Notes under the pieces: generated by a model
Told to the model about the DNA's origin: nothing
The model's database searches: none
What the model saw: only the letters and a program-made list of their open reading frames with translations
DNA from: Butyrivibrio sp.
GTDB taxonomy: Bacteria; Bacillota; Clostridia; Lachnospirales; Lachnospiraceae
DNA length: 64,000 bases
Assembly: GCA_017535785.1 (NCBI GenBank)
Contig: JAFXTN010000025.1
Span: 62,001-126,000, forward strand
Reading direction: 5' to 3'
In this document: positions 1-64,000 of the stretch, one piece after another
How the letters are laid out: each line of letters starts with the position of its first letter
How positions within the stretch are numbered: the first letter of the stretch is position 1
Program-made: the position numbers and the translations under genes

Positions 1-141
1 AACTTGTAATCCTGCTCCACAACTTGTACATTTCGCATGGGCAAGCATTTGCTTGTTCTCTGATTTAATTATCTTGGCACCGCAACTCGAACAAAACGAT
101 GACCCTTCAGCTATTTCTGCTCCACAACTATTACAAAACAT
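1..141 (-). CDS. Zinc-ribbon protein, N-terminal fragment (runs off the left edge)
   Basis: The reading frame is open for 47 codons from an ATG at 141 to the window edge, so only the N-terminus is seen. It starts MFCNSCGAEI and shows three CxxC pairs: CNSC and CSSC close together, then CTSC after about 20 residues. This is the pattern of bacterial zinc-ribbon proteins that usually carry a membrane segment or another domain further on. The start overlaps the end of the upstream small gene by 11 nt, so the two are probably translationally coupled. Function cannot be given from this fragment. Confidence 0.75.
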   Translation of the reverse strand, partial: MFCNSCGAEIAEGSSFCSSCGAKIIKSENKQMLAHAKCTSCGAGLQV

Positions 142-289
142 GACTTCCTCCTGCTCCGCCAAACATAGGCGACATAAGGTACATTATTTCTAAATTGCCT
201 TTTCTGACTTCTTCTTTTGCTTTATCTACAGAATCAATTTCTGCAAAAGAAATGGTATTCTTTTTCTTAAATATATCAAATAAGCCCAT
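131..289 (-). CDS. Small protein of unknown function (MGLF-type start)
   Basis: A 52-residue protein starting MGLFDIFKKKN, an amphipathic, lysine-rich start often seen in peripheral membrane or short-C-terminal-domain proteins. I chose ATG 289 over the upstream in-frame ATG at 325 because GGAGA lies 5 nt upstream of it. No family is recognised. It is followed by, and overlaps, the zinc-ribbon gene. The promoter/leader and the first codons are repeated at about 10.7 kb, in front of a broken reading frame. Confidence 0.6.
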   Translation of the reverse strand: MGLFDIFKKKNTISFAEIDSVDKAKEEVRKGNLEIMYLMSPMFGGAGGSHVL

Positions 290-391
290 TTTTATTCTCC
301 TTCTCAAGCAGTATTTACGCGACATTAAAATAATAACATAAAAACAGCCCCCGGACTGAGCTTAATTTCCTGCCCAGTCCAAAAGGCTGTC
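279..391 (-). repeat. Direct repeat copy 1 (terminator + leader + first codons)
   Basis: This ~112-bp segment matches 10722-10833 in the same orientation with scattered substitutions (roughly 85% by eye). It covers a rho-independent terminator, an AT-rich promoter-like stretch, the ribosome binding site and the first codons (MGLF). The two copies bracket about 10.4 kb of accessory genes and relics. Confidence 0.8.
344..390 (-). terminator. Rho-independent terminator of the XRE-membrane gene
   Basis: On the minus strand, AGCC with an inner GGACTG pairs with CAGTCC and GGCT, followed by GTTTTTATG. It lies about 55 nt past the stop of the XRE gene and upstream of the MGLF gene. Confidence 0.75.
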
Positions 392-445
392 AATTAATTA
401 CATGTTTCATTTTAAAAAGCCATGATTTGACTCCCTGTACCTAGC

Positions 446-1381
446 TCAAGCTATGACTTCCGCCACGTTTTTACGCTTCTTGTACAGTGTTATAGTTTGA
501 TAAATAAACAATCCGAACAATATTATTTGGAACAGGCTGGAAACTATAAGGTGTGTATCGCTACAATCTTGTTCCCAGAACATATCTGTGCTTGTGCCCA
601 TTCTCAACGAAAACGTCCCCAAATAACCCCATACGGTTGTAATTATTCTTATAGCAAAAAATGCGCACAGCAATATCATCCAGATTATTCTTTTGCTATT
701 TCGAATGAAAAAGAAAAATGCTGACAAAACTATAATCAAATACCCCGAAATATTTACTAAAGGTATAAGAACAAAAGGTTCAAGAATATGGGCATGATCC
801 CAAAGACTAGGACATTCAATAAATAAACTTATGTATCCTACGTTCAAGTACAAAAGCTCCAGCGAGAAAAAAGATACTATAACAGCACCTACTCTCTTAG
901 GTGAAAGAGTTCCCTTTAATGCGTGAACCAACCCATATGCGAAGATTATCATATACAAAACATTTCTTATCTGTCCTGAGATCTCAATGACAGTTGAAGT
1001 GCCATTAAGAGCCGGTTCCCTTGTGCCTGTGGAAATAGCGATAATATTGGTTGTTAATTCATCCAGTATCAATATCAAAAAAGATACCACGATAAATGCA
1101 TACAACATGATCAATATATTATTCGCCCATTTTTTCTCTATAACAGGATTTCTTTCTACTACTTCATTCATATCTTCTCCGGACAATAGGTCGTCAAGGC
1201 TCACATCCAGTATCTCCGATATTTTCTTTGTAGTAGGAAGATCGGGAAATCTAACTCCACACTCCCAATGAGAAACAGACTGCCTCGTTACAAATAACTT
1301 CTCCGCCAGCGTCTGCTGGGTCATCCCTTTTTCTTCTCTAGCTCTTCTAAGCTGCTCACCAAATTCGACCATATTATCCAT
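446..1381 (-). CDS. XRE-family helix-turn-helix protein with C-terminal membrane domain
   Basis: A 311-residue protein. Residues ~7-66 are a Cro/CI helix-turn-helix (GMTQQTLAEKLFVTRQSVSHWE), which binds DNA. After a short linker come about six hydrophobic segments (residues ~85-300), so the regulator is membrane-anchored. This layout is common in Firmicutes, where the membrane part is thought to sense envelope stress or a ligand. Two starts are possible (ATG 1381 or 1372); GGAG lies 3 nt from the first and 12 nt from the second, so the start is uncertain by three codons. It ends at a clear terminator. The target genes are unknown. Confidence 0.85.
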   Translation of the reverse strand: MDNMVEFGEQLRRAREEKGMTQQTLAEKLFVTRQSVSHWECGVRFPDLPTTKKISEILDVSLDDLLSGEDMNEVVERNPVIEKKWANNILIMLYAFIVVSFLILILDELTTNIIAISTGTREPALNGTSTVIEISGQIRNVLYMIIFAYGLVHALKGTLSPKRVGAVIVSFFSLELLYLNVGYISLFIECPSLWDHAHILEPFVLIPLVNISGYLIIVLSAFFFFIRNSKRIIWMILLCAFFAIRIITTVWGYLGTFSLRMGTSTDMFWEQDCSDTHLIVSSLFQIILFGLFIYQTITLYKKRKNVAEVIA

Positions 1382-1493
1382 ATGCTCCTTTCAAAGTGTC
1401 ACCTGCAAGTGTAATTTCAGTATCTGTAATCCTCTGAAAATATTCAAGCAACACCTCAAAAAAACAATGTATCCGCTATGTAGCATCCGGTAT

Positions 1494-2098
1494 TTAGTAG
1501 CTAAAATACTCTAATTCTCCGCTATTTCTATTTCTAATGGTAACTACTCTGTTTTCCCTGTCCATATCGACATAGTCGCCTTGGCGAAGGGGAGAATATG
1601 TCTTATCATTTGCAGAAAAATCTACGCAGTCATTGTATACACTTCCGTATAGAGCGGGACCCATGTCACCTTCACTACGTTTTTCAAAATAAGTCGAATT
1701 CATCAAGAAATAGCCCAATCTAACTTCTTCATCAATATACTCAGTAAGTGCAGGAGTCGGATCAACATGATATCCAACGCCATTCACAGTGACATAGGAC
1801 CAAGCATGAGTCAAAGTTGAACTTCTGTATTTAAGCGCGTCAACTCCTACCTGAAGAAGCAGATAATTATATAAGCTGCACAGATCTCGGCAAACTCCCT
1901 GCTTTTCAAAAAGTGTTCTACAGGTTCCGTAGTACTCTTTCACCAATTGCTCAAAATCCGGAGAGTACTTAGCATCTTTTTCATCCATGTCATAGACATA
2001 ATTTCTCTCTACATACACATAGAGTGCCAGGATTTTTCGAAATCGTCGTAATCTGGACTGACATATGTATTAATTATATCCGCCGAATTTGTCAAGGT
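1494..2098 (-). pseudogene. Transglutaminase-like gene, broken
   Basis: The open part (1494-2018, from GTG) has the transglutaminase core: Cys in GVCRDLCSLYNYLL, His in THAWSYV and Asp in HVDPT, the Cys-His-Asp triad of the family. The N-terminal part is missing. Upstream in another frame, 2019-2098 encodes ADIINTYVSPDYDDFEKSWHSM, which would join smoothly to YVERNYVYDMD if two bases (a TG within ATGTGTATG) were removed. This points to a 2-bp insertion frameshift. An in-frame TAA at 2099-2101 closes that frame further upstream. The fragment could still be translated from GTG but lacks a normal family N-terminus. Confidence 0.6.
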
Positions 2099-2423
2099 TT
2101 ATTGTTTTCTTATCGGATGCCTAATTACGGTCTTAAGCTTCTCAGAAGCAACCTTTCTGGCATCACTAAGATAAATCCTGCTAAAATCATCTGCATATCC
2201 CGGGATCTCAAAAGAGTCCTGTCCATACGGTATCCATTCATAATAGAGATACCGCCTCCAGTTCCCTGCATAGTTCGAATTGGTATTCCAGCCTTGCAAA
2301 GAGCCTCTATATCTCTGCCTATTGTCCTCCGGGATACTTCAAACTGCTCCGCTAGTTCCGGTGCTGTGTTGTCTCTTTCTGTAACAGTATCAACAATATT
2401 CCGATTAGCCTGTCTATCTTCAT
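2099..2423 (-). pseudogene. WYL/YafY-type transcriptional regulator, N-terminal relic
   Basis: From ATG 2423 the first frame gives MKIDRLIGILLILLQKET. A shift of frame then gives a classic HTH_11 domain: TAPELAEQFEVSRRTIGRDI, followed by EALCKAGIPIRTMQGTGGG and MILAGF. A second shift continues as SDARKVASEKLKTVIRHP and ends at TAA 2099. The effector (WYL) domain is absent. The last ~30 codons may belong to the neighbouring transglutaminase relic rather than to the regulator. Two frameshifts and loss of most of the gene mark it as dead. Confidence 0.6.
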
Positions 2424-2455
2424 ATGCTTACCTTTCTTATTAATCCTACAAAAGC

Positions 2456-2481
2456 AAACAAGACAACAGTATGTCTTGTTT
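2456..2481. promoter_or_regulatory. 26-bp near-perfect palindrome, possible WYL operator
   Basis: Ten-base arms AAACAAGACA / TGTCTTGTTT flank ACAGTA. The site is about 33 bp upstream of the start of the WYL relic, where an autoregulatory operator would sit. It is also followed by T-rich sequence, so a weak terminator for either strand is an alternative. Confidence 0.45.
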
Positions 2482-2490
2482 ATGTTTTTT

Positions 2491-2524
2491 CCTGTACTCC
2501 TTTATTAGCACTAAAGAGTACAGG
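2491..2524. other. Stem-loop with 9-bp stem
   Basis: CCTGTACTC pairs with GAGTACAGG across a 16-nt loop. It lies 50 nt after the stop of the AAA_13 gene, so it may end that transcript, although the T-run after it is poor. Confidence 0.4.
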
Positions 2525-2575
2525 AAATACATGACATCGAAATAGTATAATATTTTCTAATAGCGCCGAATTATA

Positions 2576-4972
2576 TCACTTTAATGTATCCTTTATATCC
2601 TTACACCAAACCGACAAGTTCGTCTCTGCATGATCACATCCATCCAAGTGCGCTATTAGATGCTGTTTGTTTAAAAGATAAATAAAACACAGTATTTCCT
2701 TGGCAGTACGTTGCTTTTCCTCTTTTGAAATCACTGTGAAGAAATTATAATCTGACATTGCTTTAGTTTGGTCTAGTCTATGGCTTCCATTGTTCAAAAT
2801 CAATCTATACATCAGGTTTTCAAAATATTCCCTATACTCCTTTATTGGTAACCCCGCTAATATATTTTGATCTGTCGAAACCTTATCAATCCCCTTCTTA
2901 TACTGAAATGTTGAAAACGCTTCCAACATTTGCCTCATAATATTACCAATTACCATATCATATTCTTCAGCATTTCCGATTGCAAAGTTATATATTATTT
3001 TTATTAATTCCGTATACTCTTGGCGCTTATCATATGAAAAAATTACTATCTCATTCTGTTTTAGTTCATATAATCTATATACTCTTTTTTCACCAGGATA
3101 TTTTTTATTTATTGCATCAATAAGTTCCTCAAAAATCTTGTCAGAATCATAAAATGTCAACAAATCATGCGTCATTATTACTGCTCTAGTTAAAGCATTT
3201 CCTAGCAGAAATTTTCCAATTTGATACCTTAAAAAAGACATAATCCCCGTCTTATTTTCAATATCAAAACTTGAAACCGGATCATCAATTACCAATAAAT
3301 ATTCATTATTGTATGCATTTATTTCTTCCTGATACTGAAGTATACTAGCAAAAAAATAACATAAACCTATTATATTTCTTTCTCCTTGCGATATCTGTGA
3401 AGGTTTAACATTTTTTCCATTTGAAAGCAGAACATAATTATCATCACGATAGTCTATAACAAATCTATCTTTTGAGAAGAATATGTACTTTAAATTATTA
3501 TTGATAATTGAAATTGCAACTTCAACATTCTTTTGCTTTGCCTCTAGCTCATCAACCTTTATCTTGGCATTATTATACGCCTCTCGTTTTTCAATCAACT
3601 TTTTTCGCTCTATCTTGAGCTGTGCCTCTGCAGCTAAATAACGCATATAATAATCCATTATATCAAGATGCGCTATAGCATTATTGATTTCCGTCAGCTT
3701 GTCAATTATTGGTTTAGTAGCGGTTATTTTTTTATTATAATCAAGTCATTCAGCCTCTAAATCCGCAAGGGCTGCCGTTAATTGTGATAGTAAATCAGAA
3801 ATCCGACCTATCTCCTGCTCACACGGAGTATAGGGATCATCAATTTTGCTTTGAATAATTATATTATTCTTTAAAATCGTTTCATTTATCTGATTCACCA
3901 AATTAACACATATTGGATTATTATTTGTAAGCTTTGTGAATGGCGAAAATTCCACATCAATACCATGTAGAATAAAAGTCTTAAGTGCTTCTTGGTGCTC
4001 TTCTACTGCCTTACTAAGAACCTTCTGTATACTTTGCACCAAATCTTCCTTATACTCTTTAGAGACTTTTTGTAAACACATAGGACATTTTCCTACTGTT
4101 TCGTCAGAAAATACCTTGAGCATTTGGCTTAATTGAGTTGTATTACCAGATTGTGCAAGTTCAAGTAAATAATGTTCTCTTTCCGACAGTTCAGGCTTTT
4201 CAATTTTCGCCCTTAACAAATCTATGATGCTTTCCTCATTGTACTCTACTGATACATTAGGCACTTTAGTCAGAATGGTTGCTTCACCCTGTTGAGCGAT
4301 TCGCAACTCTTTTATTTTTTCGTTGAAATCTATTATTAACTGGTCACGAGTTTTTGTAGTTGTAATAGAGATAAATTGTTTATATGTATCATCGCTTACT
4401 CGTGTATTCTGCCGGTTACCTTTTATCAGTTTGTCTCTACCAGCCCAACAATCATCACCTTGCAAAGCCCACCGAATTTCCTTTATATATTTCTTAGGTG
4501 ATTTATCATCGTCTAAATTTTCATATTCAAGCACAACGGATTTTTGGGCATCATACTCTCTTTCAAATTCAAAAAGTGCTTTACGAGCACCTTCCAATTG
4601 TTCCTCTATTTCAGCTTGTTGTCCTAGCATAATAATCGTGTCTAATCCAGAATCATGAAATTTTATATTCTTATCCACATAATCTTCATCAAATACAAAA
4701 ATATGCTTTTTCTCTTCATCACTTAACATTATTGAGTTGCCAGCAGCATCTATAAAGTTCGCATGGTTAATTGTTTCAGAAACTTCTCCTTTAACTTTTT
4801 TGACTGCTTTTGCTAATGTACTCTTTCCAGCACCATTACGCCCATATACTAATGTTCCTTTTACTTTTTTGATTTTTTTACTATTAGCTTCATGCGGATT
4901 AAAGAACAAAATATCTGTCAATGATTCAAAATTAGCGCCTTGAAATCTAATACCCGCAACATCTTTCAACAT
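2576..4972 (-). pseudogene. RloC/PrrC-like zinc-hook ATPase (AAA_13), interrupted by one in-frame UGA
   Basis: Two open parts (3746-4972, 408 aa; 2576-3658, 360 aa) are in the same frame, separated by TGA at 3746-3748 and 29 sense codons. Read through, the product is about 798 residues. The first part has Walker A GRNGAGKST (~44-52), coiled coil, and a CPMC zinc hook (C296, C299). The second has coiled coil, the ABC signature SQGER, Walker B LLVIDDP with SSFD, and the H-loop MTHD. An R-x3-E pair (RQMLE) and a later NGSH His resemble the Arg-Glu-His triad reported for PrrC/RloC anticodon nucleases, but generic AAA_13 proteins share similar residues. This family guards against phage. The UGA makes it a probable pseudogene; leaky readthrough (UGA followed by C) or a sequencing error are alternatives. 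No hsd genes are nearby. Confidence 0.75.
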
Positions 4973-4989
4973 AAGTAAACACCATCCTT

Positions 4990-5218
4990 TTATGCAAATT
5001 CTAAGTTCAGAGGATTTGTCAGCATAGCATTGTAAATGTATTTATTATCATCTATCAGCGGATTTATATAAACACTTCATTCATAAAAAAATAGAAATCC
5101 ATGCCTTTATCCTCAGCCAATTGTCTTTCCCGCTGTTTTCAACTGATTTATCAAAATCCCTATCATTAACGACCTTGTTAACTCGTCATCTGATGTCATT
5201 CATATCATTTTCAAACAT
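4990..5218 (-). pseudogene. Shredded small gene, unidentified
   Basis: Peptide-like stretches run through all three frames in order: MFENDMNDIR, a TGA at 5186-5188, RVNKVVNDRDFDKSVE, then KQRERQLAEDKGMDFYFF and MNEVFI in the next frame, then NPLIDDNKYIYNAMLTNPLN and LEFA up to TAA at 4990. Their coding-like composition and order suggest one gene of about 70 codons with one stop and two frameshifts. The family is not recognised. It sits between the RES gene and the broken ATPase, on the same strand. Confidence 0.45.
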
Positions 5219-5226
5219 TCAGTGAC

Positions 5227-6492
5227 TCACACGTCTCGGCTTTTTATCACATTAAGATCGCTATCAACGTGACTTAGACTCTCAATCATAAATGATTCTG
5301 TAAACACTCTGTTTATTGGCAAAGCATCAAAATAGTATTTTTCACCAAAAGGATACGGATATGAATTTGATGTATACTGTGGATCTGGTCCCACAAAGAA
5401 TACATAGTTTTTTCCTCCCCCGACACTACTCTTAAAACATATCCCATCGTACCCCTTAGTTTTGTAATACTCCGCAACAAGTTGCGTTGCGGCATATTCA
5501 TACGAGTGGTCATCTTTCTTATCTGAAACAGGCTCAGATATCTCTTTTACAAAACTCCTCCAAAAGTCATTCATCCATGTATTATCATGATCATATTCCG
5601 GATCAAATATACTATCAGGGGCAAAATATTTGTTATCCGACAGATCCAATATTTGCAACTCTTCGATAGAAACAAATTCTGCGATAATTGCTTCTTCTCC
5701 TGGATGAACTCTGCATTCTTGTAAGGTGGTTTCTTTGTCTGAGGCTAAATATAAATAGGGTATGCCAGCAGGGCTCATCCTATTTGTTTTTGCATATATT
5801 GCTGGAGGTGGCCCCATTTTTGAATATGGTTCTATTGTGTCGATAGGCAAAAGTGATTCTTCTGTTTTTCTAGCCCTATAGAACTTAGTCCCACTTGGAA
5901 TATCAATAATAAAGTCATATATATACGGATCCATCCTCTCCAAATATTCACCCCGTATATTAAACCCTTGCGGATCAAAGAATCGACTATAATGCTTTAT
6001 TATATGTTTAAATGATTCCCACGCATGAAAGACTCTTGTCTGTTCGCTTCCATAAAGATCTTCTTTGATTACCCAATTTTGTGAGTCTATATCATCATAT
6101 GGATCCTCAGCCCCTTTTTGAATATCACGATATGAATACAAATTTTCAAATAAATCATCTAAAAGTGTGGTTTCTATTGTATCTTCATTGAAAATCATTT
6201 CCTCATCCATTAGAATTTCACGTATACTGTATGTTGTTGCTTCTTCACCGTTTGGTCCCAAATACATCTTTTCTTCCGAATCGTACATAACCCCTGTTCC
6301 GTCATCGCATCCCTCATACGCTTTATCTATGCAATCCCGAAGATAAATTCCCATTTTTTTAAGTGACATCAAATGTGTTCCAAGCCTTTTACAATATGGG
6401 CAATCTCCAGTTTCCTCATAGTTATCTTCAATATACTGCTGGATATACTGATTATCAAAACAATGCGGACAACAAAACGACTCTTTAATCAC
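5227..6492 (-). CDS. RES-domain protein with zinc-finger/HEPN-like N-terminus
   Basis: A 421-residue protein starting at a GTG with a GAGGGGG ribosome binding site. Residues 7-40 hold CPHC and CPYC pairs (a zinc finger); ~80-170 is acidic and helical, as in the HEPN-like domains that precede some RES domains. The RES fold follows at ~195-395: KFYRAR, then NRMSPAGIPYLYLASD, TTLQECR, YEYAATQLVAEY and YDGICFKSSVGGGKNYV. RES toxins of Xre-RES systems degrade NAD+. Here no Xre-type antitoxin is adjacent, and the larger form with an N-terminal domain is usually stand-alone. Role in phage or plasmid defence is inferred from the family and from the neighbours. Confidence 0.75.
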   Translation of the reverse strand: MIKESFCCPHCFDNQYIQQYIEDNYEETGDCPYCKRLGTHLMSLKKMGIYLRDCIDKAYEGCDDGTGVMYDSEEKMYLGPNGEEATTYSIREILMDEEMIFNEDTIETTLLDDLFENLYSYRDIQKGAEDPYDDIDSQNWVIKEDLYGSEQTRVFHAWESFKHIIKHYSRFFDPQGFNIRGEYLERMDPYIYDFIIDIPSGTKFYRARKTEESLLPIDTIEPYSKMGPPPAIYAKTNRMSPAGIPYLYLASDKETTLQECRVHPGEEAIIAEFVSIEELQILDLSDNKYFAPDSIFDPEYDHDNTWMNDFWRSFVKEISEPVSDKKDDHSYEYAATQLVAEYYKTKGYDGICFKSSVGGGKNYVFFVGPDPQYTSNSYPYPFGEKYYFDALPINRVFTESFMIESLSHVDSDLNVIKSRDV

Positions 6493-6515
6493 TTTTCAAC
6501 CCCCTCTTTCTATTA

Positions 6516-6614
6516 TCAATCAAACTCTTTTACATTCATCTGTGGTAGTACTCTTCCTCCACAAGAATCATCATATAGGCCTATACTATTATGTTTATTT
6601 AGCCATTTTTCATT
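6516..6614 (-). other. Open 33-codon stretch without a start codon
   Basis: Between the AlbA_2 and RES genes, one minus-strand frame is open and reads like protein (ending SCGGRVLPQMNVKEFD). It has no ATG/GTG/TTG with a ribosome binding site at its beginning and begins inside the AlbA_2 stop region. It may be a relic of a former C-terminal extension or a deleted gene. Otherwise this gap holds only the leader of the RES gene. Confidence 0.25.
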
Positions 6615-7938
6615 TTACAACAGCCCAACTTCCGTTCTTATTTGATCCAATACGCTCTATCAACCCTTTTTTCTTCAAACTAACCAAGGTACGTTCTATA
6701 GTTCTCTTTGTAACTCCTACTTCTATAGCTATCTCTTCAGCCGTCATTTCCGGATTACTTATCAATAAACCAAGTACAGCTTTTTCCGTTTTATTTATAC
6801 CGACATTTATACCGACACTTATACCGACACTTTGCCCACTCATCTCCAATACATTTTTATCATATGGAATCCTGCACTTAATATAATTGTCTGTAATTTC
6901 AAAAGCTTCTTTGCCATATTTCTTTATAATTGTCGGAACCCCATGCCCAGTATGCTCTGTAAGTCCCATATTTAAAAAGACTCTCATTAGCGTAGAGTTT
7001 CGTGGATGGCTTATTCCTTCGTAAAAGTCTTCTATTGACATTCCACTAGGTAATCCTCCATGAGATAATATTTCCATCCGATCAGTAAATAAAGAAATCT
7101 GAGGTTCTGTCACAGTCCAGTCATTATGAACCAGTGCGTTTAACACAGCCTCATTAACAGCATCAAAATCGAAAAGATACCTGTCTTTTCTGGGTCTTAC
7201 AGTCGTATCTGATATACAGATATTCTCAGCTGATAGTCTTGCCTTAATCTTTTCATAAACCGACAATATACATCCGAACCCGAAATCATTTCTTTCAGAA
7301 ATTGCCGCTTTATCTATGCCATTAAATTTGACGAATGTGAAAGGAATATTATTCTTATCCGCAAGCAACTCAGCTAAAAGATTATAATCTCCGTCTTTGT
7401 TACGCAGATTGAAGTTGGCTTCAAAGGATGAATCATCAACATGAAAGCCCTTCTCCGCATAGTAAATCTTTAATTCTCTAAATGTAAGGTCTGCCCGTGA
7501 TGCACGTTTTTTTAGCATATATTCTTCATCATAGAAGTTTTTTTCATAACGGATACGAATCTGCTCCGATGTCATTTCTTTGCAGGTTGTTCCAATTCTG
7601 ATCACGCAGCCGCTTGAAGAAAAACCATACTTCTTCTGGCAGTATATATTTCTTGTTCCTTTTGAAATATACAAGGCGATAATCGTCTTCCCTGCATCAA
7701 ACTTTAGTTCCGTGCGTATTTCTTCTTGCGGATTTGGTTCAATCTGCATTGTAATCACGTCAGATATCTTTTTTAAAGTTTCATCAATTTTGTCAACACC
7801 GACAACATTCCCGCTATCATCAACCCCGACAAATATCTGACCGCCATCAGCATTCAAAAAAGCCACTATATCCTTACAAATGGTATCTGTATATTTTGCC
7901 TTTAATTCAACTTTTTCCGATTCAATATATTGGCTCAT
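6610..7938 (-). CDS. AlbA_2 (Schlafen-like) ATP-binding regulator with winged-helix C-terminus
   Basis: A 442-residue protein. Residues ~1-130 form the AlbA_2 domain (start ESEKVELKAKYTD, then FLNADGGQIFVGVDDSGNV). Residues ~260-360 match the HATPase_c_4 region (NEAVLNALVHNDW, ILSHGGLPSG, HPRNSTLMRVF, GHGVPTI). Residues ~385-442 are a winged helix (MTAEEIAIEVGVTKRTIERT), so it binds DNA and is probably a transcriptional regulator. A short repeat linker, VGISVGINVGIN (~370-382), joins the last two parts. The DNA coding for this linker is nearly the same as three direct repeats in the gene's own promoter. No target operon is adjacent. Confidence 0.85.
   Translation of the reverse strand: MSQYIESEKVELKAKYTDTICKDIVAFLNADGGQIFVGVDDSGNVVGVDKIDETLKKISDVITMQIEPNPQEEIRTELKFDAGKTIIALYISKGTRNIYCQKKYGFSSSGCVIRIGTTCKEMTSEQIRIRYEKNFYDEEYMLKKRASRADLTFRELKIYYAEKGFHVDDSSFEANFNLRNKDGDYNLLAELLADKNNIPFTFVKFNGIDKAAISERNDFGFGCILSVYEKIKARLSAENICISDTTVRPRKDRYLFDFDAVNEAVLNALVHNDWTVTEPQISLFTDRMEILSHGGLPSGMSIEDFYEGISHPRNSTLMRVFLNMGLTEHTGHGVPTIIKKYGKEAFEITDNYIKCRIPYDKNVLEMSGQSVGISVGINVGINKTEKAVLGLLISNPEMTAEEIAIEVGVTKRTIERTLVSLKKKGLIERIGSNKNGSWAVVK
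6796..6830 (-). repeat. Operator-like triplet repeat inside the AlbA_2 gene
   Basis: Three 12-bp tandem units of the form ATACCGACAYTT (plus strand) encode VGI-SVGI-NVGI. A 22-bp exact match to part of this array occurs 1.2 kb away in the promoter region (8007-8028). Confidence 0.8.
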
Positions 7939-7975
7939 AACAACGTCCTTTCCAAATCATAAAATTCGTAATCTT

Positions 7976-8004
7976 ATTATAATATTATTCCGACATTCTT
8001 TCAA
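7976..8004 (-). promoter_or_regulatory. Sigma-A promoter of the AlbA_2 gene
   Basis: On the minus strand TTGAAA (7999-8004) and TATAAT (7976-7981) are separated by 17 bp. One ATGTCGG repeat falls in the spacer and two lie just upstream of the -35, as expected for a regulated promoter. Confidence 0.75.
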
Positions 8005-8030
8005 TATATACCGACATTTATACCGACATT
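7987..8030 (-). repeat. Three ATGTCGGNATA direct repeats over the AlbA_2 promoter
   Basis: Copies are at 7987-7997 (inside the promoter spacer), 8008-8018 and 8020-8030. They match the repeat in the 3' part of the gene itself. They are probably binding sites for the winged-helix domain (autoregulation); this is inference. Confidence 0.6.
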
Positions 8031-8104
8031 TTTGTGTTTTACTCTTTCTTTTTTGCTACTTTATTTACCACCTTATTTGCTATCTTAATTGCTACTCATC
8101 CATA

Positions 8105-8134
8105 GAAAAAGCACCCTGCATAACGCAGAGTGCT
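8105..8134 (-). terminator. Rho-independent terminator
   Basis: Minus strand AGCACTCTGC - GTTAT - GCAGGGTGCT followed by TTTTTCT. It lies past the phosphatase relic repeats and upstream of the AlbA_2 promoter. Between it and 8030 the minus strand has a 12-bp periodic run (GTAGCAATTAAG-like units) of unknown meaning. Confidence 0.7.
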
Positions 8135-8161
8135 CTCATCATTCATCGGGTAGTCCACCTT

Positions 8162-8436
8162 CAAAAAGGTGTAAACGGGGTGTAAATCCGTTTGAAAAAT
8201 CATCAGAATTCCCTATTTTCAGAGCTTTCCGTTCTACTGAAATCTTTTGCCCCAGCAGATGAACAAAACTTTAATCATGTCTTTGATTCTCTCTTTCCGC
8301 GTTGTGTTCCTTCCCAAATCAAAAGGTGTAAGCAAGGTGTAAATCAGATACCATTCTGCCCACAAATGGCTTATTTCCGCCATTCCTCGCTTTGGCATTA
8401 AATCCTGCCATGGCAGACGAATAGTATTTTAATCAT
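8162..8436 (-). repeat. Two ~157-bp tandem repeats carrying phosphatase-start relics
   Basis: Unit 1 begins at ATG 8436 (MIKILFVCHGRI, stop) and unit 2 at ATG 8278 (MIKVLFICWGKR). Both match the start of low-molecular-weight protein tyrosine phosphatases, MxKVLFVCHGN, but end within about 15 codons. Each unit then has TTTACACC, 3-4 nt, TTACACC and a T/A run, at 8320-8343 and 8162-8186. The spacing of matching points is 157-158 bp. This gap of about 550 bp otherwise holds no gene. The structure looks like a repeated insertion or excision scar in the 5' end of a phosphatase gene. Confidence 0.55.
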
Positions 8437-8495
8437 ATATTCCTACTCCTTAAAATTCCGAGTTATTCGCTGAAATGCGCACCACCATACCATCA

Positions 8496-8867
8496 CTAAA
8501 TTAAAAATCTACTTCTAAACTTCTCCAAATAAGCAATAACGATATCACTCTGTATTACGTTTTCCTTCAGATATCTATCGCAAATTATTTTCAGATAAAA
8601 GTACAGTGTTTTGTAATCTATAATAACCGCTCCTCCACTATATAGACCAAATTCTGCACCATCCAAGTTTTCTCCATTTGCCCTATCAAAATCATCTAAA
8701 TCATCAGGTAGTGTACATGCTCCGCATTCCTCGCCAAAACCATGTCCATCACTTAAAGCTTCAAGCACCGACAAAAACCTTTCCTCGCTAACCATATTCA
8801 TGATTAGCATAATCGGCAAATGCTCTCTTTCTATCAAATCATTCTCATTCAATTTAAAATCATTCAT
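8496..8867 (-). CDS. CdiI-like ribonuclease-toxin immunity protein (orphan)
   Basis: A 123-residue cytoplasmic protein. I chose ATG 8867 because GGAG lies 8 nt upstream; an earlier TTG (8882) overlaps that ribosome binding site. The central motif RFLSVLEALSDGHGFGEECG, then CTLPDD and GAEFGLYSGGAVIIDY, is typical of a family of small immunity proteins of contact-dependent-inhibition and other polymorphic RNase toxins. Such proteins bind and block the cognate toxin. No toxin gene is adjacent, so it is an orphan, perhaps protecting against neighbours' toxins or left from a lost toxin cassette. Confidence 0.65.
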   Translation of the reverse strand: MNDFKLNENDLIEREHLPIMLIMNMVSEERFLSVLEALSDGHGFGEECGACTLPDDLDDFDRANGENLDGAEFGLYSGGAVIIDYKTLYFYLKIICDRYLKENVIQSDIVIAYLEKFRSRFLI

Positions 8868-8928
8868 TTTTTCATTCTCCAATCATTCATCAGGAAATAT
8901 TGAAGTTACTTCCCCATCTTAATAACAT

Positions 8929-8960
8929 CCATAATCCCGCCCCCTAGGCCCATCCGCTCC
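8929..8960 (+). repeat. GC-rich intergenic repeat, copy F
   Basis: Contains ATAATCCCGCCCCCTAGGCC, matching the core TAATCCCGYCCCC found near other gene ends in the window. Confidence 0.5.
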
Positions 8961-8967
8961 TTCACTG

Positions 8968-8997
8968 TTGAAACGCCCGCCACTATTGGAATATAAT
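8968..8997 (+). promoter_or_regulatory. Sigma-A promoter of the 144-residue gene
   Basis: TTGAAA (8968-8973) and TATAAT (8992-8997) with an 18-bp spacer, about 35 bp before the start codon of the plus-strand gene. Confidence 0.7.
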
Positions 8998-9031
8998 TAA
9001 CATCAACCAGAACAACTAACGGAGAAAAGCT

Positions 9032-9466
9032 ATGGCATTTGATATTATGAAGATTTTTGAAGGGGTTGAACCTCTTAGCAAGATATCTGAGAAAAAAGTG
9101 TATGAAGACAAGATGAACATGTTCTTGTCTGATAGATACGGTTATCTCAAAGAATTGGTAGAGGCAGCCGATGTTGCTACTGCTTCGAAGATCTTTTGCA
9201 ATGACGTCCACGTTGCGTTTGATAAGTTTGGAAAGGCTCGCATGGGCAATTTTACGAACCTAAACATGTTCCTCATCATCTTCGTCTTTCCTGCCATCAT
9301 TAAGAACGAGGGCGAAAGAGCTCCTGAGATCTGCGACGCACTTAAGAATGCTTGGAACTCTCGTTTCAAATGCAACATAGATTACACCGATTACGATAGT
9401 ATTATGGATAGCTTCCAGAACAGGATCTTGGGATTCAAAAAAGATAGCCGCTGGCTCGACTTTTAA
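9032..9466 (+). CDS. Conserved-looking protein of unknown function, 144 aa
   Basis: The gene has a clear promoter, a GGAG ribosome binding site 7 nt before ATG and coding-like codon use. The product is soluble, mixed alpha/beta by composition, with one hydrophobic stretch (NMFLIIFVFPAII, ~78-90) and no signal peptide. No family is recognised. It converges on the lipoprotein gene, with a GC-rich stem-loop between them. It is the only intact plus-strand gene in the first 28 kb. Confidence 0.7.
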   Translation: MAFDIMKIFEGVEPLSKISEKKVYEDKMNMFLSDRYGYLKELVEAADVATASKIFCNDVHVAFDKFGKARMGNFTNLNMFLIIFVFPAIIKNEGERAPEICDALKNAWNSRFKCNIDYTDYDSIMDSFQNRILGFKKDSRWLDF

Positions 9467-9476
9467 AGTCGGTGCA

Positions 9477-9518
9477 GTGGACCGGTAGCCCGTTTCGTGG
9501 GGCCACCGGGCTCGCCGG
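9477..9518. repeat. GC-rich repeat copy A / stem-loop between convergent genes
   Basis: GGACCGGTAGCCCG ... GGGGCCACCGGGCT resembles the dispersed GC-rich repeat, and CCGGTAGCCCG pairs with CGGGCTCGCCGG. It sits right after both stop codons and may act as a two-way terminator although it lacks a T-run. Confidence 0.5.
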
Positions 9519-9519
9519 C

Positions 9520-10473
9520 TCACATCGCCTTCGGGAAGCTTATCTCGGTTCCGGCCGGAAGATCCTTATTATCGGATTCTGTTATCGATAAAACAGCTCC
9601 ATCCCAACCATAAGTGATCTTGCCCGCAACAGTCGTGCCTCCTTCATTCTTTTCTCCATCAGTTCCAAATTCAAAAACATAACCGGTCTCAAATGATATC
9701 GTGTTCTCATTGATCAGCGGATCATATGCAAGCAACTCAATTTTATTCTTATCTCTAGGCGCATAAGTTATGCTGATCGAGCCATTTTCCATGCCTGAAG
9801 AAATATCCAGGGCTGCATCTTCACTTACATATGAATTATCCTTGAAAAATCTTTCCGGAAGTTCAAAGCTTTCGCCTCTGATCTCGGCAAGTTCTTTTGC
9901 CAACACATTACAGCGGCTCTTCTTGAATCTTGCCTGGATCTGAGAATTGATCATAGACGCCCATGATCCGTCATCCCACTGAAAAGCTTCAAAGCATCTA
10001 TCAAAATCATCTATCCATTTATTCTGTTCAATTTCTATACTATCTTTTTTGTCCGGATCCGCTTCTTCTGAAATCCGGTCAAGAAGCCCATTCATCTCGT
10101 ACTCCCATGTATATAGCTCGGCGAAGCTTAAGGCATTCATATCCTGCTGTCCCAAATCCTCATTGTGATAACTCGTATAAGAATGCGCCACATTCTCTAT
10201 TTCTTTTATTTCCTCTACTAAAGAAGAACTATTACTAACCGCCGCATCAACCTTTGATTCAACAACTTCTTTCGTATACTGGGATTTATCAAATTTCTCA
10301 TTTGAAAATTCATCTTTTCCATATTTGGCTTCCCACTTTTCTTCCCACTCGTCAATAGGAAAAAGAGCTGTCTCATCCGCTCCGGTCTCTGTCGAAACTT
10401 CTGCAGGCACCTTTCCGCAACCTGACATTGCCAAAAATGCGCATAACAATATAGGTAAAAATCTTCTCGTCAT
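9520..10473 (-). CDS. Lipoprotein with LprI-like (DUF1311) central region
   Basis: A 317-residue lipoprotein with a signal peptide and lipobox LAMSGC (Cys 19), so it should be anchored on the outer face of the membrane. Residues ~95-195 look like the lysozyme-inhibitor LprI-like/DUF1311 helical region (QQDMNALSFAELYTWEYEMN, then WIDDFDRCFEAFQWDDGSWA and RCNVLAKEL). The C-terminal ~100 residues are beta-rich. An acidic linker follows the lipobox. The ligand is not known. It is followed by the GC-rich stem-loop. Confidence 0.7.
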   Translation of the reverse strand: MTRRFLPILLCAFLAMSGCGKVPAEVSTETGADETALFPIDEWEEKWEAKYGKDEFSNEKFDKSQYTKEVVESKVDAAVSNSSSLVEEIKEIENVAHSYTSYHNEDLGQQDMNALSFAELYTWEYEMNGLLDRISEEADPDKKDSIEIEQNKWIDDFDRCFEAFQWDDGSWASMINSQIQARFKKSRCNVLAKELAEIRGESFELPERFFKDNSYVSEDAALDISSGMENGSISITYAPRDKNKIELLAYDPLINENTISFETGYVFEFGTDGEKNEGGTTVAGKITYGWDGAVLSITESDNKDLPAGTEISFPKAM

Positions 10474-10523
10474 TTTCCTCTTTCCTTCCTGAATAAGCTT
10501 AATTTATCCCCTTTTATCTCATC

Positions 10524-10731
10524 CTACCAAACATTTATTGTCTGATTTAATACATCTTTTCCATCCTTACCGGAAGTAAGTGTGATCTTGCATGGAACAA
10601 CACTATTTCCTCTATACTCTGGCGTGCAATTAAATGATTTCGCTTTGCCTTGTTCAACAAGATCCGCCAGTACATTGTCATAGCTTTCTTTTACCTTGTT
10701 TACTCCGACAGGAACATATAAAATAAGCCCA
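10524..10731 (-). pseudogene. Frameshifted relic sharing the MGLF leader
   Basis: The repeated leader supplies a ribosome binding site and ATG at 10731, but that frame gives only MGLFYMFLSE then stop. The coding-like part lies one frame over: LYVPVGVNKVKESYDNVLAD up to CKITLTSGKDGKDVLNQTIN. So an internal piece of one gene is fused out of frame to the start of an MGLF gene. The family of the fragment is not recognised. Confidence 0.5.
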
Positions 10732-10833
10732 TTATTTATTCTCCTTTGCAAGCATTATTTACACGACATTAAAATGATAACACAAAACAGCCTTCCGGAA
10801 TGAGCTTAATTCCCGCCCAGACCAAAAGGCTGC
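10722..10833 (-). repeat. Direct repeat copy 2 (terminator + leader + first codons)
   Basis: Matches 279-391 in the same orientation, including the terminator, AT-rich leader, GGAG site and MGL codons. It marks the right end of the accessory island. Confidence 0.8.
10788..10832 (-). terminator. Rho-independent terminator of the EAS-rich lipoprotein gene
   Basis: Minus strand CAGCCTT ... AAGGCTG followed by TTTTGTG, 35 nt past the stop of the lipoprotein gene. Confidence 0.75.
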
Positions 10834-10865
10834 ATATTTTCTTTATCTATGTTTCTAGTAAATGA

Positions 10866-11621
10866 TCAATTCAACTTTCTAAGATTATCAAAGATCTTAT
10901 AAGCACTATCTTTATCAGGAGAAAAAACTGATACTGTCAAAAGACGACCATCCTTGATCAGGTAAAACTGTGACATGTAAACAGTACGACCATCTTTTTT
11001 AACCGTGAATATGTTGATAGAGTGAGTTTCTCCCATGATTTTCTTTTCTTCTGTCTCTGTCTCTATCTCATCGAAGTCTTTCTCTAATTGAATCTTACGG
11101 GGTATAGCCGACAGTTCAACAAAAGCTGATTCAGGATATGTCATACTTTTAGACAGATCTGCGACCTCGACTTCAACTGATTTCTGGCCATTATCGGATT
11201 CTGCCTCTGTCTCGATAACACAGTTATATAAGCTAAATGCTTCTACCATTGGGGTATCAGCGTTTGCCCCAAATGAATCTCCGATTTCACGAGGAAAATC
11301 TTCACTTAAAAATTTCATATCATCGTCGATAACGACTGCAATGCCAAATTCCTCATTCTTATAAACTTTATCCGGGGCGATATCATCAAGACTATCCGCA
11401 GTGTCTTTTCCCTCAGACGCTTCCTCGCTGCTCTCATCAGATGAGTCACTGCTTGCTTCTTCAGATGCTTCTTCCACTGCTTCCTTCACTTCCTCAGAAG
11501 CTTCTACGCTGGCTTCTGCAGCCACATTTTCCTCTGAGTTCGCGTTGGTGTCTTTTGCACATGCAGTTGTACTAAGTACAAATGCAGCTACCATAAGCAT
11601 AGCAACAATTCTTTTTTTCAT
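10866..11621 (-). CDS. Lipoprotein with acidic Glu/Ala/Ser-rich linker
   Basis: A 251-residue lipoprotein: signal peptide MKKRIVAMLMVAAFVLSTTA with Cys 21 as lipid anchor. I took ATG 11621 because GGGAGGAG is 8-9 nt upstream; the longer frame (to 11681) lacks one. Residues ~30-75 are a low-complexity acidic linker built of EAS/EE repeats that may span the cell wall. Residues ~85-251 are a small alpha/beta domain resembling PsbP/DUF1795-type folds (fits LYNCVIETE, FAVV-like strands, KIFDNLRKLN end), but I cannot assign it firmly. A similar linker occurs in the lipoprotein at 41101. Confidence 0.7.
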   Translation of the reverse strand: MKKRIVAMLMVAAFVLSTTACAKDTNANSEENVAAEASVEASEEVKEAVEEASEEASSDSSDESSEEASEGKDTADSLDDIAPDKVYKNEEFGIAVVIDDDMKFLSEDFPREIGDSFGANADTPMVEAFSLYNCVIETEAESDNGQKSVEVEVADLSKSMTYPESAFVELSAIPRKIQLEKDFDEIETETEEKKIMGETHSINIFTVKKDGRTVYMSQFYLIKDGRLLTVSVFSPDKDSAYKIFDNLRKLN

Positions 11622-11719
11622 ACTAAATACTCCTCCCTTTAATTCATTGATAATATGATGTTGTTGAGAGAATATTATCAAATAATTAAAAGGTATTCAA
11701 GAAAAAATAACAAAAGTCA

Positions 11720-12217
11720 CTATTTTTTATTCTGCCCGGTTCTAATGTAATGCCCTTCTTGAATCGCTGCGAAAGTAGATACTGCACACAAAATTGCTGC
11801 ACTGTATCGTAATTCAATAAAGCTTAACGTCAAAGGTAATGTAAATAACAGGATCCCCGTGATCTTATTCATCACTGAATGAACTGTTACAAAACTTCCC
11901 TGCGTTTTAATCCCGGATGCAATGTTTATCACCTTGATCATAGCAATGATCCCGATCCAGATATACATCCAATTTGCAATATCTAACACCGGTAGCAGCT
12001 TGATCATACAAACAACAACTAAGATAAGATCAGCAACTGTATCAAACTTAGCGCCGAACGCACTAACAGTGCCCGTTTTTCTTGCTATAGCTCCATCGAT
12101 CATATCTGAGCCCCCGGCAATTATATACAGTGAATAAAAAGAGATTGAAAAAGCGGGACAAAAAAGCAATGCTATGGAACATAATATTCTGACGCCGGTT
12201 ATAATATTTGCCCCCAT
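11720..12217 (-). CDS. CDP-alcohol phosphatidyltransferase family protein
   Basis: A 165-residue membrane enzyme with about five transmembrane segments. It carries the complete family motif DGx2ARx8Gx3Dx3D at D41-D63, whose Asp residues bind the metal and CDP-lipid. Such enzymes transfer a phosphatidyl group from CDP-diacylglycerol to an alcohol (glycerol phosphate, inositol, serine). It is shorter than PgsA (~180), and the alcohol cannot be told from sequence. It is the last gene of the PlsC operon, 43 nt after the papain-like gene, supporting a role in phospholipid synthesis or remodelling. Confidence 0.85.
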   Translation of the reverse strand: MGANIITGVRILCSIALLFCPAFSISFYSLYIIAGGSDMIDGAIARKTGTVSAFGAKFDTVADLILVVVCMIKLLPVLDIANWMYIWIGIIAMIKVINIASGIKTQGSFVTVHSVMNKITGILLFTLPLTLSFIELRYSAAILCAVSTFAAIQEGHYIRTGQNKK

Positions 12218-12252
12218 ATTGTTCTCCTTACAATTCTTTTTTCAAATCAATA

Positions 12253-12285
12253 CGGACCACTACCCCCGTCCCCAAGGGGTCATCC
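12253..12285 (+). repeat. GC-rich intergenic repeat, copy B
   Basis: GGACCACTACCCCCGTCCCC followed by AAGGGGTCATCC. It overlaps the last codons of the papain-like gene, so it shapes that protein's C-terminus (TPWGRG). Confidence 0.5.
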
Positions 12286-12907
12286 TATAGACCAGTCGCC
12301 CGACCAAGGAAAAAAACATTCCGATGTTGCGAAGCACAGAGCACTTTTCCATGTAATCAGGGGTCTTGATCTCTGTCTTATAAAAATAATCTTCTTTGTA
12401 AACGTAGTCCTTAAGCAGTCTGTCCATGGAGGGAATATCGTATTTATAATATTTCTTATCCATAGGTACCGCTCCGGTAAGGCTTATTATCTTGCCGACA
12501 AAAGACATACAGTTGTGCGCTTTGTATATCATGAAGCCGTGAAGGAATCCCATCGTCACCATTGAAAAAATATTAAAAAGATATTCTTCATCCCCTTCTA
12601 TCTCATCAATGAACTTCAATATACTCTGCTTATTTTCTACACTAACGGGTACCTTAAAGACCTTCAGCTTTACCTTTTCATTTTTTCCAAAGGCGTAGCA
12701 ATCCAAGGTTTCATGCATAAATCCGGAATCAAAAGGAGCAGAATGTTTTTTCCTTGAGAAAGAAACAAAATCATCAAGCTTATCATCCAGACACACTGAT
12801 ATATGAGTGTACTCATATCCGGTTATCTTCCTAGCAAAGCTACCAAGTCCAGTCAGTGCCCTGACTAAAACAACATAGATATGATCTTCACTGTTATTCG
12901 TCGTCAT
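12260..12907 (-). CDS. Permuted papain-like (YiiX/NlpC-P60-type) protein
   Basis: A 215-residue soluble protein. ATG 12907 has a GGAAGAG site and overlaps the end of the radical SAM gene by 14 nt. The longer frame to 12973 is only overlap. A His in YTHISVCLDD (~30-40) precedes a Cys in HNCMSFVGKI (~135): this His-then-Cys order is that of circularly permuted NlpC/P60 (YiiX-like) and LRAT-like proteins, several of which act on lipids or amides. Identification rests on these motifs only. Its place in a lipid operon suggests acyl transfer or hydrolysis on a membrane lipid. The C-terminus lies within a GC-rich repeat. Confidence 0.55.
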   Translation of the reverse strand: MTTNNSEDHIYVVLVRALTGLGSFARKITGYEYTHISVCLDDKLDDFVSFSRKKHSAPFDSGFMHETLDCYAFGKNEKVKLKVFKVPVSVENKQSILKFIDEIEGDEEYLFNIFSMVTMGFLHGFMIYKAHNCMSFVGKIISLTGAVPMDKKYYKYDIPSMDRLLKDYVYKEDYFYKTEIKTPDYMEKCSVLRNIGMFFSLVGRLVYRMTPWGRG

Positions 12908-14270
12908 TTTTTCTCTTCCTAAACATGTTTGATACGAAGGATCTGATGTAATCGCCGTAGTCGATGAAATCATATACGCCTTCTCTTTTTGCCTTCAAAA
13001 AAAGTTTTATCAGCAAAATATAATAGTAAAAATAATACTTTCTGACACTGATATATGTTGGTCTCGCCACCAAGTGAAGATAATCAAAATGAGACGGATT
13101 ATCCGTGATTATCCTGTCCTTGTACTGCTCATAGGTTTCAAGACCGAATTCAGGAACAAATATTGAGATCGCTACATGTCTTAGTTTATGGGCTACGATC
13201 CATTTATACAGATCCTTGAAATCTTTTTTCCTATAATCAAGATCCACGATGAAAAGAGCCATGATATTAACGCCCAGATCGTGGCATATCTCTACGGTCT
13301 TCTCGTTATTGATGACATCAGATCTTTTATCATAGGAATCAAGATGCCTGTCATCAATAGCTTCAAGGCCAACCAGCACATAATAAAGTCCGATCTCTTT
13401 AAAGGCTTCCATCACATCCCGATGAGACGCGATAAAATCCGCTCTTCCGTAGCAAATATACTTTTTATGTATGTTCTTTTCTTTGATAAGGCTTATGAAA
13501 CGGTTTACCCTGTTCTCATCAAAAAGAAAATCATCATCCACCAAGTAAATATTTTCAGCCTCTATCTGCGCTATCTCATCAACCACATCGTCTATGTCGC
13601 GAGCACTGTACTTACCTAAATTCCTCCTACTACGCTCACAGAAAGTACAGCGATACGGACAGCAATACGCGGTCCTCACCCAAGCTGAATGTTCCAGCTC
13701 TAGATATCTGTAATTTTTCGGATGCTTGTAAAAATAGCTTCTGTCAGGCCAAGGGAGTCTCTTTATATCAAAAGGCTTTGACGGATTGTGCTGCCACTTT
13801 CCTTCAATCTTATAGCAAATCCCGTCAAGCGCAGAAATATCAACAGTCGCATCACCACGCGCATGAGCTACCATATCTGTGATCTTAAAGATATCAAAGC
13901 TTGTCAGGATGTAATCCACATAATCCCTATACATCCTCTCAAAGCAGCGCTGGGCGTGAAGTCCGCCAATTATAGTTATAATTTTCTCATTAAAATCTTT
14001 TGCTTCTTTACAGTACTCCAACATGAAATTTTCTTGACGGGTCCTGCCGCAAACATAGACCACATCGGGCTTATATTTGTTTAATGCCTCCGGCACGCCA
14101 AATGCTTCAACCTGTCTGTCATATATAAAAACTTCATGCCCTTTATCTTGTAATACGCGTGAAATGTACTCTAACTCCAAACATTCATTTTCAATAATGC
14201 CTGCAAAATTATATTTTGTACGCGATACCTCAGGATGAATAAGCAAAAAAGTCAGCTTATCATTCTCCAT
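12894..14270 (-). CDS. B12-binding-domain-type radical SAM protein
   Basis: A 458-residue protein. ATG 14270 overlaps the ligase stop (GAATGGAGAATGATAA); the longer frame to 14357 is overlap. Residues ~5-125 form a cobalamin-binding-like Rossmann domain (FLLIHPEVS, then YKPDVVYVCG, IITIIGGLHA) but the DxHxxG cobalt-ligand motif is absent. Residues ~195-400 are a radical SAM barrel with CPYRCTFC (C204, C208, C211) binding the 4Fe-4S cluster. This architecture occurs in enzymes acting on lipids (HpnP/HpnJ, tetraether/membrane-spanning lipid synthases) and in many others. The lipid operon suggests C-C bond formation or methylation on an acyl chain, which is inference. Confidence 0.8.
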   Translation of the reverse strand: MENDKLTFLLIHPEVSRTKYNFAGIIENECLELEYISRVLQDKGHEVFIYDRQVEAFGVPEALNKYKPDVVYVCGRTRQENFMLEYCKEAKDFNEKIITIIGGLHAQRCFERMYRDYVDYILTSFDIFKITDMVAHARGDATVDISALDGICYKIEGKWQHNPSKPFDIKRLPWPDRSYFYKHPKNYRYLELEHSAWVRTAYCCPYRCTFCERSRRNLGKYSARDIDDVVDEIAQIEAENIYLVDDDFLFDENRVNRFISLIKEKNIHKKYICYGRADFIASHRDVMEAFKEIGLYYVLVGLEAIDDRHLDSYDKRSDVINNEKTVEICHDLGVNIMALFIVDLDYRKKDFKDLYKWIVAHKLRHVAISIFVPEFGLETYEQYKDRIITDNPSHFDYLHLVARPTYISVRKYYFYYYILLIKLFLKAKREGVYDFIDYGDYIRSFVSNMFRKRKNDDE

Positions 14271-15969
14271 TCTTAAGTGCTTCCTCCTTAACAAGTTCAT
14301 TATAAGCAACCTTACCGACAAGGGTTTTAGGCAGCTCCTCTCTGATTTCATATTCATACGGCCACGAATACTTTGCCAGATTCTTCTCGCAGTGAGCCTT
14401 TATTGAAGTCAGTTTTTCCTCGTCAGGAGAAATTCCTTTTTTCAAAACAATAAACGCTTTTGCAACCTGTATTTTGTACGGATGATCTATTCCTATAACA
14501 CAGGACATGAGAACATCCGGATGCGAGTCGATTATATTCTCAATGTACTGCGGATAGATGTTATAACCCGAGCTTACAATGACTCTTTTTAACCTCTGCT
14601 TGAAATAAACAAAACCGTCCTCATCCATGTAACCGAGATCTCCTGTGTGAAGCCAGAGAAGTCCGTCGCCATGAGTCCTAAGGGTCTGAGCCGTCTCTTT
14701 TGCATCCTTCAGATATCCCTTCATCACAGTCGGTCCGTTTATGACGATCTCACCTTCCTCACCATAAGGAAGTTCCTTATCTGTATTAGGCTTTACTATC
14801 TTGTAATAAGTATCCGGATATGGGATACCTATGCTTCCCTCGCGATAGTATTTAAGCGGTGTCAGACAGTTTCCGGTAACACACTCGGTAAGGCCGTAGC
14901 CCTCACGAACCTGCGTGTCGGCGCCATGACTGTGAAGGAAGTCATCAATCTTTTTCTTTAAATTAACCGAAAGCGAATCTCCGCCCGAGATGACGCATCG
15001 CAAAAAAGATAGATCGTAACCCTCAAGTTTTTTATTCTGCAACAGTGCCTCATACAAAGTAGGCACTCCTGCGATAACATTCGGCTTATACTTTTTGATC
15101 AGAGTGTGGAATGTATTGATACTGAACTGCGGAAGGATTATCGCTTCCATTCCCTTATACAGCGCAGTATGTATGCATATTCCAAGACCAAAGCCGTGGA
15201 AGATCGGCATAATGGAAAGGATCTTGTCCTTCTCATTAAGGCATGCGCATGCTTCTATTCCCTGCATCGCCAATGCGTTGAAATTTAGATTTGTAAGTTC
15301 TATTCCCTTCGGATCTCCCGAAGTTCCTCCGCTATAGAGTATTGCCGCAACTTCTTCGCCTTTACGGTGAGGATCGATCTCTCCCGAAAACTTGCTGCTT
15401 AGTCCCATAAAATATTTCCACGGGAAGATCGAATCATTTTTTTCCAGACAAACTTTTCTGCCTTTTGTGAGCTTGTAAAGAAGCTTCATATGAAGCGGCA
15501 TCGAATCCGCCACAGAAACAGTGATCACAGCTTCAAGATCAGTCTCGGAAAAAACATGGTTTATCTTGTTAAAAGCAAGATCTATGGTAACGATAAATCT
15601 GCTCTCCGAAACATTCAGAAAGTTCTTTATCTCCGGCTCTGCCGACAAAGGATGTATCATATTTGCTACAGCGCCGATCTTGTTTATGGCATAGAAGCTT
15701 ATGATAGCCTCCGGTGTATTGGGCATACAGATACTGACTTTGTCCCCTGCACTTACTCCCAAGCTTTTAAAAGCCCTCGCACATTTATCTATCTGATCTA
15801 AAAGACCTTTGTATGTATTCTTTGTTCCAAAATAGTTATAGCTTACATGATCCAAGTGCGCAGCGGCACTTTCTTCCAGAAGCTCGTAAGCAGAATTATC
15901 AGGATAGTCCAAATGCTCACGAACTCCGTCGTAAAAACTATACCAAGGAGTTTTCAAGTCATACTGCAT
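14260..15969 (-). CDS. AMP-forming acyl-CoA/acyl-ACP ligase
   Basis: A 569-residue ANL-superfamily enzyme. It has the P-loop YSGGTSGDPKG, the GYGLTE motif, WLHTGDLGY and the C-terminal catalytic lysine motif LPKTLVGKVAY. It activates a fatty acid with ATP to acyl-AMP and then to a thioester. Start ATG shares a base with the PlsC stop (TAATG). Together with PlsC it matches the two halves of E. coli Aas (acyltransferase plus acyl-ACP synthetase), so re-acylation of lysophospholipids or use of exogenous fatty acids is likely. The exact chain and carrier are not known. Confidence 0.88.
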   Translation of the reverse strand: MQYDLKTPWYSFYDGVREHLDYPDNSAYELLEESAAAHLDHVSYNYFGTKNTYKGLLDQIDKCARAFKSLGVSAGDKVSICMPNTPEAIISFYAINKIGAVANMIHPLSAEPEIKNFLNVSESRFIVTIDLAFNKINHVFSETDLEAVITVSVADSMPLHMKLLYKLTKGRKVCLEKNDSIFPWKYFMGLSSKFSGEIDPHRKGEEVAAILYSGGTSGDPKGIELTNLNFNALAMQGIEACACLNEKDKILSIMPIFHGFGLGICIHTALYKGMEAIILPQFSINTFHTLIKKYKPNVIAGVPTLYEALLQNKKLEGYDLSFLRCVISGGDSLSVNLKKKIDDFLHSHGADTQVREGYGLTECVTGNCLTPLKYYREGSIGIPYPDTYYKIVKPNTDKELPYGEEGEIVINGPTVMKGYLKDAKETAQTLRTHGDGLLWLHTGDLGYMDEDGFVYFKQRLKRVIVSSGYNIYPQYIENIIDSHPDVLMSCVIGIDHPYKIQVAKAFIVLKKGISPDEEKLTSIKAHCEKNLAKYSWPYEYEIREELPKTLVGKVAYNELVKEEALKNGE

Positions 15970-16562
15970 TACACATTCTCCCTGTTCTCAATGATCAATT
16001 TTTTAACTTCATTAAAAAGTAACTTGTTGGCATCTTCCACGTCGAGCTTTGAAACATCGATGGGATCTCCGAAAACTATTTTCAGGTTGTGCCCTCTGAA
16101 TTTATAATCGCCCGTTATAGAATACGGAACTATCATGCTGTCTGTGCGCTTCGCCATAACAACTGCCCCGTACTTAAACGGAAGCAGGATCTCATCTGTA
16201 TAATTGCGCTTTGCTTCCGGTGAAAGATTGATGAGCGCGCCTTGATTTAAATATTCAACCGCCTTCTCCAACGCATCTTTATTGTGCTCTGCGTGCAGAT
16301 CTACCGGTATCGTGCCGATCGCTCTAAAAAACCATCCGAATTTACCGTCATGCAGATCCTTCTTAGCCAATGTATGGACCACTCTTTTTGTGCAGCAATC
16401 CACAAGGATCGGATCAAGCGCATGCTTATGGTTCCCGGCTATAACACACCTTCCGTCGGCGGGGATATTCTGTTTATTTACGATCGTGGGATTATATACT
16501 ATCCGAAACAGCCAGTATGAAAACGGCCGCATTATCCTATATAAATATGCCTTTTCCTTCAT
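15969..16562 (-). CDS. plsC: 1-acyl-glycerol-3-phosphate acyltransferase family (PlsC-like)
   Basis: A 197-residue membrane-associated acyltransferase. The catalytic HX4D motif is NHKHALDP (~44-51); the second motif is SPEAKR in place of the usual FPEGTR, and a proline-containing VPYSI block follows. It acylates lysophosphatidic acid or a related lysolipid. It is the first intact gene of the operon, with AGAAGG as ribosome binding site. Its ATG overlaps the TGA of a truncated coding stretch upstream, so another gene probably preceded it. The altered second motif could mean a different acceptor. Confidence 0.85.
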   Translation of the reverse strand: MKEKAYLYRIMRPFSYWLFRIVYNPTIVNKQNIPADGRCVIAGNHKHALDPILVDCCTKRVVHTLAKKDLHDGKFGWFFRAIGTIPVDLHAEHNKDALEKAVEYLNQGALINLSPEAKRNYTDEILLPFKYGAVVMAKRTDSMIVPYSITGDYKFRGHNLKIVFGDPIDVSKLDVEDANKLLFNEVKKLIIENRENV

Positions 16563-16663
16563 GCAAAAAACCTTCTCAATCCTTTTCTCATCTCATCAAC
16601 ATTATGAAGTGCAAACTCTGCGCCGTCATAATATGCGGTATTAGCTTGATCACCTCTAACCGT
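16559..16663 (-). pseudogene. 3' relic of a gene once ahead of plsC
   Basis: A 34-codon open stretch, containing GDQANTAYYDGAEFALHNVD and ending GLRRFFA, ends in TGA that overlaps the plsC ATG (ATGA), as coupled genes do. It is closed upstream by TAA at 16664-16666 and has no start codon with a ribosome binding site. It seems to be what remains of a deleted gene. The family is not recognised. Confidence 0.4.
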
Positions 16664-16716
16664 TTAAAGAAATAAATAATATGCTTATCATATCACAATA
16701 CAGCGAAAATTCCGAT

Positions 16717-16749
16717 AAAAAAACCTCTGTCCCATCGCTGAAACAGAGG
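16717..16749 (-). terminator. Rho-independent terminator of the chemoreceptor gene
   Basis: Minus strand CCTCTGT - 12 nt - ACAGAGG followed by TTTTTTT. Confidence 0.85.
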
Positions 16750-16788
16750 TTAAAACCCATTTTGAAATTTTCGCTATAATTAGCTGCG

Positions 16789-18294
16789 TCAATCGGACAT
16801 TCCCATTGCGATCTGGTTAATGGTTTCCGACATAGCGCTAAGTTCCTCGATGTTGGCATTGATCTCTTCCATCGCTGCGCCCTGTGACGCAATGTTTTCA
16901 TTTATGCCAACCGTCTTATCAACCACGCTCTTGATGGTCTCTGACATGTGGTTAAGCGTTGTGGCGATCTCCTCACTGGTATTAGTTGATGTAACGGCAA
17001 GTCTTCCGACTTCTTCTGCTACAACTGCGAATCCCTTTCCGGCTTCTCCGGCTCTTGCAGCCTCAATGGAAGCATTAAGTGAAAGGAGGTTGGTCTGTGA
17101 AGCAATATCCTGGATGATATCGATGATCCTAAGAGAAGCCTCAACCGACTCGTTGATCACATCCGTCGACTTTACAATCTCGGCCTGCATCTCTGCAACG
17201 CCGGTCATATCCTTTGTCGCCTGGTCGACAGTTTTAGTCATCTCAGAAAGAGCCTGAGTGAGGTTATTTACACTGTTTCTCATCTCGATCTCAATCTCTT
17301 TATTCTTCTTAGAATCTGTAATATCAAGGATCGATCCCGCAACAACTATAGGAGTTCCGTCGCTCTCTCTTACGGTCGTTCCAACGGCCTTGAACCATCT
17401 GTAAACGCCGTCTTTGCGTCTCAATCTGTATTCAATGTCAAAAGGCGTACGACCTGAATAGTCGCCTACATGCTTATTAAAAGCGTCCAATGCCGCCTGC
17501 TTATCTTCCGGATGAAGACTGTCGCTCCATGAATTGAGCACATTCGGGAAATCACTCTCATCCTTATATCCAAGAAGATGCCTGAATTGCTGGCTCCACC
17601 AGAAAGGATTATCGGGGTTGGACGGATCTCTGCCGATCACGTTCATACTCCAGCTACCCTCAGACAGCGTACCGTCTATGGCATCATGCCTCTGAGTTTC
17701 GATCTCCAGACGTTTCGTCTGCTCCATCTGCTCTGTTATATCGATGAAAATCCCGATGAATATCTCAGGGATTCCTTTAGCATTTCTTGAAAGATTGCCT
17801 GCCGCACGGTACCATCTGTACTCACCCGACTTAGTCTCCAAACGATAATTGACATCGTACTTCTTGGTATTTGTCTTATCGGCCAAAGTCGATGAGAACT
17901 CAGACAAAACCATATCCTTATCCTCAGGATGCAGCTTGCTCGTCCATGCTTCCAACGTGTTCGGAAAATCCGAAGTATCACGGTAACCTATCATCCTGCG
18001 GAACTCGTCGCTCCAAATGACCCTATTGATCTCGCCGCTCTCGGGATCGAAATACATCTCCCACATACCGGAATTGATGATCTCGTTGACCATACTAAGC
18101 TTATCGGTCTCACCTTTGGCGTATTTCATCAATTGGGCCGCCGTATTGTTTATCCTCTGTATCGCACCCTTGTCGCTTTCCGAAAAAGCTCCAAGATTGC
18201 TTATCAGGTTCCCACCCTTTAAGACATTGTCTACGCTGCAGCTATTTATAGCCTCAAGCAGAGTATTGCTGTTTTTTTCCTTCTTAAAAAACAT
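16789..18294 (-). CDS. Cytoplasmic chemoreceptor with two PAS domains
   Basis: A 501-residue methyl-accepting chemotaxis protein without any membrane segment. Two PAS_3-type sensor domains (~75-185 and ~205-325) each have a WSxxFRxxxGY, HPEDK and YRW pattern; a coiled coil follows, then the signalling hairpin [20 protein letters not shown] (~400) that binds CheA/CheW. PAS domains in soluble receptors often sense redox state or a small ligand. The C-terminal helix bundle is short for a chemoreceptor. It is transcribed alone and has a strong AAAGGAGG ribosome binding site. The cell is therefore probably motile. Confidence 0.9.
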
Positions 18295-18393
18295 AGCGAA
18301 CCTCCTTTGTATGATTTATCACACAATTATTCACAGAAAAACAATACTGTACATTCATCTTACTATATAAATATGTCCGTAAACAATTAAATT

Positions 18394-19062
18394 TTAGAAA
18401 ATTCCATTTGCTTTCCACTTATTTGTAACGCCTTGGTATTTCTTACCTTTCTTTTGGACAAAAGATCTTATGCCAAAATTAAAGATAACATAGTGAAAAA
18501 GAGTCTGGATCGGGTGAAAGCTCTTTTTCTCAATACCGTAAAAGAGCTTTCCGGCAGCTTTTTTTGCCTTGGTATTGATAAGTTCTTCGACGCCCGAAGC
18601 ATCATTAAAAGGTGCCTTTACAAGAATACTGTCGCTGAGCCTTCCGCCCGAATACAGCACAAGATCATTCAAAACCTTCATCGTATCCCTGTTTCCATAG
18701 TTTTCGCCGGTGGCGACCGTTATGCAATACTTCCCGTGAAGAAGCTGCTCGATAACAAAATGCCCACGGTCTATGAAATCCTTCATAACCCCCGAGACAT
18801 TGCTCGCGTACGTAGGCGACCCAAGTACCAGGCCGTCTGCCTTAGCGATCTTTTCAGACAGTTCTTCCGCGTCATCATCTATGTGGCAATGCCCTGTTGC
18901 GTAGCACGAACAGCAGCCGATGCAATGCTCCATTTTGATCTTTCCAAGCTCAACAAACTCAGTATCCACGCCATGATCAAGAAGCTCCTTCTCGATAGCA
19001 TGAAGCGTTTTTGCCGTGACTCCCACGTTTCGGGGACTACCGTTGATCAACAATACTTTCAT
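18394..19062 (-). CDS. Flavodoxin-fold NAD(P)H-dependent FMN reductase
   Basis: A 222-residue protein with the FMN-phosphate loop INGSPRNVGVT at the N-terminus and SPTYASNVSGVMKDFIDR (~80-98) around the flavin. A Cys-rich segment, CIGCCSCYATGHC (~47-59), is like that of iron-sulfur flavoproteins, but spacing for a 4Fe-4S cluster is not certain. The C-terminal ~50 residues (basic, with an IQTLFHYVIFNFG helix) may contact the membrane. It probably reduces quinones or other electron acceptors. It stands alone between terminators. Confidence 0.85.
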   Translation of the reverse strand: MKVLLINGSPRNVGVTAKTLHAIEKELLDHGVDTEFVELGKIKMEHCIGCCSCYATGHCHIDDDAEELSEKIAKADGLVLGSPTYASNVSGVMKDFIDRGHFVIEQLLHGKYCITVATGENYGNRDTMKVLNDLVLYSGGRLSDSILVKAPFNDASGVEELINTKAKKAAGKLFYGIEKKSFHPIQTLFHYVIFNFGIRSFVQKKGKKYQGVTNKWKANGIF

Positions 19063-19083
19063 ACCCTATCTCCTCTTTATGCA

Positions 19084-19109
19084 TAAAGAAACGGAGCATA
19101 CTGCTCCGT
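19084..19109 (-). terminator. Rho-independent terminator after the PH-domain gene
   Basis: Minus strand ACGGAGCA - GTA - TGCTCCGT followed by TTCTTTATG. Confidence 0.7.
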
Positions 19110-19143
19110 CTCTGGATCTATCATCATTTATTATTTCCGATAA

Positions 19144-19178
19144 CCGGTCCACTAATCCCGTCCCCCGGGGCCACTTCC
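19144..19178 (+). repeat. GC-rich intergenic repeat, copy C
   Basis: GGTCCACTAATCCCGTCCCC followed by CGGGGCCACTTCC, directly against the stop codon of the PH-domain gene. Confidence 0.55.
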
Positions 19179-19652
19179 TCACTCAAAATCGTGGGCATCA
19201 TGGATATCGCCCATATCGTGAAGGTCGTGCATATCGTGCAGATCATCACCTTCATAGCCGATATTCTGCATGCTTACTGTTCTTCTGCGAAGTCTGGCAT
19301 TTTCTGATGCGTGAAGGAGATAATCCTTGATCTCGCGTCCGTGCTTGATATTCTTCATAGTGATAGTCTTGTCTGTCACATCAGAAGTAAAGCAGATGAT
19401 TGTTGAAAGACCGAAGATACGCTGTAAGAGCGTTCTTGAAATCTCAACGTCTGAAATCTTGTACATGTAACAATCATTTTCTTTAACAGTGAAAAAACCT
19501 TTGATTATCGTAAGGTCATTGTCTCTAAGCTCATATTTGGTAAATGTCCAAGGAAGTCCGAAGAAAAGAAGTCTCTGTCTTTCGGTATAACGAATCTCAC
19601 CTTTAGCATTTATGGACTCCTGGTACTGCTCTTTATTTACAATCTTGCTCAT
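19179..19652 (-). CDS. PH-like (bPH/DUF304-type) protein with His-Asp repeat tail
   Basis: A 157-residue protein. Residues ~20-115 look like a bacterial pleckstrin-homology domain (YTERQRLLFFGLPWTFTKYE, then LTIIKGFFTVKENDCYMYKI, SDVEISRTLLQRIFG). The tail (~133-157) is DDLHDMHDLHDMGDIHDAHD, a repeat rich in His and Asp that could bind divalent metal. The tail DNA is a short tandem repeat (units like CATATCGTG on the plus strand), so it can vary in length. A GC-rich repeat and a terminator follow. Role unknown. Confidence 0.7.
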   Translation of the reverse strand: MSKIVNKEQYQESINAKGEIRYTERQRLLFFGLPWTFTKYELRDNDLTIIKGFFTVKENDCYMYKISDVEISRTLLQRIFGLSTIICFTSDVTDKTITMKNIKHGREIKDYLLHASENARLRRRTVSMQNIGYEGDDLHDMHDLHDMGDIHDAHDFE

Positions 19653-19786
19653 GGTCTCTCTCCTAATCCGTGTTATATCTTATTCTCGTAATCCCGATCC
19701 CGAGCTTACTTAAAAATATTAAATACATTGTACTGCCATAGCCCGGTACATGCAATAATCTGAAGCTCTCTTATCTAAAAATCAGA

Positions 19787-21742
19787 TCAAAGCACTTCTT
19801 TAAACTCGCCGTTCATGAACAGATAAACACTGTCTCTTGCTTTCGGAAGGTAATAAAGCTTTCCGTAGACATTTGTTAGGACATCCGCATCCTTGGATAC
19901 GACCTGATTGCTGTCCTCTGTTGTATTAACTCTGTAGAGCTTACCGTCTTTTAAATAATAAAGCCAGTTGTCTTCAACATTCCACATGATGCCGTCACCA
20001 AGCGGATCAACGTTTGAAGGGATATCCGAAGCGACAAGTGTAGCTTTATCTTTTTCCAGATAATAAAGTTCTCCGTCCGAGATTATCCAGATCTTCTTAA
20101 GATCGAAGCTGCTCACAAAACTATCAACCTTCTTATCCTCGTAAAATACTGACTCCAACGATTTTTCATCATCAAACACAAATTGATATAATATTCCGCC
20201 GTAAGAATATAAAACTTTTCTATTTTCGCCTTCACCTTTCATTATAATGTTCGTGAGATCTGAAAAAGAATGCGGAAGCATTGTTACGCCATACTTATTC
20301 GGATTGATCGCAAAAATGCTTTGATCATCTGCTATATACAAAATATTCTGAAGCGACGTAACGTCGCAGAATGTTGTATTGGCTATCTGTCCGTAAGGCT
20401 GACTGAGGCAATCTGTTATGATGCCCTTGATCTCGGAATCGGTGATCTTCTTCTCTTCTTCATCATGGTTGAACTTATAATAATATGTTCCTTTTGTTCC
20501 GCTTATGAGGATCTCTTTGCAATCTGTATTAATGAAAGTGCTCTTGATATCAGGATCCTTAAAGATCGGATAGCATAATGCGCCATCATATGCTATTACG
20601 GAACGATCAGCTTCATGAGTAAAGAACATGGTCTTATCGTCGGAAACGCAGATAGGATAACTAAGTTCGATATCTACAAGTTCTTCCTTAACGTCTTTTC
20701 CGCCGATGAACAGATTAAAGTTTTCGCCGCCCATATCCTTCAAATATGCAACGTACTTGCCGCTTGGCGAGATAACCGGTGAATCGCTGACAACATTTTC
20801 GGCGATCAGCTCAGTCTTGCCGTTATCCGTATCAAGTATATAAAGCTTTCCAATCTCATATCCATCTCTCGCCTCTGTTGAGACAACGTAAAAAATAGAA
20901 TTGCCCTTAGGTGAAATATCCGCGCACCGAGCTTCGGGCGCGAAGTTTATATCGGAAGCATCGCTGTTGATAAATCTGAATCCATTGTCTACAAGGACCA
21001 TTCCCCTTGAAAGATCAGTTGTCTGAGCGATCAGCATTGACTCACCAAGATACTCGGAATTAACATAACCGCTTGAGCTTACAAACGCACTTTCCACAGG
21101 GACAACCCATTCGCCGTTTAAATAGTCATAGGGACCGTTGTACTCTTCTGCCGCATACTTTGCATTAGCGCCATTCTCATCAGATGCATCCTTTGAATCG
21201 TCATCCTCTTCGCCGACAGTTGTATAGGTATCGCTTTCCTCTTCTTCTTTTTCTTTGAAAGCACTATTATAAGTTCCGCCGTTAACGCTTTTATAGATGT
21301 TTCTTACCGTAGATACTAAACCGAGAATAACCGAGAGCGCGAGTATTCCAAGTAAAACAGCAACAAGAACCTTATTCTCTTTTTTAGGAGGTGCCACATA
21401 CGGCGGAATATTAGGATTCACGCCCATATTCGGATTCTGGGGCATGCCATAATTCGGATTCTGTGGCCTTCCCATATTGGGATTCATGCCCATGTTCGGA
21501 TTCTGTGGCGCACCTGTATTCTGAAGCGGAATATACGAACTCTGAGCCGCATTTTCATTTGAAATTGGTCTTGCGCCTTGCTGCGCATTTATATTATCCT
21601 GCGCATGATCATTCTGCTGAGCATTCTCATTCTTTGCAGAAGAAGCATCGTGCTCTACCGGTGCTCCGCAATTCGTACAGAATTTCTGATTTTCATTTAC
21701 CGTCTGCCCGCAAATCTTACAATACAATTTTTCATTCCCCAC
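19787..21742 (-). CDS. Zinc-ribbon membrane protein with extracytoplasmic propeller-like domain
   Basis: A 651-residue protein. Residues 8-26 are a zinc ribbon (CKICG, CTNCG), ~30-120 a linker with NPNMG repeats, ~125-148 one membrane helix (VLVAVLLGILALSVILGLVS), then an acidic spacer and a ~430-residue beta-rich domain with repeated strands (GKYVAYLKD, IWIISDGELYYLEKD, NWLYYLKDGKLYRV) like the DUF5050/WD40-like propellers of Firmicute surface proteins. So the ribbon faces the cytoplasm and the propeller the outside. The function may be sensing or scaffolding; it is not known. Confidence 0.8.
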   Translation of the reverse strand: MGNEKLYCKICGQTVNENQKFCTNCGAPVEHDASSAKNENAQQNDHAQDNINAQQGARPISNENAAQSSYIPLQNTGAPQNPNMGMNPNMGRPQNPNYGMPQNPNMGVNPNIPPYVAPPKKENKVLVAVLLGILALSVILGLVSTVRNIYKSVNGGTYNSAFKEKEEEESDTYTTVGEEDDDSKDASDENGANAKYAAEEYNGPYDYLNGEWVVPVESAFVSSSGYVNSEYLGESMLIAQTTDLSRGMVLVDNGFRFINSDASDINFAPEARCADISPKGNSIFYVVSTEARDGYEIGKLYILDTDNGKTELIAENVVSDSPVISPSGKYVAYLKDMGGENFNLFIGGKDVKEELVDIELSYPICVSDDKTMFFTHEADRSVIAYDGALCYPIFKDPDIKSTFINTDCKEILISGTKGTYYYKFNHDEEEKKITDSEIKGIITDCLSQPYGQIANTTFCDVTSLQNILYIADDQSIFAINPNKYGVTMLPHSFSDLTNIIMKGEGENRKVLYSYGGILYQFVFDDEKSLESVFYEDKKVDSFVSSFDLKKIWIISDGELYYLEKDKATLVASDIPSNVDPLGDGIMWNVEDNWLYYLKDGKLYRVNTTEDSNQVVSKDADVLTNVYGKLYYLPKARDSVYLFMNGEFKEVL

Positions 21743-21799
21743 TTTCTAAAAAGCTTATATTCCTTTTATTTTCGGTATTTATTGTACCATACTTTCCGT

Positions 21800-22537
21800 T
21801 TATTTTATTCCAATAACCTTCTGTATCTGCCTTTCCGTAGCCACCGGATAGATATCATTCATATGCTTCATGATCCTCTTGGCGGATTCCTGCGGATCCT
21901 CTTTATAAGCCTTGGTCACATGCTTGTATCCCCACAGATGCTCAGGGGTACAGTATATCGCGATCGGCCAGCCATACTCTTCTCCAAGCTTATTCTTTCT
22001 TTGCCTGAAATCACGGACGCAGAGATATGTCTGCATCTGAAGTCCTGTTATGGTGCCGTCAAAGTTCTTTTCTCCGCCTTTTCCAAAACCTGCCTTTGCC
22101 TTAAGCTCATTGGAATAAATCTCGGCGTCTTCATTTTCTTCAGCAAAAAGATTCATGATCTTGCGCTGCTTGGATGAAGCCTTGCCGTCCTCCCAAAGCG
22201 CGTCAAAATCATAACCGTCTCTTCTTACGTTGGCAAAATAAGGAAGCCACTTCTTGGAAATGAAACCGGCTTTTTTGTCAAAAAACTTGCCGTAGGCAAC
22301 CTTCCCGCTCCTTGCGATAAGCTCACGCCACTCCCACGGATCAACCTCAGGATTGCCGCACCACCAGTACTTTGGAACGGTTCGCTCCTCGATTGAAAAG
22401 CCGGGAATGTCATTTTTAAAAAGAGGCAAAAAGCCTACTTCATTTATGTAGTCAATTGCCTCTTCATAGCTGTGCAAACACTCAGGATCGTTCCAAGATA
22501 CGCCGTACATTATCCATGTTCCGTTTTCATTTGGCAT
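21800..22537 (-). CDS. AlkZ-related protein, function unproven
   Basis: A 245-residue soluble protein. Blocks WWCGNPEVDPWEWRELIARS, GKFFDKKAGFISKKWLPYF and RRDGYDFDALWEDGKAS match a clostridial family commonly annotated as related to the AlkZ/YcaQ DNA glycosylases, although I cannot see a catalytic motif. It stands alone. The start is ATG 22537 with GGAGGG upstream. Its entire upstream region is the CAGATAA inverted-repeat array, the nearest unit 28 bp from the start codon, so the array could control it. Confidence 0.6.
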   Translation of the reverse strand: MPNENGTWIMYGVSWNDPECLHSYEEAIDYINEVGFLPLFKNDIPGFSIEERTVPKYWWCGNPEVDPWEWRELIARSGKVAYGKFFDKKAGFISKKWLPYFANVRRDGYDFDALWEDGKASSKQRKIMNLFAEENEDAEIYSNELKAKAGFGKGGEKNFDGTITGLQMQTYLCVRDFRQRKNKLGEEYGWPIAIYCTPEHLWGYKHVTKAYKEDPQESAKRIMKHMNDIYPVATERQIQKVIGIK

Positions 22538-22564
22538 AAGTCGCCCTCCATATGAGTGAAATTC

Positions 22565-22821
22565 CAGATAATTCTTGTCCTTATATACGTTTTATCTGTG
22601 TTTTTCTGGAATAATCCATATAATAACATGAGAACTTCCAGATAAACACACAACATTTGTAATTCTTATCTGTGTTTTTTATTGAAAATACCACGTCATA
22701 AGTCGTATAAACACAGATAACAGGAGCCATTCATGCTTTTTTATCTGTTATTTTCTTAAAAGCATCCCTAAAAAATCCGGAAAGTCACAGATAAACGCAT
22801 CATTTATGCAATTCTTATCTG
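22565..22821. repeat. Tandem array of four 34-bp inverted repeats (CAGATAA-N20-TTATCTG)
   Basis: Units at 22565-22598, 22639-22672, 22714-22747 and 22788-22821 are each exactly 34 bp, with 7-bp arms CAGATAA and TTATCTG and a variable 20-bp core. Unit starts are 74, 75 and 74 bp apart, about seven DNA turns. A GTxTTTT-like run follows each right arm. Cores of units 2 and 4 are alike (ATTTGTAATTC, ATTTATGCAATTC); units 1 and 3 differ. The ~360-bp gap between the GNAT gene and the AlkZ-related gene holds only this array and a GC-rich repeat. Confidence 0.9.
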
Positions 22822-22845
22822 TATTTTCCTCGAATCCTCGACATT

Positions 22846-22878
22846 AATGGTTTCCGGGGGCGGGATTATCGGTCCATT
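22846..22878 (-). repeat. GC-rich intergenic repeat, copy D
   Basis: Minus strand GGACCGATAATCCCGCCCCC then GGAAACCATT, 25 bp past the stop of the GNAT gene. Confidence 0.55.
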
Positions 22879-22903
22879 TCTTATATCACAGATGCCATTT
22901 CTT

Positions 22904-23308
22904 TTACGTCCAAAGCGATGTTATAAACATCGGCGATGCATCGGTACTCTTTTCAAAGCCGCATCTCTCATAGAAATGAGCCTCGTTATCGTACGCAATA
23001 ACCGCGATGCGCATATAGTCCTTGTAATACTCTTTTATCTTATCAACAAGCGTTCTTCCGATCATCTTGCCGTGATAAGCGGGATTAACCAGAAGATAAT
23101 GAACATATGCGTTCATTATCCCGTCATCCATAGCACAGATCATTCCTACTAGCTTATCATCATCCCACGCAGAAATGACTGTCTTAAAATTTTTCATCGC
23201 TACTACAAGTTTATCAGGAAAATGTCCTGATGACCAATCAACAGAAAGAAATAAATCCTCAAGCTGCTCCTTGGTGAAATCTTTAATGTCCTTATATTCA
23301 ACATTCAT
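22904..23308 (-). CDS. GNAT-family N-acetyltransferase
   Basis: A 134-residue protein. ATG 23308 follows AGGAG; the longer frame to 23389 is overlap with the PfpI gene. The acetyl-CoA-binding motif is YLLVNPAYHGKMIGRTLVDK (~67-86), and NEAHFYERCGF near the end is the usual motif B. It transfers an acetyl group to an amine of unknown identity. It follows the PfpI gene by 22 nt, so they are likely co-transcribed. Confidence 0.88.
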   Translation of the reverse strand: MNVEYKDIKDFTKEQLEDLFLSVDWSSGHFPDKLVVAMKNFKTVISAWDDDKLVGMICAMDDGIMNAYVHYLLVNPAYHGKMIGRTLVDKIKEYYKDYMRIAVIAYDNEAHFYERCGFEKSTDASPMFITSLWT

Positions 23309-23330
23309 CTTTTGCTCCTGCCTTACGTAT

Positions 23331-23912
23331 TTAGTAGCCCATCGCTTTTGAAACCACTTCTGCCTTTTCTTTCCCGACGAGCATCTCAAGGAGCGTGAAT
23401 GCTACATCTGCTGCGGTCTCGGGGCAAAAGCTTGTGATAACATTCTTATCAACGACCACTCTCTGATCGGGGATAACGTTAACTCCAAACTTTGCAAGTT
23501 CCTTCTGCCTGTAACCGCCACTCAAGTGATAGGTTGTGGCGTTTCTGCCCTTTAAAACTCCGCTCTTTCCGATAGGAAGCGCTCCGACACAGATAGATGC
23601 GATGATCTTGCCCTGTCTGTCAAACTCTCTGATGAGCTCAAGAAACTTCTCATCATACGCTTCATCATAGAAGTTCCACTCGTCGAATCCGCCGGGGATC
23701 GCAAGCGCGTCATAATCGCTCACGCTGATCTCATCGATCGTCTTATCCATATTTATCTTTATATCAAAAGTTGAATTTACAACCTTGGTAAAACCGCATG
23801 TCGTGACGTTTACATCGTAGCCGTGGTCGTTTCTGGCCCAGCCCATAACGTCAACAAAAGGCGCAAACTCCATGTTCTCAAAACCCTTACAGCAAAAAAG
23901 TAAAATATTCAT
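23331..23912 (-). CDS. DJ-1/PfpI family protein
   Basis: A 193-residue protein of the DJ-1/ThiJ/PfpI superfamily. The nucleophile elbow is ASICVGALPIGKSGVL with Cys ~109, followed by a TYH motif as partner His; PGGFDE supplies the acidic residue. Members act as glyoxalase III/deglycase, chaperone, protease or regulator; sequence does not decide. Start ATG 23912. Upstream are two stem-loops, downstream the GNAT gene. Confidence 0.88.
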   Translation of the reverse strand: MNILLFCCKGFENMEFAPFVDVMGWARNDHGYDVNVTTCGFTKVVNSTFDIKINMDKTIDEISVSDYDALAIPGGFDEWNFYDEAYDEKFLELIREFDRQGKIIASICVGALPIGKSGVLKGRNATTYHLSGGYRQKELAKFGVNVIPDQRVVVDKNVITSFCPETAADVAFTLLEMLVGKEKAEVVSKAMGY

Positions 23913-23953
23913 AATCGTATAATCTCCTCATATTTTGAAAAAATCCGAAAGGA

Positions 23954-24016
23954 AGTTCTGCTCTCGCTTTGCTCGCCAGAACTAAGTAGTACAGCACGAC
24001 TCAAAAAAACTGAGTC
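23954..24016 (-). terminator. Two stem-loops between racemase and PfpI genes
   Basis: AGTTCTG/CAGAACT (23954-23983) and GACTCA/TGAGTC with a T-rich loop (23998-24016). Seven to seventy nt past the racemase stop; the second has T's in the loop rather than after the stem, so termination is not certain. Confidence 0.45.
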
Positions 24017-24022
24017 TGCTGA

Positions 24023-24712
24023 TTACTTAAGTGCCTCTCTAGCGGCCTCTGTTGCATGGATTATAGTCGTGTCGTAAACAGGAAGCACACTATCTTTTTC
24101 CTTGATCAACATTCCGATCTCGGTACAGCCGAGGATAACGCCCTCAGCACCTCTATCTTTCATGTAAGAGATAATTCTCTGATATTCCTTTCTTGATGAA
24201 TCAAGCACCTTTCCAAGACAAAGCTCGTTAAAGATAACATCGTTAACAAGCTCAATATCTGCTTCATCGGGGATCATCACTTCAAGTCCCGCATCTACAA
24301 GTCTGTCCTTGATAAAGTCCTGAGTCATTGTAAACTTCGTTCCGAGAAGTGCGATCTTTTTATATCCGTCGCGCTTTATGGCATTTGCCGTCGCATCGGA
24401 AATATGAAGGATCGGAACACTTATCTTCTGTTCGATCTGAGGTACAAGCTTGTGCATTGTGTTTGTCGCGATGACGATGAAATCAGCGCCGGCCTTCTCA
24501 AGTCTGACCGCCGCGTCAGTAAGGAGCTGCGCATTGCCGTCCCAGTTGCCTTTACTCATGTTGTCTTCAAGCTCCGCAAAATCAACGTTGTACATCATGA
24601 TCTTGGAACTGTGGAATCCACCGAGCTTTGCCACGGTTTCCTTATTGAGGATCTCATAATAAGTGATCGTGCTCTCCCAGCTCATTCCACCGATAAGTCC
24701 GATAGTCTTCAT
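24023..24712 (-). CDS. Aspartate/glutamate racemase family protein
   Basis: A 229-residue PLP-independent racemase of the Asp/Glu family. The two catalytic cysteines of classical enzymes lie in motifs ATNTMHK (~83, here Thr-Asn-Thr without Cys) and GCTEIG (~193, Cys present). Loss of the first Cys is known in RacX/YgeA-type broad-specificity members, which have Thr there. It probably makes D-amino acids, perhaps for release. A TTACAA/TTGTAA palindrome lies ~85 bp upstream. Confidence 0.82.
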   Translation of the reverse strand: MKTIGLIGGMSWESTITYYEILNKETVAKLGGFHSSKIMMYNVDFAELEDNMSKGNWDGNAQLLTDAAVRLEKAGADFIVIATNTMHKLVPQIEQKISVPILHISDATANAIKRDGYKKIALLGTKFTMTQDFIKDRLVDAGLEVMIPDEADIELVNDVIFNELCLGKVLDSSRKEYQRIISYMKDRGAEGVILGCTEIGMLIKEKDSVLPVYDTTIIHATEAAREALK

Positions 24713-24813
24713 AAAAAAGCCTCCTTGATGTGTGAATATGATTTGAAACTATATCACTCACCAAGGAGGAATACAATATATTATTACCTTACAATTTTGT
24801 AATGGTGCGGTTT

Positions 24814-26565
24814 TCACATAATATCTTCGACGATCTGCTCAGGTGTGATCCTGTTCATCTTAAGCACTTCGCTTGAAGAAATGCCGTCATAGAATCTCTT
24901 TTCGAAGCCGTAGTTAAGGACCTTAACGTCCTTGCCTCCAAGATATGAAGCGATCTTCTGGCCAAAGCCGCCCTCAAGGATTCCGTCCTCCAAGGTAACG
25001 ATGGTCTTATGATCCTTGATAAGGTCATCCAAAAGAGCTTTATCAAGCCCTGAAGCATATCTGGGATTAACAAGAGTCGCTTTTTTACCTGTCTTCTCTT
25101 CAATAAGCTTAGCTGTCTCGCAGCCGATATTGAAGAAATCTCCGAGAGCAAGAACCGCAACGTCAGAGCCCTTCTCGCATACCTGATACTTGTTGATATC
25201 GCTGTAATCCGAAGCAACCTCATACTTAGCAGCGTTTACGCCGTCGCAAGGAACCGCGATGATAGTGGGATGGTCGTTCTGCTCAATGCTATAGTCAAGC
25301 ATAGCCATAAACTCCTCGCGATTTGAAGGTGAAAGGTACACGATCCCCGGAATGTTGGTAAAGATACCCATCGCTGAAATTCCGATATGTGTCGCATCTC
25401 CCATTCCAAATATTGATGTGGAGAAAAGAACTATCGTAACAGCGCTCTGATTGAGTCCAACATCCTGAGTCACCTGATCATACACTCTCTGTGCAAATGT
25501 CGCATTGGTGGTAAATATAGGCTTTCCACCGTTCTTGGCGATACCGGAACACATAGCAACCGCCTGCTCCTCAGCAATTCCTACATCGACGTAGTTCTTG
25601 CCCATCTTGCCTCTTAACTCAGGTGAAAGTCCTAGAGCACCGGGAACGGCTGCGGTAACGCATACAACTGAGCTGTCTTTTTTTACCTTATCAAGAATGT
25701 ATGATGCAAAAATATCCTGATAAGACTCTCCGTCGTAGTTAACCCTCTCACCTGTCTCTCTGTTGAAAGGAATCGCATAGTGCCACTCCTCTTTGTCCTT
25801 CTCAGCAGGTGCATAGCCTTTTCCCTTCTGGGTATGAACATGAACAACTGTCGGATGATCAATATCTTTTACCTCAGAAAAAGCCTTGATAAGGGCTTGT
25901 ATATCATTGCCCTCCTCTACATACATATAATCAAGTCCCATTGCTCTGAAAAGATTATTCTCACAAGTACCTCCGCTCTTTCTGAGCTCCTCGAGATTCT
26001 TGTAAAGACCGCCGTGATTCTCGGCAATGGACTGCTCGTTATCATTAACGATGATAATGAGATTGGAATCCATCTCACCTGCATAATCGATACCCTCAAG
26101 GGCCTCACCGCCACTGAGAGATCCGTCACCGATTATCGCTACTACGTTGCCTTTTTTGCCCGAAACATCTCTGCCCTTGGCTAGTCCTGTCGCAAGGCTG
26201 ACTGATGTTGAAGTATGGCCGATGTAGAACATGTCATGCTCTGACTCGTTTGGATGAGTAAATCCGCAAACATCGCCAAAATGTGCATCATCATAGTAAG
26301 CCGCCGCTCTGCCTGTAAGCATCTTGTGGGTATAAGTCTGGTGCGCAACGTCAAATACAAACTGATCCTTGGGTGAATCAAAAACATAGTGAAGCGCGAT
26401 CGTAAGCTCAACGGCTCCGAAGTTGGGTCCGAAGTGACCTCCTATCTTTGTTGTTCTGTTAAAAAGAGCTTCTCTTACTTCCGCTGCAAGCTCGATAAGT
26501 TCATCATTTGAAAGCTTTTTTACATCGGCAGGGCCCTGAATATTCTTAAGTAACTTGTATTCCAT
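24814..26565 (-). CDS. dxs: 1-deoxy-D-xylulose-5-phosphate synthase family (DXS-like)
   Basis: A 583-residue thiamine-diphosphate enzyme, shorter than typical DXS (~620). N-terminal GGHFGPNFGAVELTIALHYV, DVAHQTYTHKMLTGR, the ThDP motif GDGSLSGGEALEG...NDN, then a transketolase pyrimidine domain with GIAEEQAV and a C-terminal domain. DXS joins pyruvate and glyceraldehyde-3-phosphate in the isoprenoid/thiamine/PLP pathways. It is the third gene of an AraC-YczE-DXS operon, unusual for a housekeeping dxs, so this may be a conditional paralogue with a different acceptor. Confidence 0.78.
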   Translation of the reverse strand: MEYKLLKNIQGPADVKKLSNDELIELAAEVREALFNRTTKIGGHFGPNFGAVELTIALHYVFDSPKDQFVFDVAHQTYTHKMLTGRAAAYYDDAHFGDVCGFTHPNESEHDMFYIGHTSTSVSLATGLAKGRDVSGKKGNVVAIIGDGSLSGGEALEGIDYAGEMDSNLIIIVNDNEQSIAENHGGLYKNLEELRKSGGTCENNLFRAMGLDYMYVEEGNDIQALIKAFSEVKDIDHPTVVHVHTQKGKGYAPAEKDKEEWHYAIPFNRETGERVNYDGESYQDIFASYILDKVKKDSSVVCVTAAVPGALGLSPELRGKMGKNYVDVGIAEEQAVAMCSGIAKNGGKPIFTTNATFAQRVYDQVTQDVGLNQSAVTIVLFSTSIFGMGDATHIGISAMGIFTNIPGIVYLSPSNREEFMAMLDYSIEQNDHPTIIAVPCDGVNAAKYEVASDYSDINKYQVCEKGSDVAVLALGDFFNIGCETAKLIEEKTGKKATLVNPRYASGLDKALLDDLIKDHKTIVTLEDGILEGGFGQKIASYLGGKDVKVLNYGFEKRFYDGISSSEVLKMNRITPEQIVEDIM

Positions 26566-26597
26566 AGATCATCCTTTCTTACATGCTATGTCCGGGA

Positions 26598-27275
26598 TTA
26601 TTTCTTGCCTCTCTCAAGCATCGGTATTGCTATCTTCACATTAAAGAAATCAATGAGCGGTCCCATAAAGAAAGCGGTGATTATCGTTCCGACACCTGCT
26701 ATCGTAGGGATCTTGCCGATCGCATTACCTGCCATTACAAATAAAGCGCAACCGAGAGTTACACAAACAAGATCTGTGCAGATCCTGATGTACTTGAACT
26801 TTCCAAGCTTCCACTTATTGGCCATAACGATCGCAACTGCGTCATATGTAGAAACACCGAGGTCAGCAGTCATATAAAGTGCTGAACCAAAGCAGATGAT
26901 CACGATACCGATGATCAGGCAGATGATCCTGAATACCATTGACGGACTCGGAAATACCTTTTGAAGTGCTGCGTACGTAAATTGTGTGATATATCCCAAG
27001 AGAAACAGATTGATAAAGGTTGCGATACCGATGTTATGCCTGTCCGCAACCAAGCTGAATATCAAAAGAATCGCATTTACAATTACATACAAGGTACCGA
27101 ATTCGATCGGAATGATCGCATCAAGTCCGCTCATAAGAGACTGAAACGGATCGACTCCGAGCGCGGCCAGCTTAAAGATTCCGACACTTATCGCGCAGAT
27201 AATGACGCCTGCAAGAGACATGGCGATACGCCTTTTTCTCTCAGACAAAAACTTAATGATATCCGTATTAGACAT
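26598..27275 (-). CDS. YczE/YyaS/YitT-type membrane protein
   Basis: A 225-residue protein with about six transmembrane segments. ATG 27275 has GGAAGG; the longer frame to 27302 adds nine residues without a ribosome binding site. The motif ALGVDPFQSLMSGL and the later DLGVSTYDAVAIVMA are the inverted-repeat signature of the YczE/YitT group. Members may be transporters or regulators of amphiphile production; the substrate is unknown. It lies between the AraC and DXS genes in one operon. Confidence 0.85.
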   Translation of the reverse strand: MSNTDIIKFLSERKRRIAMSLAGVIICAISVGIFKLAALGVDPFQSLMSGLDAIIPIEFGTLYVIVNAILLIFSLVADRHNIGIATFINLFLLGYITQFTYAALQKVFPSPSMVFRIICLIIGIVIICFGSALYMTADLGVSTYDAVAIVMANKWKLGKFKYIRICTDLVCVTLGCALFVMAGNAIGKIPTIAGVGTIITAFFMGPLIDFFNVKIAIPMLERGKK

Positions 27276-27311
27276 TTCTTTTCCTTCCCTCATAAAAATC
27301 ATAAAGGCAGG

Positions 27312-28178
27312 TTAACTCTCCTTAATGTACAGATCCCTGTACTCTCCGGGAGCCATGCCCTTTTCATTGTGAAACACCCTGTTAAAGCTTGGGATACTCT
27401 GAAAGCCCGATAACATCGCAACCTCAGTGAGTGTCATTCCCTTGTTGGAAAGAAGCTCTATAGCCTTCTCCAGGCGGATCATGTTTAGCCACTTGTTGTA
27501 ATTCATTCCGGTAACTTCTTTGAACATTCTGGAAAAATAGTCCCTGCTGATGCCGACTCTTTTTGCCATAGTAGTTTGAGAAAGGTCGTCGGAAGTCAGA
27601 TTATTCTTGATATAATCAGTAACTCCTATCATCCTCTTCATGACGTCATCCGTATATCCGTTGTGTGCTCCCGGCTGGATCTCGGGAACAAACTCCTCTC
27701 TGTACTCATCAAGTGTCATCATAAACTCCATTAATAGCATGCAACACTTAAGCTCACGGTCGGGTCCGTCCGAAAAGAATATCTCTTTCATCTTATACGT
27801 GATCTCTTTTAGCTTGGCTGCCAGGAGCGGATGCGAATTGATGCAGATGACATGCAGATTTCTGTAAAAGTGCATGATTCTTTGAAGATCAAAGAGTGAA
27901 TTGACAAAAGCATTGCTAAACTGAATAACAAGCGCTTCCTCTCTGTCCGCGTCGATTATAGAGTGCATCTCCATCGGCCATACCAGCACAAAATCACCCT
28001 CTACAAGAGTGTACGTATCCTGATTGACCTTATACACATTGGTCTTGCCCGGTCCAACGAGAATGATCTCGCCGTAGGAATGCCAATGCATCTGGTAGCT
28101 GCGCTCCTTAAAGCCCGTAGACATATTAAAAGCGCTCACGTTATCAAAACCGTATGTTTCGTATTGACTGTAATCCAT
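27312..28178 (-). CDS. AraC-family regulator with cupin domain
   Basis: A 288-residue regulator. The N-terminal cupin (HWHSYGEIILVGPGK, then PMEMHSI) binds an effector; the C-terminal double helix-turn-helix is at ~185-285 (MAKRVGISRDYFSRMFKEVT, then LTEVAMLSGFQSIPSFNRVF). It is the first gene of the operon with YczE and DXS-like genes, preceded by a strong promoter, so it likely controls its own operon. Confidence 0.9.
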   Translation of the reverse strand: MDYSQYETYGFDNVSAFNMSTGFKERSYQMHWHSYGEIILVGPGKTNVYKVNQDTYTLVEGDFVLVWPMEMHSIIDADREEALVIQFSNAFVNSLFDLQRIMHFYRNLHVICINSHPLLAAKLKEITYKMKEIFFSDGPDRELKCCMLLMEFMMTLDEYREEFVPEIQPGAHNGYTDDVMKRMIGVTDYIKNNLTSDDLSQTTMAKRVGISRDYFSRMFKEVTGMNYNKWLNMIRLEKAIELLSNKGMTLTEVAMLSGFQSIPSFNRVFHNEKGMAPGEYRDLYIKES

Positions 28179-28217
28179 AATCCACCCTTTTACTTCTTAT
28201 ATTTTGACTTTCACACT

Positions 28218-28246
28218 ATCATATTTTGTCCTATTCATTTTATCAA
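28218..28246 (-). promoter_or_regulatory. Sigma-A promoter of the AraC-YczE-DXS operon
   Basis: Minus strand TTGATA (28241-28246), 17-bp spacer, TATGAT (28218-28223), about 40 bp before the AraC start. Confidence 0.7.
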
Positions 28247-28249
28247 ATA

Positions 28250-28423
28250 TCACTCTGCTATAGAATACTGCATAAACTCATACTTAAGCTTAGTTCCCAC
28301 TGCAATACTTTCGGGCAAAAGAGCTCTCGCAACAAGCTTAAGATCGTCTGAATCTATATCACATCTCTTAAGATTGGCATAATCTCCGTCAATACTGTCT
28401 ACTATGTAATACCAGGTTTCCAT
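28250..28423 (-). CDS. Small protein resembling DUF3006
   Basis: A 57-residue protein. ATG 28423 has AGGAG 8 nt upstream; the longer frame (to 28447) is unlikely. The sequence METWYYIVDSIDGDYANLKR with LLPESIAVGTKLKYE resembles the small DUF3006 beta-barrel proteins (IDRIEGDxAVLE ... LPEGAKEGDxL). Its stop lies next to the -35 of the AraC operon. Function unknown. Confidence 0.6.
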   Translation of the reverse strand: METWYYIVDSIDGDYANLKRCDIDSDDLKLVARALLPESIAVGTKLKYEFMQYSIAE

Positions 28424-28511
28424 AAGTGTTCTCCTTGTCTTTTGCAAAAATATATTTCGTATAAATATACTACCATAACTTAAGGGGCGGGGTTAATGAT
28501 TCATTTTCCTC

Positions 28512-28575
28512 TTGACAATTAATTAAACCAATGGTTTAATTACTACGATGCATCAATTGAACTGTTGGTTTAATT
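28512..28575 (+). promoter_or_regulatory. Promoter with two TetR-type operators
   Basis: TTGACA (28512-28517), 17-bp spacer, TTTAAT (28535-28540). A 21-bp palindrome AATTAAACC-AAT-GGTTTAATT (28521-28541) covers spacer and -10; a second, weaker copy AATTGAACT-GTT-GGTTTAATT (28555-28575) lies just downstream. The TetR gene two genes on is the obvious ligand. A GC-rich stretch at 28483-28495 lies upstream. Confidence 0.85.
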
Positions 28576-28604
28576 AAATAAATACTTTCAGGAGCTACCC
28601 TATT

Positions 28605-29684
28605 ATGAAAAAGAAAACACTGATAGTGCTTATCACAACTACAGTAGTGCTGGTTGCAGCGCTCACATCATTAATTGTCACAGGGAGGAAAACAAACGTG
28701 AATACTGATAAGAATATACAAGGACTTAACGAAGAACTGTCCGAGATTATGTACCTGGGCTCTCTTGCCCCGAGCTCTCACAACATACAATGTTGGCTTA
28801 TTGAATTGTACCCGGAAGAAGGAAAGGTTTCGATCGCCGTGGACCCTGAGCGGAAGCTCACTGTTGTCGACCCCAAAGAACGCGAACAATTCCTCTCACT
28901 CGGATGCTATATACGAACCCTCGAAGAAGCCTTTCTGGCTTACGGGTACAATGTTACTTACAGCTATGACGAATCAACGGATACCATGAATCTGTCATAC
29001 AAAAAGATCTCAGATAAGATCGATCCAAATACAATCGCAAGGATCAAGAAACGTCACACAGACAAAAGATCTTTTGACATAAGCGATTCTTCCAAAAACG
29101 AATACGTTTCAAAGCTTTGCAAAAACATCGGCTGCGAATACTACTCTTTTGACACCAAAGAATTTGCTATAATAAAAAAAGCAACGTCGGATGCTTATAT
29201 CAAACAGGCTTACGATGAGGAAACAGCGGAAGAGCTTTCAAATTGGCTTAGGCTCTCCAACAAAGAGACAAAAGATAAAAAAGACGGTCTGAGCGCTGAA
29301 CAGCTTGGTATCACAGGTATCAAAAAGGTCTTCTACTATCTTTTTACCAACCATGAAAACGCCAAGGGAAAGACATTCGCAGATCAGGGCATTGCCAATA
29401 CGGAAAATCAGCTAAACGGATGCATGGGCTTTATCATCGTATCTTCCGGCGATTCCAAAAAAGAGCTTGTGGAGTGCGGTATCAAGGCAACAGACATCTG
29501 GCTTGATCTTACGGAAAACAACATATCCGTTCATCCGATGAGCTATGCGATTGAGGAAGCCGAATACAAGAGGCAGCTTCCTTCAGAAAATCCGCAGATG
29601 CTCCTTCGCGTCGGATGTGTCAAGAAATACGGCGAAAACAACGCTGTCAGAAGGGATTTATCAGACTACATAAAGGTACATTAA
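28605..29684 (+). CDS. Membrane-anchored nitroreductase-family protein (Acg-like)
   Basis: A 359-residue protein. A hydrophobic N-terminus (~5-25) without a lipobox is an anchor or signal peptide, so the enzyme domain should lie outside the membrane. SLAPSSHNIQCWLIE (~50-65) matches the FMN-phosphate region of nitroreductases, and the two-halved length resembles the Acg/Rv2032 group. An outward-facing flavoprotein is unusual. It is repressed, presumably, by the TetR protein encoded 2 nt downstream through the two operators. Its inducer may be an antimicrobial or quinone-like compound. Confidence 0.75.
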   Translation: MKKKTLIVLITTTVVLVAALTSLIVTGRKTNVNTDKNIQGLNEELSEIMYLGSLAPSSHNIQCWLIELYPEEGKVSIAVDPERKLTVVDPKEREQFLSLGCYIRTLEEAFLAYGYNVTYSYDESTDTMNLSYKKISDKIDPNTIARIKKRHTDKRSFDISDSSKNEYVSKLCKNIGCEYYSFDTKEFAIIKKATSDAYIKQAYDEETAEELSNWLRLSNKETKDKKDGLSAEQLGITGIKKVFYYLFTNHENAKGKTFADQGIANTENQLNGCMGFIIVSSGDSKKELVECGIKATDIWLDLTENNISVHPMSYAIEEAEYKRQLPSENPQMLLRVGCVKKYGENNAVRRDLSDYIKVH

Positions 29685-29686
29685 AT

Positions 29687-30283
29687 ATGGGAAGACGAAT
29701 AAAAGAAGAACCTATAGTACACAGAGAAAGAATCGCAGCTGCGGCCGAAAAGCTTTTTAAAGAGCAAGACACCGTCAAGGTAACGGTCAGCGACATTGCC
29801 AAAGAAGCCGGCTACAGCAAGGCGACTCTATATACCTATTTTGAAAACAAGGACGAGATAGTCAGCTATCTCGCCCTTAAAAGCATGTCATTATTAAAAA
29901 GTGAGATCATCAAAAACACCGATCCTAAAAAGACTGACAAAGAAAATTTCCTCGGTATCTGCAAGGGTCTTTTGAAATATTATAAAAAATATCCCATGTA
30001 CTTTGACTTTGCACAAGACACCATCAACGTTGATTTTTCAGAAAACAAATTCTACAACACCGACCTCGATACGTATATTGTCGGCCAAGAGATCAGTGCC
30101 TATATAAAGGAACTGTTTAAACTCGGCGACGAAGCTTTCGTCACGACCTTCGCGATGTGGGGCTCACTTTGCGGTGTTATCAAACTTGCCGCCAACAAGG
30201 AAGCCTTCATCCAAAAGGAAACCGGAATGAACAACAAAGAATTCCTCGATGCCGTTTTCAATATCTTATACAAAGTCGTGTAA
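29687..30283 (+). CDS. TetR-family repressor
   Basis: A 198-residue protein. ATG 29687 lies 2 nt past the nitroreductase stop; the longer frame (to 29615) is overlap. The TetR helix-turn-helix is at ~25-50 (VTVSDIAKEAGYSKATLYTY, FENKDE). The C-terminal helical domain binds an unknown ligand. It should bind the palindromes at 28521 and 28555. Confidence 0.9.
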   Translation: MGRRIKEEPIVHRERIAAAAEKLFKEQDTVKVTVSDIAKEAGYSKATLYTYFENKDEIVSYLALKSMSLLKSEIIKNTDPKKTDKENFLGICKGLLKYYKKYPMYFDFAQDTINVDFSENKFYNTDLDTYIVGQEISAYIKELFKLGDEAFVTTFAMWGSLCGVIKLAANKEAFIQKETGMNNKEFLDAVFNILYKVV

Positions 30284-30285
30284 AA

Positions 30286-30320
30286 CCGTCCGGGCACCTC
30301 GGTCTCCCGTGGCCATTCCT
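30286..30320 (+). repeat. GC-rich intergenic repeat, copy E (diverged)
   Basis: CGTCCGGGCACCTCGGTCTC then CCGTGGCCATTCC, between the convergent TetR and nitrogenase-like genes. Only the 3' half fits the family well. Confidence 0.35.
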
Positions 30321-30328
30321 GCGCACGT

Positions 30329-31618
30329 TTAATTGTTGTCGTATATATCCTCGGTGAACGTCAGACTTCCTCTGTAACCAGCATAAGTACGGTTAAAGAT
30401 AAGTCTTTCGTTTACAGGGAAAGCTCCCAAGATAAACTGTATCTCTTTTTCCAAAGCAATCTCTCGTTCGTTACTGCTTCCGACAAGAAGCGTGATCTCA
30501 TTCTCTTCTTCTCGTATTGCCTTATTGATCTCGTACTGATCGGTAAGGAAAAGAACCTTCGGAGGCTTGGCGTACTCAAGATCCTGTATTTCTTTTACTA
30601 TCCTTTCCTTATCTTCCTGTCTGAAAATAGGCTCTGAAACAATAACAAGCACAGGTGTAAAGCTGTAGTCATTGGCAAGGTATCTTGTATATCCGACAGC
30701 GCTGTTTGCATCGGCTACAACCGCAAATCTCTTCCAGCTGACAACACCGATTGACTGTCCGAGGTAGTTGTATACATAATCCTCTTCTGCCTCTATCACA
30801 TCATCCACAAGCTTTTTATCAAGGTTTAGTGCTTCACTGACCTGTCTTATAAACTTGGTAGTATCGGTAGCTCCGACAAAAAGTCCGGGAATTCTGATAC
30901 TCGGAACACCGAATTTCTGTTCAAACTTCTTGGCGGGGCCGTTAAAGAGCCAAGGATTGACAATGATATTAAGCGCTGCACCGGAGCTCTTTTTAATATC
31001 TTCAATTCCCTGATGCTTGGTGAAAAATGTATTGACCTTAAGTCCAAGACCGGAAAGAATCCTGTCTATCTCTTCGAGCGTTCCGCTCCAGAAAGGATCG
31101 TGATAAGGCACGATTCCGAAGATATTTACAAGCTTATCGTCCTTAGGAACATCTTTTTCTATAACCTTATCTATAAATGTATTCCAGATAGTCTCATAAC
31201 CCAGATTGCTGTCTCCCGCAAAGCCGGGCGTTTCGATGGCATATACTTCGTGACCGTTTTCTCTGAATTCACTTGTGACGCTCTCAATATCGTCTCCGAT
31301 GATACCTGCGGTACATCCCGTGAGGACAAAAAACGCATCGGCGTCCATAATGTCTATCGCGCCCTGTATGGTCGTTCTAAGCTTATTTACTCCGCCGAAT
31401 ACAACCTCTTTTTCCAGCATGTTACTGGACGGGATTGAAACACCGTTTACAAAGCATGAGTGTTTGTGTCCCGACTGTCCCTGGTCTGCAGCTGTTGTCT
31501 GCATACAGCATCCGGGACCCGAATGATAAATTGGGCATACCCTTCCGATAGCTCCAAGTACTGAATTTATTCCGGCGAGAACGCATCCGCCCTTTGGATT
31601 TTCCATTATCTGTGACAT
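30329..31618 (-). CDS. Nitrogenase-like component 1, beta-type (NifK/oxidoreductase superfamily)
   Basis: A 429-residue protein of the nitrogenase component 1 superfamily. Conserved cysteines C12, C28, C37/C38 (SGPGCC) and C102 (TGCTAGIIGDD) match the positions of P-cluster-type ligands. FGGVNKLRTTIQGAID is also a family block. It is much shorter than NifK (~520). Its start codon overlaps the stop of the alpha-type gene at 31618, so the two products surely form a complex. A NifH-type reductase must come from elsewhere. The substrate is not known. Confidence 0.88.
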   Translation of the reverse strand: MSQIMENPKGGCVLAGINSVLGAIGRVCPIYHSGPGCCMQTTAADQGQSGHKHSCFVNGVSIPSSNMLEKEVVFGGVNKLRTTIQGAIDIMDADAFFVLTGCTAGIIGDDIESVTSEFRENGHEVYAIETPGFAGDSNLGYETIWNTFIDKVIEKDVPKDDKLVNIFGIVPYHDPFWSGTLEEIDRILSGLGLKVNTFFTKHQGIEDIKKSSGAALNIIVNPWLFNGPAKKFEQKFGVPSIRIPGLFVGATDTTKFIRQVSEALNLDKKLVDDVIEAEEDYVYNYLGQSIGVVSWKRFAVVADANSAVGYTRYLANDYSFTPVLVIVSEPIFRQEDKERIVKEIQDLEYAKPPKVLFLTDQYEINKAIREEENEITLLVGSSNEREIALEKEIQFILGAFPVNERLIFNRTYAGYRGSLTFTEDIYDNN

Positions 31619-33072
31619 TAGCCTTCTCCCCCTAAAATATATTTAAACGCATTTTCTTTGTACCATGAATCCTTGTAAGGGAGCTTAACGTGCTTGGCAA
31701 GCTTCTTGTTAAATCCGGGATTTTCAAGCTGATCGGCGATCTTGTTTCCAAGGAAAAGAAGTCCGTCATAGCCCATCGTAGGCCTCTTTCCGTCAAGTAC
31801 GTGAGTTGTCGGAATTCCAAGCTTGGCTGCCCACTCAGGAACACCGATAAATGCATCGGGCTTAAGCTTATTCAAAAGATTCACCTGCTCAAAAGGCTGC
31901 ATGTTGGCAATATCAACAACGAAATCCTTATGAATCCCGTTCAGGTATTCGATATCAACCTGCGCATCCGCGTCATATGTGGGTGTCTCAAGTCCGACAA
32001 GCTCCATTCCGAAATCATCGATAAGAGCTGCAGCGGCAAATGATCTTCCTGTTCCGCCGCAGATAAATACTCTTTTTCCCTGAAGCCTTTCTTTTAATTT
32101 GGCAACAAGAGGTTCGATTCTCTCATGCTCTGAAGCAATGATCTCTTCAACCTCTTTTTCTTTTCCTATTACTTTTGCAATTCCTCTGTACCACTTGTCG
32201 GTATTTCTTATACCGATGGGCATAACCGTGTGAGAATACGGTATCTCATAATCCTCCCACAAGGTCTTCATAAACTCATCGGCGAACACCTTACAAATTG
32301 AAGTGGAAGCTTCGGCTGCGGGAATCTTCTTTATCTTTTCAAGCGAACTGTAGAAAGGAATATAGTTAACCTTAGCACCCAAGAGAGTTATCATTCTCTC
32401 CATCTCTTTTTGATCGGCAAAAGAAACTGTAGTAGGCGCAAAGAGATTTATAAGTCCTTTCTCTTTTTCCACTTTTTCTTTTTTCAAGATATATTTGTTG
32501 ATAGAAATAAATGCCGCGTCAAATCCGGAAGCACAAATCTTGGATTTAAAGCCTTCGCAGTGAATGGGCACCATTATCGTGCCGGGATATTCCGCCTGAA
32601 GATCCTGCGCGATCGCATCGATATCATCGCCGATGATACCCGAAGCGCAAGAAGCATAAATAAACGCAAGCTTTGGATTGTATCTTTCAACAGCCTTTTG
32701 AACCGCATCGCGAAGCTTTTGTTCTCCGCCGAACACAACACTCTTTTGATCTATGTTGGTGACGATAAGCCTTGGATTCTTAACTGCTTTGATTCCTCTG
32801 TGTATCTGACCTACGCGGTACATATCAACAGCCATTATCGCGCATCCGACGCATCCCTGCGGTGAATGAGAAATAAACACGGAATCTTCCAAAGACATAA
32901 GCGCAGCCATGCTGTTGATCTGCTGGCACTGAAGGCCCTGCGCAAAGCTTCTGTCTGCTCTTTTAAGGCATCCTTTCTTATAATTCTCGGCAACCTCTTT
33001 TCCGGTTGATCCAAGATCATTGACTCTTCCCGGTATACTCTCACGTACACCTGAGTATTGAACGTTAGACAT
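31618..33072 (-). CDS. Nitrogenase-like component 1, alpha-type (NifD superfamily)
   Basis: A 484-residue protein. Cysteines C49, C74 (SPQGCVGC) and C142 (ASCASGIIGDDI) match NifD P-cluster ligands; C260 (EASTSICKVFADEF) is near the position of the FeMo-co Cys ligand. The GYDG block that in NifD follows the cofactor His reads PTMGYDG here (residues 431-437), so that His seems replaced. The active-site cofactor therefore probably differs from FeMo-co. It belongs to the nitrogenase-like enzymes (relatives include methylthio-alkane reductase, Cfb and Bch complexes) of unknown substrate. It is seventh in an operon with transporters. Confidence 0.88.
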   Translation of the reverse strand: MSNVQYSGVRESIPGRVNDLGSTGKEVAENYKKGCLKRADRSFAQGLQCQQINSMAALMSLEDSVFISHSPQGCVGCAIMAVDMYRVGQIHRGIKAVKNPRLIVTNIDQKSVVFGGEQKLRDAVQKAVERYNPKLAFIYASCASGIIGDDIDAIAQDLQAEYPGTIMVPIHCEGFKSKICASGFDAAFISINKYILKKEKVEKEKGLINLFAPTTVSFADQKEMERMITLLGAKVNYIPFYSSLEKIKKIPAAEASTSICKVFADEFMKTLWEDYEIPYSHTVMPIGIRNTDKWYRGIAKVIGKEKEVEEIIASEHERIEPLVAKLKERLQGKRVFICGGTGRSFAAAALIDDFGMELVGLETPTYDADAQVDIEYLNGIHKDFVVDIANMQPFEQVNLLNKLKPDAFIGVPEWAAKLGIPTTHVLDGKRPTMGYDGLLFLGNKIADQLENPGFNKKLAKHVKLPYKDSWYKENAFKYILGGEG

Positions 33073-33111
33073 CTCTCTACCTTTCCTTATGACATGTATT
33101 ACTTAAAAGCA

Positions 33112-33804
33112 TCATGCTCCAAGTTCCGTATAATCAAGCTTCAAATTTATATCCGCAAAATCAATTGCTTCACTCTCATGTGAACTGATAATGACTGTAC
33201 TTCCAAGGTCGCAGAATTTTCTAAGAAGCTTCAAAACGCTCCTGACATTGCCTCTGTCAAGATTGGCCGTAGGTTCATCCATTATGATAACCTTTGGCTT
33301 TGTGACAAGCGCTCTTGCTATCGCGGCTCTTTTGATCTCTCCGCCTGACATATTGCAAGGAAGCTCATCCTTTAGTGCCGTTAAACCAAGTTCATCCGTG
33401 ATGAGAGAAAAAAGTTCATCCCCGTCAAAAGACTCATCGTCAGGCACTTTGTTTATCAAACATGATATCTTCAGGTTTTCCGATAAAGTCAGATAAGAGA
33501 TCAAATCGCTTTCCTGAGTCACTATCCCAAGATGATTGTTTCTGAACGAAGAAAGCTCCTCATCCGAAAGCTTGGTGATATCTTTATTTCCGTAAAAGAC
33601 ACTTCCCGAGCTTGGTTTACTAAGTCCCGAAGCTATATTTAAAAGAGTACTTTTTCCCGCACCGCTGTCGCCGCTTATGACAACGAATTTTCCGTACGGA
33701 ATATCAAGAGATACATTATCAAGCACAACGTTGTCTCTTTTGCCTCTCTTATATTTCTTTTTAATGTTTTTTATACTGATATCCAAAGTATTATCTGCAG
33801 CCAT
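33112..33804 (-). CDS. ABC transporter ATPase, LolD/MacB type
   Basis: A 230-residue ATPase with Walker A GDSGAGKST (~45), Q-loop VTQESD, signature MSGGEIKRAAIARAL, Walker B KVIIMDEPTANLD and SSH switch. This subtype pairs with FtsX/MacB-type permeases; the partner gene ends 4 nt upstream. It does mechanical work on membrane or extracytoplasmic substrates rather than solute import. Here it may move a cofactor, lipoprotein or product of the nitrogenase-like system. Confidence 0.9.
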   Translation of the reverse strand: MAADNTLDISIKNIKKKYKRGKRDNVVLDNVSLDIPYGKFVVISGDSGAGKSTLLNIASGLSKPSSGSVFYGNKDITKLSDEELSSFRNNHLGIVTQESDLISYLTLSENLKISCLINKVPDDESFDGDELFSLITDELGLTALKDELPCNMSGGEIKRAAIARALVTKPKVIIMDEPTANLDRGNVRSVLKLLRKFCDLGSTVIISSHESEAIDFADINLKLDYTELGA

Positions 33805-33807
33805 TCT

Positions 33808-34983
33808 TTACTCCAATACCTCTGTAGGACAGGTTTTCTTGATGTTAAACGCGACACAGGCAGGTCCTATTATAGCGGTCAAAATAAGTGAGATCAACAA
33901 CACGATCACCTTTTCATATCCGTAAGGACTTATAAAAGGCAAATTAAGCGTCATTTCTATCACTCTGTAGATAAGATCAAAAACAAGAAGTCCGAAAAAT
34001 GCTCCGAGAACAGCTCCCGGAAAAGAAATCCAAAACGCCTCTTCTATCAGGAATTTTTTGACTCCGCTCTTACTTACTCCGACAATTCTCAGTGTCTCAA
34101 ATTCTTTTTTCCTCTCATTTAAAGTTATGTAGTAAATGATGTATAAAAGCGCTATGCTCACAAGAAGAAAAGCAAATGCTATGATCGCATACACCGTTTT
34201 CATCCTTCCGATTCCTTGCGATAACTTGGATGAAACAAGATCCGTCGTGACGACGTCAACGCCTTCGATACTCGAAAGTTTTCCGACAAGTCTTTGAATA
34301 TCATCTTTATCCGCGGCCTTTATAAGCACCGCGGATATATCTTTTCCGGTTATTTCTTTTACAATGCCCTGTCCCGCTTCTCTTGCATCGGTTATGAGCG
34401 TGTCCATATAATCACGACTTACAAAAACGGTGACATCCATGGAAGATCCGCTCTCATCAAGTACGGCGGCAACATTGTATTTTTTACCGAACATCTGAAA
34501 AGTCTTGTCTTCTTTGACTCCCACATTACTTCCGACAATTATCTCACCGTTATCAATTGCATTTAAAAAGCTCTTGTCTATCCAAGGTTTAACGGTAAAA
34601 TCACTGTCTGTATCTATACCGATTATCTGAACCGGCTGATCGCAGCAGGAAGCTTCCAGTGTCATAAGGAAGGTCTGAGGTGATACTTTCTCAACCCCTT
34701 CAATCTCTCCGATCCTATCAAGCACGGAATCATCCATGTAAAAAAAGCTCTTCTTTGCGGTAATAAGCATGCCTTCCATCTCATCACCATGGCCGTCGGG
34801 AACAATGATAAGATCTGCTCCCAGCCTTTCAACCATGTTCTTTCCGCCGTGCTCCGTTCCAAGAAGGATCAGGCCGATAAGAACGATTGCTGTTGACAAA
34901 AGCACTCCTATCAAAGCAATTCCCAAACTTCTGTATAATCTTGAGCTTATGCTTTTTGAAATAAGTTTGTGTGTTCCCGACAT
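33808..34983 (-). CDS. FtsX/MacB-type ABC permease
   Basis: A 391-residue protein: membrane segment near the N-terminus (LGIALIGVLLSTAIVLIGLI), a ~220-residue extracytoplasmic MacB_PCD-like domain, then three membrane segments with the FtsX domain (FAFLLVSIALLYIIYYITLN, ERKKEFETLRIVGVS). It works with the following ATPase. It contains several HG/EHGGK residues but no metal motif I would rely on. Confidence 0.88.
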   Translation of the reverse strand: MSGTHKLISKSISSRLYRSLGIALIGVLLSTAIVLIGLILLGTEHGGKNMVERLGADLIIVPDGHGDEMEGMLITAKKSFFYMDDSVLDRIGEIEGVEKVSPQTFLMTLEASCCDQPVQIIGIDTDSDFTVKPWIDKSFLNAIDNGEIIVGSNVGVKEDKTFQMFGKKYNVAAVLDESGSSMDVTVFVSRDYMDTLITDAREAGQGIVKEITGKDISAVLIKAADKDDIQRLVGKLSSIEGVDVVTTDLVSSKLSQGIGRMKTVYAIIAFAFLLVSIALLYIIYYITLNERKKEFETLRIVGVSKSGVKKFLIEEAFWISFPGAVLGAFFGLLVFDLIYRVIEMTLNLPFISPYGYEKVIVLLISLILTAIIGPACVAFNIKKTCPTEVLE

Positions 34984-34994
34984 TTCTTTTAACC

Positions 34995-35387
34995 TCAGGC
35001 TTTTTTGGTAACTATCAAAATATCAACCAGATAAACGGCTGTGATCACAATTCCTACGATGATAAGGAACGGTCTTGTAACTACGTTGCAGTGCATGGTC
35101 TTCATATCGCAGACAGGCTTTATCACGGGTGAAAGAGCAAGAAGAATTCCGCCGATCACCTGAACTATCGAAAGAATGAGCTTGGAGTTTTTGATATCGA
35201 TAGCAAGCTGTCCAAGAGAAAGAATTCCGAGAATGATGCTAAGTGTAACTGCTAATGCTCTTGTAGCATGGCACTTTGCCTCCATCTCTCCCATGTCTCC
35301 GCATACATGTGCAAATGTATAAACTCCGATGATTACGAATATTGCTGCTAAAAGAGCTGCGATGTTAAGTATTTTATGTGCTTTCAT
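34995..35387 (-). CDS. DUF4418 family membrane protein
   Basis: A 130-residue protein with four predicted membrane segments. Two outward or loop segments are rich in Cys, His and Met: HVCGDMGEMEAKCHAT and KPVCDMKTMHCN, the hallmark of DUF4418. Such residues could bind metal. It sits between the importer lipoprotein and the FtsX-type permease, spacing 11 nt to the latter. Function unknown. Confidence 0.8.
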   Translation of the reverse strand: MKAHKILNIAALLAAIFVIIGVYTFAHVCGDMGEMEAKCHATRALAVTLSIILGILSLGQLAIDIKNSKLILSIVQVIGGILLALSPVIKPVCDMKTMHCNVVTRPFLIIVGIVITAVYLVDILIVTKKA

Positions 35388-35438
35388 TTTTAGGTTGGCC
35401 TTTCTTTTTTAGTCTTTTTTATCTAATAGAATTATCGT

Positions 35439-36518
35439 TTATGATTGTTCCTTAAACTCTTTGGTGTTCGGATCATAAACAAATGTCTCGGGAACTCCCT
35501 CAAGATCGGGGAATACCTTCTTTGTAAAATCATCGAGATTCAAATTGGGATCAAGATCTCCCGTCTTCTGAAGATCCTTAAATGACGCCGTAAAAGTCTC
35601 GCGTCCGAGTGTAACGGAAGGCTCATAGTTAAGGCTTGCAAGGATCTCTCCGTATCTTACGATATCCTCATCACTCTCCGAAGGCATGTATCCGTTTTCA
35701 ACCTGAAGTCTTGCTGCTTCCTCGGGAAGCGCCTGAACAAACGCTGCGGCCTTCTGAATTCCTCTTGCATAAGCTGCGGCGCCCTCGGGGTTGTTCTCAA
35801 TGAGCTCCTGAGATACATAAGCCTGGCAGCAATATTCCTGTGAAAAGACTTCATCTTCGCCGATATCAAGTATCTTGATAAAGTCATAGTTCTTTTCCGC
35901 GTTGTAAGCTACGGGATCGTGAATACCGATAGCATCTACCGCGCCGTTATCAAGCGCTGTCGGAAGATCGGTCATTGCATAAGTTACAAACTGAATGTCT
36001 GCGTCGGCTCCGTTTACATTAAATCCGAGACTAAAGAGCTTTCTCTTTAGCTGGATGGGTGCGGAATCCGAAAGAGATGCAACACCGATTGTTTTTCCTT
36101 TAAGATCTTCAAGACTCTTAACGCTGCTTCCGTTCTTGGAATAGAACTTGGTGCAGCCTCTGTGAAGTCCGGTAACGAAAGAGATCGCAAGTCCGTTGGA
36201 AATGGGCTGCATAAGTGTTCCCGTAAGCCCGTAGCCTGCATTTATCTCTCCACTCGTTATCTGCTCCGTTACGGTATCTATGTTGGAATTAACGATCTCG
36301 TACTTCTGTCCTATCGCCGCAAATTCCTCATCAAAATATCCGTTTATTATCGCGATGTGTACAGGTGCAAGGCAAAGGCTCTCTTTGTTATTAAGGATCT
36401 TTACGACCTGCTTTTCGCCTTCCGCTTTCGCGGATCCTTTACCCTGACATCCGACAAGCATACTCATTGTCAAAACAAGACAAAGTATTATTGATATAAG
36501 TGCTTTTCCTTTTTTCAT
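35439..36518 (-). CDS. ABC importer substrate-binding lipoprotein (NMT1/TauA/SsuA type)
   Basis: A 359-residue lipoprotein with lipobox MLVGC (Cys 24). The fold is that of nitrate/sulfonate/taurine-binding proteins (LAPVHIAIINGYFDEEF, GLTGTLMQPISNGL, KGKTIGVASLSDSAPIQLKR, ALDNGAVDAIGIHDPVAYNA). It captures a small, probably organic sulfur or nitrogen compound for the permease and ATPase encoded upstream. The compound is likely the substrate of, or a nutrient for, the nitrogenase-like enzyme. Confidence 0.88.
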   Translation of the reverse strand: MKKGKALISIILCLVLTMSMLVGCQGKGSAKAEGEKQVVKILNNKESLCLAPVHIAIINGYFDEEFAAIGQKYEIVNSNIDTVTEQITSGEINAGYGLTGTLMQPISNGLAISFVTGLHRGCTKFYSKNGSSVKSLEDLKGKTIGVASLSDSAPIQLKRKLFSLGFNVNGADADIQFVTYAMTDLPTALDNGAVDAIGIHDPVAYNAEKNYDFIKILDIGEDEVFSQEYCCQAYVSQELIENNPEGAAAYARGIQKAAAFVQALPEEAARLQVENGYMPSESDEDIVRYGEILASLNYEPSVTLGRETFTASFKDLQKTGDLDPNLNLDDFTKKVFPDLEGVPETFVYDPNTKEFKEQS

Positions 36519-36562
36519 TTTCTTTTTCTCCCTGATTAGTGCAATCGCCTATAGTACGGCAA

Positions 36563-37342
36563 TTATAAGTAGTACTCCGGCTCTCTGTTCTCTCCGGCAT
36601 AATTTAGGATCTCAAGTATCTTGGTCCTGTATTTAAGGAAGTCGTTGCTTCCCCTTGACCTGGGTCGTCCCAGCTCTATATCGATAACCTGCTCAATCTT
36701 GGCCGGTCTCGGTGTCATGATAACAACCTGATCAGACATATAAACCGCCTCATCAACATCATGAGTTACCATGATCATTGTCATTTGCTGCTCTTTCCAG
36801 ATTCTCAGGATCTCGTCCTGCATATTCATTCTGGTAAAAGCATCAAGTGCTCCCAAGGGCTCATCAAGTAGCAGCACCTTCGGATGTCCGACCAGCGCTC
36901 TCGCAAGAGAAGCTCTCTGATTCATACCGCCTGAAAGCTGATGTGGGTAAGAGTTTTCGAATCCCTTTAGTCCCACCATTTCAATGTACTCTTTTACATC
37001 CTCCTTCTTTTGCTTGTATACTCCTCTGGCCTTAAGACCAAAAGAAATATTTTTTTCTATAGAAAGCCATGGATAAAGATTGGCCTGCTGGAATGCAAAG
37101 CCTCTGTCATGTCCGGGACCTTTTACCAATTCTCCGTCCAGATATACCGCCCCCGAGTCCGCAAGATTCAGTCCCGCGATTGCTCGAAGGAGCGTTGTTT
37201 TACCGCATCCGGATGGACCTATAAGTGAGATAAAAGAACCTGCTTTTACATTAAGGTCTATCTCGTTAAGAGCATTCACAACACCGCCATCTGCATTGAT
37301 AAAGCTCTTTGAAACTTTTTCTATATTGATCTCGCCTACCAT
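36563..37342 (-). CDS. ABC importer ATPase, SsuB/TauB type
   Basis: A 259-residue ATPase. ATG 37342 has AAGGGAG 7 nt upstream and overlaps the permease stop by 7 nt; the earlier ATG (37363) lacks a site. Walker A GPSGCGKTT, signature LSGGMNQRASLARAL, Walker B VLLLDEPLGALD and THDVDEAV are complete. The SsuB/TauB-like sequence supports uptake of sulfonate-, nitrate- or pyrimidine-precursor-like solutes. Confidence 0.92.
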   Translation of the reverse strand: MVGEINIEKVSKSFINADGGVVNALNEIDLNVKAGSFISLIGPSGCGKTTLLRAIAGLNLADSGAVYLDGELVKGPGHDRGFAFQQANLYPWLSIEKNISFGLKARGVYKQKKEDVKEYIEMVGLKGFENSYPHQLSGGMNQRASLARALVGHPKVLLLDEPLGALDAFTRMNMQDEILRIWKEQQMTMIMVTHDVDEAVYMSDQVVIMTPRPAKIEQVIDIELGRPRSRGSNDFLKYRTKILEILNYAGENREPEYYL

Positions 37343-38289
37343 TTGATAACTCCCTTCTGCCATCCGAGCACTTTGTCTTTGAATTTAAACAAAAGCGTGA
37401 TGATGAAATTACACAAAACAGCCAAAAGAATGAGTCCTGCATATACATTGGCATACAGCATCATGCTCTTTTGCCAGTTAAGATACCAGCCTATACCGGA
37501 TTTGCATCCGAACATCTCAGCCGTTACGAGAGTTACAAAAGATCCTGTCGTCGCATAAAAAAATCCGAGGAAAACACTCGGAAGTGCAGCCGGAATTCCA
37601 ACTTTAAATATTTTGCAGAGCTTGCCTGCTCCCAATGTGTCGGCAACTTCAAAATATGTCTGCTGCACATTTTGAATTCCGTTGCTCGTCATGACCGTGA
37701 TCGGAAACCACACGGACAATGCGATCATAAATACCGCCGCCTGATATGATGTGCTAAAAAGTGAAAGTACAAGCGGTGACCATGATGTCGCGGGTATCGG
37801 TCCTATTATCTTGGTAAAAGGATTGACCCAATAAGCTATTTTTTTGTTAAAGCCGATCAGTATACCTGTTGTAAAACCAAGTATCGCACCTACCGCAAAT
37901 CCAATGATAAGAAGCTTTCCGGATGAAAGAATACATTCAATGATCAGCGGAAGATCGTTTACAAAAACTCCGAATACTCTGTCGAGCGACGGAAAAAACA
38001 AAACCGGCAAAAGCGAAAACTTACTGCAAACAAGATTTATTATCGTAAGAAGCAGTGCTCCTCCCGCAAAGAGCGGACCTTTTTCTTCCAGTTTGTCTGC
38101 CGCTTTTTTATTCAAAAAAGAATATCCGTAGAAAGCAACAAATATGACACCTACAATAAAAAGAAAATATGTAAAGTACGGTGCCTGCGCCTGTGGCTGA
38201 ATAGTCGAATTCGGAATAAGAACCTGAATCAGGATCGCGAATATAAGCGAAGCGATCACACTGAGCCGTTTAGTCTGTTTAAGTAGCAA
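37336..38289 (-). CDS. ABC importer permease, SsuC/TauC type
   Basis: A 317-residue membrane protein; first gene of the nitrogenase-like operon. Start is TTG 38289 with GAGGAGG nine nt upstream. An ATG only 2 nt after that site opens a five-codon frame (MKIAT, stop), too close to be the main start. About eight membrane segments; the EAA loop region is EVADTLGAGKLCKIFKVGIP. The extra N-terminal segments exceed usual SsuC (~260 aa). Expression may be tuned by the stem-loop in the leader. Confidence 0.87.
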   Translation of the reverse strand: MLLKQTKRLSVIASLIFAILIQVLIPNSTIQPQAQAPYFTYFLFIVGVIFVAFYGYSFLNKKAADKLEEKGPLFAGGALLLTIINLVCSKFSLLPVLFFPSLDRVFGVFVNDLPLIIECILSSGKLLIIGFAVGAILGFTTGILIGFNKKIAYWVNPFTKIIGPIPATSWSPLVLSLFSTSYQAAVFMIALSVWFPITVMTSNGIQNVQQTYFEVADTLGAGKLCKIFKVGIPAALPSVFLGFFYATTGSFVTLVTAEMFGCKSGIGWYLNWQKSMMLYANVYAGLILLAVLCNFIITLLFKFKDKVLGWQKGVIKW

Positions 38290-38320
38290 TTTTCATAGCC
38301 TCCTCATGTTGTTATAAAAC

Positions 38321-38357
38321 AAAAACCAGAAGGGATTAATTCATCACCTCTGGTTTT
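38321..38357 (-). terminator. Terminator/attenuator-like stem-loop in the operon leader
   Basis: Minus strand AAAACCAGAGG ... CCTTCTGGTTTT followed by TGTTTTAT, about 30 nt before the permease start. It is either the terminator of the FMN-reductase gene 120 nt upstream or an attenuator of the nitrogenase-like operon. The remaining leader matches no riboswitch I know. Confidence 0.65.
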
Positions 38358-38473
38358 CCAGTCAGCTCTCTCTGATTTAAGTTAAGCAAAGCATAGCATA
38401 TATCAGTAAAGCTGCATATTTAATAAATTTTATCAGCTGCAATCAGTAATACTTATCACTGCCGAAAGTATTC

Positions 38474-39103
38474 TTATTTTCCGTCAGGGAAGCTTGTAAA
38501 TGCGCCGCTCTCAAGCGTAGGAAGTCCGTACTTCTCCTTAGCATCGCCGATAGCTTTTATCATAAACGCCATGTTGCGGGCAAGATTTCTCATTGTCTGA
38601 AGGCCTTCCTTGTCCTTAAGAACATCTTCCGCCGTATGACCGTGCACCTGATTCCAATATGTCGAAGAAGCAACAGGCATTCCGCTTATAGTAAAGTACT
38701 TATTAAGTACGTCAAAGGTCGCAGTATTGCCACCTCTTCTGCAGCTTGTAACAGCCGCTCCGACTTTCATCTGCTTGGAAAAATGTGAGCTAAAAAATAA
38801 TCTGTCCAAGAACGAAAGAATTGTTCCGTTTGGTGAAGCGTAGTAAACAGGGCTTCCCACGATAAGTCCGTCTGCCTCTTCAAACTTCCTTGCAACTTCA
38901 TTTACAAGATCATCATCAAATACACATTTTCCTGTGTTTCCGCAAGAACCGCAGCATACGCAGCCTCTTACGGCCTTGTTGCCGACATGTATAAGCTCAG
39001 TATCTATTCCTTCTTCATTCAAAACCTTTATAACCTCAGCGAGCGCTGTCGCTGTGCAGCCGTTAGCCTTGGGGCTGCCGTTTAATAAAATAACCTTAGC
39101 CAT
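38474..39103 (-). CDS. Flavodoxin-fold NAD(P)H-dependent FMN reductase
   Basis: A 209-residue protein. FMN loop LNGSPKANGCTATAL, Cys-rich segment CVCCGSCGNTGKC (~48-60) and SPVYYASPNGTILSFLDR (~85-102). It is a paralogue of the protein at 18394. It likely reduces quinones, nitro compounds or metals. It lies upstream of the nitrogenase-like operon, same strand, and could be an electron donor, but a long gap makes co-transcription uncertain. Confidence 0.88.
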   Translation of the reverse strand: MAKVILLNGSPKANGCTATALAEVIKVLNEEGIDTELIHVGNKAVRGCVCCGSCGNTGKCVFDDDLVNEVARKFEEADGLIVGSPVYYASPNGTILSFLDRLFFSSHFSKQMKVGAAVTSCRRGGNTATFDVLNKYFTISGMPVASSTYWNQVHGHTAEDVLKDKEGLQTMRNLARNMAFMIKAIGDAKEKYGLPTLESGAFTSFPDGK

Positions 39104-39213
39104 AATAAAAACCTCCTATCTTTTTAATGTTATTATTTTAAAAGGATCCGGTCAAAGCAAATCTTGTCCCGATGATAATCATTTTTTGTTAAACGTTATA
39201 ATATCTGTTCACT

Positions 39214-39242
39214 TTGACCTTTTACCTTTCGCAGAATATAAT
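39214..39242 (+). promoter_or_regulatory. Sigma-A promoter of rqcH
   Basis: TTGACC (39214-39219), 17-bp spacer, TATAAT (39237-39242), 40 bp before the rqcH start codon. Confidence 0.8.
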
Positions 39243-39281
39243 TAAACAGACTCTTTTTAATAAACGGAGATATTGATAATT

Positions 39282-41060
39282 ATGGCATTTGACGGTATTA
39301 CAATTGCAAATCTTACCAAAGATTTCAGCGACCGCTTAACAGGCGGCCGTATATATAAAATTGCACAGACTGAGAGCGACGAGCTTCTTATCACAGTTAA
39401 GCTCTCCTACGAGAATATTGATAAATACAGCATTAAGCAGGCCAAGATCCTGATGTCTGCAGGCGCTTCTCTTCCCCTCATCTATGAGACAGACGAGACC
39501 AAGCCTTCACCAATGACCGCGCCCAATTTCTGCATGCTCCTTCGTAAGCACATCCAGAACGGCCGCATCATCAGCATCACACAGCCGGGACTTGAAAGGA
39601 TCATACGCTTTGAGATCGAGCACCTCGATGAAATGGGCGACCTTCGCCACAAAACTCTTCTCATCGAGATCATGGGTAAATACAGCAACATCATCTTTGT
39701 AGACGAGAACAACGTCATAATCGACAGCATCAAGCACATCCCCGCATCTGTAAGCTCAGTCCGCGAGGTTCTTCCCGGAAGAGAATACTTTATCCCTTCC
39801 CAGGAAAAAGAGAATCCGCTTGAAACAAACGCAGATGTCTTCTCGTCATGTGTTCTATCAAAAGGAATGCCTGTTTTTAAAGCAATCTACTCTGCTTACA
39901 CAGGTCTTTCTCCCATCATTTCACAGGAAATCTGCCACAGAGCGGGAGTCGACGCAGATAAATCCGCGATCAGTCTTGAAACCAAAGAGGCGATCGCACT
40001 TTATAAATCTTTTGATGAGATTGTTCAGAATATTAAAGAAGGCTCTTTTACTCCCTGCATCGCATATGAAAACGACACTCCCAAGGAGTACGCTTCAATT
40101 CCTCTGTCCATCTACGAGGACTCAGAAGGCGCCGAGCTTGTATATCCCGAGACCATCTCTTCTCTTATCATGCAGTATTATCTTGAGAAGAACATAGTCA
40201 CAAGGATCCGACAGAAGTCGGTTGACCTTCGTAAGATCGTCCAGACCGCTCTTGAGCGTAACGTTCGTAAATATGACCTTCAACTCAAGCAGATGAAGGA
40301 TGCCGAGAAGAAAGATAAATACCGCGTTTACGGAGAGCTCCTAACTGTATACGGTTACAGCGCAGAGCCCGGTGCCGAGAAGATAACGGTCAATGACTAT
40401 AACTCGGGAAAAGATGTGACTATAACACTCGACCCTACTCTTACTCCCGCTCAGAATGCAAAAAAATATTTTGATAAATACACCAAGCTCAAAAGAACCG
40501 CAGAGGCTCTCGAAGAGCAGATGAAGGAAACAAAAGAAGCGATCGATCAGCTTGAATCGGTTGAAACCGCTCTTGAGATCGCAAAAGAAGAAGCCGACCT
40601 TGTTCAGATAAAGCAGGAGCTCCAGCAGACAGGCTATATCAAGGCTCACTATCAGGGCAAGAACGCAAGAAAGGAAAAGGTTGTAAGTAAACCCTTCCAC
40701 TACCTTTCAAGCGACGGCTTTGATATCTATGTAGGAAAAAATAATCTGCAGAACGATGAGCTCACTTTTAAGACCGCAAACGGCGGCGACTGGTGGTTCC
40801 ACGCCAAGAAGATCCCCGGTTCTCACGTCGTTCTTCTTACCGGTGGAAAAGAGGTTCCGGACAGGGCCTTCGAAGAAGCCGCAGCTCTTGCAGCTTACTA
40901 CTCAAAAGGTAAGAATCAGGAGAAAGTCGAGATTGATTATCTAAAAAGAAAAGATGTCAAAAAGCCTAACGGCGCCAAGCCCGGCTTTGTAGTTTACTAC
41001 ACCAACTACTCTCTTGCCATCGCACCCGATATATCAAGCTTAAAGCTTATAAGTGAGTAA
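39282..41060 (+). CDS. rqcH: RqcH/NFACT-family ribosome quality control protein
   Basis: A 592-residue protein. ATG 39282 is preferred to TTG 39273, which lies too close to GGAGA. NFACT-N begins MAFDGITIANLTKDF; a helical/coiled-coil middle (~300-450) and the NFACT-R (DUF814) domain (GGDWWFHAKKIPGSHVVL) follow. RqcH binds stalled 50S subunits with peptidyl-tRNA and recruits tRNA-Ala to add alanine tails. The conserved Asp-Arg pair of NFACT-N is Glu105-Arg106 here. Formerly called fibronectin-binding protein. Monocistronic with its own promoter and terminator. Confidence 0.92.
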   Translation: MAFDGITIANLTKDFSDRLTGGRIYKIAQTESDELLITVKLSYENIDKYSIKQAKILMSAGASLPLIYETDETKPSPMTAPNFCMLLRKHIQNGRIISITQPGLERIIRFEIEHLDEMGDLRHKTLLIEIMGKYSNIIFVDENNVIIDSIKHIPASVSSVREVLPGREYFIPSQEKENPLETNADVFSSCVLSKGMPVFKAIYSAYTGLSPIISQEICHRAGVDADKSAISLETKEAIALYKSFDEIVQNIKEGSFTPCIAYENDTPKEYASIPLSIYEDSEGAELVYPETISSLIMQYYLEKNIVTRIRQKSVDLRKIVQTALERNVRKYDLQLKQMKDAEKKDKYRVYGELLTVYGYSAEPGAEKITVNDYNSGKDVTITLDPTLTPAQNAKKYFDKYTKLKRTAEALEEQMKETKEAIDQLESVETALEIAKEEADLVQIKQELQQTGYIKAHYQGKNARKEKVVSKPFHYLSSDGFDIYVGKNNLQNDELTFKTANGGDWWFHAKKIPGSHVVLLTGGKEVPDRAFEEAAALAAYYSKGKNQEKVEIDYLKRKDVKKPNGAKPGFVVYYTNYSLAIAPDISSLKLISE

Positions 41061-41091
41061 AAAAAGAGGGACCGAAATAATCCGGTCCCTC
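41059..41091. terminator. Two-way rho-independent terminator
   Basis: GAGGGACCG (41066-41074) pairs with CGGTCCCTC (41083-41091). On the minus strand it is followed by TTTTTTT, on the plus strand by a weaker T-rich run. It ends rqcH and the facing lipoprotein gene. Confidence 0.85.
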
Positions 41092-41100
41092 AAATCTGTT

Positions 41101-41775
41101 TTATTCAACTATATTAAAGTCTTTACTATAATCCTCAATTGTGATCTTATTTTCATTACTGTAACCATAAGGACGCTCAAAGCTACTTGACGCACTATAT
41201 GGTTCACTACTGGTCAGATCATAAGGCATACTTGGAGTCCAATGAAAGACTGCCCAAGAATATCCGCTTAATTCAATTCTATAATATTCATTGTCATCTT
41301 CTGATATCTTCTCAAAAGAAACTATCTCAGATTTCTCTTTTTCCTTAGTATAACTATCAGGCCAATCAACACCTTCGGTAATAGCTGTATAATGTGTCAC
41401 TTCTTTTCCATCAAACACATAAAGATTCGCCGGCTTATAGTTTGTCTCCCAAACTCCGCCGATCTGCTCAAGTACCCACTGTTCTTCTTCCTCTGCGCTG
41501 CTAAATTCAGGAACCGAAATAGCTGTTGCTGCATTGTCAGCAGAAGCAGATTCACCGGAAACAGCCTCTGTACTCTCATCACTACTTGCAGTATCAGCGC
41601 TATCCAATCCTTCGGAACCGCTTGCTTCTGCATCGGAAGCTACATCCACTTCCTCCGTTGAAGCTTCTACACTAACCTCCGCACCTGCGCTTGAAGCTGC
41701 TTCCCCACAGCCAGCAAGCATCATACTCGCAGCTACTAATGTTGCCGGTAACAATATTAAGTTTTTCCTCTTCAT
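41101..41775 (-). CDS. Lipoprotein with Ser/Ala/Glu-rich linker
   Basis: A 224-residue lipoprotein with lipobox MLAGC (Cys 23). Residues ~25-88 are an acidic Ser/Ala/Glu low-complexity linker like that of the protein at 10866. The small C-terminal domain (~95-224) has WVLEQIGGVWETNY, FDGKEVTHYTA and YYRIELSGYSWAVF, beta-rich like small surface lipoproteins of Lachnospiraceae. No firm family. It may be co-transcribed with the flippase gene 28 nt upstream. Confidence 0.7.
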   Translation of the reverse strand: MKRKNLILLPATLVAASMMLAGCGEAASSAGAEVSVEASTEEVDVASDAEASGSEGLDSADTASSDESTEAVSGESASADNAATAISVPEFSSAEEEEQWVLEQIGGVWETNYKPANLYVFDGKEVTHYTAITEGVDWPDSYTKEKEKSEIVSFEKISEDDNEYYRIELSGYSWAVFHWTPSMPYDLTSSEPYSASSSFERPYGYSNENKITIEDYSKDFNIVE

Positions 41776-41803
41776 TTCTCTTTCCTCTTTCCTTTTTCTT
41801 TTA

Positions 41804-43456
41804 TTACAGTATTCTAAGTTTTTTCAAGATCCTTGCAATCCCGGTCCCCTTCGGGAATCTCTTGATATCTTCCTCAGATGCTCCGCCTGATTTTATCAGC
41901 ACAGCAAAATACACAAACATTGCTACCATAACAGCGATCATTGTCGCAAACAGATTACAGAAATATGCGCTTCCAATGAACAGCTTAAAGAGCTTTTCAA
42001 ATATCATATGGATACAGAATGCCACTATTCCCATGACAAGTGCCGATATCACAGGAAGCAGATATGTCTTCCTAAAATCGTATTTGATGGGGATGTGCTT
42101 CTTCATGACAATATTATTTAGTATGCACATCATAAATGAATATATGATAGTAACTATACAAAGCGATATGTCATTCAGATTCGTATAGTAAAGAAGTAAC
42201 GTAAGTATTCCTGTCTGCGGGATCAAGGAGATCGCAGCGTTTATAACAGGTGCATTTACAAGTCCAACACCCTGAAGTACCGCATTGGTAAGTGTAGATA
42301 CCGAGTAAAATACGACTGTTATAGAAAGTATCATAAGCAGCAATGCTGCTCTTGGTATAGTATTACTTGGACGCGGGAACAGGATCATAGTTACAGGTCT
42401 TGCAAGCACTAATAATCCTACTGCCGCAGGTATGGAAATCATAAGGATGACTCTCATAACCTTTGAAACCGTATTGCCCGCTTCTTCTTTTTTGCCCTGT
42501 GCAAAAGCAGTTGAAACCTCAGGGATCATCGCCATAGCGGCGGCACTTGAAAGCGCGATCGGAAGATTGGATATGACCATCGCTTCTCCCTTAAATATAC
42601 CAAACAAGGATGTGATCGAATCTTCATCCATTCCCCTTAAATGTACAAGGACATAGTTAAATATATTCGTATTCAGGAAACTGGATATATTATAAATCGC
42701 AGTGCTTAGGATGAACGGAGTGACAATAAGTAATATAAGCTTAAAAGCTTCTCCGTTACCGATATCCGGATGGATATCCCTGTCTATCCTCTTATATATT
42801 CCTTTTCTGTTTACGCGATAAACAAAGAGCATAAACAAAAGAGCTATCAAAACTCCCGAGCCTGTACCGAGAGCACTTCCTATAGCTCCGTACATCGCTC
42901 TTTTTGATTCTTCTTCAACGCTGATAAGATTTGTCAGAGTATATGCTCCGCCGATACTTACCACGGCGTTAAATATCTGCTCAAGTATCTGTGAGATAGA
43001 GGTCGGGATCATATTCCTGTGAGCCTGAACATAACCTCTGAGCACTCCCAAAAATCCGAAAAAGAAAATCGTGGGAGCGAAAAATTTAAGTACTGTACCT
43101 GCCTGCTTAGGAATAGGAAGTACACTCGCTCCGAAAAACGCAAGCAAGCTTCCCACACCGCCGACGATCGTAACATAAATGAGCGCACATTTAAATATCC
43201 TGTGCGCATTCCTATATTCTTTTACAGCCAGCTTTCCGGAAATGATCTTAGACATAGCAGAAGGTATGCTATATGCGGAAATCAAAAGAACAATTGAATA
43301 TACATCATAAGCCGCACTGTAATATCCATTACCCAAAGGACCGATAATGGCTGTAAGCGGACTTCTGTATAACAGGCCGATAACCCTCGATAGCACTCCT
43401 GCTATCGCCAGAAAACCGACCTGTTTATATAAACCTTTTTTAGACTCAGAACTCAT
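41804..43456 (-). CDS. MurJ/SpoVB-type lipid-linked oligosaccharide flippase
   Basis: A 550-residue membrane protein with about 14 membrane segments. The start (KQVGFLAIAGVLSRVIGLLY) and blocks GPLGNGYYSAAYDVYSIVLL, FGFLGVLRGYVQAHRNMIPT and QILEQIFNAVVS are those of the SpoVB/polysaccharide-transporter branch of the MOP superfamily. It flips lipid II or a related lipid-linked sugar during wall or spore cortex synthesis. Which of SpoVB, MurJ-like or YtgP it is cannot be told. Confidence 0.88.
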   Translation of the reverse strand: MSSESKKGLYKQVGFLAIAGVLSRVIGLLYRSPLTAIIGPLGNGYYSAAYDVYSIVLLISAYSIPSAMSKIISGKLAVKEYRNAHRIFKCALIYVTIVGGVGSLLAFFGASVLPIPKQAGTVLKFFAPTIFFFGFLGVLRGYVQAHRNMIPTSISQILEQIFNAVVSIGGAYTLTNLISVEEESKRAMYGAIGSALGTGSGVLIALLFMLFVYRVNRKGIYKRIDRDIHPDIGNGEAFKLILLIVTPFILSTAIYNISSFLNTNIFNYVLVHLRGMDEDSITSLFGIFKGEAMVISNLPIALSSAAAMAMIPEVSTAFAQGKKEEAGNTVSKVMRVILMISIPAAVGLLVLARPVTMILFPRPSNTIPRAALLLMILSITVVFYSVSTLTNAVLQGVGLVNAPVINAAISLIPQTGILTLLLYYTNLNDISLCIVTIIYSFMMCILNNIVMKKHIPIKYDFRKTYLLPVISALVMGIVAFCIHMIFEKLFKLFIGSAYFCNLFATMIAVMVAMFVYFAVLIKSGGASEEDIKRFPKGTGIARILKKLRIL

Positions 43457-43584
43457 ATTTAAATAATGCCTTATCTTTTATAGTTTTCAGCTTTATTCAG
43501 TATAACACATATGCGTCGGAATTATCTTAAGACACCACATCATTCTAATATAAGCCAAAAACGATTGCAAGGAACAAGCCCGTG

Positions 43585-44496
43585 TCAGCTTACCTTTGGA
43601 AGCTCCTTGCTTGTCCATGAAGCATCATTCGTATAGAAATTACTCTGCTTATAACCGTTTAACTGTAAATATATCCTTCCGTCAGTTGAAAGTATAGCAG
43701 TGTAACGTTCAGGCATATCTGAGAAATAACACTCTACATACTTACAAGTAATTCCGCTTTCCAAAGTTTTTTCCGATGATTCCAAAATGAAAGTTTCTGT
43801 ACATTCAAGGAACGGATACTTATAAGCTTCATCTCCGATAAGCTCGCGGATAGAATCAAGCTCGTCCTGCGTATAAGTATCCAAATTATCATCACTCTTA
43901 TAAACAGGCTCACCCTGAGTATATTTATTATTGGGCGTTACAGACATCCCCATGCTGCCAAGCCCGAAGTCGGAATTAACGTAAAGTGAACCATTCTCAA
44001 GATAAAAGACCATGTATCCTTCGTCACACATAGATTCTGCAACATCATCCTGATTACAGATTGCCATATTAGGCGCCACGAAATGAGCCACACCTTCCAT
44101 TTGTCCGGTGCGGTATCCATACAAGAAATCCCCTGTAAAACTAAATCCATCGCTTGTCTGGTCCGTGATATCAAAATTGCCCGAAACAGCATAAAGACAA
44201 TCTGTTGCTTTCCACTCTCCTTCAAAATTGTCAGCATCTTCTACTTTAGTGATATTCTTGTATAAAGACTTCATGTCCAAGCCATATACATTATTCCAAG
44301 GATCATCCGCTAAAGACATTTCCTCAGATGCGTTTGAGACACCTGCATCGATCTCCCCTTTGATCGATACGAGCTCAGTAGCATTTTGAACACCTACATC
44401 CGCAGGCATGATACTGTCATCGGGATCTTCCCCACATCCCATAAGAAATACCCCTAGCATCAATACCAATGCCGGTATTCCTATAACTTTTTTCAT
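43585..44496 (-). CDS. Lipoprotein of unknown function
   Basis: A 303-residue lipoprotein with lipobox FLMGC (Cys 21). The mature part has a beta-rich domain at ~85-190 (FEGEWKATDCLYAVSGNFDI) and a second at ~210-300 (KYVECYFSDMPERYTAILST). No family is recognised. It is transcribed alone with a GGAGAG ribosome binding site. Confidence 0.65.
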   Translation of the reverse strand: MKKVIGIPALVLMLGVFLMGCGEDPDDSIMPADVGVQNATELVSIKGEIDAGVSNASEEMSLADDPWNNVYGLDMKSLYKNITKVEDADNFEGEWKATDCLYAVSGNFDITDQTSDGFSFTGDFLYGYRTGQMEGVAHFVAPNMAICNQDDVAESMCDEGYMVFYLENGSLYVNSDFGLGSMGMSVTPNNKYTQGEPVYKSDDNLDTYTQDELDSIRELIGDEAYKYPFLECTETFILESSEKTLESGITCKYVECYFSDMPERYTAILSTDGRIYLQLNGYKQSNFYTNDASWTSKELPKVS

Positions 44497-44587
44497 TTTT
44501 ACTCTCTCCTTATTTTCCTCTCCTTTTATAATTATTTAACATTTCATTAACATTCTAACACATAATTTTTATAAAATCAAATTTGCA

Positions 44588-45694
44588 TCACTTTTTGAAA
44601 ATCAGAGTGGCAAAATCTCTTATGCTCTTTCGCCATACATTCCAGTCATGAATACCTTCGTAAACATTCCTGATCTGCTTAATGTTCTTTGCTTCAAGGA
44701 GCTTATCGTCGTGTGCAAAGTTCTCCCAGAATAGGTCCTTATCTCCCATCGATCTAAAGAAAACATCAAAAAGAGAATTAAACTTCTCGCTATCCTCAAG
44801 TATCTCAAGGTGCTTGTTATCGCTTTTTCCTCTTCCGGGCATATCAAGCTCCGAGCCCTGAATGATATCTGTAACAAAACCACTGAATACACCAAGGCAG
44901 CTAAAAAGCTCCGGATGAGAAAATCCGATCAGTGAAGTCTGAAGCGATCCCATGGAAAGACCTGCCATTCCTCTGAGCTCTTTGCAGCCTCCGACTCTAA
45001 ATTTACTCTCCGCAAATGGAATGATATCTTTTATCAGATACTCTTCAAAGAGCTTAAAATCAACAACTCTGTTTCCGTCTTTATCAAGAGTCTGTACCAT
45101 TCCGTTGTTCATTACGATCACGAACGGTACGGCGTTTCCTTCCGCGATAAGGTTATCCATGATGAAGTTAACCTTACCTGCTGCCGTCCATCCCATCTCA
45201 TTCTCGCCGTGACCGTGCTGAAGATAAAGCACCGGATAAGTATCCGTGGACTCATCATATCCGGGAGGCGTATAAACTACGCAGCTCTCCCACTCACCGG
45301 TAACAGATGAAGGGAAATACTCTTTTCTGACGCTTCCGTGAGGAACGTCCTTGATACCGTAAAAATCATCGTTCGTCTCCAGCTCAACATAGTTGTACGG
45401 CCTTGAATATCCGTATGATATCGGAAGCATAGGCGTAATGAGCTCCACTCCGTCTACTATAAGCTGCACGTAGTTGATCGCGCCTTCCGCCGTATACGGA
45501 GTCTTCCAGATCCCATCCTCACCCTTTGTGCAAAGATGATCTTCCTCATTGTATCTGAAGTTTACTTCCAAAGCCTTCGGTGCTCTTATCTGAAGGAAGC
45601 ATTTTCCCTTCTCAAATGTAACGCACTCCACCTGTCCCTCGTACGGAAGGACTCTGTCAAAAGCCAGTGCCTGAAACGATGTATTGTATCTCAT
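44588..45694 (-). CDS. Carbohydrate esterase (esterase D/feruloyl esterase-like) with N-terminal E-set
   Basis: A 368-residue protein without signal peptide. Residues ~1-105 look like an immunoglobulin-like E-set/CBM48 domain; ~125-368 an alpha/beta-hydrolase of the putative esterase family, with LYLQHGHGENEMGW, nucleophile Ser in GLSMGS (~243) and His in GIHDWNVW near the end. It removes an acyl group (acetyl, feruloyl) from an oligosaccharide inside the cell. It overlaps the GH13 gene by 4 nt. Confidence 0.85.
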   Translation of the reverse strand: MRYNTSFQALAFDRVLPYEGQVECVTFEKGKCFLQIRAPKALEVNFRYNEEDHLCTKGEDGIWKTPYTAEGAINYVQLIVDGVELITPMLPISYGYSRPYNYVELETNDDFYGIKDVPHGSVRKEYFPSSVTGEWESCVVYTPPGYDESTDTYPVLYLQHGHGENEMGWTAAGKVNFIMDNLIAEGNAVPFVIVMNNGMVQTLDKDGNRVVDFKLFEEYLIKDIIPFAESKFRVGGCKELRGMAGLSMGSLQTSLIGFSHPELFSCLGVFSGFVTDIIQGSELDMPGRGKSDNKHLEILEDSEKFNSLFDVFFRSMGDKDLFWENFAHDDKLLEAKNIKQIRNVYEGIHDWNVWRKSIRDFATLIFKK

Positions 45695-47220
45695 ATTATT
45701 CTCTCTCTGTCCTTATCTTTTGCCACGATCACAAAATCATAATTTTCAAGATTAAGCATAAGCGTAGTTGAATACTCACCCTTGCTCCATCCAATCATGA
45801 TCTTCTTATCTTGAGCGCTTGCTACTATCTCACTGTCAAAAGAGAATGCTTCGAACTCGTTTCTGAATCTCAAAAGCTCAAGCTGTCTCTTCACAACATC
45901 TTTTTCCAAAGCTTTCTCTATCATTTCCTTGGAATAATTTGTTCTGTTGATCTCCTTGTGACCACCTGCGCCTGCTGCCTTTACAGCCTCATGATCATTC
46001 TTGCCCGCAAGAAGATCGAGATACCAAACCTGAGGCTTACCCGGCATAAAGAGCTGAAGCGCTCTTGCCGCAAGCATCTTCTTATCATCCTCGCCAAGCG
46101 CGGAATAATAAGTCGCATTTACCTGATAGTACATATTCTTGGCGCCATGGAGATCCTTTACATAGCCTCCTCTTGATACAACGGTATCTATAAGGCTCTG
46201 TATCTGCTCCTCGCTTATAAGTCCCTTAAGATCGAGAAGCGGGATGCCGTCGTGGCAACCAAGCATATTTACTGTTCTTATCTTCTTATCTATTAGCTCA
46301 TTGGCCCACTTAACAATAGTATCGCCGTACTTATTCTCGAACGCATCGATTATAAGTCCGGGAAGGAAGAAGTCGTAAGTCATATAACCCTTGTCGGCTA
46401 TAGTCTCATATATCTTCTCTGAATATGATGCATGGATCTCGGGCAAAAGAGTAAGTGAATACTTATCAGCAAGCTCTCTTACCTTAGACAAAAGATCCCA
46501 TGTACCGGGCTCATTAAGGAAATTCTTTTCACCGGGCTCCTTGGGAGCATATGCAAAGGCATCAAGTCTTACGATGCTTGCTCCGTAATCCGAGATCTTA
46601 TGTAGTGTATCATCATAGAAATCCCAAACGAGATCCGATTTGATGTTAAGATCCATCTGTCCAAGATACTTCAGGCCCTCAGGAGTCTCTTTTACCTCCT
46701 GATAAAAGGTATTCCAGTAAGGCACCTTCTTTCCGTCAGGCATAGTGACCATAAGGATCGGGAGTCCCGGCTTTCTAAAGAACATATCCTTGATATACTC
46801 TTCATCAGGCTGGATATAGCCCTCTTCCGTAAGCTTTCCTTTGCCCTCCCAGAACTTGTTCCAGTTGATAAAGAAATCCTTATATACGGACTTCTCACCG
46901 TTTTTTACAAGGTCCTGAAACTGAGGAGACTGAACGGATGCGTGATTTAATATAAAATCAAGCTTAAGGTCTATATTCATGCTCCTAAGCTTATCCAGGT
47001 CTTCCTTGGTAGCAAGGCTATTCTCAAGACCGTAGTCTATTACAGAGAAACCTCTGTCCAGATCCGTGTGATAGAGACTGGGAAGGATATAGAATGATGA
47101 AAATGTATCCTTGGTCTCATCCTTGGAAAGAAATTCCGTAATATCCTTGAGCGTTCCGCCAAGGCTGTCGGGATATGCATTTAACATAGGTTTGTTATTG
47201 GCACTTACTGACTTACTCAT
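45691..47220 (-). CDS. GH13_18 sucrose-phosphorylase-type enzyme
   Basis: A 509-residue glycoside phosphorylase. Catalytic nucleophile Asp in IVRLDAFAY, acid/base Glu in LLPEIHASY and transition-state Asp in LGCHDGIPLLD. No signal peptide, so it is cytoplasmic. It splits sucrose, or a related glucoside such as sucrose-6-phosphate or glucosylglycerate, with phosphate to give glucose-1-phosphate. The exact acceptor cannot be set from these motifs. It is flanked by esterase and kinase genes in one operon. Confidence 0.85.
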   Translation of the reverse strand: MSKSVSANNKPMLNAYPDSLGGTLKDITEFLSKDETKDTFSSFYILPSLYHTDLDRGFSVIDYGLENSLATKEDLDKLRSMNIDLKLDFILNHASVQSPQFQDLVKNGEKSVYKDFFINWNKFWEGKGKLTEEGYIQPDEEYIKDMFFRKPGLPILMVTMPDGKKVPYWNTFYQEVKETPEGLKYLGQMDLNIKSDLVWDFYDDTLHKISDYGASIVRLDAFAYAPKEPGEKNFLNEPGTWDLLSKVRELADKYSLTLLPEIHASYSEKIYETIADKGYMTYDFFLPGLIIDAFENKYGDTIVKWANELIDKKIRTVNMLGCHDGIPLLDLKGLISEEQIQSLIDTVVSRGGYVKDLHGAKNMYYQVNATYYSALGEDDKKMLAARALQLFMPGKPQVWYLDLLAGKNDHEAVKAAGAGGHKEINRTNYSKEMIEKALEKDVVKRQLELLRFRNEFEAFSFDSEIVASAQDKKIMIGWSKGEYSTTLMLNLENYDFVIVAKDKDRERII

Positions 47221-47222
47221 AA

Positions 47223-48026
47223 TTACTTCTCTGACTCCATAAGTTTGGTATATTCATCAAAGCTGAGGATCTCTCCCTGCTTTGATACGATTATCTTGGC
47301 CTTGTGAGCCTGGTTCTTTATCATACCCTGCTCGATCTCAAGTACCATAGTTGTAAACGGGCTGTCTGTAGCTCCGTCTCTGTTTCTTGCTCTTCTGTGC
47401 TCCAATGTCTCCTTGGGAGTGCTGTTGAGTAATATCGGGATATCAACGCCCTTGTAGTTGTCGCTGTTTCCGTGAGTCCACTCTATGATGAGCACATCGG
47501 TATCTGAGAAATCAACGACTTCATGCCACAGCTCGTCTTCTTTTCTACCCATTCTCTTAAGGCTGATATTCTTTTCTCCTGCCTTAAAATCAAGAGCTAT
47601 CTTTTCTATCTCAGCAAAGTCGATCTCTTTATCGGAGCCGAGGTAGTCCTCAAGACCTTCTCTTCCAAGCTCCTCATACACGCGAAGTCTCTCCGCATCG
47701 TTGTGCATAGGTATGCGTCTTGGATAATTGTCTCCCGATAATGTATAGCTCTTTATTCCTCCCTTTGTGAGGTAATAAGAAAGGATTGAAGCTATCTCAG
47801 ACTTACCTACTCCGGAGCCGCCGCATACGGTTATAACAACCTTTTCTTTTCCCTTATTGGCTTCCTCTTCAAGAAGCTGTAAAAGCTTAGGGAAAATGAT
47901 ATTTGCTTTCTTTATATGTCCTTCGTTTATCTCTACCTTATCTCCGGGCATATCTCCATGTGGGATATTCTTTGGAAGCTCGGGAGCTGTCCATGAATCG
48001 AGTTTTTTGATCTTATCTATAAGCAT
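47223..48026 (-). CDS. P-loop kinase, adenylylsulfate/uridine-kinase-like
   Basis: A 267-residue protein with Walker A GGSGVGKSE (~68-76) and later IIEWTHGNS and HRRARNRDG motifs, the latter lid-like. It resembles P-loop kinases of small molecules. In this operon a sugar or sugar alcohol from the phosphorylase reaction (for example fructose) is a possible substrate, which is inference. Located 3 nt upstream of the GH13 gene. Confidence 0.7.
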   Translation of the reverse strand: MLIDKIKKLDSWTAPELPKNIPHGDMPGDKVEINEGHIKKANIIFPKLLQLLEEEANKGKEKVVITVCGGSGVGKSEIASILSYYLTKGGIKSYTLSGDNYPRRIPMHNDAERLRVYEELGREGLEDYLGSDKEIDFAEIEKIALDFKAGEKNISLKRMGRKEDELWHEVVDFSDTDVLIIEWTHGNSDNYKGVDIPILLNSTPKETLEHRRARNRDGATDSPFTTMVLEIEQGMIKNQAHKAKIIVSKQGEILSFDEYTKLMESEK

Positions 48027-48827
48027 TTATTCTTCCTCCAGTGCCCACTTGATCGCAGGCTCCAAGTATTGATTCCAGAAGTTCCAGTCATGTATTCCGG
48101 GACTCTCTTTATATGTGAGATCTACCTTTTTCTCAAGTAAGAAATCTCTGAACTCTCTGTTGTTCTCAATAAGGAAATCCTCAGATCCGCATGCCATAAA
48201 TACAGGCTGGATCTTATCTTCCTTACTAAGTCTTTCTTTTACGATGAATTCGGGATCGTTAGTAGTCTCTTTTACCTTCTTAAGATCTCCGAATACATGG
48301 CAGTAATAATCATAATCAGCTATATCATCCTTGGCACCGGGCTGGATGTCTCCGAGCTTATTTATGATAAGCGCAGAGGAAAGTCCGATTATCTTGCTGT
48401 ATTTCTCGGGATGCTCAAGTCCCGCATGGATTGCACCAAAGCCTCCCATTGAAAGACCTGCTATAAATGTATCCTTAGCATCCTTGGAGAGATTAAATGT
48501 CTCTCTTACATAATCAAGAAGCTCAAAGCCTACAAAATCAGCATATTTGTAGCAGCAGCCCGCTGCATTTGTATAAAAGCTGTTATCTCCTGAGGGCATG
48601 ATCACCGCGAGATTATATCTGAGTGAAATATCTGAGATAAGACTTCCCAAAGGCCAATCGAAAGTATTTCCTGAATAGCCCTGTAAAAGCATAAGTGTCT
48701 TCATCGGTCTGTCATAATTTATATTGCCCATCTTCATCTCGGGCGGAACATCATTGGGAAGACATACATGAAAAACAGTCTGTCTCCAGATGGATGTTGA
48801 AAAATAACTCATTTGTACAAAAGCCAT
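48027..48827 (-). CDS. Tributyrin-esterase-like alpha/beta hydrolase
   Basis: A 266-residue cytoplasmic esterase. ATG 48827 with AGAGGAG ten nt upstream is preferred to a TTG inside that site. It has MLLQGYSGNTFDW, nucleophile Ser in AGLSMGGFG (~137) and His in PGIHDWNFW. The putative esterase/EstA family cleaves short acyl esters on sugars. It abuts the kinase gene. With the second esterase in the same operon it suggests use of acylated oligosaccharides. Confidence 0.88.
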   Translation of the reverse strand: MAFVQMSYFSTSIWRQTVFHVCLPNDVPPEMKMGNINYDRPMKTLMLLQGYSGNTFDWPLGSLISDISLRYNLAVIMPSGDNSFYTNAAGCCYKYADFVGFELLDYVRETFNLSKDAKDTFIAGLSMGGFGAIHAGLEHPEKYSKIIGLSSALIINKLGDIQPGAKDDIADYDYYCHVFGDLKKVKETTNDPEFIVKERLSKEDKIQPVFMACGSEDFLIENNREFRDFLLEKKVDLTYKESPGIHDWNFWNQYLEPAIKWALEEE

Positions 48828-48844
48828 GGTAAAAAAATCTCCTC

Positions 48845-49246
48845 TCAATCAATCTTAAAAATATGTATTATGCAGCCATCACCTATGGGTTCTATCGTAC
48901 CCTTAAGATACGCTTCCTCCATCCAGGCAAGGCTCTTTGAATCTGTTATGATCTTGGGCGTTGTATGATCAAGCTTCTTGTCACTGCCAAGGACCGCCTC
49001 ATTCTCTATAAAGATGCGGCAATTCTTTCCCTTGTCATCTATTCCCTCAAGGATATATCTCGCAGATAATGTCCTGTTCTGGGGATAGAATTCCTTCTGC
49101 GTATCAACGCCTCCGGGAAGTACATTTCCGTTAAAGTATCTTCCTTTGCAGTTGCCGGTAAAATTTATCATTACGGCTTCCGCTGTTTTTCCTTTGACCT
49201 CAAAGATATCCATGAGGTCGATGTATATTGTAAGAATCTCTTCCAT
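48845..49246 (-). CDS. DUF3237 family protein
   Basis: A 133-residue beta-rich protein. GNCKGRYFNGNVLPGGVDTQ with a later AVLGSD, then GTIEPIGDGC are features of DUF3237. The stop TGA shares sequence with the ribosome binding site of the esterase gene, so the two are coupled. Members are found with sugar catabolic genes; the role is not known. Confidence 0.75.
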   Translation of the reverse strand: MEEILTIYIDLMDIFEVKGKTAEAVMINFTGNCKGRYFNGNVLPGGVDTQKEFYPQNRTLSARYILEGIDDKGKNCRIFIENEAVLGSDKKLDHTTPKIITDSKSLAWMEEAYLKGTIEPIGDGCIIHIFKID

Positions 49247-49258
49247 AACGATCTCCTG

Positions 49259-50092
49259 TTAAACCAAGTAAGTAAAAGGCTCTTTGGCATCTACAAAGCT
49301 TACGGGAATATCTCCCACTATGCTCTTAAGCCAGGCGGGCAGGTGCTTCATTCCGCACTCTTCGCTTCTCTCATGTCCAAGGACTATCATTGCCTTATCC
49401 ATTCCAAGCTGGGCTGCATCCCTTACATATGCTGAAAGTGTCCACTCTGTGATATCTCCGCATACGCAGACATCTATGTTTTGCTCTTTCATATAGATCA
49501 TCGGAAGGTTCTCTGTTCCAAGTCCAAGGCTTCCGCCTCCTACCAAAACGCCCACTCTTTCAACGTTCATATCAGGATTTCCTACAAGCTGAATGACCTG
49601 CATATCAAGCTTATCTTTAAAAAACTTAGCAAGCTCTGAAAGAGTGGTCTTGGGAATAACATAAGTTGCTCCAAACCAGCTTGTTTTGACATCGGGGCTT
49701 GGCTTTTCTCTGTACTTGCCCCATCCGAATTCCTCATCAAAGCCTCTGTATATGCCGTCTTCGGTTCCCGCATGCATGTGATCGTGGAATCTCCAGACTG
49801 CAATATTTTTTTCCTTAAGAAGCTTTCTTTTCGCGAGATAAACGGGATCGTCCGAAAGCCAGTCCTCTTTATCTATACCCGTAAACCATGTAGGCTCATG
49901 GGTTATTATCATATTTGCTCCGAGGCGGGCCGCCTCATTTATAACATCTACGGTAGCCATAAACGTTGTGACTATACCGGTTATTTCCATGTTCTCATCG
50001 CCGATCATAAGGTGGTCGCATGTCTCCTCGTAGGAAAATCTCTTGCTTCCGCTCTTTGTAATGATGGCTTCTATCAGTTCTTTTACGGTCAT
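49259..50092 (-). CDS. Nif3-like dinuclear metal-centre protein
   Basis: A 277-residue protein. ATG 50092 (MTVKELIEAI) has AGAGG upstream; a longer frame to 50155 is unlikely. Metal ligands appear in ITHEPTWF, RFHDHMH and GHERSEE, the His/Glu pattern of the Nif3/YbgI family. Its activity is uncertain (GTP cyclohydrolase-like claims exist). It begins the six-gene carbohydrate operon and is divergent from the AraC gene. Confidence 0.85.
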   Translation of the reverse strand: MTVKELIEAIITKSGSKRFSYEETCDHLMIGDENMEITGIVTTFMATVDVINEAARLGANMIITHEPTWFTGIDKEDWLSDDPVYLAKRKLLKEKNIAVWRFHDHMHAGTEDGIYRGFDEEFGWGKYREKPSPDVKTSWFGATYVIPKTTLSELAKFFKDKLDMQVIQLVGNPDMNVERVGVLVGGGSLGLGTENLPMIYMKEQNIDVCVCGDITEWTLSAYVRDAAQLGMDKAMIVLGHERSEECGMKHLPAWLKSIVGDIPVSFVDAKEPFTYLV

Positions 50093-50183
50093 GATATATC
50101 CTCTCATGCTGATGCATTTGTTCCATGACACCTCGAAACGATTTTGTGCTATCATAGTGTATGTGTTTCAATCGGAGGTTGTC

Positions 50184-51005
50184 ATGACTGATTTTTATGA
50201 ATCCAACAACGATATTTTTAATCTATTGCCTGTACAGGTATACCGTCACGACCTGCAGGGCAATCTTATATATTCCCCGCTTCACTGGCATAGGAGCTTG
50301 GAGCTCACTGTCACGCTTACGGGAGATATCCGTTTTAATTCGGGTAGCAGCCATTTTGACATGAAAGAATCCGATTGGATCTTAGTAAACAGCTGCGAGC
50401 TTCACTCCTGCAGTTATCTTTCTTTGAACGATCACTTCACGGGGATCAGCTTTATCATCTCCAACCCTTTTATCGAAAAGTGGCTGGGTAAAAATCTGTT
50501 CTTTTATAACCCCGGCAATAAACAGGTCACAAAAGAGATAAAGAAGATAGCTCAAATAGTCTATGACCTTGATCCTGATTCGGAAGACTATCCTTTTCTT
50601 CTTATGAGCAACACTTATGCTCTTCTTGGTATCCTTTTTAAATACTGTAAATCGGAAGGAGTTTCATCCAAAGCTGGTATGAATAACTCCGATATCACAG
50701 TGCGCTTTACTGAATATATTGAAGATCACTATCGCGAAGATCTCTCTTACGAAACAATGGCCGATCACTTCAAATACAATCCGACTTACTTTTCAAGACT
50801 CTTTAAGGAGTCACTTGGTGTGAACTTCCATTCATATCTTAATTTCGTGCGCGCAAGTCATGCCGCAGAGCAGTTGTCATCGGGAAAGATGAGCCTTACC
50901 GACTGTGCTTTCGATAACGGTTTTCCCAATGTAAAGTCCTTTATCACAACCTTTAAAAAGCTCTACGGATGCACGCCGGGCGCTTTTATGCAGAGTAAAA
51001 AGTGA
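50184..51005 (+). CDS. AraC-family regulator of sugar use
   Basis: A 273-residue protein. ATG 50184 has GGAGG 6 nt upstream; the longer frame is antisense to nif3. Cupin part (HWHRSLELTVTLTGD, NSCELHSC) and C-terminal double helix-turn-helix (YETMADHFKYNPTYFSRLFK, then LTDCAFDNGFPNVKSFITTF). It is divergent from the Nif3-esterase-phosphorylase operon, sharing a 91-bp intergenic region, and it converges on the ABC operon with no gap. It probably senses an oligosaccharide and controls both. Confidence 0.9.
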   Translation: MTDFYESNNDIFNLLPVQVYRHDLQGNLIYSPLHWHRSLELTVTLTGDIRFNSGSSHFDMKESDWILVNSCELHSCSYLSLNDHFTGISFIISNPFIEKWLGKNLFFYNPGNKQVTKEIKKIAQIVYDLDPDSEDYPFLLMSNTYALLGILFKYCKSEGVSSKAGMNNSDITVRFTEYIEDHYREDLSYETMADHFKYNPTYFSRLFKESLGVNFHSYLNFVRASHAAEQLSSGKMSLTDCAFDNGFPNVKSFITTFKKLYGCTPGAFMQSKK

Positions 51006-51836
51006 TCAACCCTTTACACTTCCTGCCACAACGCCTTCGATAATGTACTTCTGTCCGATAAGATAGAAAGCAAGTACAGGCAAGATTCCAAGCAACAGTC
51101 CTGCCATCATGGGTGAATACTCAGCCGAATGATTGGTAAGGAACGTCTTGATGGCAATCGCCAATGTCTTTGAATATGATTTTGTAAGGAACAGACTGGA
51201 CATAAGGTAGTCGTTCCAAACTCCCATTGCAACGAACACGGTTACAGTGATAATAATTGGTTTGAGAAGAGGCATTATTATCCTGAAAAAGGTAAGTGCA
51301 AATCCGCAGCCGTCAATTCTTGCAGCCTCATCAAGTTCTTCCGGGATTCCTTCCGTAAATCCCTTGTAAAGAAATACCGCAAAAGGAAGATTCAGGCCAA
51401 CAGCAATATATACAACCATAAGAAGGTTGTTAGAAAGTCCGAACATTCCCGCATATATTTTAACGAGAGGTATCATGTACACCTGGAAAGGTGCGACCAT
51501 GGATGCGAGGAACATTCCGAAAACGATCTTATTTAATTTCCATTTTTTTCTTGCAAAAAGATATCCCGTCATGCTTCCGATGAACATATTTATGATAACG
51601 GTGAGAACAGTGATCGTTGCCGTATTTGTAAGGGCCTTCCAGAAGTCCATTCTCTTTATGGCAATGGCATAGTTCTCAAGCGTAAAGTTCTTGGGAAGTG
51701 CAAACGGTGTCTTGATAAATTCGGGTGTAGGTTTAAATGTATTGTTTATAAGCACAAAGAACGGAACCATGAAGAGGATCATGACTATTGCTGTGATAAC
51801 GAACACCAATGTCTTTTTATCTTTTCTTTTCATCAT
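51006..51836 (-). CDS. Sugar ABC importer permease (MsmG type)
   Basis: A 276-residue permease with six membrane segments and the EAA motif EELDEAARIDGCGFALTFFRIIMP (read as two parts, ~178-200). Overlaps the MsmF-like gene by 4 nt. Imports oligosaccharide together with the partner permease and binding protein; the ATPase is not in the window, as usual for CUT1 systems that share MsmK. Its stop abuts that of the AraC gene. Confidence 0.9.
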   Translation of the reverse strand: MMKRKDKKTLVFVITAIVMILFMVPFFVLINNTFKPTPEFIKTPFALPKNFTLENYAIAIKRMDFWKALTNTATITVLTVIINMFIGSMTGYLFARKKWKLNKIVFGMFLASMVAPFQVYMIPLVKIYAGMFGLSNNLLMVVYIAVGLNLPFAVFLYKGFTEGIPEELDEAARIDGCGFALTFFRIIMPLLKPIIITVTVFVAMGVWNDYLMSSLFLTKSYSKTLAIAIKTFLTNHSAEYSPMMAGLLLGILPVLAFYLIGQKYIIEGVVAGSVKG

Positions 51837-52720
51837 TGTTCATCTACCCCCTTCCTTGTGAAATAAACCTGCAAAAGCGAAATGATCGCTACGATCACGA
51901 AAAGAACGATCGCCTGCGCCTGGCCTTTACCGAACTCCATGCTGGTAAATGCCGTCTGATAAATCTTGTATGCGATGAGCTCTGTTGATTTGTACGGTCC
52001 TCCTGCTGTAAGTGAGAGGTTCATATCAAAGGACATGAAAGTTCTTGATATGGAGAGGAAAATACAGATCGCTGTAGAGTTCTTTATGAGAGGAAGCTTT
52101 ACGTTCTTTATGACATCAAAGCCTGTTGCTCCGTCTACATAAGCAGCCTCGATGAGTTCTCTGGGAACACTTGTAAGACCGGCGATATAGATTACCATAA
52201 GATATCCAGAAAGCTGCCATGCGCTTACGATGATAAGTGCTATAAGAGCTCTTGTGGGATTGGTGAGCCATGAAGTGGACATCCAATCAACACCTATGCT
52301 CTTTCCGAATGAAGTAAGTGCATATGAAAAGATGAAGTTCCAGATATATCCAAGGATGATTCCGCCGATGATATTGGGAGTGAAAAATCCTGTTCTGAAG
52401 AAGTTCTGTCCCTTTATACCGCTTGTAACGGCAAGTGCAAGGAGAAATCCTATAAGGTTACTTGCAACAACCGTAAAGAACGCATATATTACTGTCTTTA
52501 AGAATGAAGTGATAAAAGTCGCGTCCGAAAATACATCGATATAATTCTTTATACCGACATAATTGATCTGCATTGCAAGACCGTTCCAATCTGTAAATGT
52601 GATCCAAATTCCGTAGATAAAAGGAACAAGGACAACACTAGCCCAGATCACCAAAGCCGGTAATCCGAATCCCGCAAATGAAAAAATATCACTTAATCTT
52701 CTTCTGTAATTCTTAGTCAT
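51833..52720 (-). CDS. Sugar ABC importer permease (MsmF type)
   Basis: A 295-residue permease with six membrane segments and the motif ELIEAAYVDGATGFDVIKNV. CUT1 family, paired with the next gene. A stem-loop separates it from the binding-protein gene. Confidence 0.9.
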   Translation of the reverse strand: MTKNYRRRLSDIFSFAGFGLPALVIWASVVLVPFIYGIWITFTDWNGLAMQINYVGIKNYIDVFSDATFITSFLKTVIYAFFTVVASNLIGFLLALAVTSGIKGQNFFRTGFFTPNIIGGIILGYIWNFIFSYALTSFGKSIGVDWMSTSWLTNPTRALIALIIVSAWQLSGYLMVIYIAGLTSVPRELIEAAYVDGATGFDVIKNVKLPLIKNSTAICIFLSISRTFMSFDMNLSLTAGGPYKSTELIAYKIYQTAFTSMEFGKGQAQAIVLFVIVAIISLLQVYFTRKGVDEQ

Positions 52721-52737
52721 AGTTTTTCCTTTTAAAG

Positions 52738-52764
52738 AAGCGGGAAGCCTACGACTCCCCGCTT
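52738..52764 (-). terminator. Intercistronic stem-loop between binding-protein and permease genes
   Basis: AAGCGGG ... CCCGCTT, followed on the minus strand by CTTT. A second stem (GCAGATGGA/TCCATCCGC) lies at 52790-52813. Such structures after a binding-protein gene lower permease expression, as in malE-malF. Confidence 0.6.
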
Positions 52765-52835
52765 TATGATTTTTCTCCGGCGAAGCCCCGCAGATGGACT
52801 AACATCCATCCGCAGGAACCGGTGGGTTTAACAGA

Positions 52836-54224
52836 TTATCTCTTCTCCTGATGTGACCAATACTCGTCAAGCTTGGAAGCAAGTGTTTTTCTGTCTGTCT
52901 GACCTGCAAGATACTCGCACATATATGCTCCGCACTCATACCAAATATCTGAAGGAGCAAGGTTGGGTGTTCCATAGAAGTCATATGTAAGACCCTTTGC
53001 GATGTAGTTAGCTGTTGAAAGTCCAAGAGGGCTCTCGATCTCAACCTGGCAGTTCTTGTAAGGAAGAGCCTGTCCTGTAACCTTTACCATCTGCTCAAGT
53101 GCATATGTATCTGATGTGATGAACTCGATGAACTTAAGTCCTGCAGCCTGCTGAGCCTCTGTGTTCTGGCTCTTATCGATGCAGTATCCCTTAGCATATG
53201 ATGTTGCGATGCTCTGGTTGAGAACGTCGCTGGGATCATCGCTGTGAGGAACAGGGAGAAGTCCGAACTCCTGACCTTCTGAAACGATAGGTCCAAGGAA
53301 TGTCCATGCCCAGTCACCCATGAACCATGTTCCGCACTCACCTGCTGCAAGTGCCTGAGCGTCGATGTTTACGTCGCCTACAAGGGGATCTGCCGCATTG
53401 TGATTGTACTTAGCCATCATATCGAATGTATCCATATATCCGTTGAATACGTCGTTGTCGATCTCTTTTGTCTTTCCTTCGATGATGCTGTTTACATAAT
53501 CAACTCTGTCCTGTGTTGATCCGATAGCACCGCCGTATGCCTGGCAAAGCCAGTGTGAACCAAGTGACCAGTTAACACCTGTAAAGCATGTAGCGTCAAC
53601 GCCTGTAGCCTCGATCTTCTTGAAGAGATCTTCAAGATCTGATCTTGTCTTGATAGTTGAAGGATCGAAATCTCCGCCTACAGCCTTGTCACAAACTTCC
53701 TTGTTGTAAAGGATTCCAACGCCTGCAGCAGTCTGAGGAACAGCGTAGATCTTGCCGTCAAATGTCATTGTGCTGAGTGCGTTCTCTTCGATGTTGGCAA
53801 TAACAGGCTCGTTTGTGAGCTCAAGCATTCTCTCCTGGTTCTCCCAGATGTTGATGGGATCCATAAGTGAAACTGTAGGGCCTTCATTACTTGCGTAAAG
53901 AGCCATCCACTGCTGAAGCTGATCATCACCTGCTGCGATGTACTCAACTGTGATGTTGGGATTAAGTCTCTCAAACTCAGCGATGATGTCCTGGAACATC
54001 TGATCCTTACCTGTCTCTGTTGTGTAGAATGAGATATCTACATCTTCAACAGGTCCTGCTGATTCAGGTGCTGCCTGAGTCTCAGTCTCGGCTGCGTCGC
54101 TTGTCTCTGCGGGCTGTGTATCAGCTTTTGATTCGAATGAATCAGCGTTCTGAACGCCGCATCCGGCAAGGGCTGTCATTACCATAGACATTCCCAAAAC
54201 CATAGATAATAATTTCTTTTTCAT
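52836..54224 (-). CDS. Sugar ABC importer binding lipoprotein (CUT1)
   Basis: A 462-residue lipoprotein with lipobox LAGC (Cys 22) and an acidic, Ala/Glu/Thr-rich linker. The extracellular solute-binding family 1 fold is seen (FQDIIAEFERLNPNITVEYI, AGECGTWFMGDWAW, AAGLKFIEFITSD). It binds an oligosaccharide for the two following permeases. GC content at third positions looks higher than in neighbours, consistent with high expression. Start with AGGAGG. Confidence 0.92.
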   Translation of the reverse strand: MKKKLLSMVLGMSMVMTALAGCGVQNADSFESKADTQPAETSDAAETETQAAPESAGPVEDVDISFYTTETGKDQMFQDIIAEFERLNPNITVEYIAAGDDQLQQWMALYASNEGPTVSLMDPINIWENQERMLELTNEPVIANIEENALSTMTFDGKIYAVPQTAAGVGILYNKEVCDKAVGGDFDPSTIKTRSDLEDLFKKIEATGVDATCFTGVNWSLGSHWLCQAYGGAIGSTQDRVDYVNSIIEGKTKEIDNDVFNGYMDTFDMMAKYNHNAADPLVGDVNIDAQALAAGECGTWFMGDWAWTFLGPIVSEGQEFGLLPVPHSDDPSDVLNQSIATSYAKGYCIDKSQNTEAQQAAGLKFIEFITSDTYALEQMVKVTGQALPYKNCQVEIESPLGLSTANYIAKGLTYDFYGTPNLAPSDIWYECGAYMCEYLAGQTDRKTLASKLDEYWSHQEKR

Positions 54225-54341
54225 GTAAAAGTATCCTCCTTTGTGAAATACCCCGATTATTTTATAATCTGATTGTATTAACTAACACTCTTTCAATCTT
54301 CCCTTTATTTAACCTTTGGATTGTCAAAAATTATCTTTTTC

Positions 54342-55226
54342 TCAACCCTTGACAGCGCCCACTATTACACCCTTTACAAGGTATTTTTGTACAAAAGGAT
54401 AAATAAGGACAATAGGTAGTATTCCGATAACAGCCATAGCCATTCGTACCGATGTGCTCGGAAGCTCAACCGCGCCTGTTCCAAGGAGTGATGCGTTTGA
54501 GTTTGAACGAAGTGCCTGGATGTTACTCATGATCTTCATAAGTAGCTGTTGGATGCTGTAAAACTTCTCGTTGTTTATGTAGTACAGACCGTTGGTCCAG
54601 TCATTCCAATATGCTATTCCGGTAAAAAGACTTATCGTAGCAACAGCAGGTATCGCAAGCGGAAGCATTACTTTGAAAAAGATCCTGAATTCGCTCGCTC
54701 CGTCAAGCTGCGCCGCTTCTATAAGAGAATCCGGAACGCTGTTTTGGAAGTAGTTTTTTACAAGTATTACGTTAAAAGCGGTAACCAGATAGTTAGGGAT
54801 CATAAGAGCCCAGATCGTATCCTTGATATGGAAAAATCTGGTCCACATGATGTATGAAGGTACGATTCCGCCGTTAAAAAGCATTGTGAAGAACACAAAA
54901 AACGCAAGTACGTTTCTGTATTTGTATGATTTCCTCGACATAGGATAAGCGAGCATGGTTGTCAAAAGAACGCTTATCGCCGTGCCTGCGAAGGTTACAA
55001 GGAAAGATATCCCGTATGATCTAAGGATCAATCTTCCCTGCTTAAGCATGTAGTAATAGGCATTTAAGCTGAACTCTTTTGGAATAAATCTGTATCCGTC
55101 TCTTACAAGAGCTGTCTCAGCCGTAAAAGAAGCTACTACGATCAAAACTATCGGGAGCATGGCGAATACAACGAGAATAGCCAGTATAGCCGTGGAAACT
55201 CTGTTAAATGTTTTACTCTCTGTCAT
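54342..55226 (-). CDS. Sugar ABC importer permease (LplC/YtcP type)
   Basis: A 294-residue permease. ATG 55226 is preferred since AAGGAG is 6 nt upstream; the ATG at 55250 lacks a site. Six membrane segments and the loop SLIEAAQLDGASEFRIFFKV. It belongs to the LplC group for complex polysaccharide-derived oligosaccharides, with LplB- and LplA-like partners upstream. Confidence 0.9.
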   Translation of the reverse strand: MTESKTFNRVSTAILAILVVFAMLPIVLIVVASFTAETALVRDGYRFIPKEFSLNAYYYMLKQGRLILRSYGISFLVTFAGTAISVLLTTMLAYPMSRKSYKYRNVLAFFVFFTMLFNGGIVPSYIMWTRFFHIKDTIWALMIPNYLVTAFNVILVKNYFQNSVPDSLIEAAQLDGASEFRIFFKVMLPLAIPAVATISLFTGIAYWNDWTNGLYYINNEKFYSIQQLLMKIMSNIQALRSNSNASLLGTGAVELPSTSVRMAMAVIGILPIVLIYPFVQKYLVKGVIVGAVKG

Positions 55227-55236
55227 CTCCATCTCC

Positions 55237-56166
55237 TTAGAAAAGTGCATTGTCCGGATCTATCTTACGGACAGTAAAATTAGCCAAAAGAACTAAGATA
55301 AAACCTACAAACGACTGGTATAAGCCCGCAGCGGCAGACATTCCGACGTCGTTGAGTTCCATAAGTCCTCTGTAAACATAAGTATCGATAGTCTGAGTTA
55401 CGTTAAAGAGTGCACCGGAATTCTGGGGAACCTGATAAAACAGTCCGAAATCCGAATAGAATATCCTTCCGATCGACATAAGCACGAGTGTGATGATCGT
55501 AGGCTTAAGAAGCGGAAGTGTGATCTTGAAGATCTGTGTCATCTTATCTGCGCCGTCGATAGCTGCAGCCTCATAGATAGACTTATCTATACCGGAGATG
55601 CTGGCCATATATACGATTGACTGATATCCCATATTCTTCCAGAGAAATACGATGATAAGGATCGCAGGCCAGGGACCTGTTGTAGCGTACCAGGACACCG
55701 GATTGATTCCGAGTGTCCTAAGTACGGTATTGTTCACAAAACCCGAATCGGCATTTAAAAACGCATAAACAATGAATCCTATAACAACCCAGGATAAAAG
55801 ATTGGGTAATAGCAAAAGAGCCTGAAAGCCTTTTACTCTCTTCCTGTCTCCGAGCTCACACATCATAACGGCAACGGCTATAGCAAGTATCGTTCCGATG
55901 ATGATGAATGCCACGTTGTAAAGGACTGTATTCCTAGTCATGATGAGAGCATCTTTGGTCTTAAAGAGGAATTTAAAGTTATCCCATCCGCAGAAATCAC
56001 TTCCGAAGATTCCCTTCTTTAAGCTGTATTTCTTGAATGCAAGAAATACTCCGAACATGGGTATGTAGTTGTTTATAAGAAGATAGATCACTCCGGGCAG
56101 TGCTATCAAAGAAAGGGGAAGATTTTTAAATCTCTTCTTTTTGCTTTTCATAGCTTTCTCTTTCAC
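55237..56166 (-). CDS. Sugar ABC importer permease (LplB/YtrP type)
   Basis: A 309-residue permease starting at GTG with GGAGGG. Six membrane segments; NYIPMFGVFLAFKKYSLKKG and YEAAAIDGADKMTQIFKIT are typical of the LplB branch. The partner genes lie directly before and after. Confidence 0.9.
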   Translation of the reverse strand: MKEKAMKSKKKRFKNLPLSLIALPGVIYLLINNYIPMFGVFLAFKKYSLKKGIFGSDFCGWDNFKFLFKTKDALIMTRNTVLYNVAFIIIGTILAIAVAVMMCELGDRKRVKGFQALLLLPNLLSWVVIGFIVYAFLNADSGFVNNTVLRTLGINPVSWYATTGPWPAILIIVFLWKNMGYQSIVYMASISGIDKSIYEAAAIDGADKMTQIFKITLPLLKPTIITLVLMSIGRIFYSDFGLFYQVPQNSGALFNVTQTIDTYVYRGLMELNDVGMSAAAGLYQSFVGFILVLLANFTVRKIDPDNALF

Positions 56167-56186
56167 TTATTTACCCTCCAAAGTCA

Positions 56187-57725
56187 TTACTTGGAAGCCT
56201 TCCAGGCATCAAGCTGTGTCTGCTTCTCTTTGAGGATATCCTGATATCCCGCATCGTTAAGTGCCTGAATGAACTTATCGATCTCAGTGTCGGGATCAAG
56301 ACTTCCGCAGATAAGTCCGGGAAGGTACTGTGATATTACGTTGAGCACTGCTGTGTACTGTGTCTTTACGTTACTTGAGTCAAAGGTGAAGCCCATAGCG
56401 GGTGACATCTTTGCATTCTTGTTCTGGTCAAGCTCCCACTGAAGTGACTCAGGGTTAGCTACGCCCATCTGGTACATATTGAAGAAGTTTCCGAGTGTTC
56501 CGCATGAAAGCTGAGCTGTATAAGGAACTGTAGCAGCATCCTGTCCCTCGGGATAAGAAACTGATCCGTCTTCGTTCTTTACATAGTCTCTTCCCTCGAT
56601 ACCGTAGATAAGAAGGTTGATAACCTCGGGATCTGTGTATGTAAGATCGAGGAACTTAAGTGCAGCTTCGGGAACGTCTGTTGTTGAAGCGATCATAAAT
56701 GTGATCGCATTGATATCACTTGTTGAAAGATATGCATCGCCAATGATCTTGGCACCGAGGTCGTAACCTGCAACCTGTGCCTCAAGTGAAACGGCTGTAT
56801 CCTCTTCGGGATAGCTGTAAGCGGCGAGATATCCGAAGTAGTTACCTGAGCTCATTGTCTCTGCTGCAGCTGAGTTTGTTGTTGCTGCATCCTGCATAAC
56901 AAGGCCGTTATTGTACCAGCATCTTACAAGCTTGCAGAGCTCTCTGAAATGATCTGTTCCGTAGAGGTCTGTAACTGTGAGATCGTCACCAACAAGAACA
57001 CCGATGGGCTTATATCTGTCGTCGTTAAGGAAATCAACTTCACCGTAGTTTGTTGAAAGACCGATCTCGCCTGTCTGAACAGCAGCAAGAGGGATCATCT
57101 CGGGATGAGCAGCCTTAACTGTCTCAAGAACTGAAGTTACATCCTCGATAGAATTAACCTTGCTGATATCGATTCCAAGCTCGTCGGCAATGTCCTGACG
57201 ATAGATGAGCATAGGTGTAAGTGCGATAGGTTTCATTGTGGGGATACCATAGAGAACTCCGTTAGACTTGCAAGCCTCAAGCCAGCTGTCGCCGACTATC
57301 TCTTTTGCACCGGGAGCATAGGTATCGATCATGTCAGTGATGTCATAGCACATGTCTGTTGAAACATATGAACCGAAATCACCGAGTGACTCAAAGATAT
57401 CAATCTTCTCTCCGCCCTGGAGTGCAAGATTGATCTTGCTGGAATATTCGAAGATCTGGATAGGCATAAGAGTTATCTCTGCGCCGATCTTCTCTCTTGT
57501 GATCTTGTTGATGGCCTCTTCTACCTCATCAAGATCCTCTTCTGTAGGAATATTGTTGAAAGTGCAATAAGCATAAGTAACCTGGTCATAAGAACCGGGC
57601 TCCTTGGAAGCTGCGGCATCAGCTGAACTAGCTTCGGGCTGAGCCGTAGGGTCTGAACATGCAACAGCCGAAAATGCCATTGCTGCTGTAAGAATCAATG
57701 CCAGAATGCGTTTTATGTTTCTCAT
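56187..57725 (-). CDS. Oligosaccharide-binding lipoprotein (LplA type)
   Basis: A 512-residue lipoprotein with lipobox SAVAC (Cys 23). The large family-1 fold with DUF3502-like C-terminal half (DSSNVKTQYTAVLNVISQYL, then EIDKFIQALNDAGYQDILKE) is that of LplA-like proteins. Likely ligand: hemicellulose or pectin oligosaccharide. It is the first gene of the importer operon, 110 nt after the response regulator. Confidence 0.9.
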   Translation of the reverse strand: MRNIKRILALILTAAMAFSAVACSDPTAQPEASSADAAASKEPGSYDQVTYAYCTFNNIPTEEDLDEVEEAINKITREKIGAEITLMPIQIFEYSSKINLALQGGEKIDIFESLGDFGSYVSTDMCYDITDMIDTYAPGAKEIVGDSWLEACKSNGVLYGIPTMKPIALTPMLIYRQDIADELGIDISKVNSIEDVTSVLETVKAAHPEMIPLAAVQTGEIGLSTNYGEVDFLNDDRYKPIGVLVGDDLTVTDLYGTDHFRELCKLVRCWYNNGLVMQDAATTNSAAAETMSSGNYFGYLAAYSYPEEDTAVSLEAQVAGYDLGAKIIGDAYLSTSDINAITFMIASTTDVPEAALKFLDLTYTDPEVINLLIYGIEGRDYVKNEDGSVSYPEGQDAATVPYTAQLSCGTLGNFFNMYQMGVANPESLQWELDQNKNAKMSPAMGFTFDSSNVKTQYTAVLNVISQYLPGLICGSLDPDTEIDKFIQALNDAGYQDILKEKQTQLDAWKASK

Positions 57726-57834
57726 TATTATAGAACCTCCCTTTTTTGATGGTTTAAGAGTATCATTCGAAAAAAAGTGATTCTTTAAAAAATGCGATAA
57801 TAATTTTCAAAAAAACGCCTTAGATTATTTCTGT

Positions 57835-59430
57835 TTATTTCTTCTTGTATTTTGTTGGCGAGATCCCCTCAAGCTTTTTAAACGTAGTGGAAAAATAGGT
57901 AAAGTTGTCGAAACCCACCTTTTCTGCGACATCGCTGACTCTCTCCCCCCTATCAAGCAAAAGCTTTGCCTGCTCAACTCTGCAAGCGGCTATTGCCTCG
58001 TTGATAGAGATACCGGTTTCCTTTTTATAGACTTTGGAAAGATACTCGGGAGTAAGGAAAAACTCCTCCGCTATCTCATTTCTTCCAATATGTTCTTTGT
58101 AATGTTGACGAATATACGTATTTATTTTATCACAAATAGTGAAACTTTTGAGAATTTTCTTTTCATACTCAAAAGTGGCATCAAGGAGGTATCCTGCCCA
58201 CTTTAGCATGTCTATAACGGATTTTGTCGCATTCTTTTCAAGACCTGCCAAGGTTTCATCCTCGATAAGTCCGACTGCGCCGATCTGTTTTTTGCCAAGA
58301 TAAGTATATACGACCTGCTGAACTTCTTTTACCAGCCTGTTAAGGGCATCTGCGGTAAGAGAATTGCCCTTAGATATCTCATTTAGACAGGTTTTGAGCA
58401 TGCTCATAAACTCCATCTTCTTATTCTCGGAAAGAAGTGCTTCGAGCTTTGCCGCATCAAGGTTAATGCCAAAAGAGCTGCGGTTTTCCGCTACATCCTC
58501 CTCACAAAATGCCGTTCCGTAATATGAAACGTTCTTTTCCATGAGGCTTCGCTCTTTCTGATAAGCATCGTAGAATTCATGCATGTACACGCATCTTCCG
58601 ATGCAGACAGTCATTTCAGAGAAAAGGATCTTCTTTTGCTCCTTAAGTAACGTTCCGGTCGCCTCTAGGATCTCTCGTTTTGATGAGTCCTCGCTTCCGC
58701 TCTTTATAGGAACAACCGATACGATTATTATCTCTCCGCCGACTTCAAAGCCTGTGACAAAGTTAGCCTGCGGATCTCCCAAAAGAACCTCCATATGGAT
58801 ATTCTCAAGGATAAAGAGGATAAGACTCGTGCTGATGCGCTCTCTGTCCTTCTCGATACCCGTAAGTCTGGATACGACAAGCCTGTATGTCCCCTTAGGA
58901 TCGATATCAAGGCGCCTTGAAGCTATCTCTTTTCCTATCTCGGATGCACTTGGCGCAATCTTGGAAGTAAGGATATCTATCCAGAAATTGTTGTAGAGTC
59001 TTGATGTGTTCTTCTTGGCCCACTTTCCGAGTTCGCTTGTTTCCATGAGACTTCTTTTGTTCAAAAGATCTCCGATCATCTTGCGGAGCGTTGCTTCCAT
59101 AACATGAACATCGAAGGGCTTAAGGAGATACTCAAAAACGTGGAGCTTCATTGCACTTGTAGCATAATCAAAGCTTTCATGGCACGTCAAAAAGAGGAAC
59201 TCTCCGTCAAGTTCCTGTTCCCTATACCATTTTAAAAGCTCAATACCGCTTCCCTTGGGCATCTCAATGTCACTGATGACAATATCGATAGGCTCATCCG
59301 AAAGGATTTTCTTGGCTTCTTTGATATTGTACGCGATGAAAACATCGTCCACATCAAGTGATGACCAATCCACGGTATCTCTGATGACATCTACTGTTGC
59401 AATGTCATCGTCAACAATAAGTACTCTCAT
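57835..59430 (-). CDS. yesN: YesN-type AraC response regulator
   Basis: A 531-residue response regulator. Receiver domain at 1-120 with phospho-acceptor Asp in IVISDIEMPKGSG; a long middle region; C-terminal AraC helix-turn-helix at ~425-530 (NEIAEEFFLTPEYLSKVYKK, VSDVAEKVGFDNFTYFSTTF). It is activated by the YesM-like kinase encoded 9 nt upstream and should switch on the LplABC-like importer downstream. Confidence 0.92.
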   Translation of the reverse strand: MRVLIVDDDIATVDVIRDTVDWSSLDVDDVFIAYNIKEAKKILSDEPIDIVISDIEMPKGSGIELLKWYREQELDGEFLFLTCHESFDYATSAMKLHVFEYLLKPFDVHVMEATLRKMIGDLLNKRSLMETSELGKWAKKNTSRLYNNFWIDILTSKIAPSASEIGKEIASRRLDIDPKGTYRLVVSRLTGIEKDRERISTSLILFILENIHMEVLLGDPQANFVTGFEVGGEIIIVSVVPIKSGSEDSSKREILEATGTLLKEQKKILFSEMTVCIGRCVYMHEFYDAYQKERSLMEKNVSYYGTAFCEEDVAENRSSFGINLDAAKLEALLSENKKMEFMSMLKTCLNEISKGNSLTADALNRLVKEVQQVVYTYLGKKQIGAVGLIEDETLAGLEKNATKSVIDMLKWAGYLLDATFEYEKKILKSFTICDKINTYIRQHYKEHIGRNEIAEEFFLTPEYLSKVYKKETGISINEAIAACRVEQAKLLLDRGERVSDVAEKVGFDNFTYFSTTFKKLEGISPTKYKKK

Positions 59431-59439
59431 ATTGCTCCT

Positions 59440-61167
59440 TTAATCTATGTTTATCCTACTTCGCTCATCGACTTCGTGCTTGGGCGTTTTAGGTATATAC
59501 ATCGTGTTTTTACAGCCGTGCGGCTCGATATTTCCGATCTCAAAAAGATCCGTTCTTTCATACATGATCTCGAGAATTCTCTTGATGCTAAAGAGTCCCA
59601 CTCTGCTTCCGTCCTTAGGTGTAGTCGATAAGCTGTTGTTAAATTCATCAAGGATATTCTCGGGGTATCCGCTTCCGTCGTCCTCAATCACGATCCTAAG
59701 CATTTCCTCGTTATCTCTTTTTACCGGTTCTGCCTTGATCAGGATCGTCAGCATCGAGTTAATGTCGACGGCGTATTTGTACTCGTTCTCGATCACCGTA
59801 TGAATGAGCATCTGCGGGATATTCCAGTCTCTTACATCGTCCGCTGCATCAATGTAGAAAAAGACACAGCCCGGATATTTAAGCTCCTGCATTTCAAAAT
59901 AGTTCTCAACGTGCCTTATCTCTTCATCAAGCGTAACCGTATGAAGTCCCGATCTGAACATATATCTGATGTTCTTGGATAAAGAGTCTATGTAGCGCCT
60001 TATTTCCTCATTTTTGCCCTGCTGCGAAAGACTTGATATAGTTGTCATCGCATTCAGGAAAAAGTGAGGTCTTATCTGAAGTTTAACGGCTTTAAGTTCA
60101 GTCTCCTGAAGCGTTATCTGCTTCTCATAAGACTTGATCTTAAGTCCCATGATCTCATCCATAAGCTTATTGAACGTGTTCTTTAAAAGATTGAACTCCT
60201 TGCTTCGGAATTCATCGGATATTCTAAGCTCATAGTCGCCGAGCTGTATCTTTTCCATGTTTCTTTGAAGCTTTCCGACCGGCTTTATGATGCTCTTTCT
60301 AAGGTGTCTTATCATGAACATTGTATAAGCAAAGAGGATCAGGATAATCGTCAGCATCGCCCATACATCAAGCTGAAGGAATTTAAAGCTGAAAGTTTCC
60401 TTGGCGTACGCTCTTATGCGGTAGTTCTCGGCGCCGAGCACATATTCTTTTCCCCTGGGGGCAAATTCCGTGATATCAACAAGCTTATCTCCCTCCTTGA
60501 CGTCACCCGGCTTTTCACCAAATATCCCCCAGATCACCTTGCTTTCGGGCTCGTAAAGCACAATCGCCATCTCTGAGAGGTCACCTGTATTACCTGTCCC
60601 CAAAAAACTATTCATGGAAATATATACGGCCGCCGCTTCATTCTGCCATACGTAAATCTTATAAAGGTATGATGCATCTCCTATCTTTTCAATCTTCCAG
60701 TCGGCTTTCGCGCGTCCCAAAGACGCTTTTTCCATGGTAAAAGATCTCAGATAATCCCTGTCTTTATAGCTTATTGTAGTGTTGGAAAAATCAAGACAAG
60801 TATTGTAGGTACTCTCCGCGATAACAAAAGTAACTTTGTTTTGATTGGCAGATACAGCCTCCTCCATCATCTCTTTTAACCTGACGGAGGCGTAGTATCT
60901 GTCGGATTCCTTGCCACTCTTAAGCATGCTGTAATTGTCGTTTTTGTAGATCATCTGCTCAAGGAGCATGTCGGCGTACTGTATCCTATTGTCCAGCTCG
61001 CGCCCATACACCTCAACAAGATTCTCAGCCGAAGAAACCTGCGAACTTCTGATGTTTCTGTACGAATTGTTGACGTACACTCCAAAAACGGCAGCAATAA
61101 GAATGCTTTGGATAACTATGAATATTATGGTCTTACGAATGACCGAAGATTCGCTCTTAATGCGCAT
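59440..61167 (-). CDS. yesM: YesM-type sensor histidine kinase
   Basis: A 575-residue membrane kinase. Two membrane segments (~12-32 and ~278-298) bracket an extracytoplasmic sensor; HAMP follows (IKPVGKLQRNMEKIQLGDYE). His_kinase block IRPHFFLNAMTTISSL holds the phospho-accepting His; HATPase has NEYKYAV and DDGSGYPENI. It is paired with the YesN-like regulator and probably detects oligosaccharide, directly or via the LplA-like protein. Confidence 0.92.
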   Translation of the reverse strand: MRIKSESSVIRKTIIFIVIQSILIAAVFGVYVNNSYRNIRSSQVSSAENLVEVYGRELDNRIQYADMLLEQMIYKNDNYSMLKSGKESDRYYASVRLKEMMEEAVSANQNKVTFVIAESTYNTCLDFSNTTISYKDRDYLRSFTMEKASLGRAKADWKIEKIGDASYLYKIYVWQNEAAAVYISMNSFLGTGNTGDLSEMAIVLYEPESKVIWGIFGEKPGDVKEGDKLVDITEFAPRGKEYVLGAENYRIRAYAKETFSFKFLQLDVWAMLTIILILFAYTMFMIRHLRKSIIKPVGKLQRNMEKIQLGDYELRISDEFRSKEFNLLKNTFNKLMDEIMGLKIKSYEKQITLQETELKAVKLQIRPHFFLNAMTTISSLSQQGKNEEIRRYIDSLSKNIRYMFRSGLHTVTLDEEIRHVENYFEMQELKYPGCVFFYIDAADDVRDWNIPQMLIHTVIENEYKYAVDINSMLTILIKAEPVKRDNEEMLRIVIEDDGSGYPENILDEFNNSLSTTPKDGSRVGLFSIKRILEIMYERTDLFEIGNIEPHGCKNTMYIPKTPKHEVDERSRINID

Positions 61168-61213
61168 ATGGGAACGCCCTCATAATCTGCTTATAATCTT
61201 ATAATAGCTACAA

Positions 61214-61248
61214 AAGACACTTTCCCCTTGCCCCCGGAAAAGTGTCTT
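61214..61248 (-). terminator. Rho-independent terminator of the beta-helix gene
   Basis: Minus strand AGACACTTT ... AAAGTGTCT followed by TTTGTAG, with a GC-rich loop. Confidence 0.7.
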
Positions 61249-61343
61249 AATTATAAACGTCTATATTCAATTATTATCACAAATAAGATTATCCGACAAG
61301 CGGATCATTCATTTCAATTTGCTTCGAATATAAACATATTATG

Positions 61344-63302
61344 CTATTTTTCAGTACCGCCGTAGTACTTGATAAGATTTAAGAATCCGCAATATCCCTC
61401 TTCATTGCAAAGATCCAACGGCTTTATCTTGGTATTTCCGGGAATTACTGTGTTGTATCTATGACCTTTGTAGGCAAAAGATACTGTGATAGGTACTCCG
61501 TAATCGGATATCTTCTCGATCAGCGCGTATGTCTTCTTATTCAAACAAATCCAGTTACCTGTTTCAAGTGTAATCCCCTTTGAAATAAGAGCATTTAGTC
61601 CCTCTGTATCTCCCGCTTCCATCAAAGCTTCTATCTTCTTTAAGTAAGCTTCAAGAGTATTGTTCGTCTGAGCAAGAAAAGCTGCAAATTCCTCACTTGA
61701 AGTAGGAATGTCTTTAATCTCTGAATTTTCCTCATATGATGTATGGTCTGAAGATCCGCCGTCAAATTCGATTAATGATTCTATTGCAGAATCGGATTCA
61801 GAGTCTACGGTATGATTCGATTCAGGGTCTACGGTATGATTCGATTCAGGTTTTAAGATACCCCGGACCATACTAATAGGCTGGACATTACCCTTACGGA
61901 TATCATCGATTGTCGTACCCGGCGGATAATATGATATAACTACGCTGTCATAAAGTCGGGAAATATTGGGATTAACTTCTTCACCATTATCCGTGCCTAA
62001 TTGCATCCCACTACCTATTCCGGCGCCATGGTAGTCAATTCCAGAAAAAACACACTCCCCGCCGGCAACCATAACTTTTGCAGAATTACTTACACTTATA
62101 TCTGCTCCGTTACCGTTTCTTCCGCCGCCGATTCCGGCCCCGCATACATCACTAACGGATATTACCGTTCCACCGCTTATACTAATATTCGCTCCGTTAC
62201 CGTTTCTTCCGCCACCAATTCCGGCTCCATCGTATACTCCGGTAGCATATACATTGCCCCCGGTTATGGTAATATCTGATCCGCTACCACGATCTCCTCC
62301 GCCGATTCCGGCTCCGGTTGCCCTGCCGTTCGCTGTTACATTTCCGCCTGTAATCTTAATATTATTTCCGTTACCGTTTCTTCCGCCGCCGATTCCAGCT
62401 CCTTCAACTCCATCTGCAACTACCGTTCCTCCGGTTATGGTAATATCTGATCCGCTACCACAATCTCCTCCGCCGATTCCGGCTCCGGTTCCCACTGTAA
62501 CTTCTGCAGTTACCGTTCCTCCGGTTATGGTAATGTCTGATCCGTTACCATCTCTTCCTCCGCCGATTCCGGCTCCGTTTCCCACTGTAACTTCTGCAGT
62601 TACCGTTCCTCCGGTTATGGTAATGTCTGATCCGTTACCATCTCTTCCTCCGCCGATTCCGGCTCCTTCACTTCCTCCTAAAACATGAACATTGCCTCCA
62701 CTTATGGTTATTCCGGTTCCGTCTCCACCATATCCGCCGCCGATTCCGGCTGCAGATTGCCCGCCATACGCTGTGATATTTCCTCCGGTTATAATGATAT
62801 CATCCACATCCTGACCATCATGACCACCGATTCCGGCACCTCTTCTTCCACCGGTCGCTTCCAAATAAGCATTACTACTACCGGAAGATATGGTCAGTGA
62901 TCCGTTATTTCCTTTTTCAATACCGGCATATGTATCTCCACTGGTGACATGATTATCACCGACAAGTTCTATTTCTACAGATCCAGCGCCATCTGTTTGA
63001 ATTGCCGCCACAGATGAAGCAATGTTCACATCACTGATGGTTACATGCGCAGTACTGCCTTCATCCGCTCTAATACTCACATGATTATCGGAAGCTGCAT
63101 TCCCTTCATTAGTTATAACCGGATCGTTATCCACATATTCCTGACCACCTTGCCGAACCTTCTGCTCACTATCCGTTGCATGAACAGATATATCACCATC
63201 TTCTATATGGTAGGGTCCTCCTGCAAGCGCATAGATAGGAAATTGCAGGAGCATTATAGCTGATACCAATACTCCCAATAATTCTCTTGCTACTTTTTTC
63301 AT
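61344..63302 (-). CDS. Secreted Gly-rich repeat (beta-helix) surface protein
   Basis: A 652-residue secreted protein: signal peptide ~1-27 (VLVSAIMLLQFPIYALA). Residues ~80-440 carry about ten ~28-30-residue repeats of the form GAGIGGGxxGNGxDITITGG, as in right-handed beta-helix and adhesin-like proteins of clostridia. Two of the repeats are identical over 30 residues. A Ser/Glu linker with ESNHTVD repeated and a ~130-residue C-terminal domain follow. No sortase motif, SLH or lipobox is seen. It may bind polysaccharide or take part in adhesion. Confidence 0.8.
   Translation of the reverse strand: MKKVARELLGVLVSAIMLLQFPIYALAGGPYHIEDGDISVHATDSEQKVRQGGQEYVDNDPVITNEGNAASDNHVSIRADEGSTAHVTISDVNIASSVAAIQTDGAGSVEIELVGDNHVTSGDTYAGIEKGNNGSLTISSGSSNAYLEATGGRRGAGIGGHDGQDVDDIIITGGNITAYGGQSAAGIGGGYGGDGTGITISGGNVHVLGGSEGAGIGGGRDGNGSDITITGGTVTAEVTVGNGAGIGGGRDGNGSDITITGGTVTAEVTVGTGAGIGGGDCGSGSDITITGGTVVADGVEGAGIGGGRNGNGNNIKITGGNVTANGRATGAGIGGGDRGSGSDITITGGNVYATGVYDGAGIGGGRNGNGANISISGGTVISVSDVCGAGIGGGRNGNGADISVSNSAKVMVAGGECVFSGIDYHGAGIGSGMQLGTDNGEEVNPNISRLYDSVVISYYPPGTTIDDIRKGNVQPISMVRGILKPESNHTVDPESNHTVDSESDSAIESLIEFDGGSSDHTSYEENSEIKDIPTSSEEFAAFLAQTNNTLEAYLKKIEALMEAGDTEGLNALISKGITLETGNWICLNKKTYALIEKISDYGVPITVSFAYKGHRYNTVIPGNTKIKPLDLCNEEGYCGFLNLIKYYGGTEK
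62491..62670 (-). repeat. Two 90-bp tandem repeats within the beta-helix gene
   Basis: Units 62491-62580 and 62581-62670 are identical except at the last few bases. Near-identity at silent positions shows a recent duplication; further, more diverged copies lie around them. Confidence 0.9.
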
Positions 63303-63360
63303 ACGATTGTCCCTTTCATTTCAGAATTCAAATAAACTCTTATATATTATTATAGACACA

Positions 63361-63406
63361 AAAAAACGAAAAATTCCTAAGTGAAATTTGGAATTTTTCG
63401 TTTTTT
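63361..63406. terminator. Strong two-way terminator of glgA
   Basis: AAAAAACGAAAAATTCC pairs with GGAATTTTTCGTTTTTT across 12 nt. It lies 18 nt past the glgA stop on the minus strand. Confidence 0.88.
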
Positions 63407-63423
63407 ATCATTCTTTATTATTA

Positions 63424-64000
63424 TCATCCAACAAGCCAGTCGTACATTTCCTGATATTTCTCGGCTGAAACCTTCCATGAGAAATCAACGGCCATGGCTC
63501 TGTCGATCATCTTGTTCCACTCACGCTTTTTGTCATAGAATACATGCTCTGCCTGGCGGATAGTATCAAGCATCTCGTGGGCGTTGTAATTAAGGAATCC
63601 AAAGCCGGTTCCGGTTCCTTCGTACTTGTTATAAGGCTCAACGGTGTCGATAAGTCCGCCTGTCTGTCTTACGATGGGGATCGTACCGTATCTTAGAGCC
63701 ATGAGCTGTGAAAGCCCACAGGGCTCAAAAAGCGATGGCATAAGGAATACATCGGATGCAGCGTAGATCTTGTGTGACATAGGCTCCGAATAATAGATAT
63801 TAGCGGAAACCTTGTCATTGTACTTCCAGTCGAAGTGACGGAAAGAATTCTCGTACTGCTCTTCACCTGTTCCGAGAACTACAAGCTGGATCGCATCCTG
63901 ACAGAGTTCATCGAGGATACAGTTGATAAGATCAAAGCCCTTTTGATCGGTAAGTCTTGAAACAATTCCGATCATCATGCACTTGTCGTCTTCCTTTAAG
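63424..64000 (-). CDS. glgA: Glycogen synthase, C-terminal part (runs off the right edge)
   Basis: The frame is open to the window edge; about 192 codons are seen. MIGIVSRLTDQKGFDLI, LVVLGTGEEQYE, then FLMPSLFEPCGLSQLMALRY and GTIPIVRQTGGLIDTV form the ADP-glucose-binding C-terminal GT-B half of bacterial GlgA (GT5). It extends alpha-1,4-glucan chains. The neighbouring sugar importers make storage of imported glucose plausible. Confidence 0.92.
   Translation of the reverse strand, partial: LKEDDKCMMIGIVSRLTDQKGFDLINCILDELCQDAIQLVVLGTGEEQYENSFRHFDWKYNDKVSANIYYSEPMSHKIYAASDVFLMPSLFEPCGLSQLMALRYGTIPIVRQTGGLIDTVEPYNKYEGTGTGFGFLNYNAHEMLDTIRQAEHVFYDKKREWNKMIDRAMAVDFSWKVSAEKYQEMYDWLVG

Follow-up and report, generated by a model that had tools for sequence, protein, structure and literature searches.

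The locus considered here raises the question of what a two-subunit nitrogenase-like enzyme reduces when its genes lie behind two ABC transporters in a Butyrivibrio genome. A literature search found nothing joining nitrogenase-like enzymes, rumen Butyrivibrio and sulfur, and nothing on uncharacterized group VI nitrogenase-like NifD homologs.

Operon organization

The window, meaning the whole stretch of 64,000 nucleotides that was analysed, contains eight co-directional minus-strand open reading frames between 38289 and 30329, separated by intergenic gaps of -28 to +51 bases. In the 5' to 3' direction, an SsuCBA-type importer is followed by a DUF4418 gene, an FtsX/LolD pair and the genes of the nitrogenase-like subunits, termed wD and wK (together wDK). 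The original prediction of an eight-gene operon combining two ABC transporters, DUF4418 and a nitrogenase-like pair at these positions was borne out by the reading frames and their Pfam matches:

38316..38357, minus strand: hairpin and trailing T-run ahead of the operon; folds at -16.1 kcal/mol
37336..38289, minus strand: SsuC/TauC/NtrB-type ABC permease, TTG start; PF00528 2.2e-19, under the NCBIfam cut-offs
36563..37363, minus strand: SsuB/TauB/NtrD-type ABC ATPase; PF00005
35439..36518, minus strand: NMT1/SsuA-type substrate-binding protein; PF09084 1.7e-14
34995..35387, minus strand: DUF4418 membrane protein with conserved Cys motifs; PF14387 2.3e-17
33808..34983, minus strand: FtsX/MacB-type permease; PF02687 1.1e-15
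33112..33804, minus strand: LolD/FtsE-type ABC ATPase; TIGR02211 1.1e-50, 172 bits, under the cut-off of 307.75
31618..33072, minus strand: wD, nitrogenase-like alpha subunit, predicted catalytic; PF00148 E 1.2e-79, best PDB match MarD 1.9e-68
30329..31618, minus strand: wK, nitrogenase-like beta subunit; PF00148 E 4.3e-71, best PDB match MarK 7.5e-71

The SsuB-type ATPase scored below the NCBIfam cut-offs for SaoA (281 bits against 360) and ntrCD (237 against 291.8), and the substrate-binding protein matched only distant solved relatives in the PDB (best 8.5e-06), being too diverged for its ligand to be named. PDB matches of the FtsX-type permease to FtsX/MacB were weak (E 0.001-0.009), and the DUF4418 Cys motifs were conserved across 14 aligned copies. 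The upstream hairpin may be either the terminator of an FMN-reductase gene or an attenuator. An Rfam scan of five sources returned zero RNA families at gathering scores, and promoter and terminator scans gave values that departed from the shuffle means by no more than about one standard deviation.

Position within the nitrogenase family

In the D trees, wD formed its own clade within group IV, outside NifD/NifE, and this clade was sister to the Mar-like clade (support 96/94); the K tree gives the wDK pair a different sister group from the D tree. Both D trees were built without D_L026 and D_L027, whose loci are already represented by D_G146 and D_G296, and the second also without the long-branched VnfE_Nostoc. 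The fragmentary L028 was excluded, as was L174, which duplicates the Mar-like D of this genome. Of the plasmid matches, H1, H2, H3 and H9 were covered, and the trees contain no named NfaD, CfbD, BchN or IsrD sequence. Furthermore, wD reached 141.4 bits against a nifD cut-off of 653.55 and wK 70.7 bits against a nifK cut-off of 427.3, and both fell far below every NCBIfam nif cut-off listed. For each subunit, MarD or MarK exceeded the next nitrogenase-family PDB chain by more than 100 bits, and CfbD and BchNB models and chains scored below MarD/MarK or NifD/E.

Partners elsewhere in the genome

A single strong NifH (434.7 bits) is encoded on another contig, C16, where it also passes TIGR01287 (464.7 bits; cut-off 394.35). 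It is accompanied by a NifB-like radical SAM protein, which at 267.9 bits remains under the nifB cut-off of 343.65, and both genes adjoin a Mar-like D/K pair (mD and mK, together mDK) that keeps the Arg-His hallmark of methylthio-alkane reductase (MAR). The claim that nifENB and nifH are absent thus stands for nifH and nifB within the window, and no nifEN pair was found in the genome, but an unlinked nifH and a NifB-like gene are present on C16, and lack of NifH was dropped as an argument about function. In the 91% complete genome, the PF00148 search found four genes, two for D and two for K subunits, which the trees all place in group IV; it revealed no NifE/N pair, and no nifV scored over the cut-off. 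Heliophilum fasciatum has likewise been described as combining several NflDK pairs (NflDK1-5) with just one NifH in its genome (PMC9147875). Because wDK lies outside NifD/NifE, scores under the nif cut-offs and occurs where no nifEN or nifV was found, assignment to true, N2-fixing NifDK was rejected, in agreement with the earlier view that this is not an enzyme of N2 fixation.

Cluster residues

P-cluster-type cysteines had been predicted in both subunits, and Cys49/74/142 of wD and Cys12/37/102 of wK indeed align with the P-cluster ligands of MarD (66/91/158) and MarK (32/56/121; numbering of PMC12552129). All six were invariant in the relatives scored (80/80 for D, 73/73 for K); the additional Cys28 and Cys38 of wK are clade-specific. 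These sets were drawn from 80 loci with sufficiently long sequences (80 wD, 73 wK, 28 Mar-like D and 34 Mar-like K), residues being counted in the wD, wK and Mar-like D sets only.

For the cofactor site, the original prediction held that the FeMo-co histidine is replaced, citing the Met of TMGYDG. This did not survive the alignment, since that Met corresponds to the His of NifD PYHGYDG, which is His451 by count and not the ligand position; loss of the cofactor His was accordingly rejected as an argument against N2 fixation. According to an excerpt of PMC13031127, the ligand His442 sits in NifD QMHSW, a placement that follows because Trp444 comes two residues after it. Where NifD His442 aligns, wD has His424, equally far from P-x-x-GYDG (HVLDGKRPTMGYDG versus HSWDYSGPYHGYDG); HHalign pairs the two histidines, and two of three MAFFT modes put His424 two columns away from the NifD His. 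His424 occurs in 80/80 relatives, as does Cys260, which occupies the cluster-ligand position of MarD Cys270. From their alignment, Cys260 and His424 are predicted to be cluster ligands.

MAR (R. rubrum MarHDK/MarB; PDB 9fmg, 9d9u) is the best match to wDK among solved structures, sharing the six P-cluster cysteines, Cys270 and Phe199, as well as NifB- and NifH-type partners and a sulfur context. Given this match and the sister position of the two clades, wDK might itself be a genuine MarDK with MAR substrates and chemistry. This is unlikely: the Arg428-His429 loop, present in 29/30 Mar-like rows, is absent from 12/12 wD-clade rows. The site of MAR Trp195, Trp in 30/30 Mar-like rows, is Cys in 11 of the 12 wD-clade rows and His in the other. 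In addition, a hallmark-keeping mDK pair already exists in the same genome. wD and MarD are 30% identical; the MarD His375 site is Thr or Glu in wD, varying with the alignment, and by alignment wD carries a His where nitrogenase has its ligand. wDK also differs from MAR in having its NifH/NifB partners on another contig and an importer inside its own operon.

Mo and V nitrogenases (NifDK/VnfDK) belong to the same family and share the P-cluster cysteines and, by alignment, the Cys275/His442 equivalents; wD is 20-23% identical to NifD/VnfD, falls outside the Nif clade and has no NifEN/NifV found with it. By alignment and HHalign, NifD Gln191 becomes Cys180 and NifD His195 becomes Phe184, both lying in the predicted pocket; Cys180, found in 80/80 relatives, shares the site that is Trp195 in MAR and Gln191 in nitrogenase. 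These two replacements weigh against an Nfa-like (group IV-A) nitrogenase that works independently of NifEN, as do the sulfur and amino-acid metabolism and transport genes recognised around relatives' wDK. Such an enzyme was proposed for Endomicrobium proavitum, for which N2 fixation in the absence of NifEN has been reported (PMC9147875; PMC11257099), and would suit the nitrogenase-type Cys/His positions aligned in wD; here it is very improbable.

Co-occurrence and gene neighbourhood

Among 50 wD genomes searched, out of 80, NifH was matched at E <= 1e-60 in 42, including all nine named strains, and was full length with at least 89% identity in 40; one more had a 48% match, one a fragment, and eight had no match. 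Mar-like D was present in 39/50, again with all nine named strains, and missing in 11/50. Since the genomes with an absent, 48% or fragmentary NifH match, or without Mar-like D, are all labelled MAG, assembly incompleteness is likely, though not proven; in three of these MAGs (G435, G442, G443) NifH is full length and Mar-like D is unmatched. In a family sample of 397 genomes, with the best three or four candidates per genome scored, 13 of 14 wD genomes fell within the 25 having Mar-like D, against 0.9 expected by chance (P ~9e-17, no phylogenetic correction). In the fourteenth (G221), part of a Mar-like D lies where a contig ends.

This near-confinement to genomes with Mar-like D, together with Mar-like D/K genes near wDK in 38/80 relatives' stretches, would suit a NifEN-like scaffold maturing the cluster for mDK. 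Such a role is improbable. Mar-like D occurs without a wD match in 12/25 family genomes, so that an obligate maturase of mDK was rejected; in G047, wDK stands alone in a cysK-NifB-NifH-cysK locus, and in G161 the wD-like protein is the sole D match at E 1e-20. Moreover, wK retains its P-cluster cysteines, whereas R. tropici NifN lost two, and active MAR was obtained in R. capsulatus by expressing MarB, MarH, MarD and MarK, possibly with help from host NifEN.

Linkage to transporters is real in the window, although it proved not to be universal. With neighbours labelled by similarity to 25 query proteins, which undercounts other importer types, SsuABC-type genes lay near wDK in 18/80 loci overall and in 5 of the 28 loci flanked on each side by 8.5 kb or more, a weaker linkage than that to nif/mar genes (18/28). 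In L118, a single run reads SBP-DUF4418-FtsX-LolD-cysK-NifB-NifX-NifH-mD-mK-NifX-wD-wK; L058 has the same site minus the six transport genes, and the Mar-like locus L009 has its own SsuABC-type importer. As SsuABC linkage is a minority feature, missing from L058 and present in L009, an importer of this family is no distinguishing mark of wDK. Manual inspection showed SBP_bac_3 and SBP_bac_5 systems in L052, L053, L054 and L121.

Sulfur context and proposed function

Genes of the cysK type occur in 17/28 well-flanked wDK loci, and ThiF, ThiF-rhodanese, PALP, LysR or Rrf2 genes were found beside wDK in some loci inspected by hand. Searches for sulfite reductase (PF01077) found none in this genome, while 11/14 control genomes have one, and none in 34/37 wD genomes searched (present in 3/37). 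A sulfite product would therefore not be reducible by the usual route, which bears on whether wDK reduces sulfonates in the manner of IsrHDK (isethionate to sulfite). IsrBHDK of R. capsulatus, also a group IV enzyme, has SsuCAB as an essential partner (PMC11423573), and the window importer, of the same family, could supply such an enzyme. Nevertheless, IsrD lacks equivalents of Cys62, Cys154, Cys275 and His442, most of the cluster ligands, of which all three Cys and, by alignment, the His are retained in wD. The radical SAM proteins differ too, with BciD as the nearest relative of IsrB and a NifB-like protein in this genome. With ligands kept and sulfite reductase not found, an Isr-type enzyme was rejected as having little probability.

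The genes and residues, tree position, unlinked NifH/NifB-like genes, linkage, co-occurrence and searches that found no nifEN pair, nifV or sulfite reductase, all read directly from sequence, suggest that wDK is probably a second, NifH-sharing C-S-cleaving reductase for organic-sulfur assimilation, feeding cysteine or methionine synthesis. The SsuABC-type importer would take up a small organosulfur compound, and the single C16 NifH, common to mDK and wDK, would supply ATP-driven low-potential electrons. These would pass through the wDK P-cluster to a NifB-made cluster, presumably of the [Fe8S9C] type, anchored by Cys260 and by His424, the latter taking over from the Arg-His loop of MAR. With Cys180 adjacent, the cluster would break the C-S bond, and the resulting sulfide or thiol would enter cysteine or methionine via CysK and CGS/MalY-type enzymes. 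The earlier proposal of a reductase for an imported sulfur-, nitrogen- or metal-containing compound is thus reasonable and can be narrowed to organic sulfur; the reasons given for it, His loss and absence of NifH, fail. More tentatively, wDK may represent a third [Fe8S9C]-type design, MAR-related, with nitrogenase Cys/His anchoring and a Cys thiol at the Gln191 site, which would desulfurise an imported compound unlike the MAR or Isr substrates and borrow the NifH/NifB of the Mar-like system.

Significance

Group IV nitrogenase-like enzymes bear on the origin of nitrogenase clusters. The His ligand lies on different loops in MAR and nitrogenase, neither being inferred in the ancestor, and the Arg428-His429 loop has been proposed as the MAR hallmark (PMC12552129). 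A sister clade of MAR that lacks the MAR loop but has a His at nitrogenase spacing provides a direct test of this ligand-loop history. Furthermore, the findings suggest that rumen and gut bacteria, mostly without sulfite reductase, salvage sulfur by a route not recognised before, and hydrocarbon by-products would be possible if the chemistry is MAR-like.

Operon organization and relatives of the nitrogenase-like pair

An ORF scan of the window revealed eight co-directional genes on the minus strand, running from 38289 to 30329 with intergenic gaps of -28 to +51 bases, in the order SsuC-type permease, SsuB-type ATPase, NMT1/SsuA-type binding protein, DUF4418, FtsX-type permease, LolD-type ATPase, alpha subunit (wD) and beta subunit (wK). 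The host genome (G000) is a 2.9 Mb draft, 91% complete, in which the window spans 62001-126000 of contig C4, and the features considered here are as follows.

Window 31618-33072, minus strand: wD, alpha subunit, a PF00148 protein in the profile search
Window 30329-31618, minus strand: wK, beta subunit, likewise PF00148
Window 34995-35387: DUF4418, adjoining FtsX/LolD
Window 38316-38357: stable hairpin followed by a T-run, lying between an FMN-reductase gene and the permease gene
Locus L009 (contig C16) 8894-18222: Mar-like gene group (NifB-NifX-NifH-cysK-D-K-NifX) that includes an SsuABC-type importer of its own

The hairpin may be a terminator or an attenuator. In DUF4418, paired Cys motifs are kept across 14 aligned copies (the window and 13 relatives), and from sequence these may form a metal, heme or thiol site.

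The solved structures that wD and wK matched best were the methylthio-alkane reductase (MAR) subunits MarD (1.9e-68) and MarK (7.5e-71), and in both cases the runner-up nitrogenase-family chain trailed by over 100 bits; scores against NCBIfam models for nif, vnf, anf and bch lay far under the cut-offs. Named records closest to wD come from Butyrivibrio (95-96% identity). For comparison, 80 places were taken, the best among 389 confirmed (83-96% identity), with labels including Lachnospiraceae, Ruminococcus, Clostridiales and Treponema. Treponema/Spirochaetaceae-labelled loci (L129, L130, L131, L132, L133, L135, L137) carry a wD 83-85% identical to that of the window, a similarity that suggests transfer between phyla. 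No description of the wD clade was found in the literature searched, outside which most subscription journals lie.

Phylogeny and active-site residues

A tree of 73 D sequences resolved three clades within group IV. In it, wD lay outside NifD/NifE and was the sister of the Mar-like clade (96/94), in agreement with the original prediction that the pair is not true NifDK. The MAR hallmark Arg-His is present in 29 of 30 rows of the Mar-like clade and Trp195 in all 30, the second clade has the loop His without Arg (23/23), and the wD clade has neither residue. All 12 rows of the wD clade possess a nitrogenase-spaced His, a spacing found in one of the 53 other group IV rows (D2_G300, which also has the loop His). 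In the K tree (22 rows), wK formed a separate clade (100/99) marked by additional Cys28 and Cys38, which joined two loop-His-type K proteins (97/98) and not MarK; D and K therefore disagree on their sister group.

By alignment to MarD, numbered after PMC12552129, Cys66/91/158 are conserved in wD as C49/C74/C142, and Cys270 and Phe199 as C260 and F184. In contrast, the Arg428-His429 loop is deleted, and His194-Trp195 is replaced by Ile179-Cys180. His424, Cys180, Cys260, Met433 and Trp414 of wD are invariant in 80/80 relatives. Beside the P-cluster ligands, further invariant cysteines were observed, namely wD Cys77 (80/80) and wK Cys28 and Cys38 (73/73).

The TMGYDG reading of the GYDG block had been taken to mean that the FeMo-co His is replaced, which the position of the ligand does not support. 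Nitrogenase ligand His442 lies two residues ahead of Trp444 (PMC13031127), and by count from Trp444 it sits in QMHSW, outside the GYDG block, and not in PYHGYDG. Similarly counted, NGHGYHNGPYMGFEG of the V-nitrogenase chain 5n6y_A contains His423, and this chain has Met at the same GYDG-block position as wD. This His423 is the V-cofactor ligand. For AnfD, PMC12552129 states such a cofactor ligand. Profile-profile alignment of wD and 84 further members of its clade with ten sequences of NifD/VnfD (E 2.1e-41) paired wD His424 with the NifD ligand His, as did one of three MAFFT modes, the other two being two columns off.

N2 fixation by wDK is unlikely on sequence grounds, because Cys and Phe replace Gln191 and His195 of NifD, and neither a NifEN pair (profile search) nor a nifV over cut-off was found in the 91% complete draft. 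The Endomicrobium Nfa type is reported as an exception to this argument (PMC11257099, PMC8399215, PMC9641968).

A single NifH and a second D/K pair

The absence of NifH claimed earlier applies inside the window only: a search of the genome located one strong NifH, above the TIGR01287 cut-off, on contig C16, together with a NifB-like radical SAM protein (lacking the NifX domain and below the nifB cut-off) and a second D/K pair (mD, mK). The order at L009 is cysK, malY-like aminotransferase, CGS-type enzyme, NifB, NifX-like, NifH, cysK, mD, mK, NifX-like and SsuABC-type importer; names are search-backed from NifB on, except for the two NifX-like proteins, which, like the first three genes, were named by reading sequences. 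By alignment, mD retains the hallmark Arg-His and Trp195, as do 28/28 relatives of scorable length. From this gene content, we infer that one NifH is common to wDK and mDK. Heliophilum fasciatum offers a precedent, with several NflDK pairs and one NifH (PMC9147875).

Gene linkage and probable substrate class

Both wD and wK occur together at all 80 of the best 80 of 389 places. Where wDK is flanked by 8.5 kb or more on each side (28 loci), NifH was found in 12, Mar-like D or K in 18, cysK in 17, any nif/mar/sulfur gene in 21, SsuABC-type genes in 5 and FtsX with LolD in 7; across all 80 stretches, many of which stop at a contig end, 38 showed Mar-like D or K and 20 showed NifH. At L118, window-type and C16-type genes form a single uninterrupted series (binding protein, DUF4418, FtsX, LolD, cysK, NifB, NifX, NifH, mD, mK, NifX, wD, wK).

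The six-gene transport cassette lies in full order within a few kb of wDK at L071, L072, L076 and L105 (SsuABC 75-88% identity, DUF4418-FtsX-LolD 43-58%), but it is missing from a Butyrivibrio MAG (L058 9027-14625), where the window's flanks (FMN reductase, TetR, nitroreductase) surround wDK. At this site the cassette has been either gained or lost, which speaks against the originally proposed transporter linkage as a fixed trait.

Among the Pfam-named neighbours at hand-inspected loci are ThiF, ThiF-rhodanese, PALP, LysR, GNAT, Rrf2, class V aminotransferase, Ldh_2 and Fe-ADH. Of the sulfur-, nitrogen- or metal-containing substrates originally proposed for a reductase, sulfur is favoured because of the cysK, CGS/MalY, ThiF and Rrf2/LysR neighbours and the kinship with MAR. 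MarHDK-like genes have been described together with methyl-sulfur gene clusters (PMC10418091). A sulfite-releasing reaction, as in IsrHDK (PMC11423573), is disfavoured, since IsrD lacks ligands that wD retains and a profile search for the sulfite/nitrite reductase family PF01077 gave no match in the window genome or in 34 of 37 wD genomes (24 of the 50 below and 13 of the family sample), whereas 11/14 control genomes have it. Separately, L054 (G161) encodes a wD-like protein (46-47% identity) together with NifB-like and NifH genes; next to these lie an importer of the oligopeptide type and a C1-type peptidase, a neighbourhood that suggests a peptide or amino-acid sulfur source.

Co-occurrence with the Mar-like system

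Fifty wD genomes (50 of 80) were searched, a non-random draw including 14 hand-picked genomes chosen partly for having no NifH nearby. NifH matches at 1e-60 were obtained in 42/50 (40 full length at at least 89% identity, one fragment, one at 48%) and Mar-like D in 39/50, with both present in 9/9 named strains. All 8 genomes without NifH and all 11 without Mar-like D bear MAG titles; three of the latter (G435, G442, G443) have full-length NifH. Many group IV members were seen in G440 (Ruminiclostridium hungatei; seven NifH-type matches) and in G810, G496, G536 and G554 (each with four D matches among the scored ones).

Of 397 genomes sampled from the family, 14 have wD (at least 66% identity) and 25 have Mar-like D (at least 60%); 13 genomes had both, versus 0.9 expected, and in the fourteenth wD genome a fragment of Mar-like D lies at the edge of a contig. 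Across 398 genomes sampled from the phylum, the wD type was found in the window's own genome only, the next-best match being 42% identical. The Mar-like system also occurs without wDK. Based on the co-occurrence counts and narrow spread, wDK appears to be a narrowly distributed addition to genomes with a Mar-like system.
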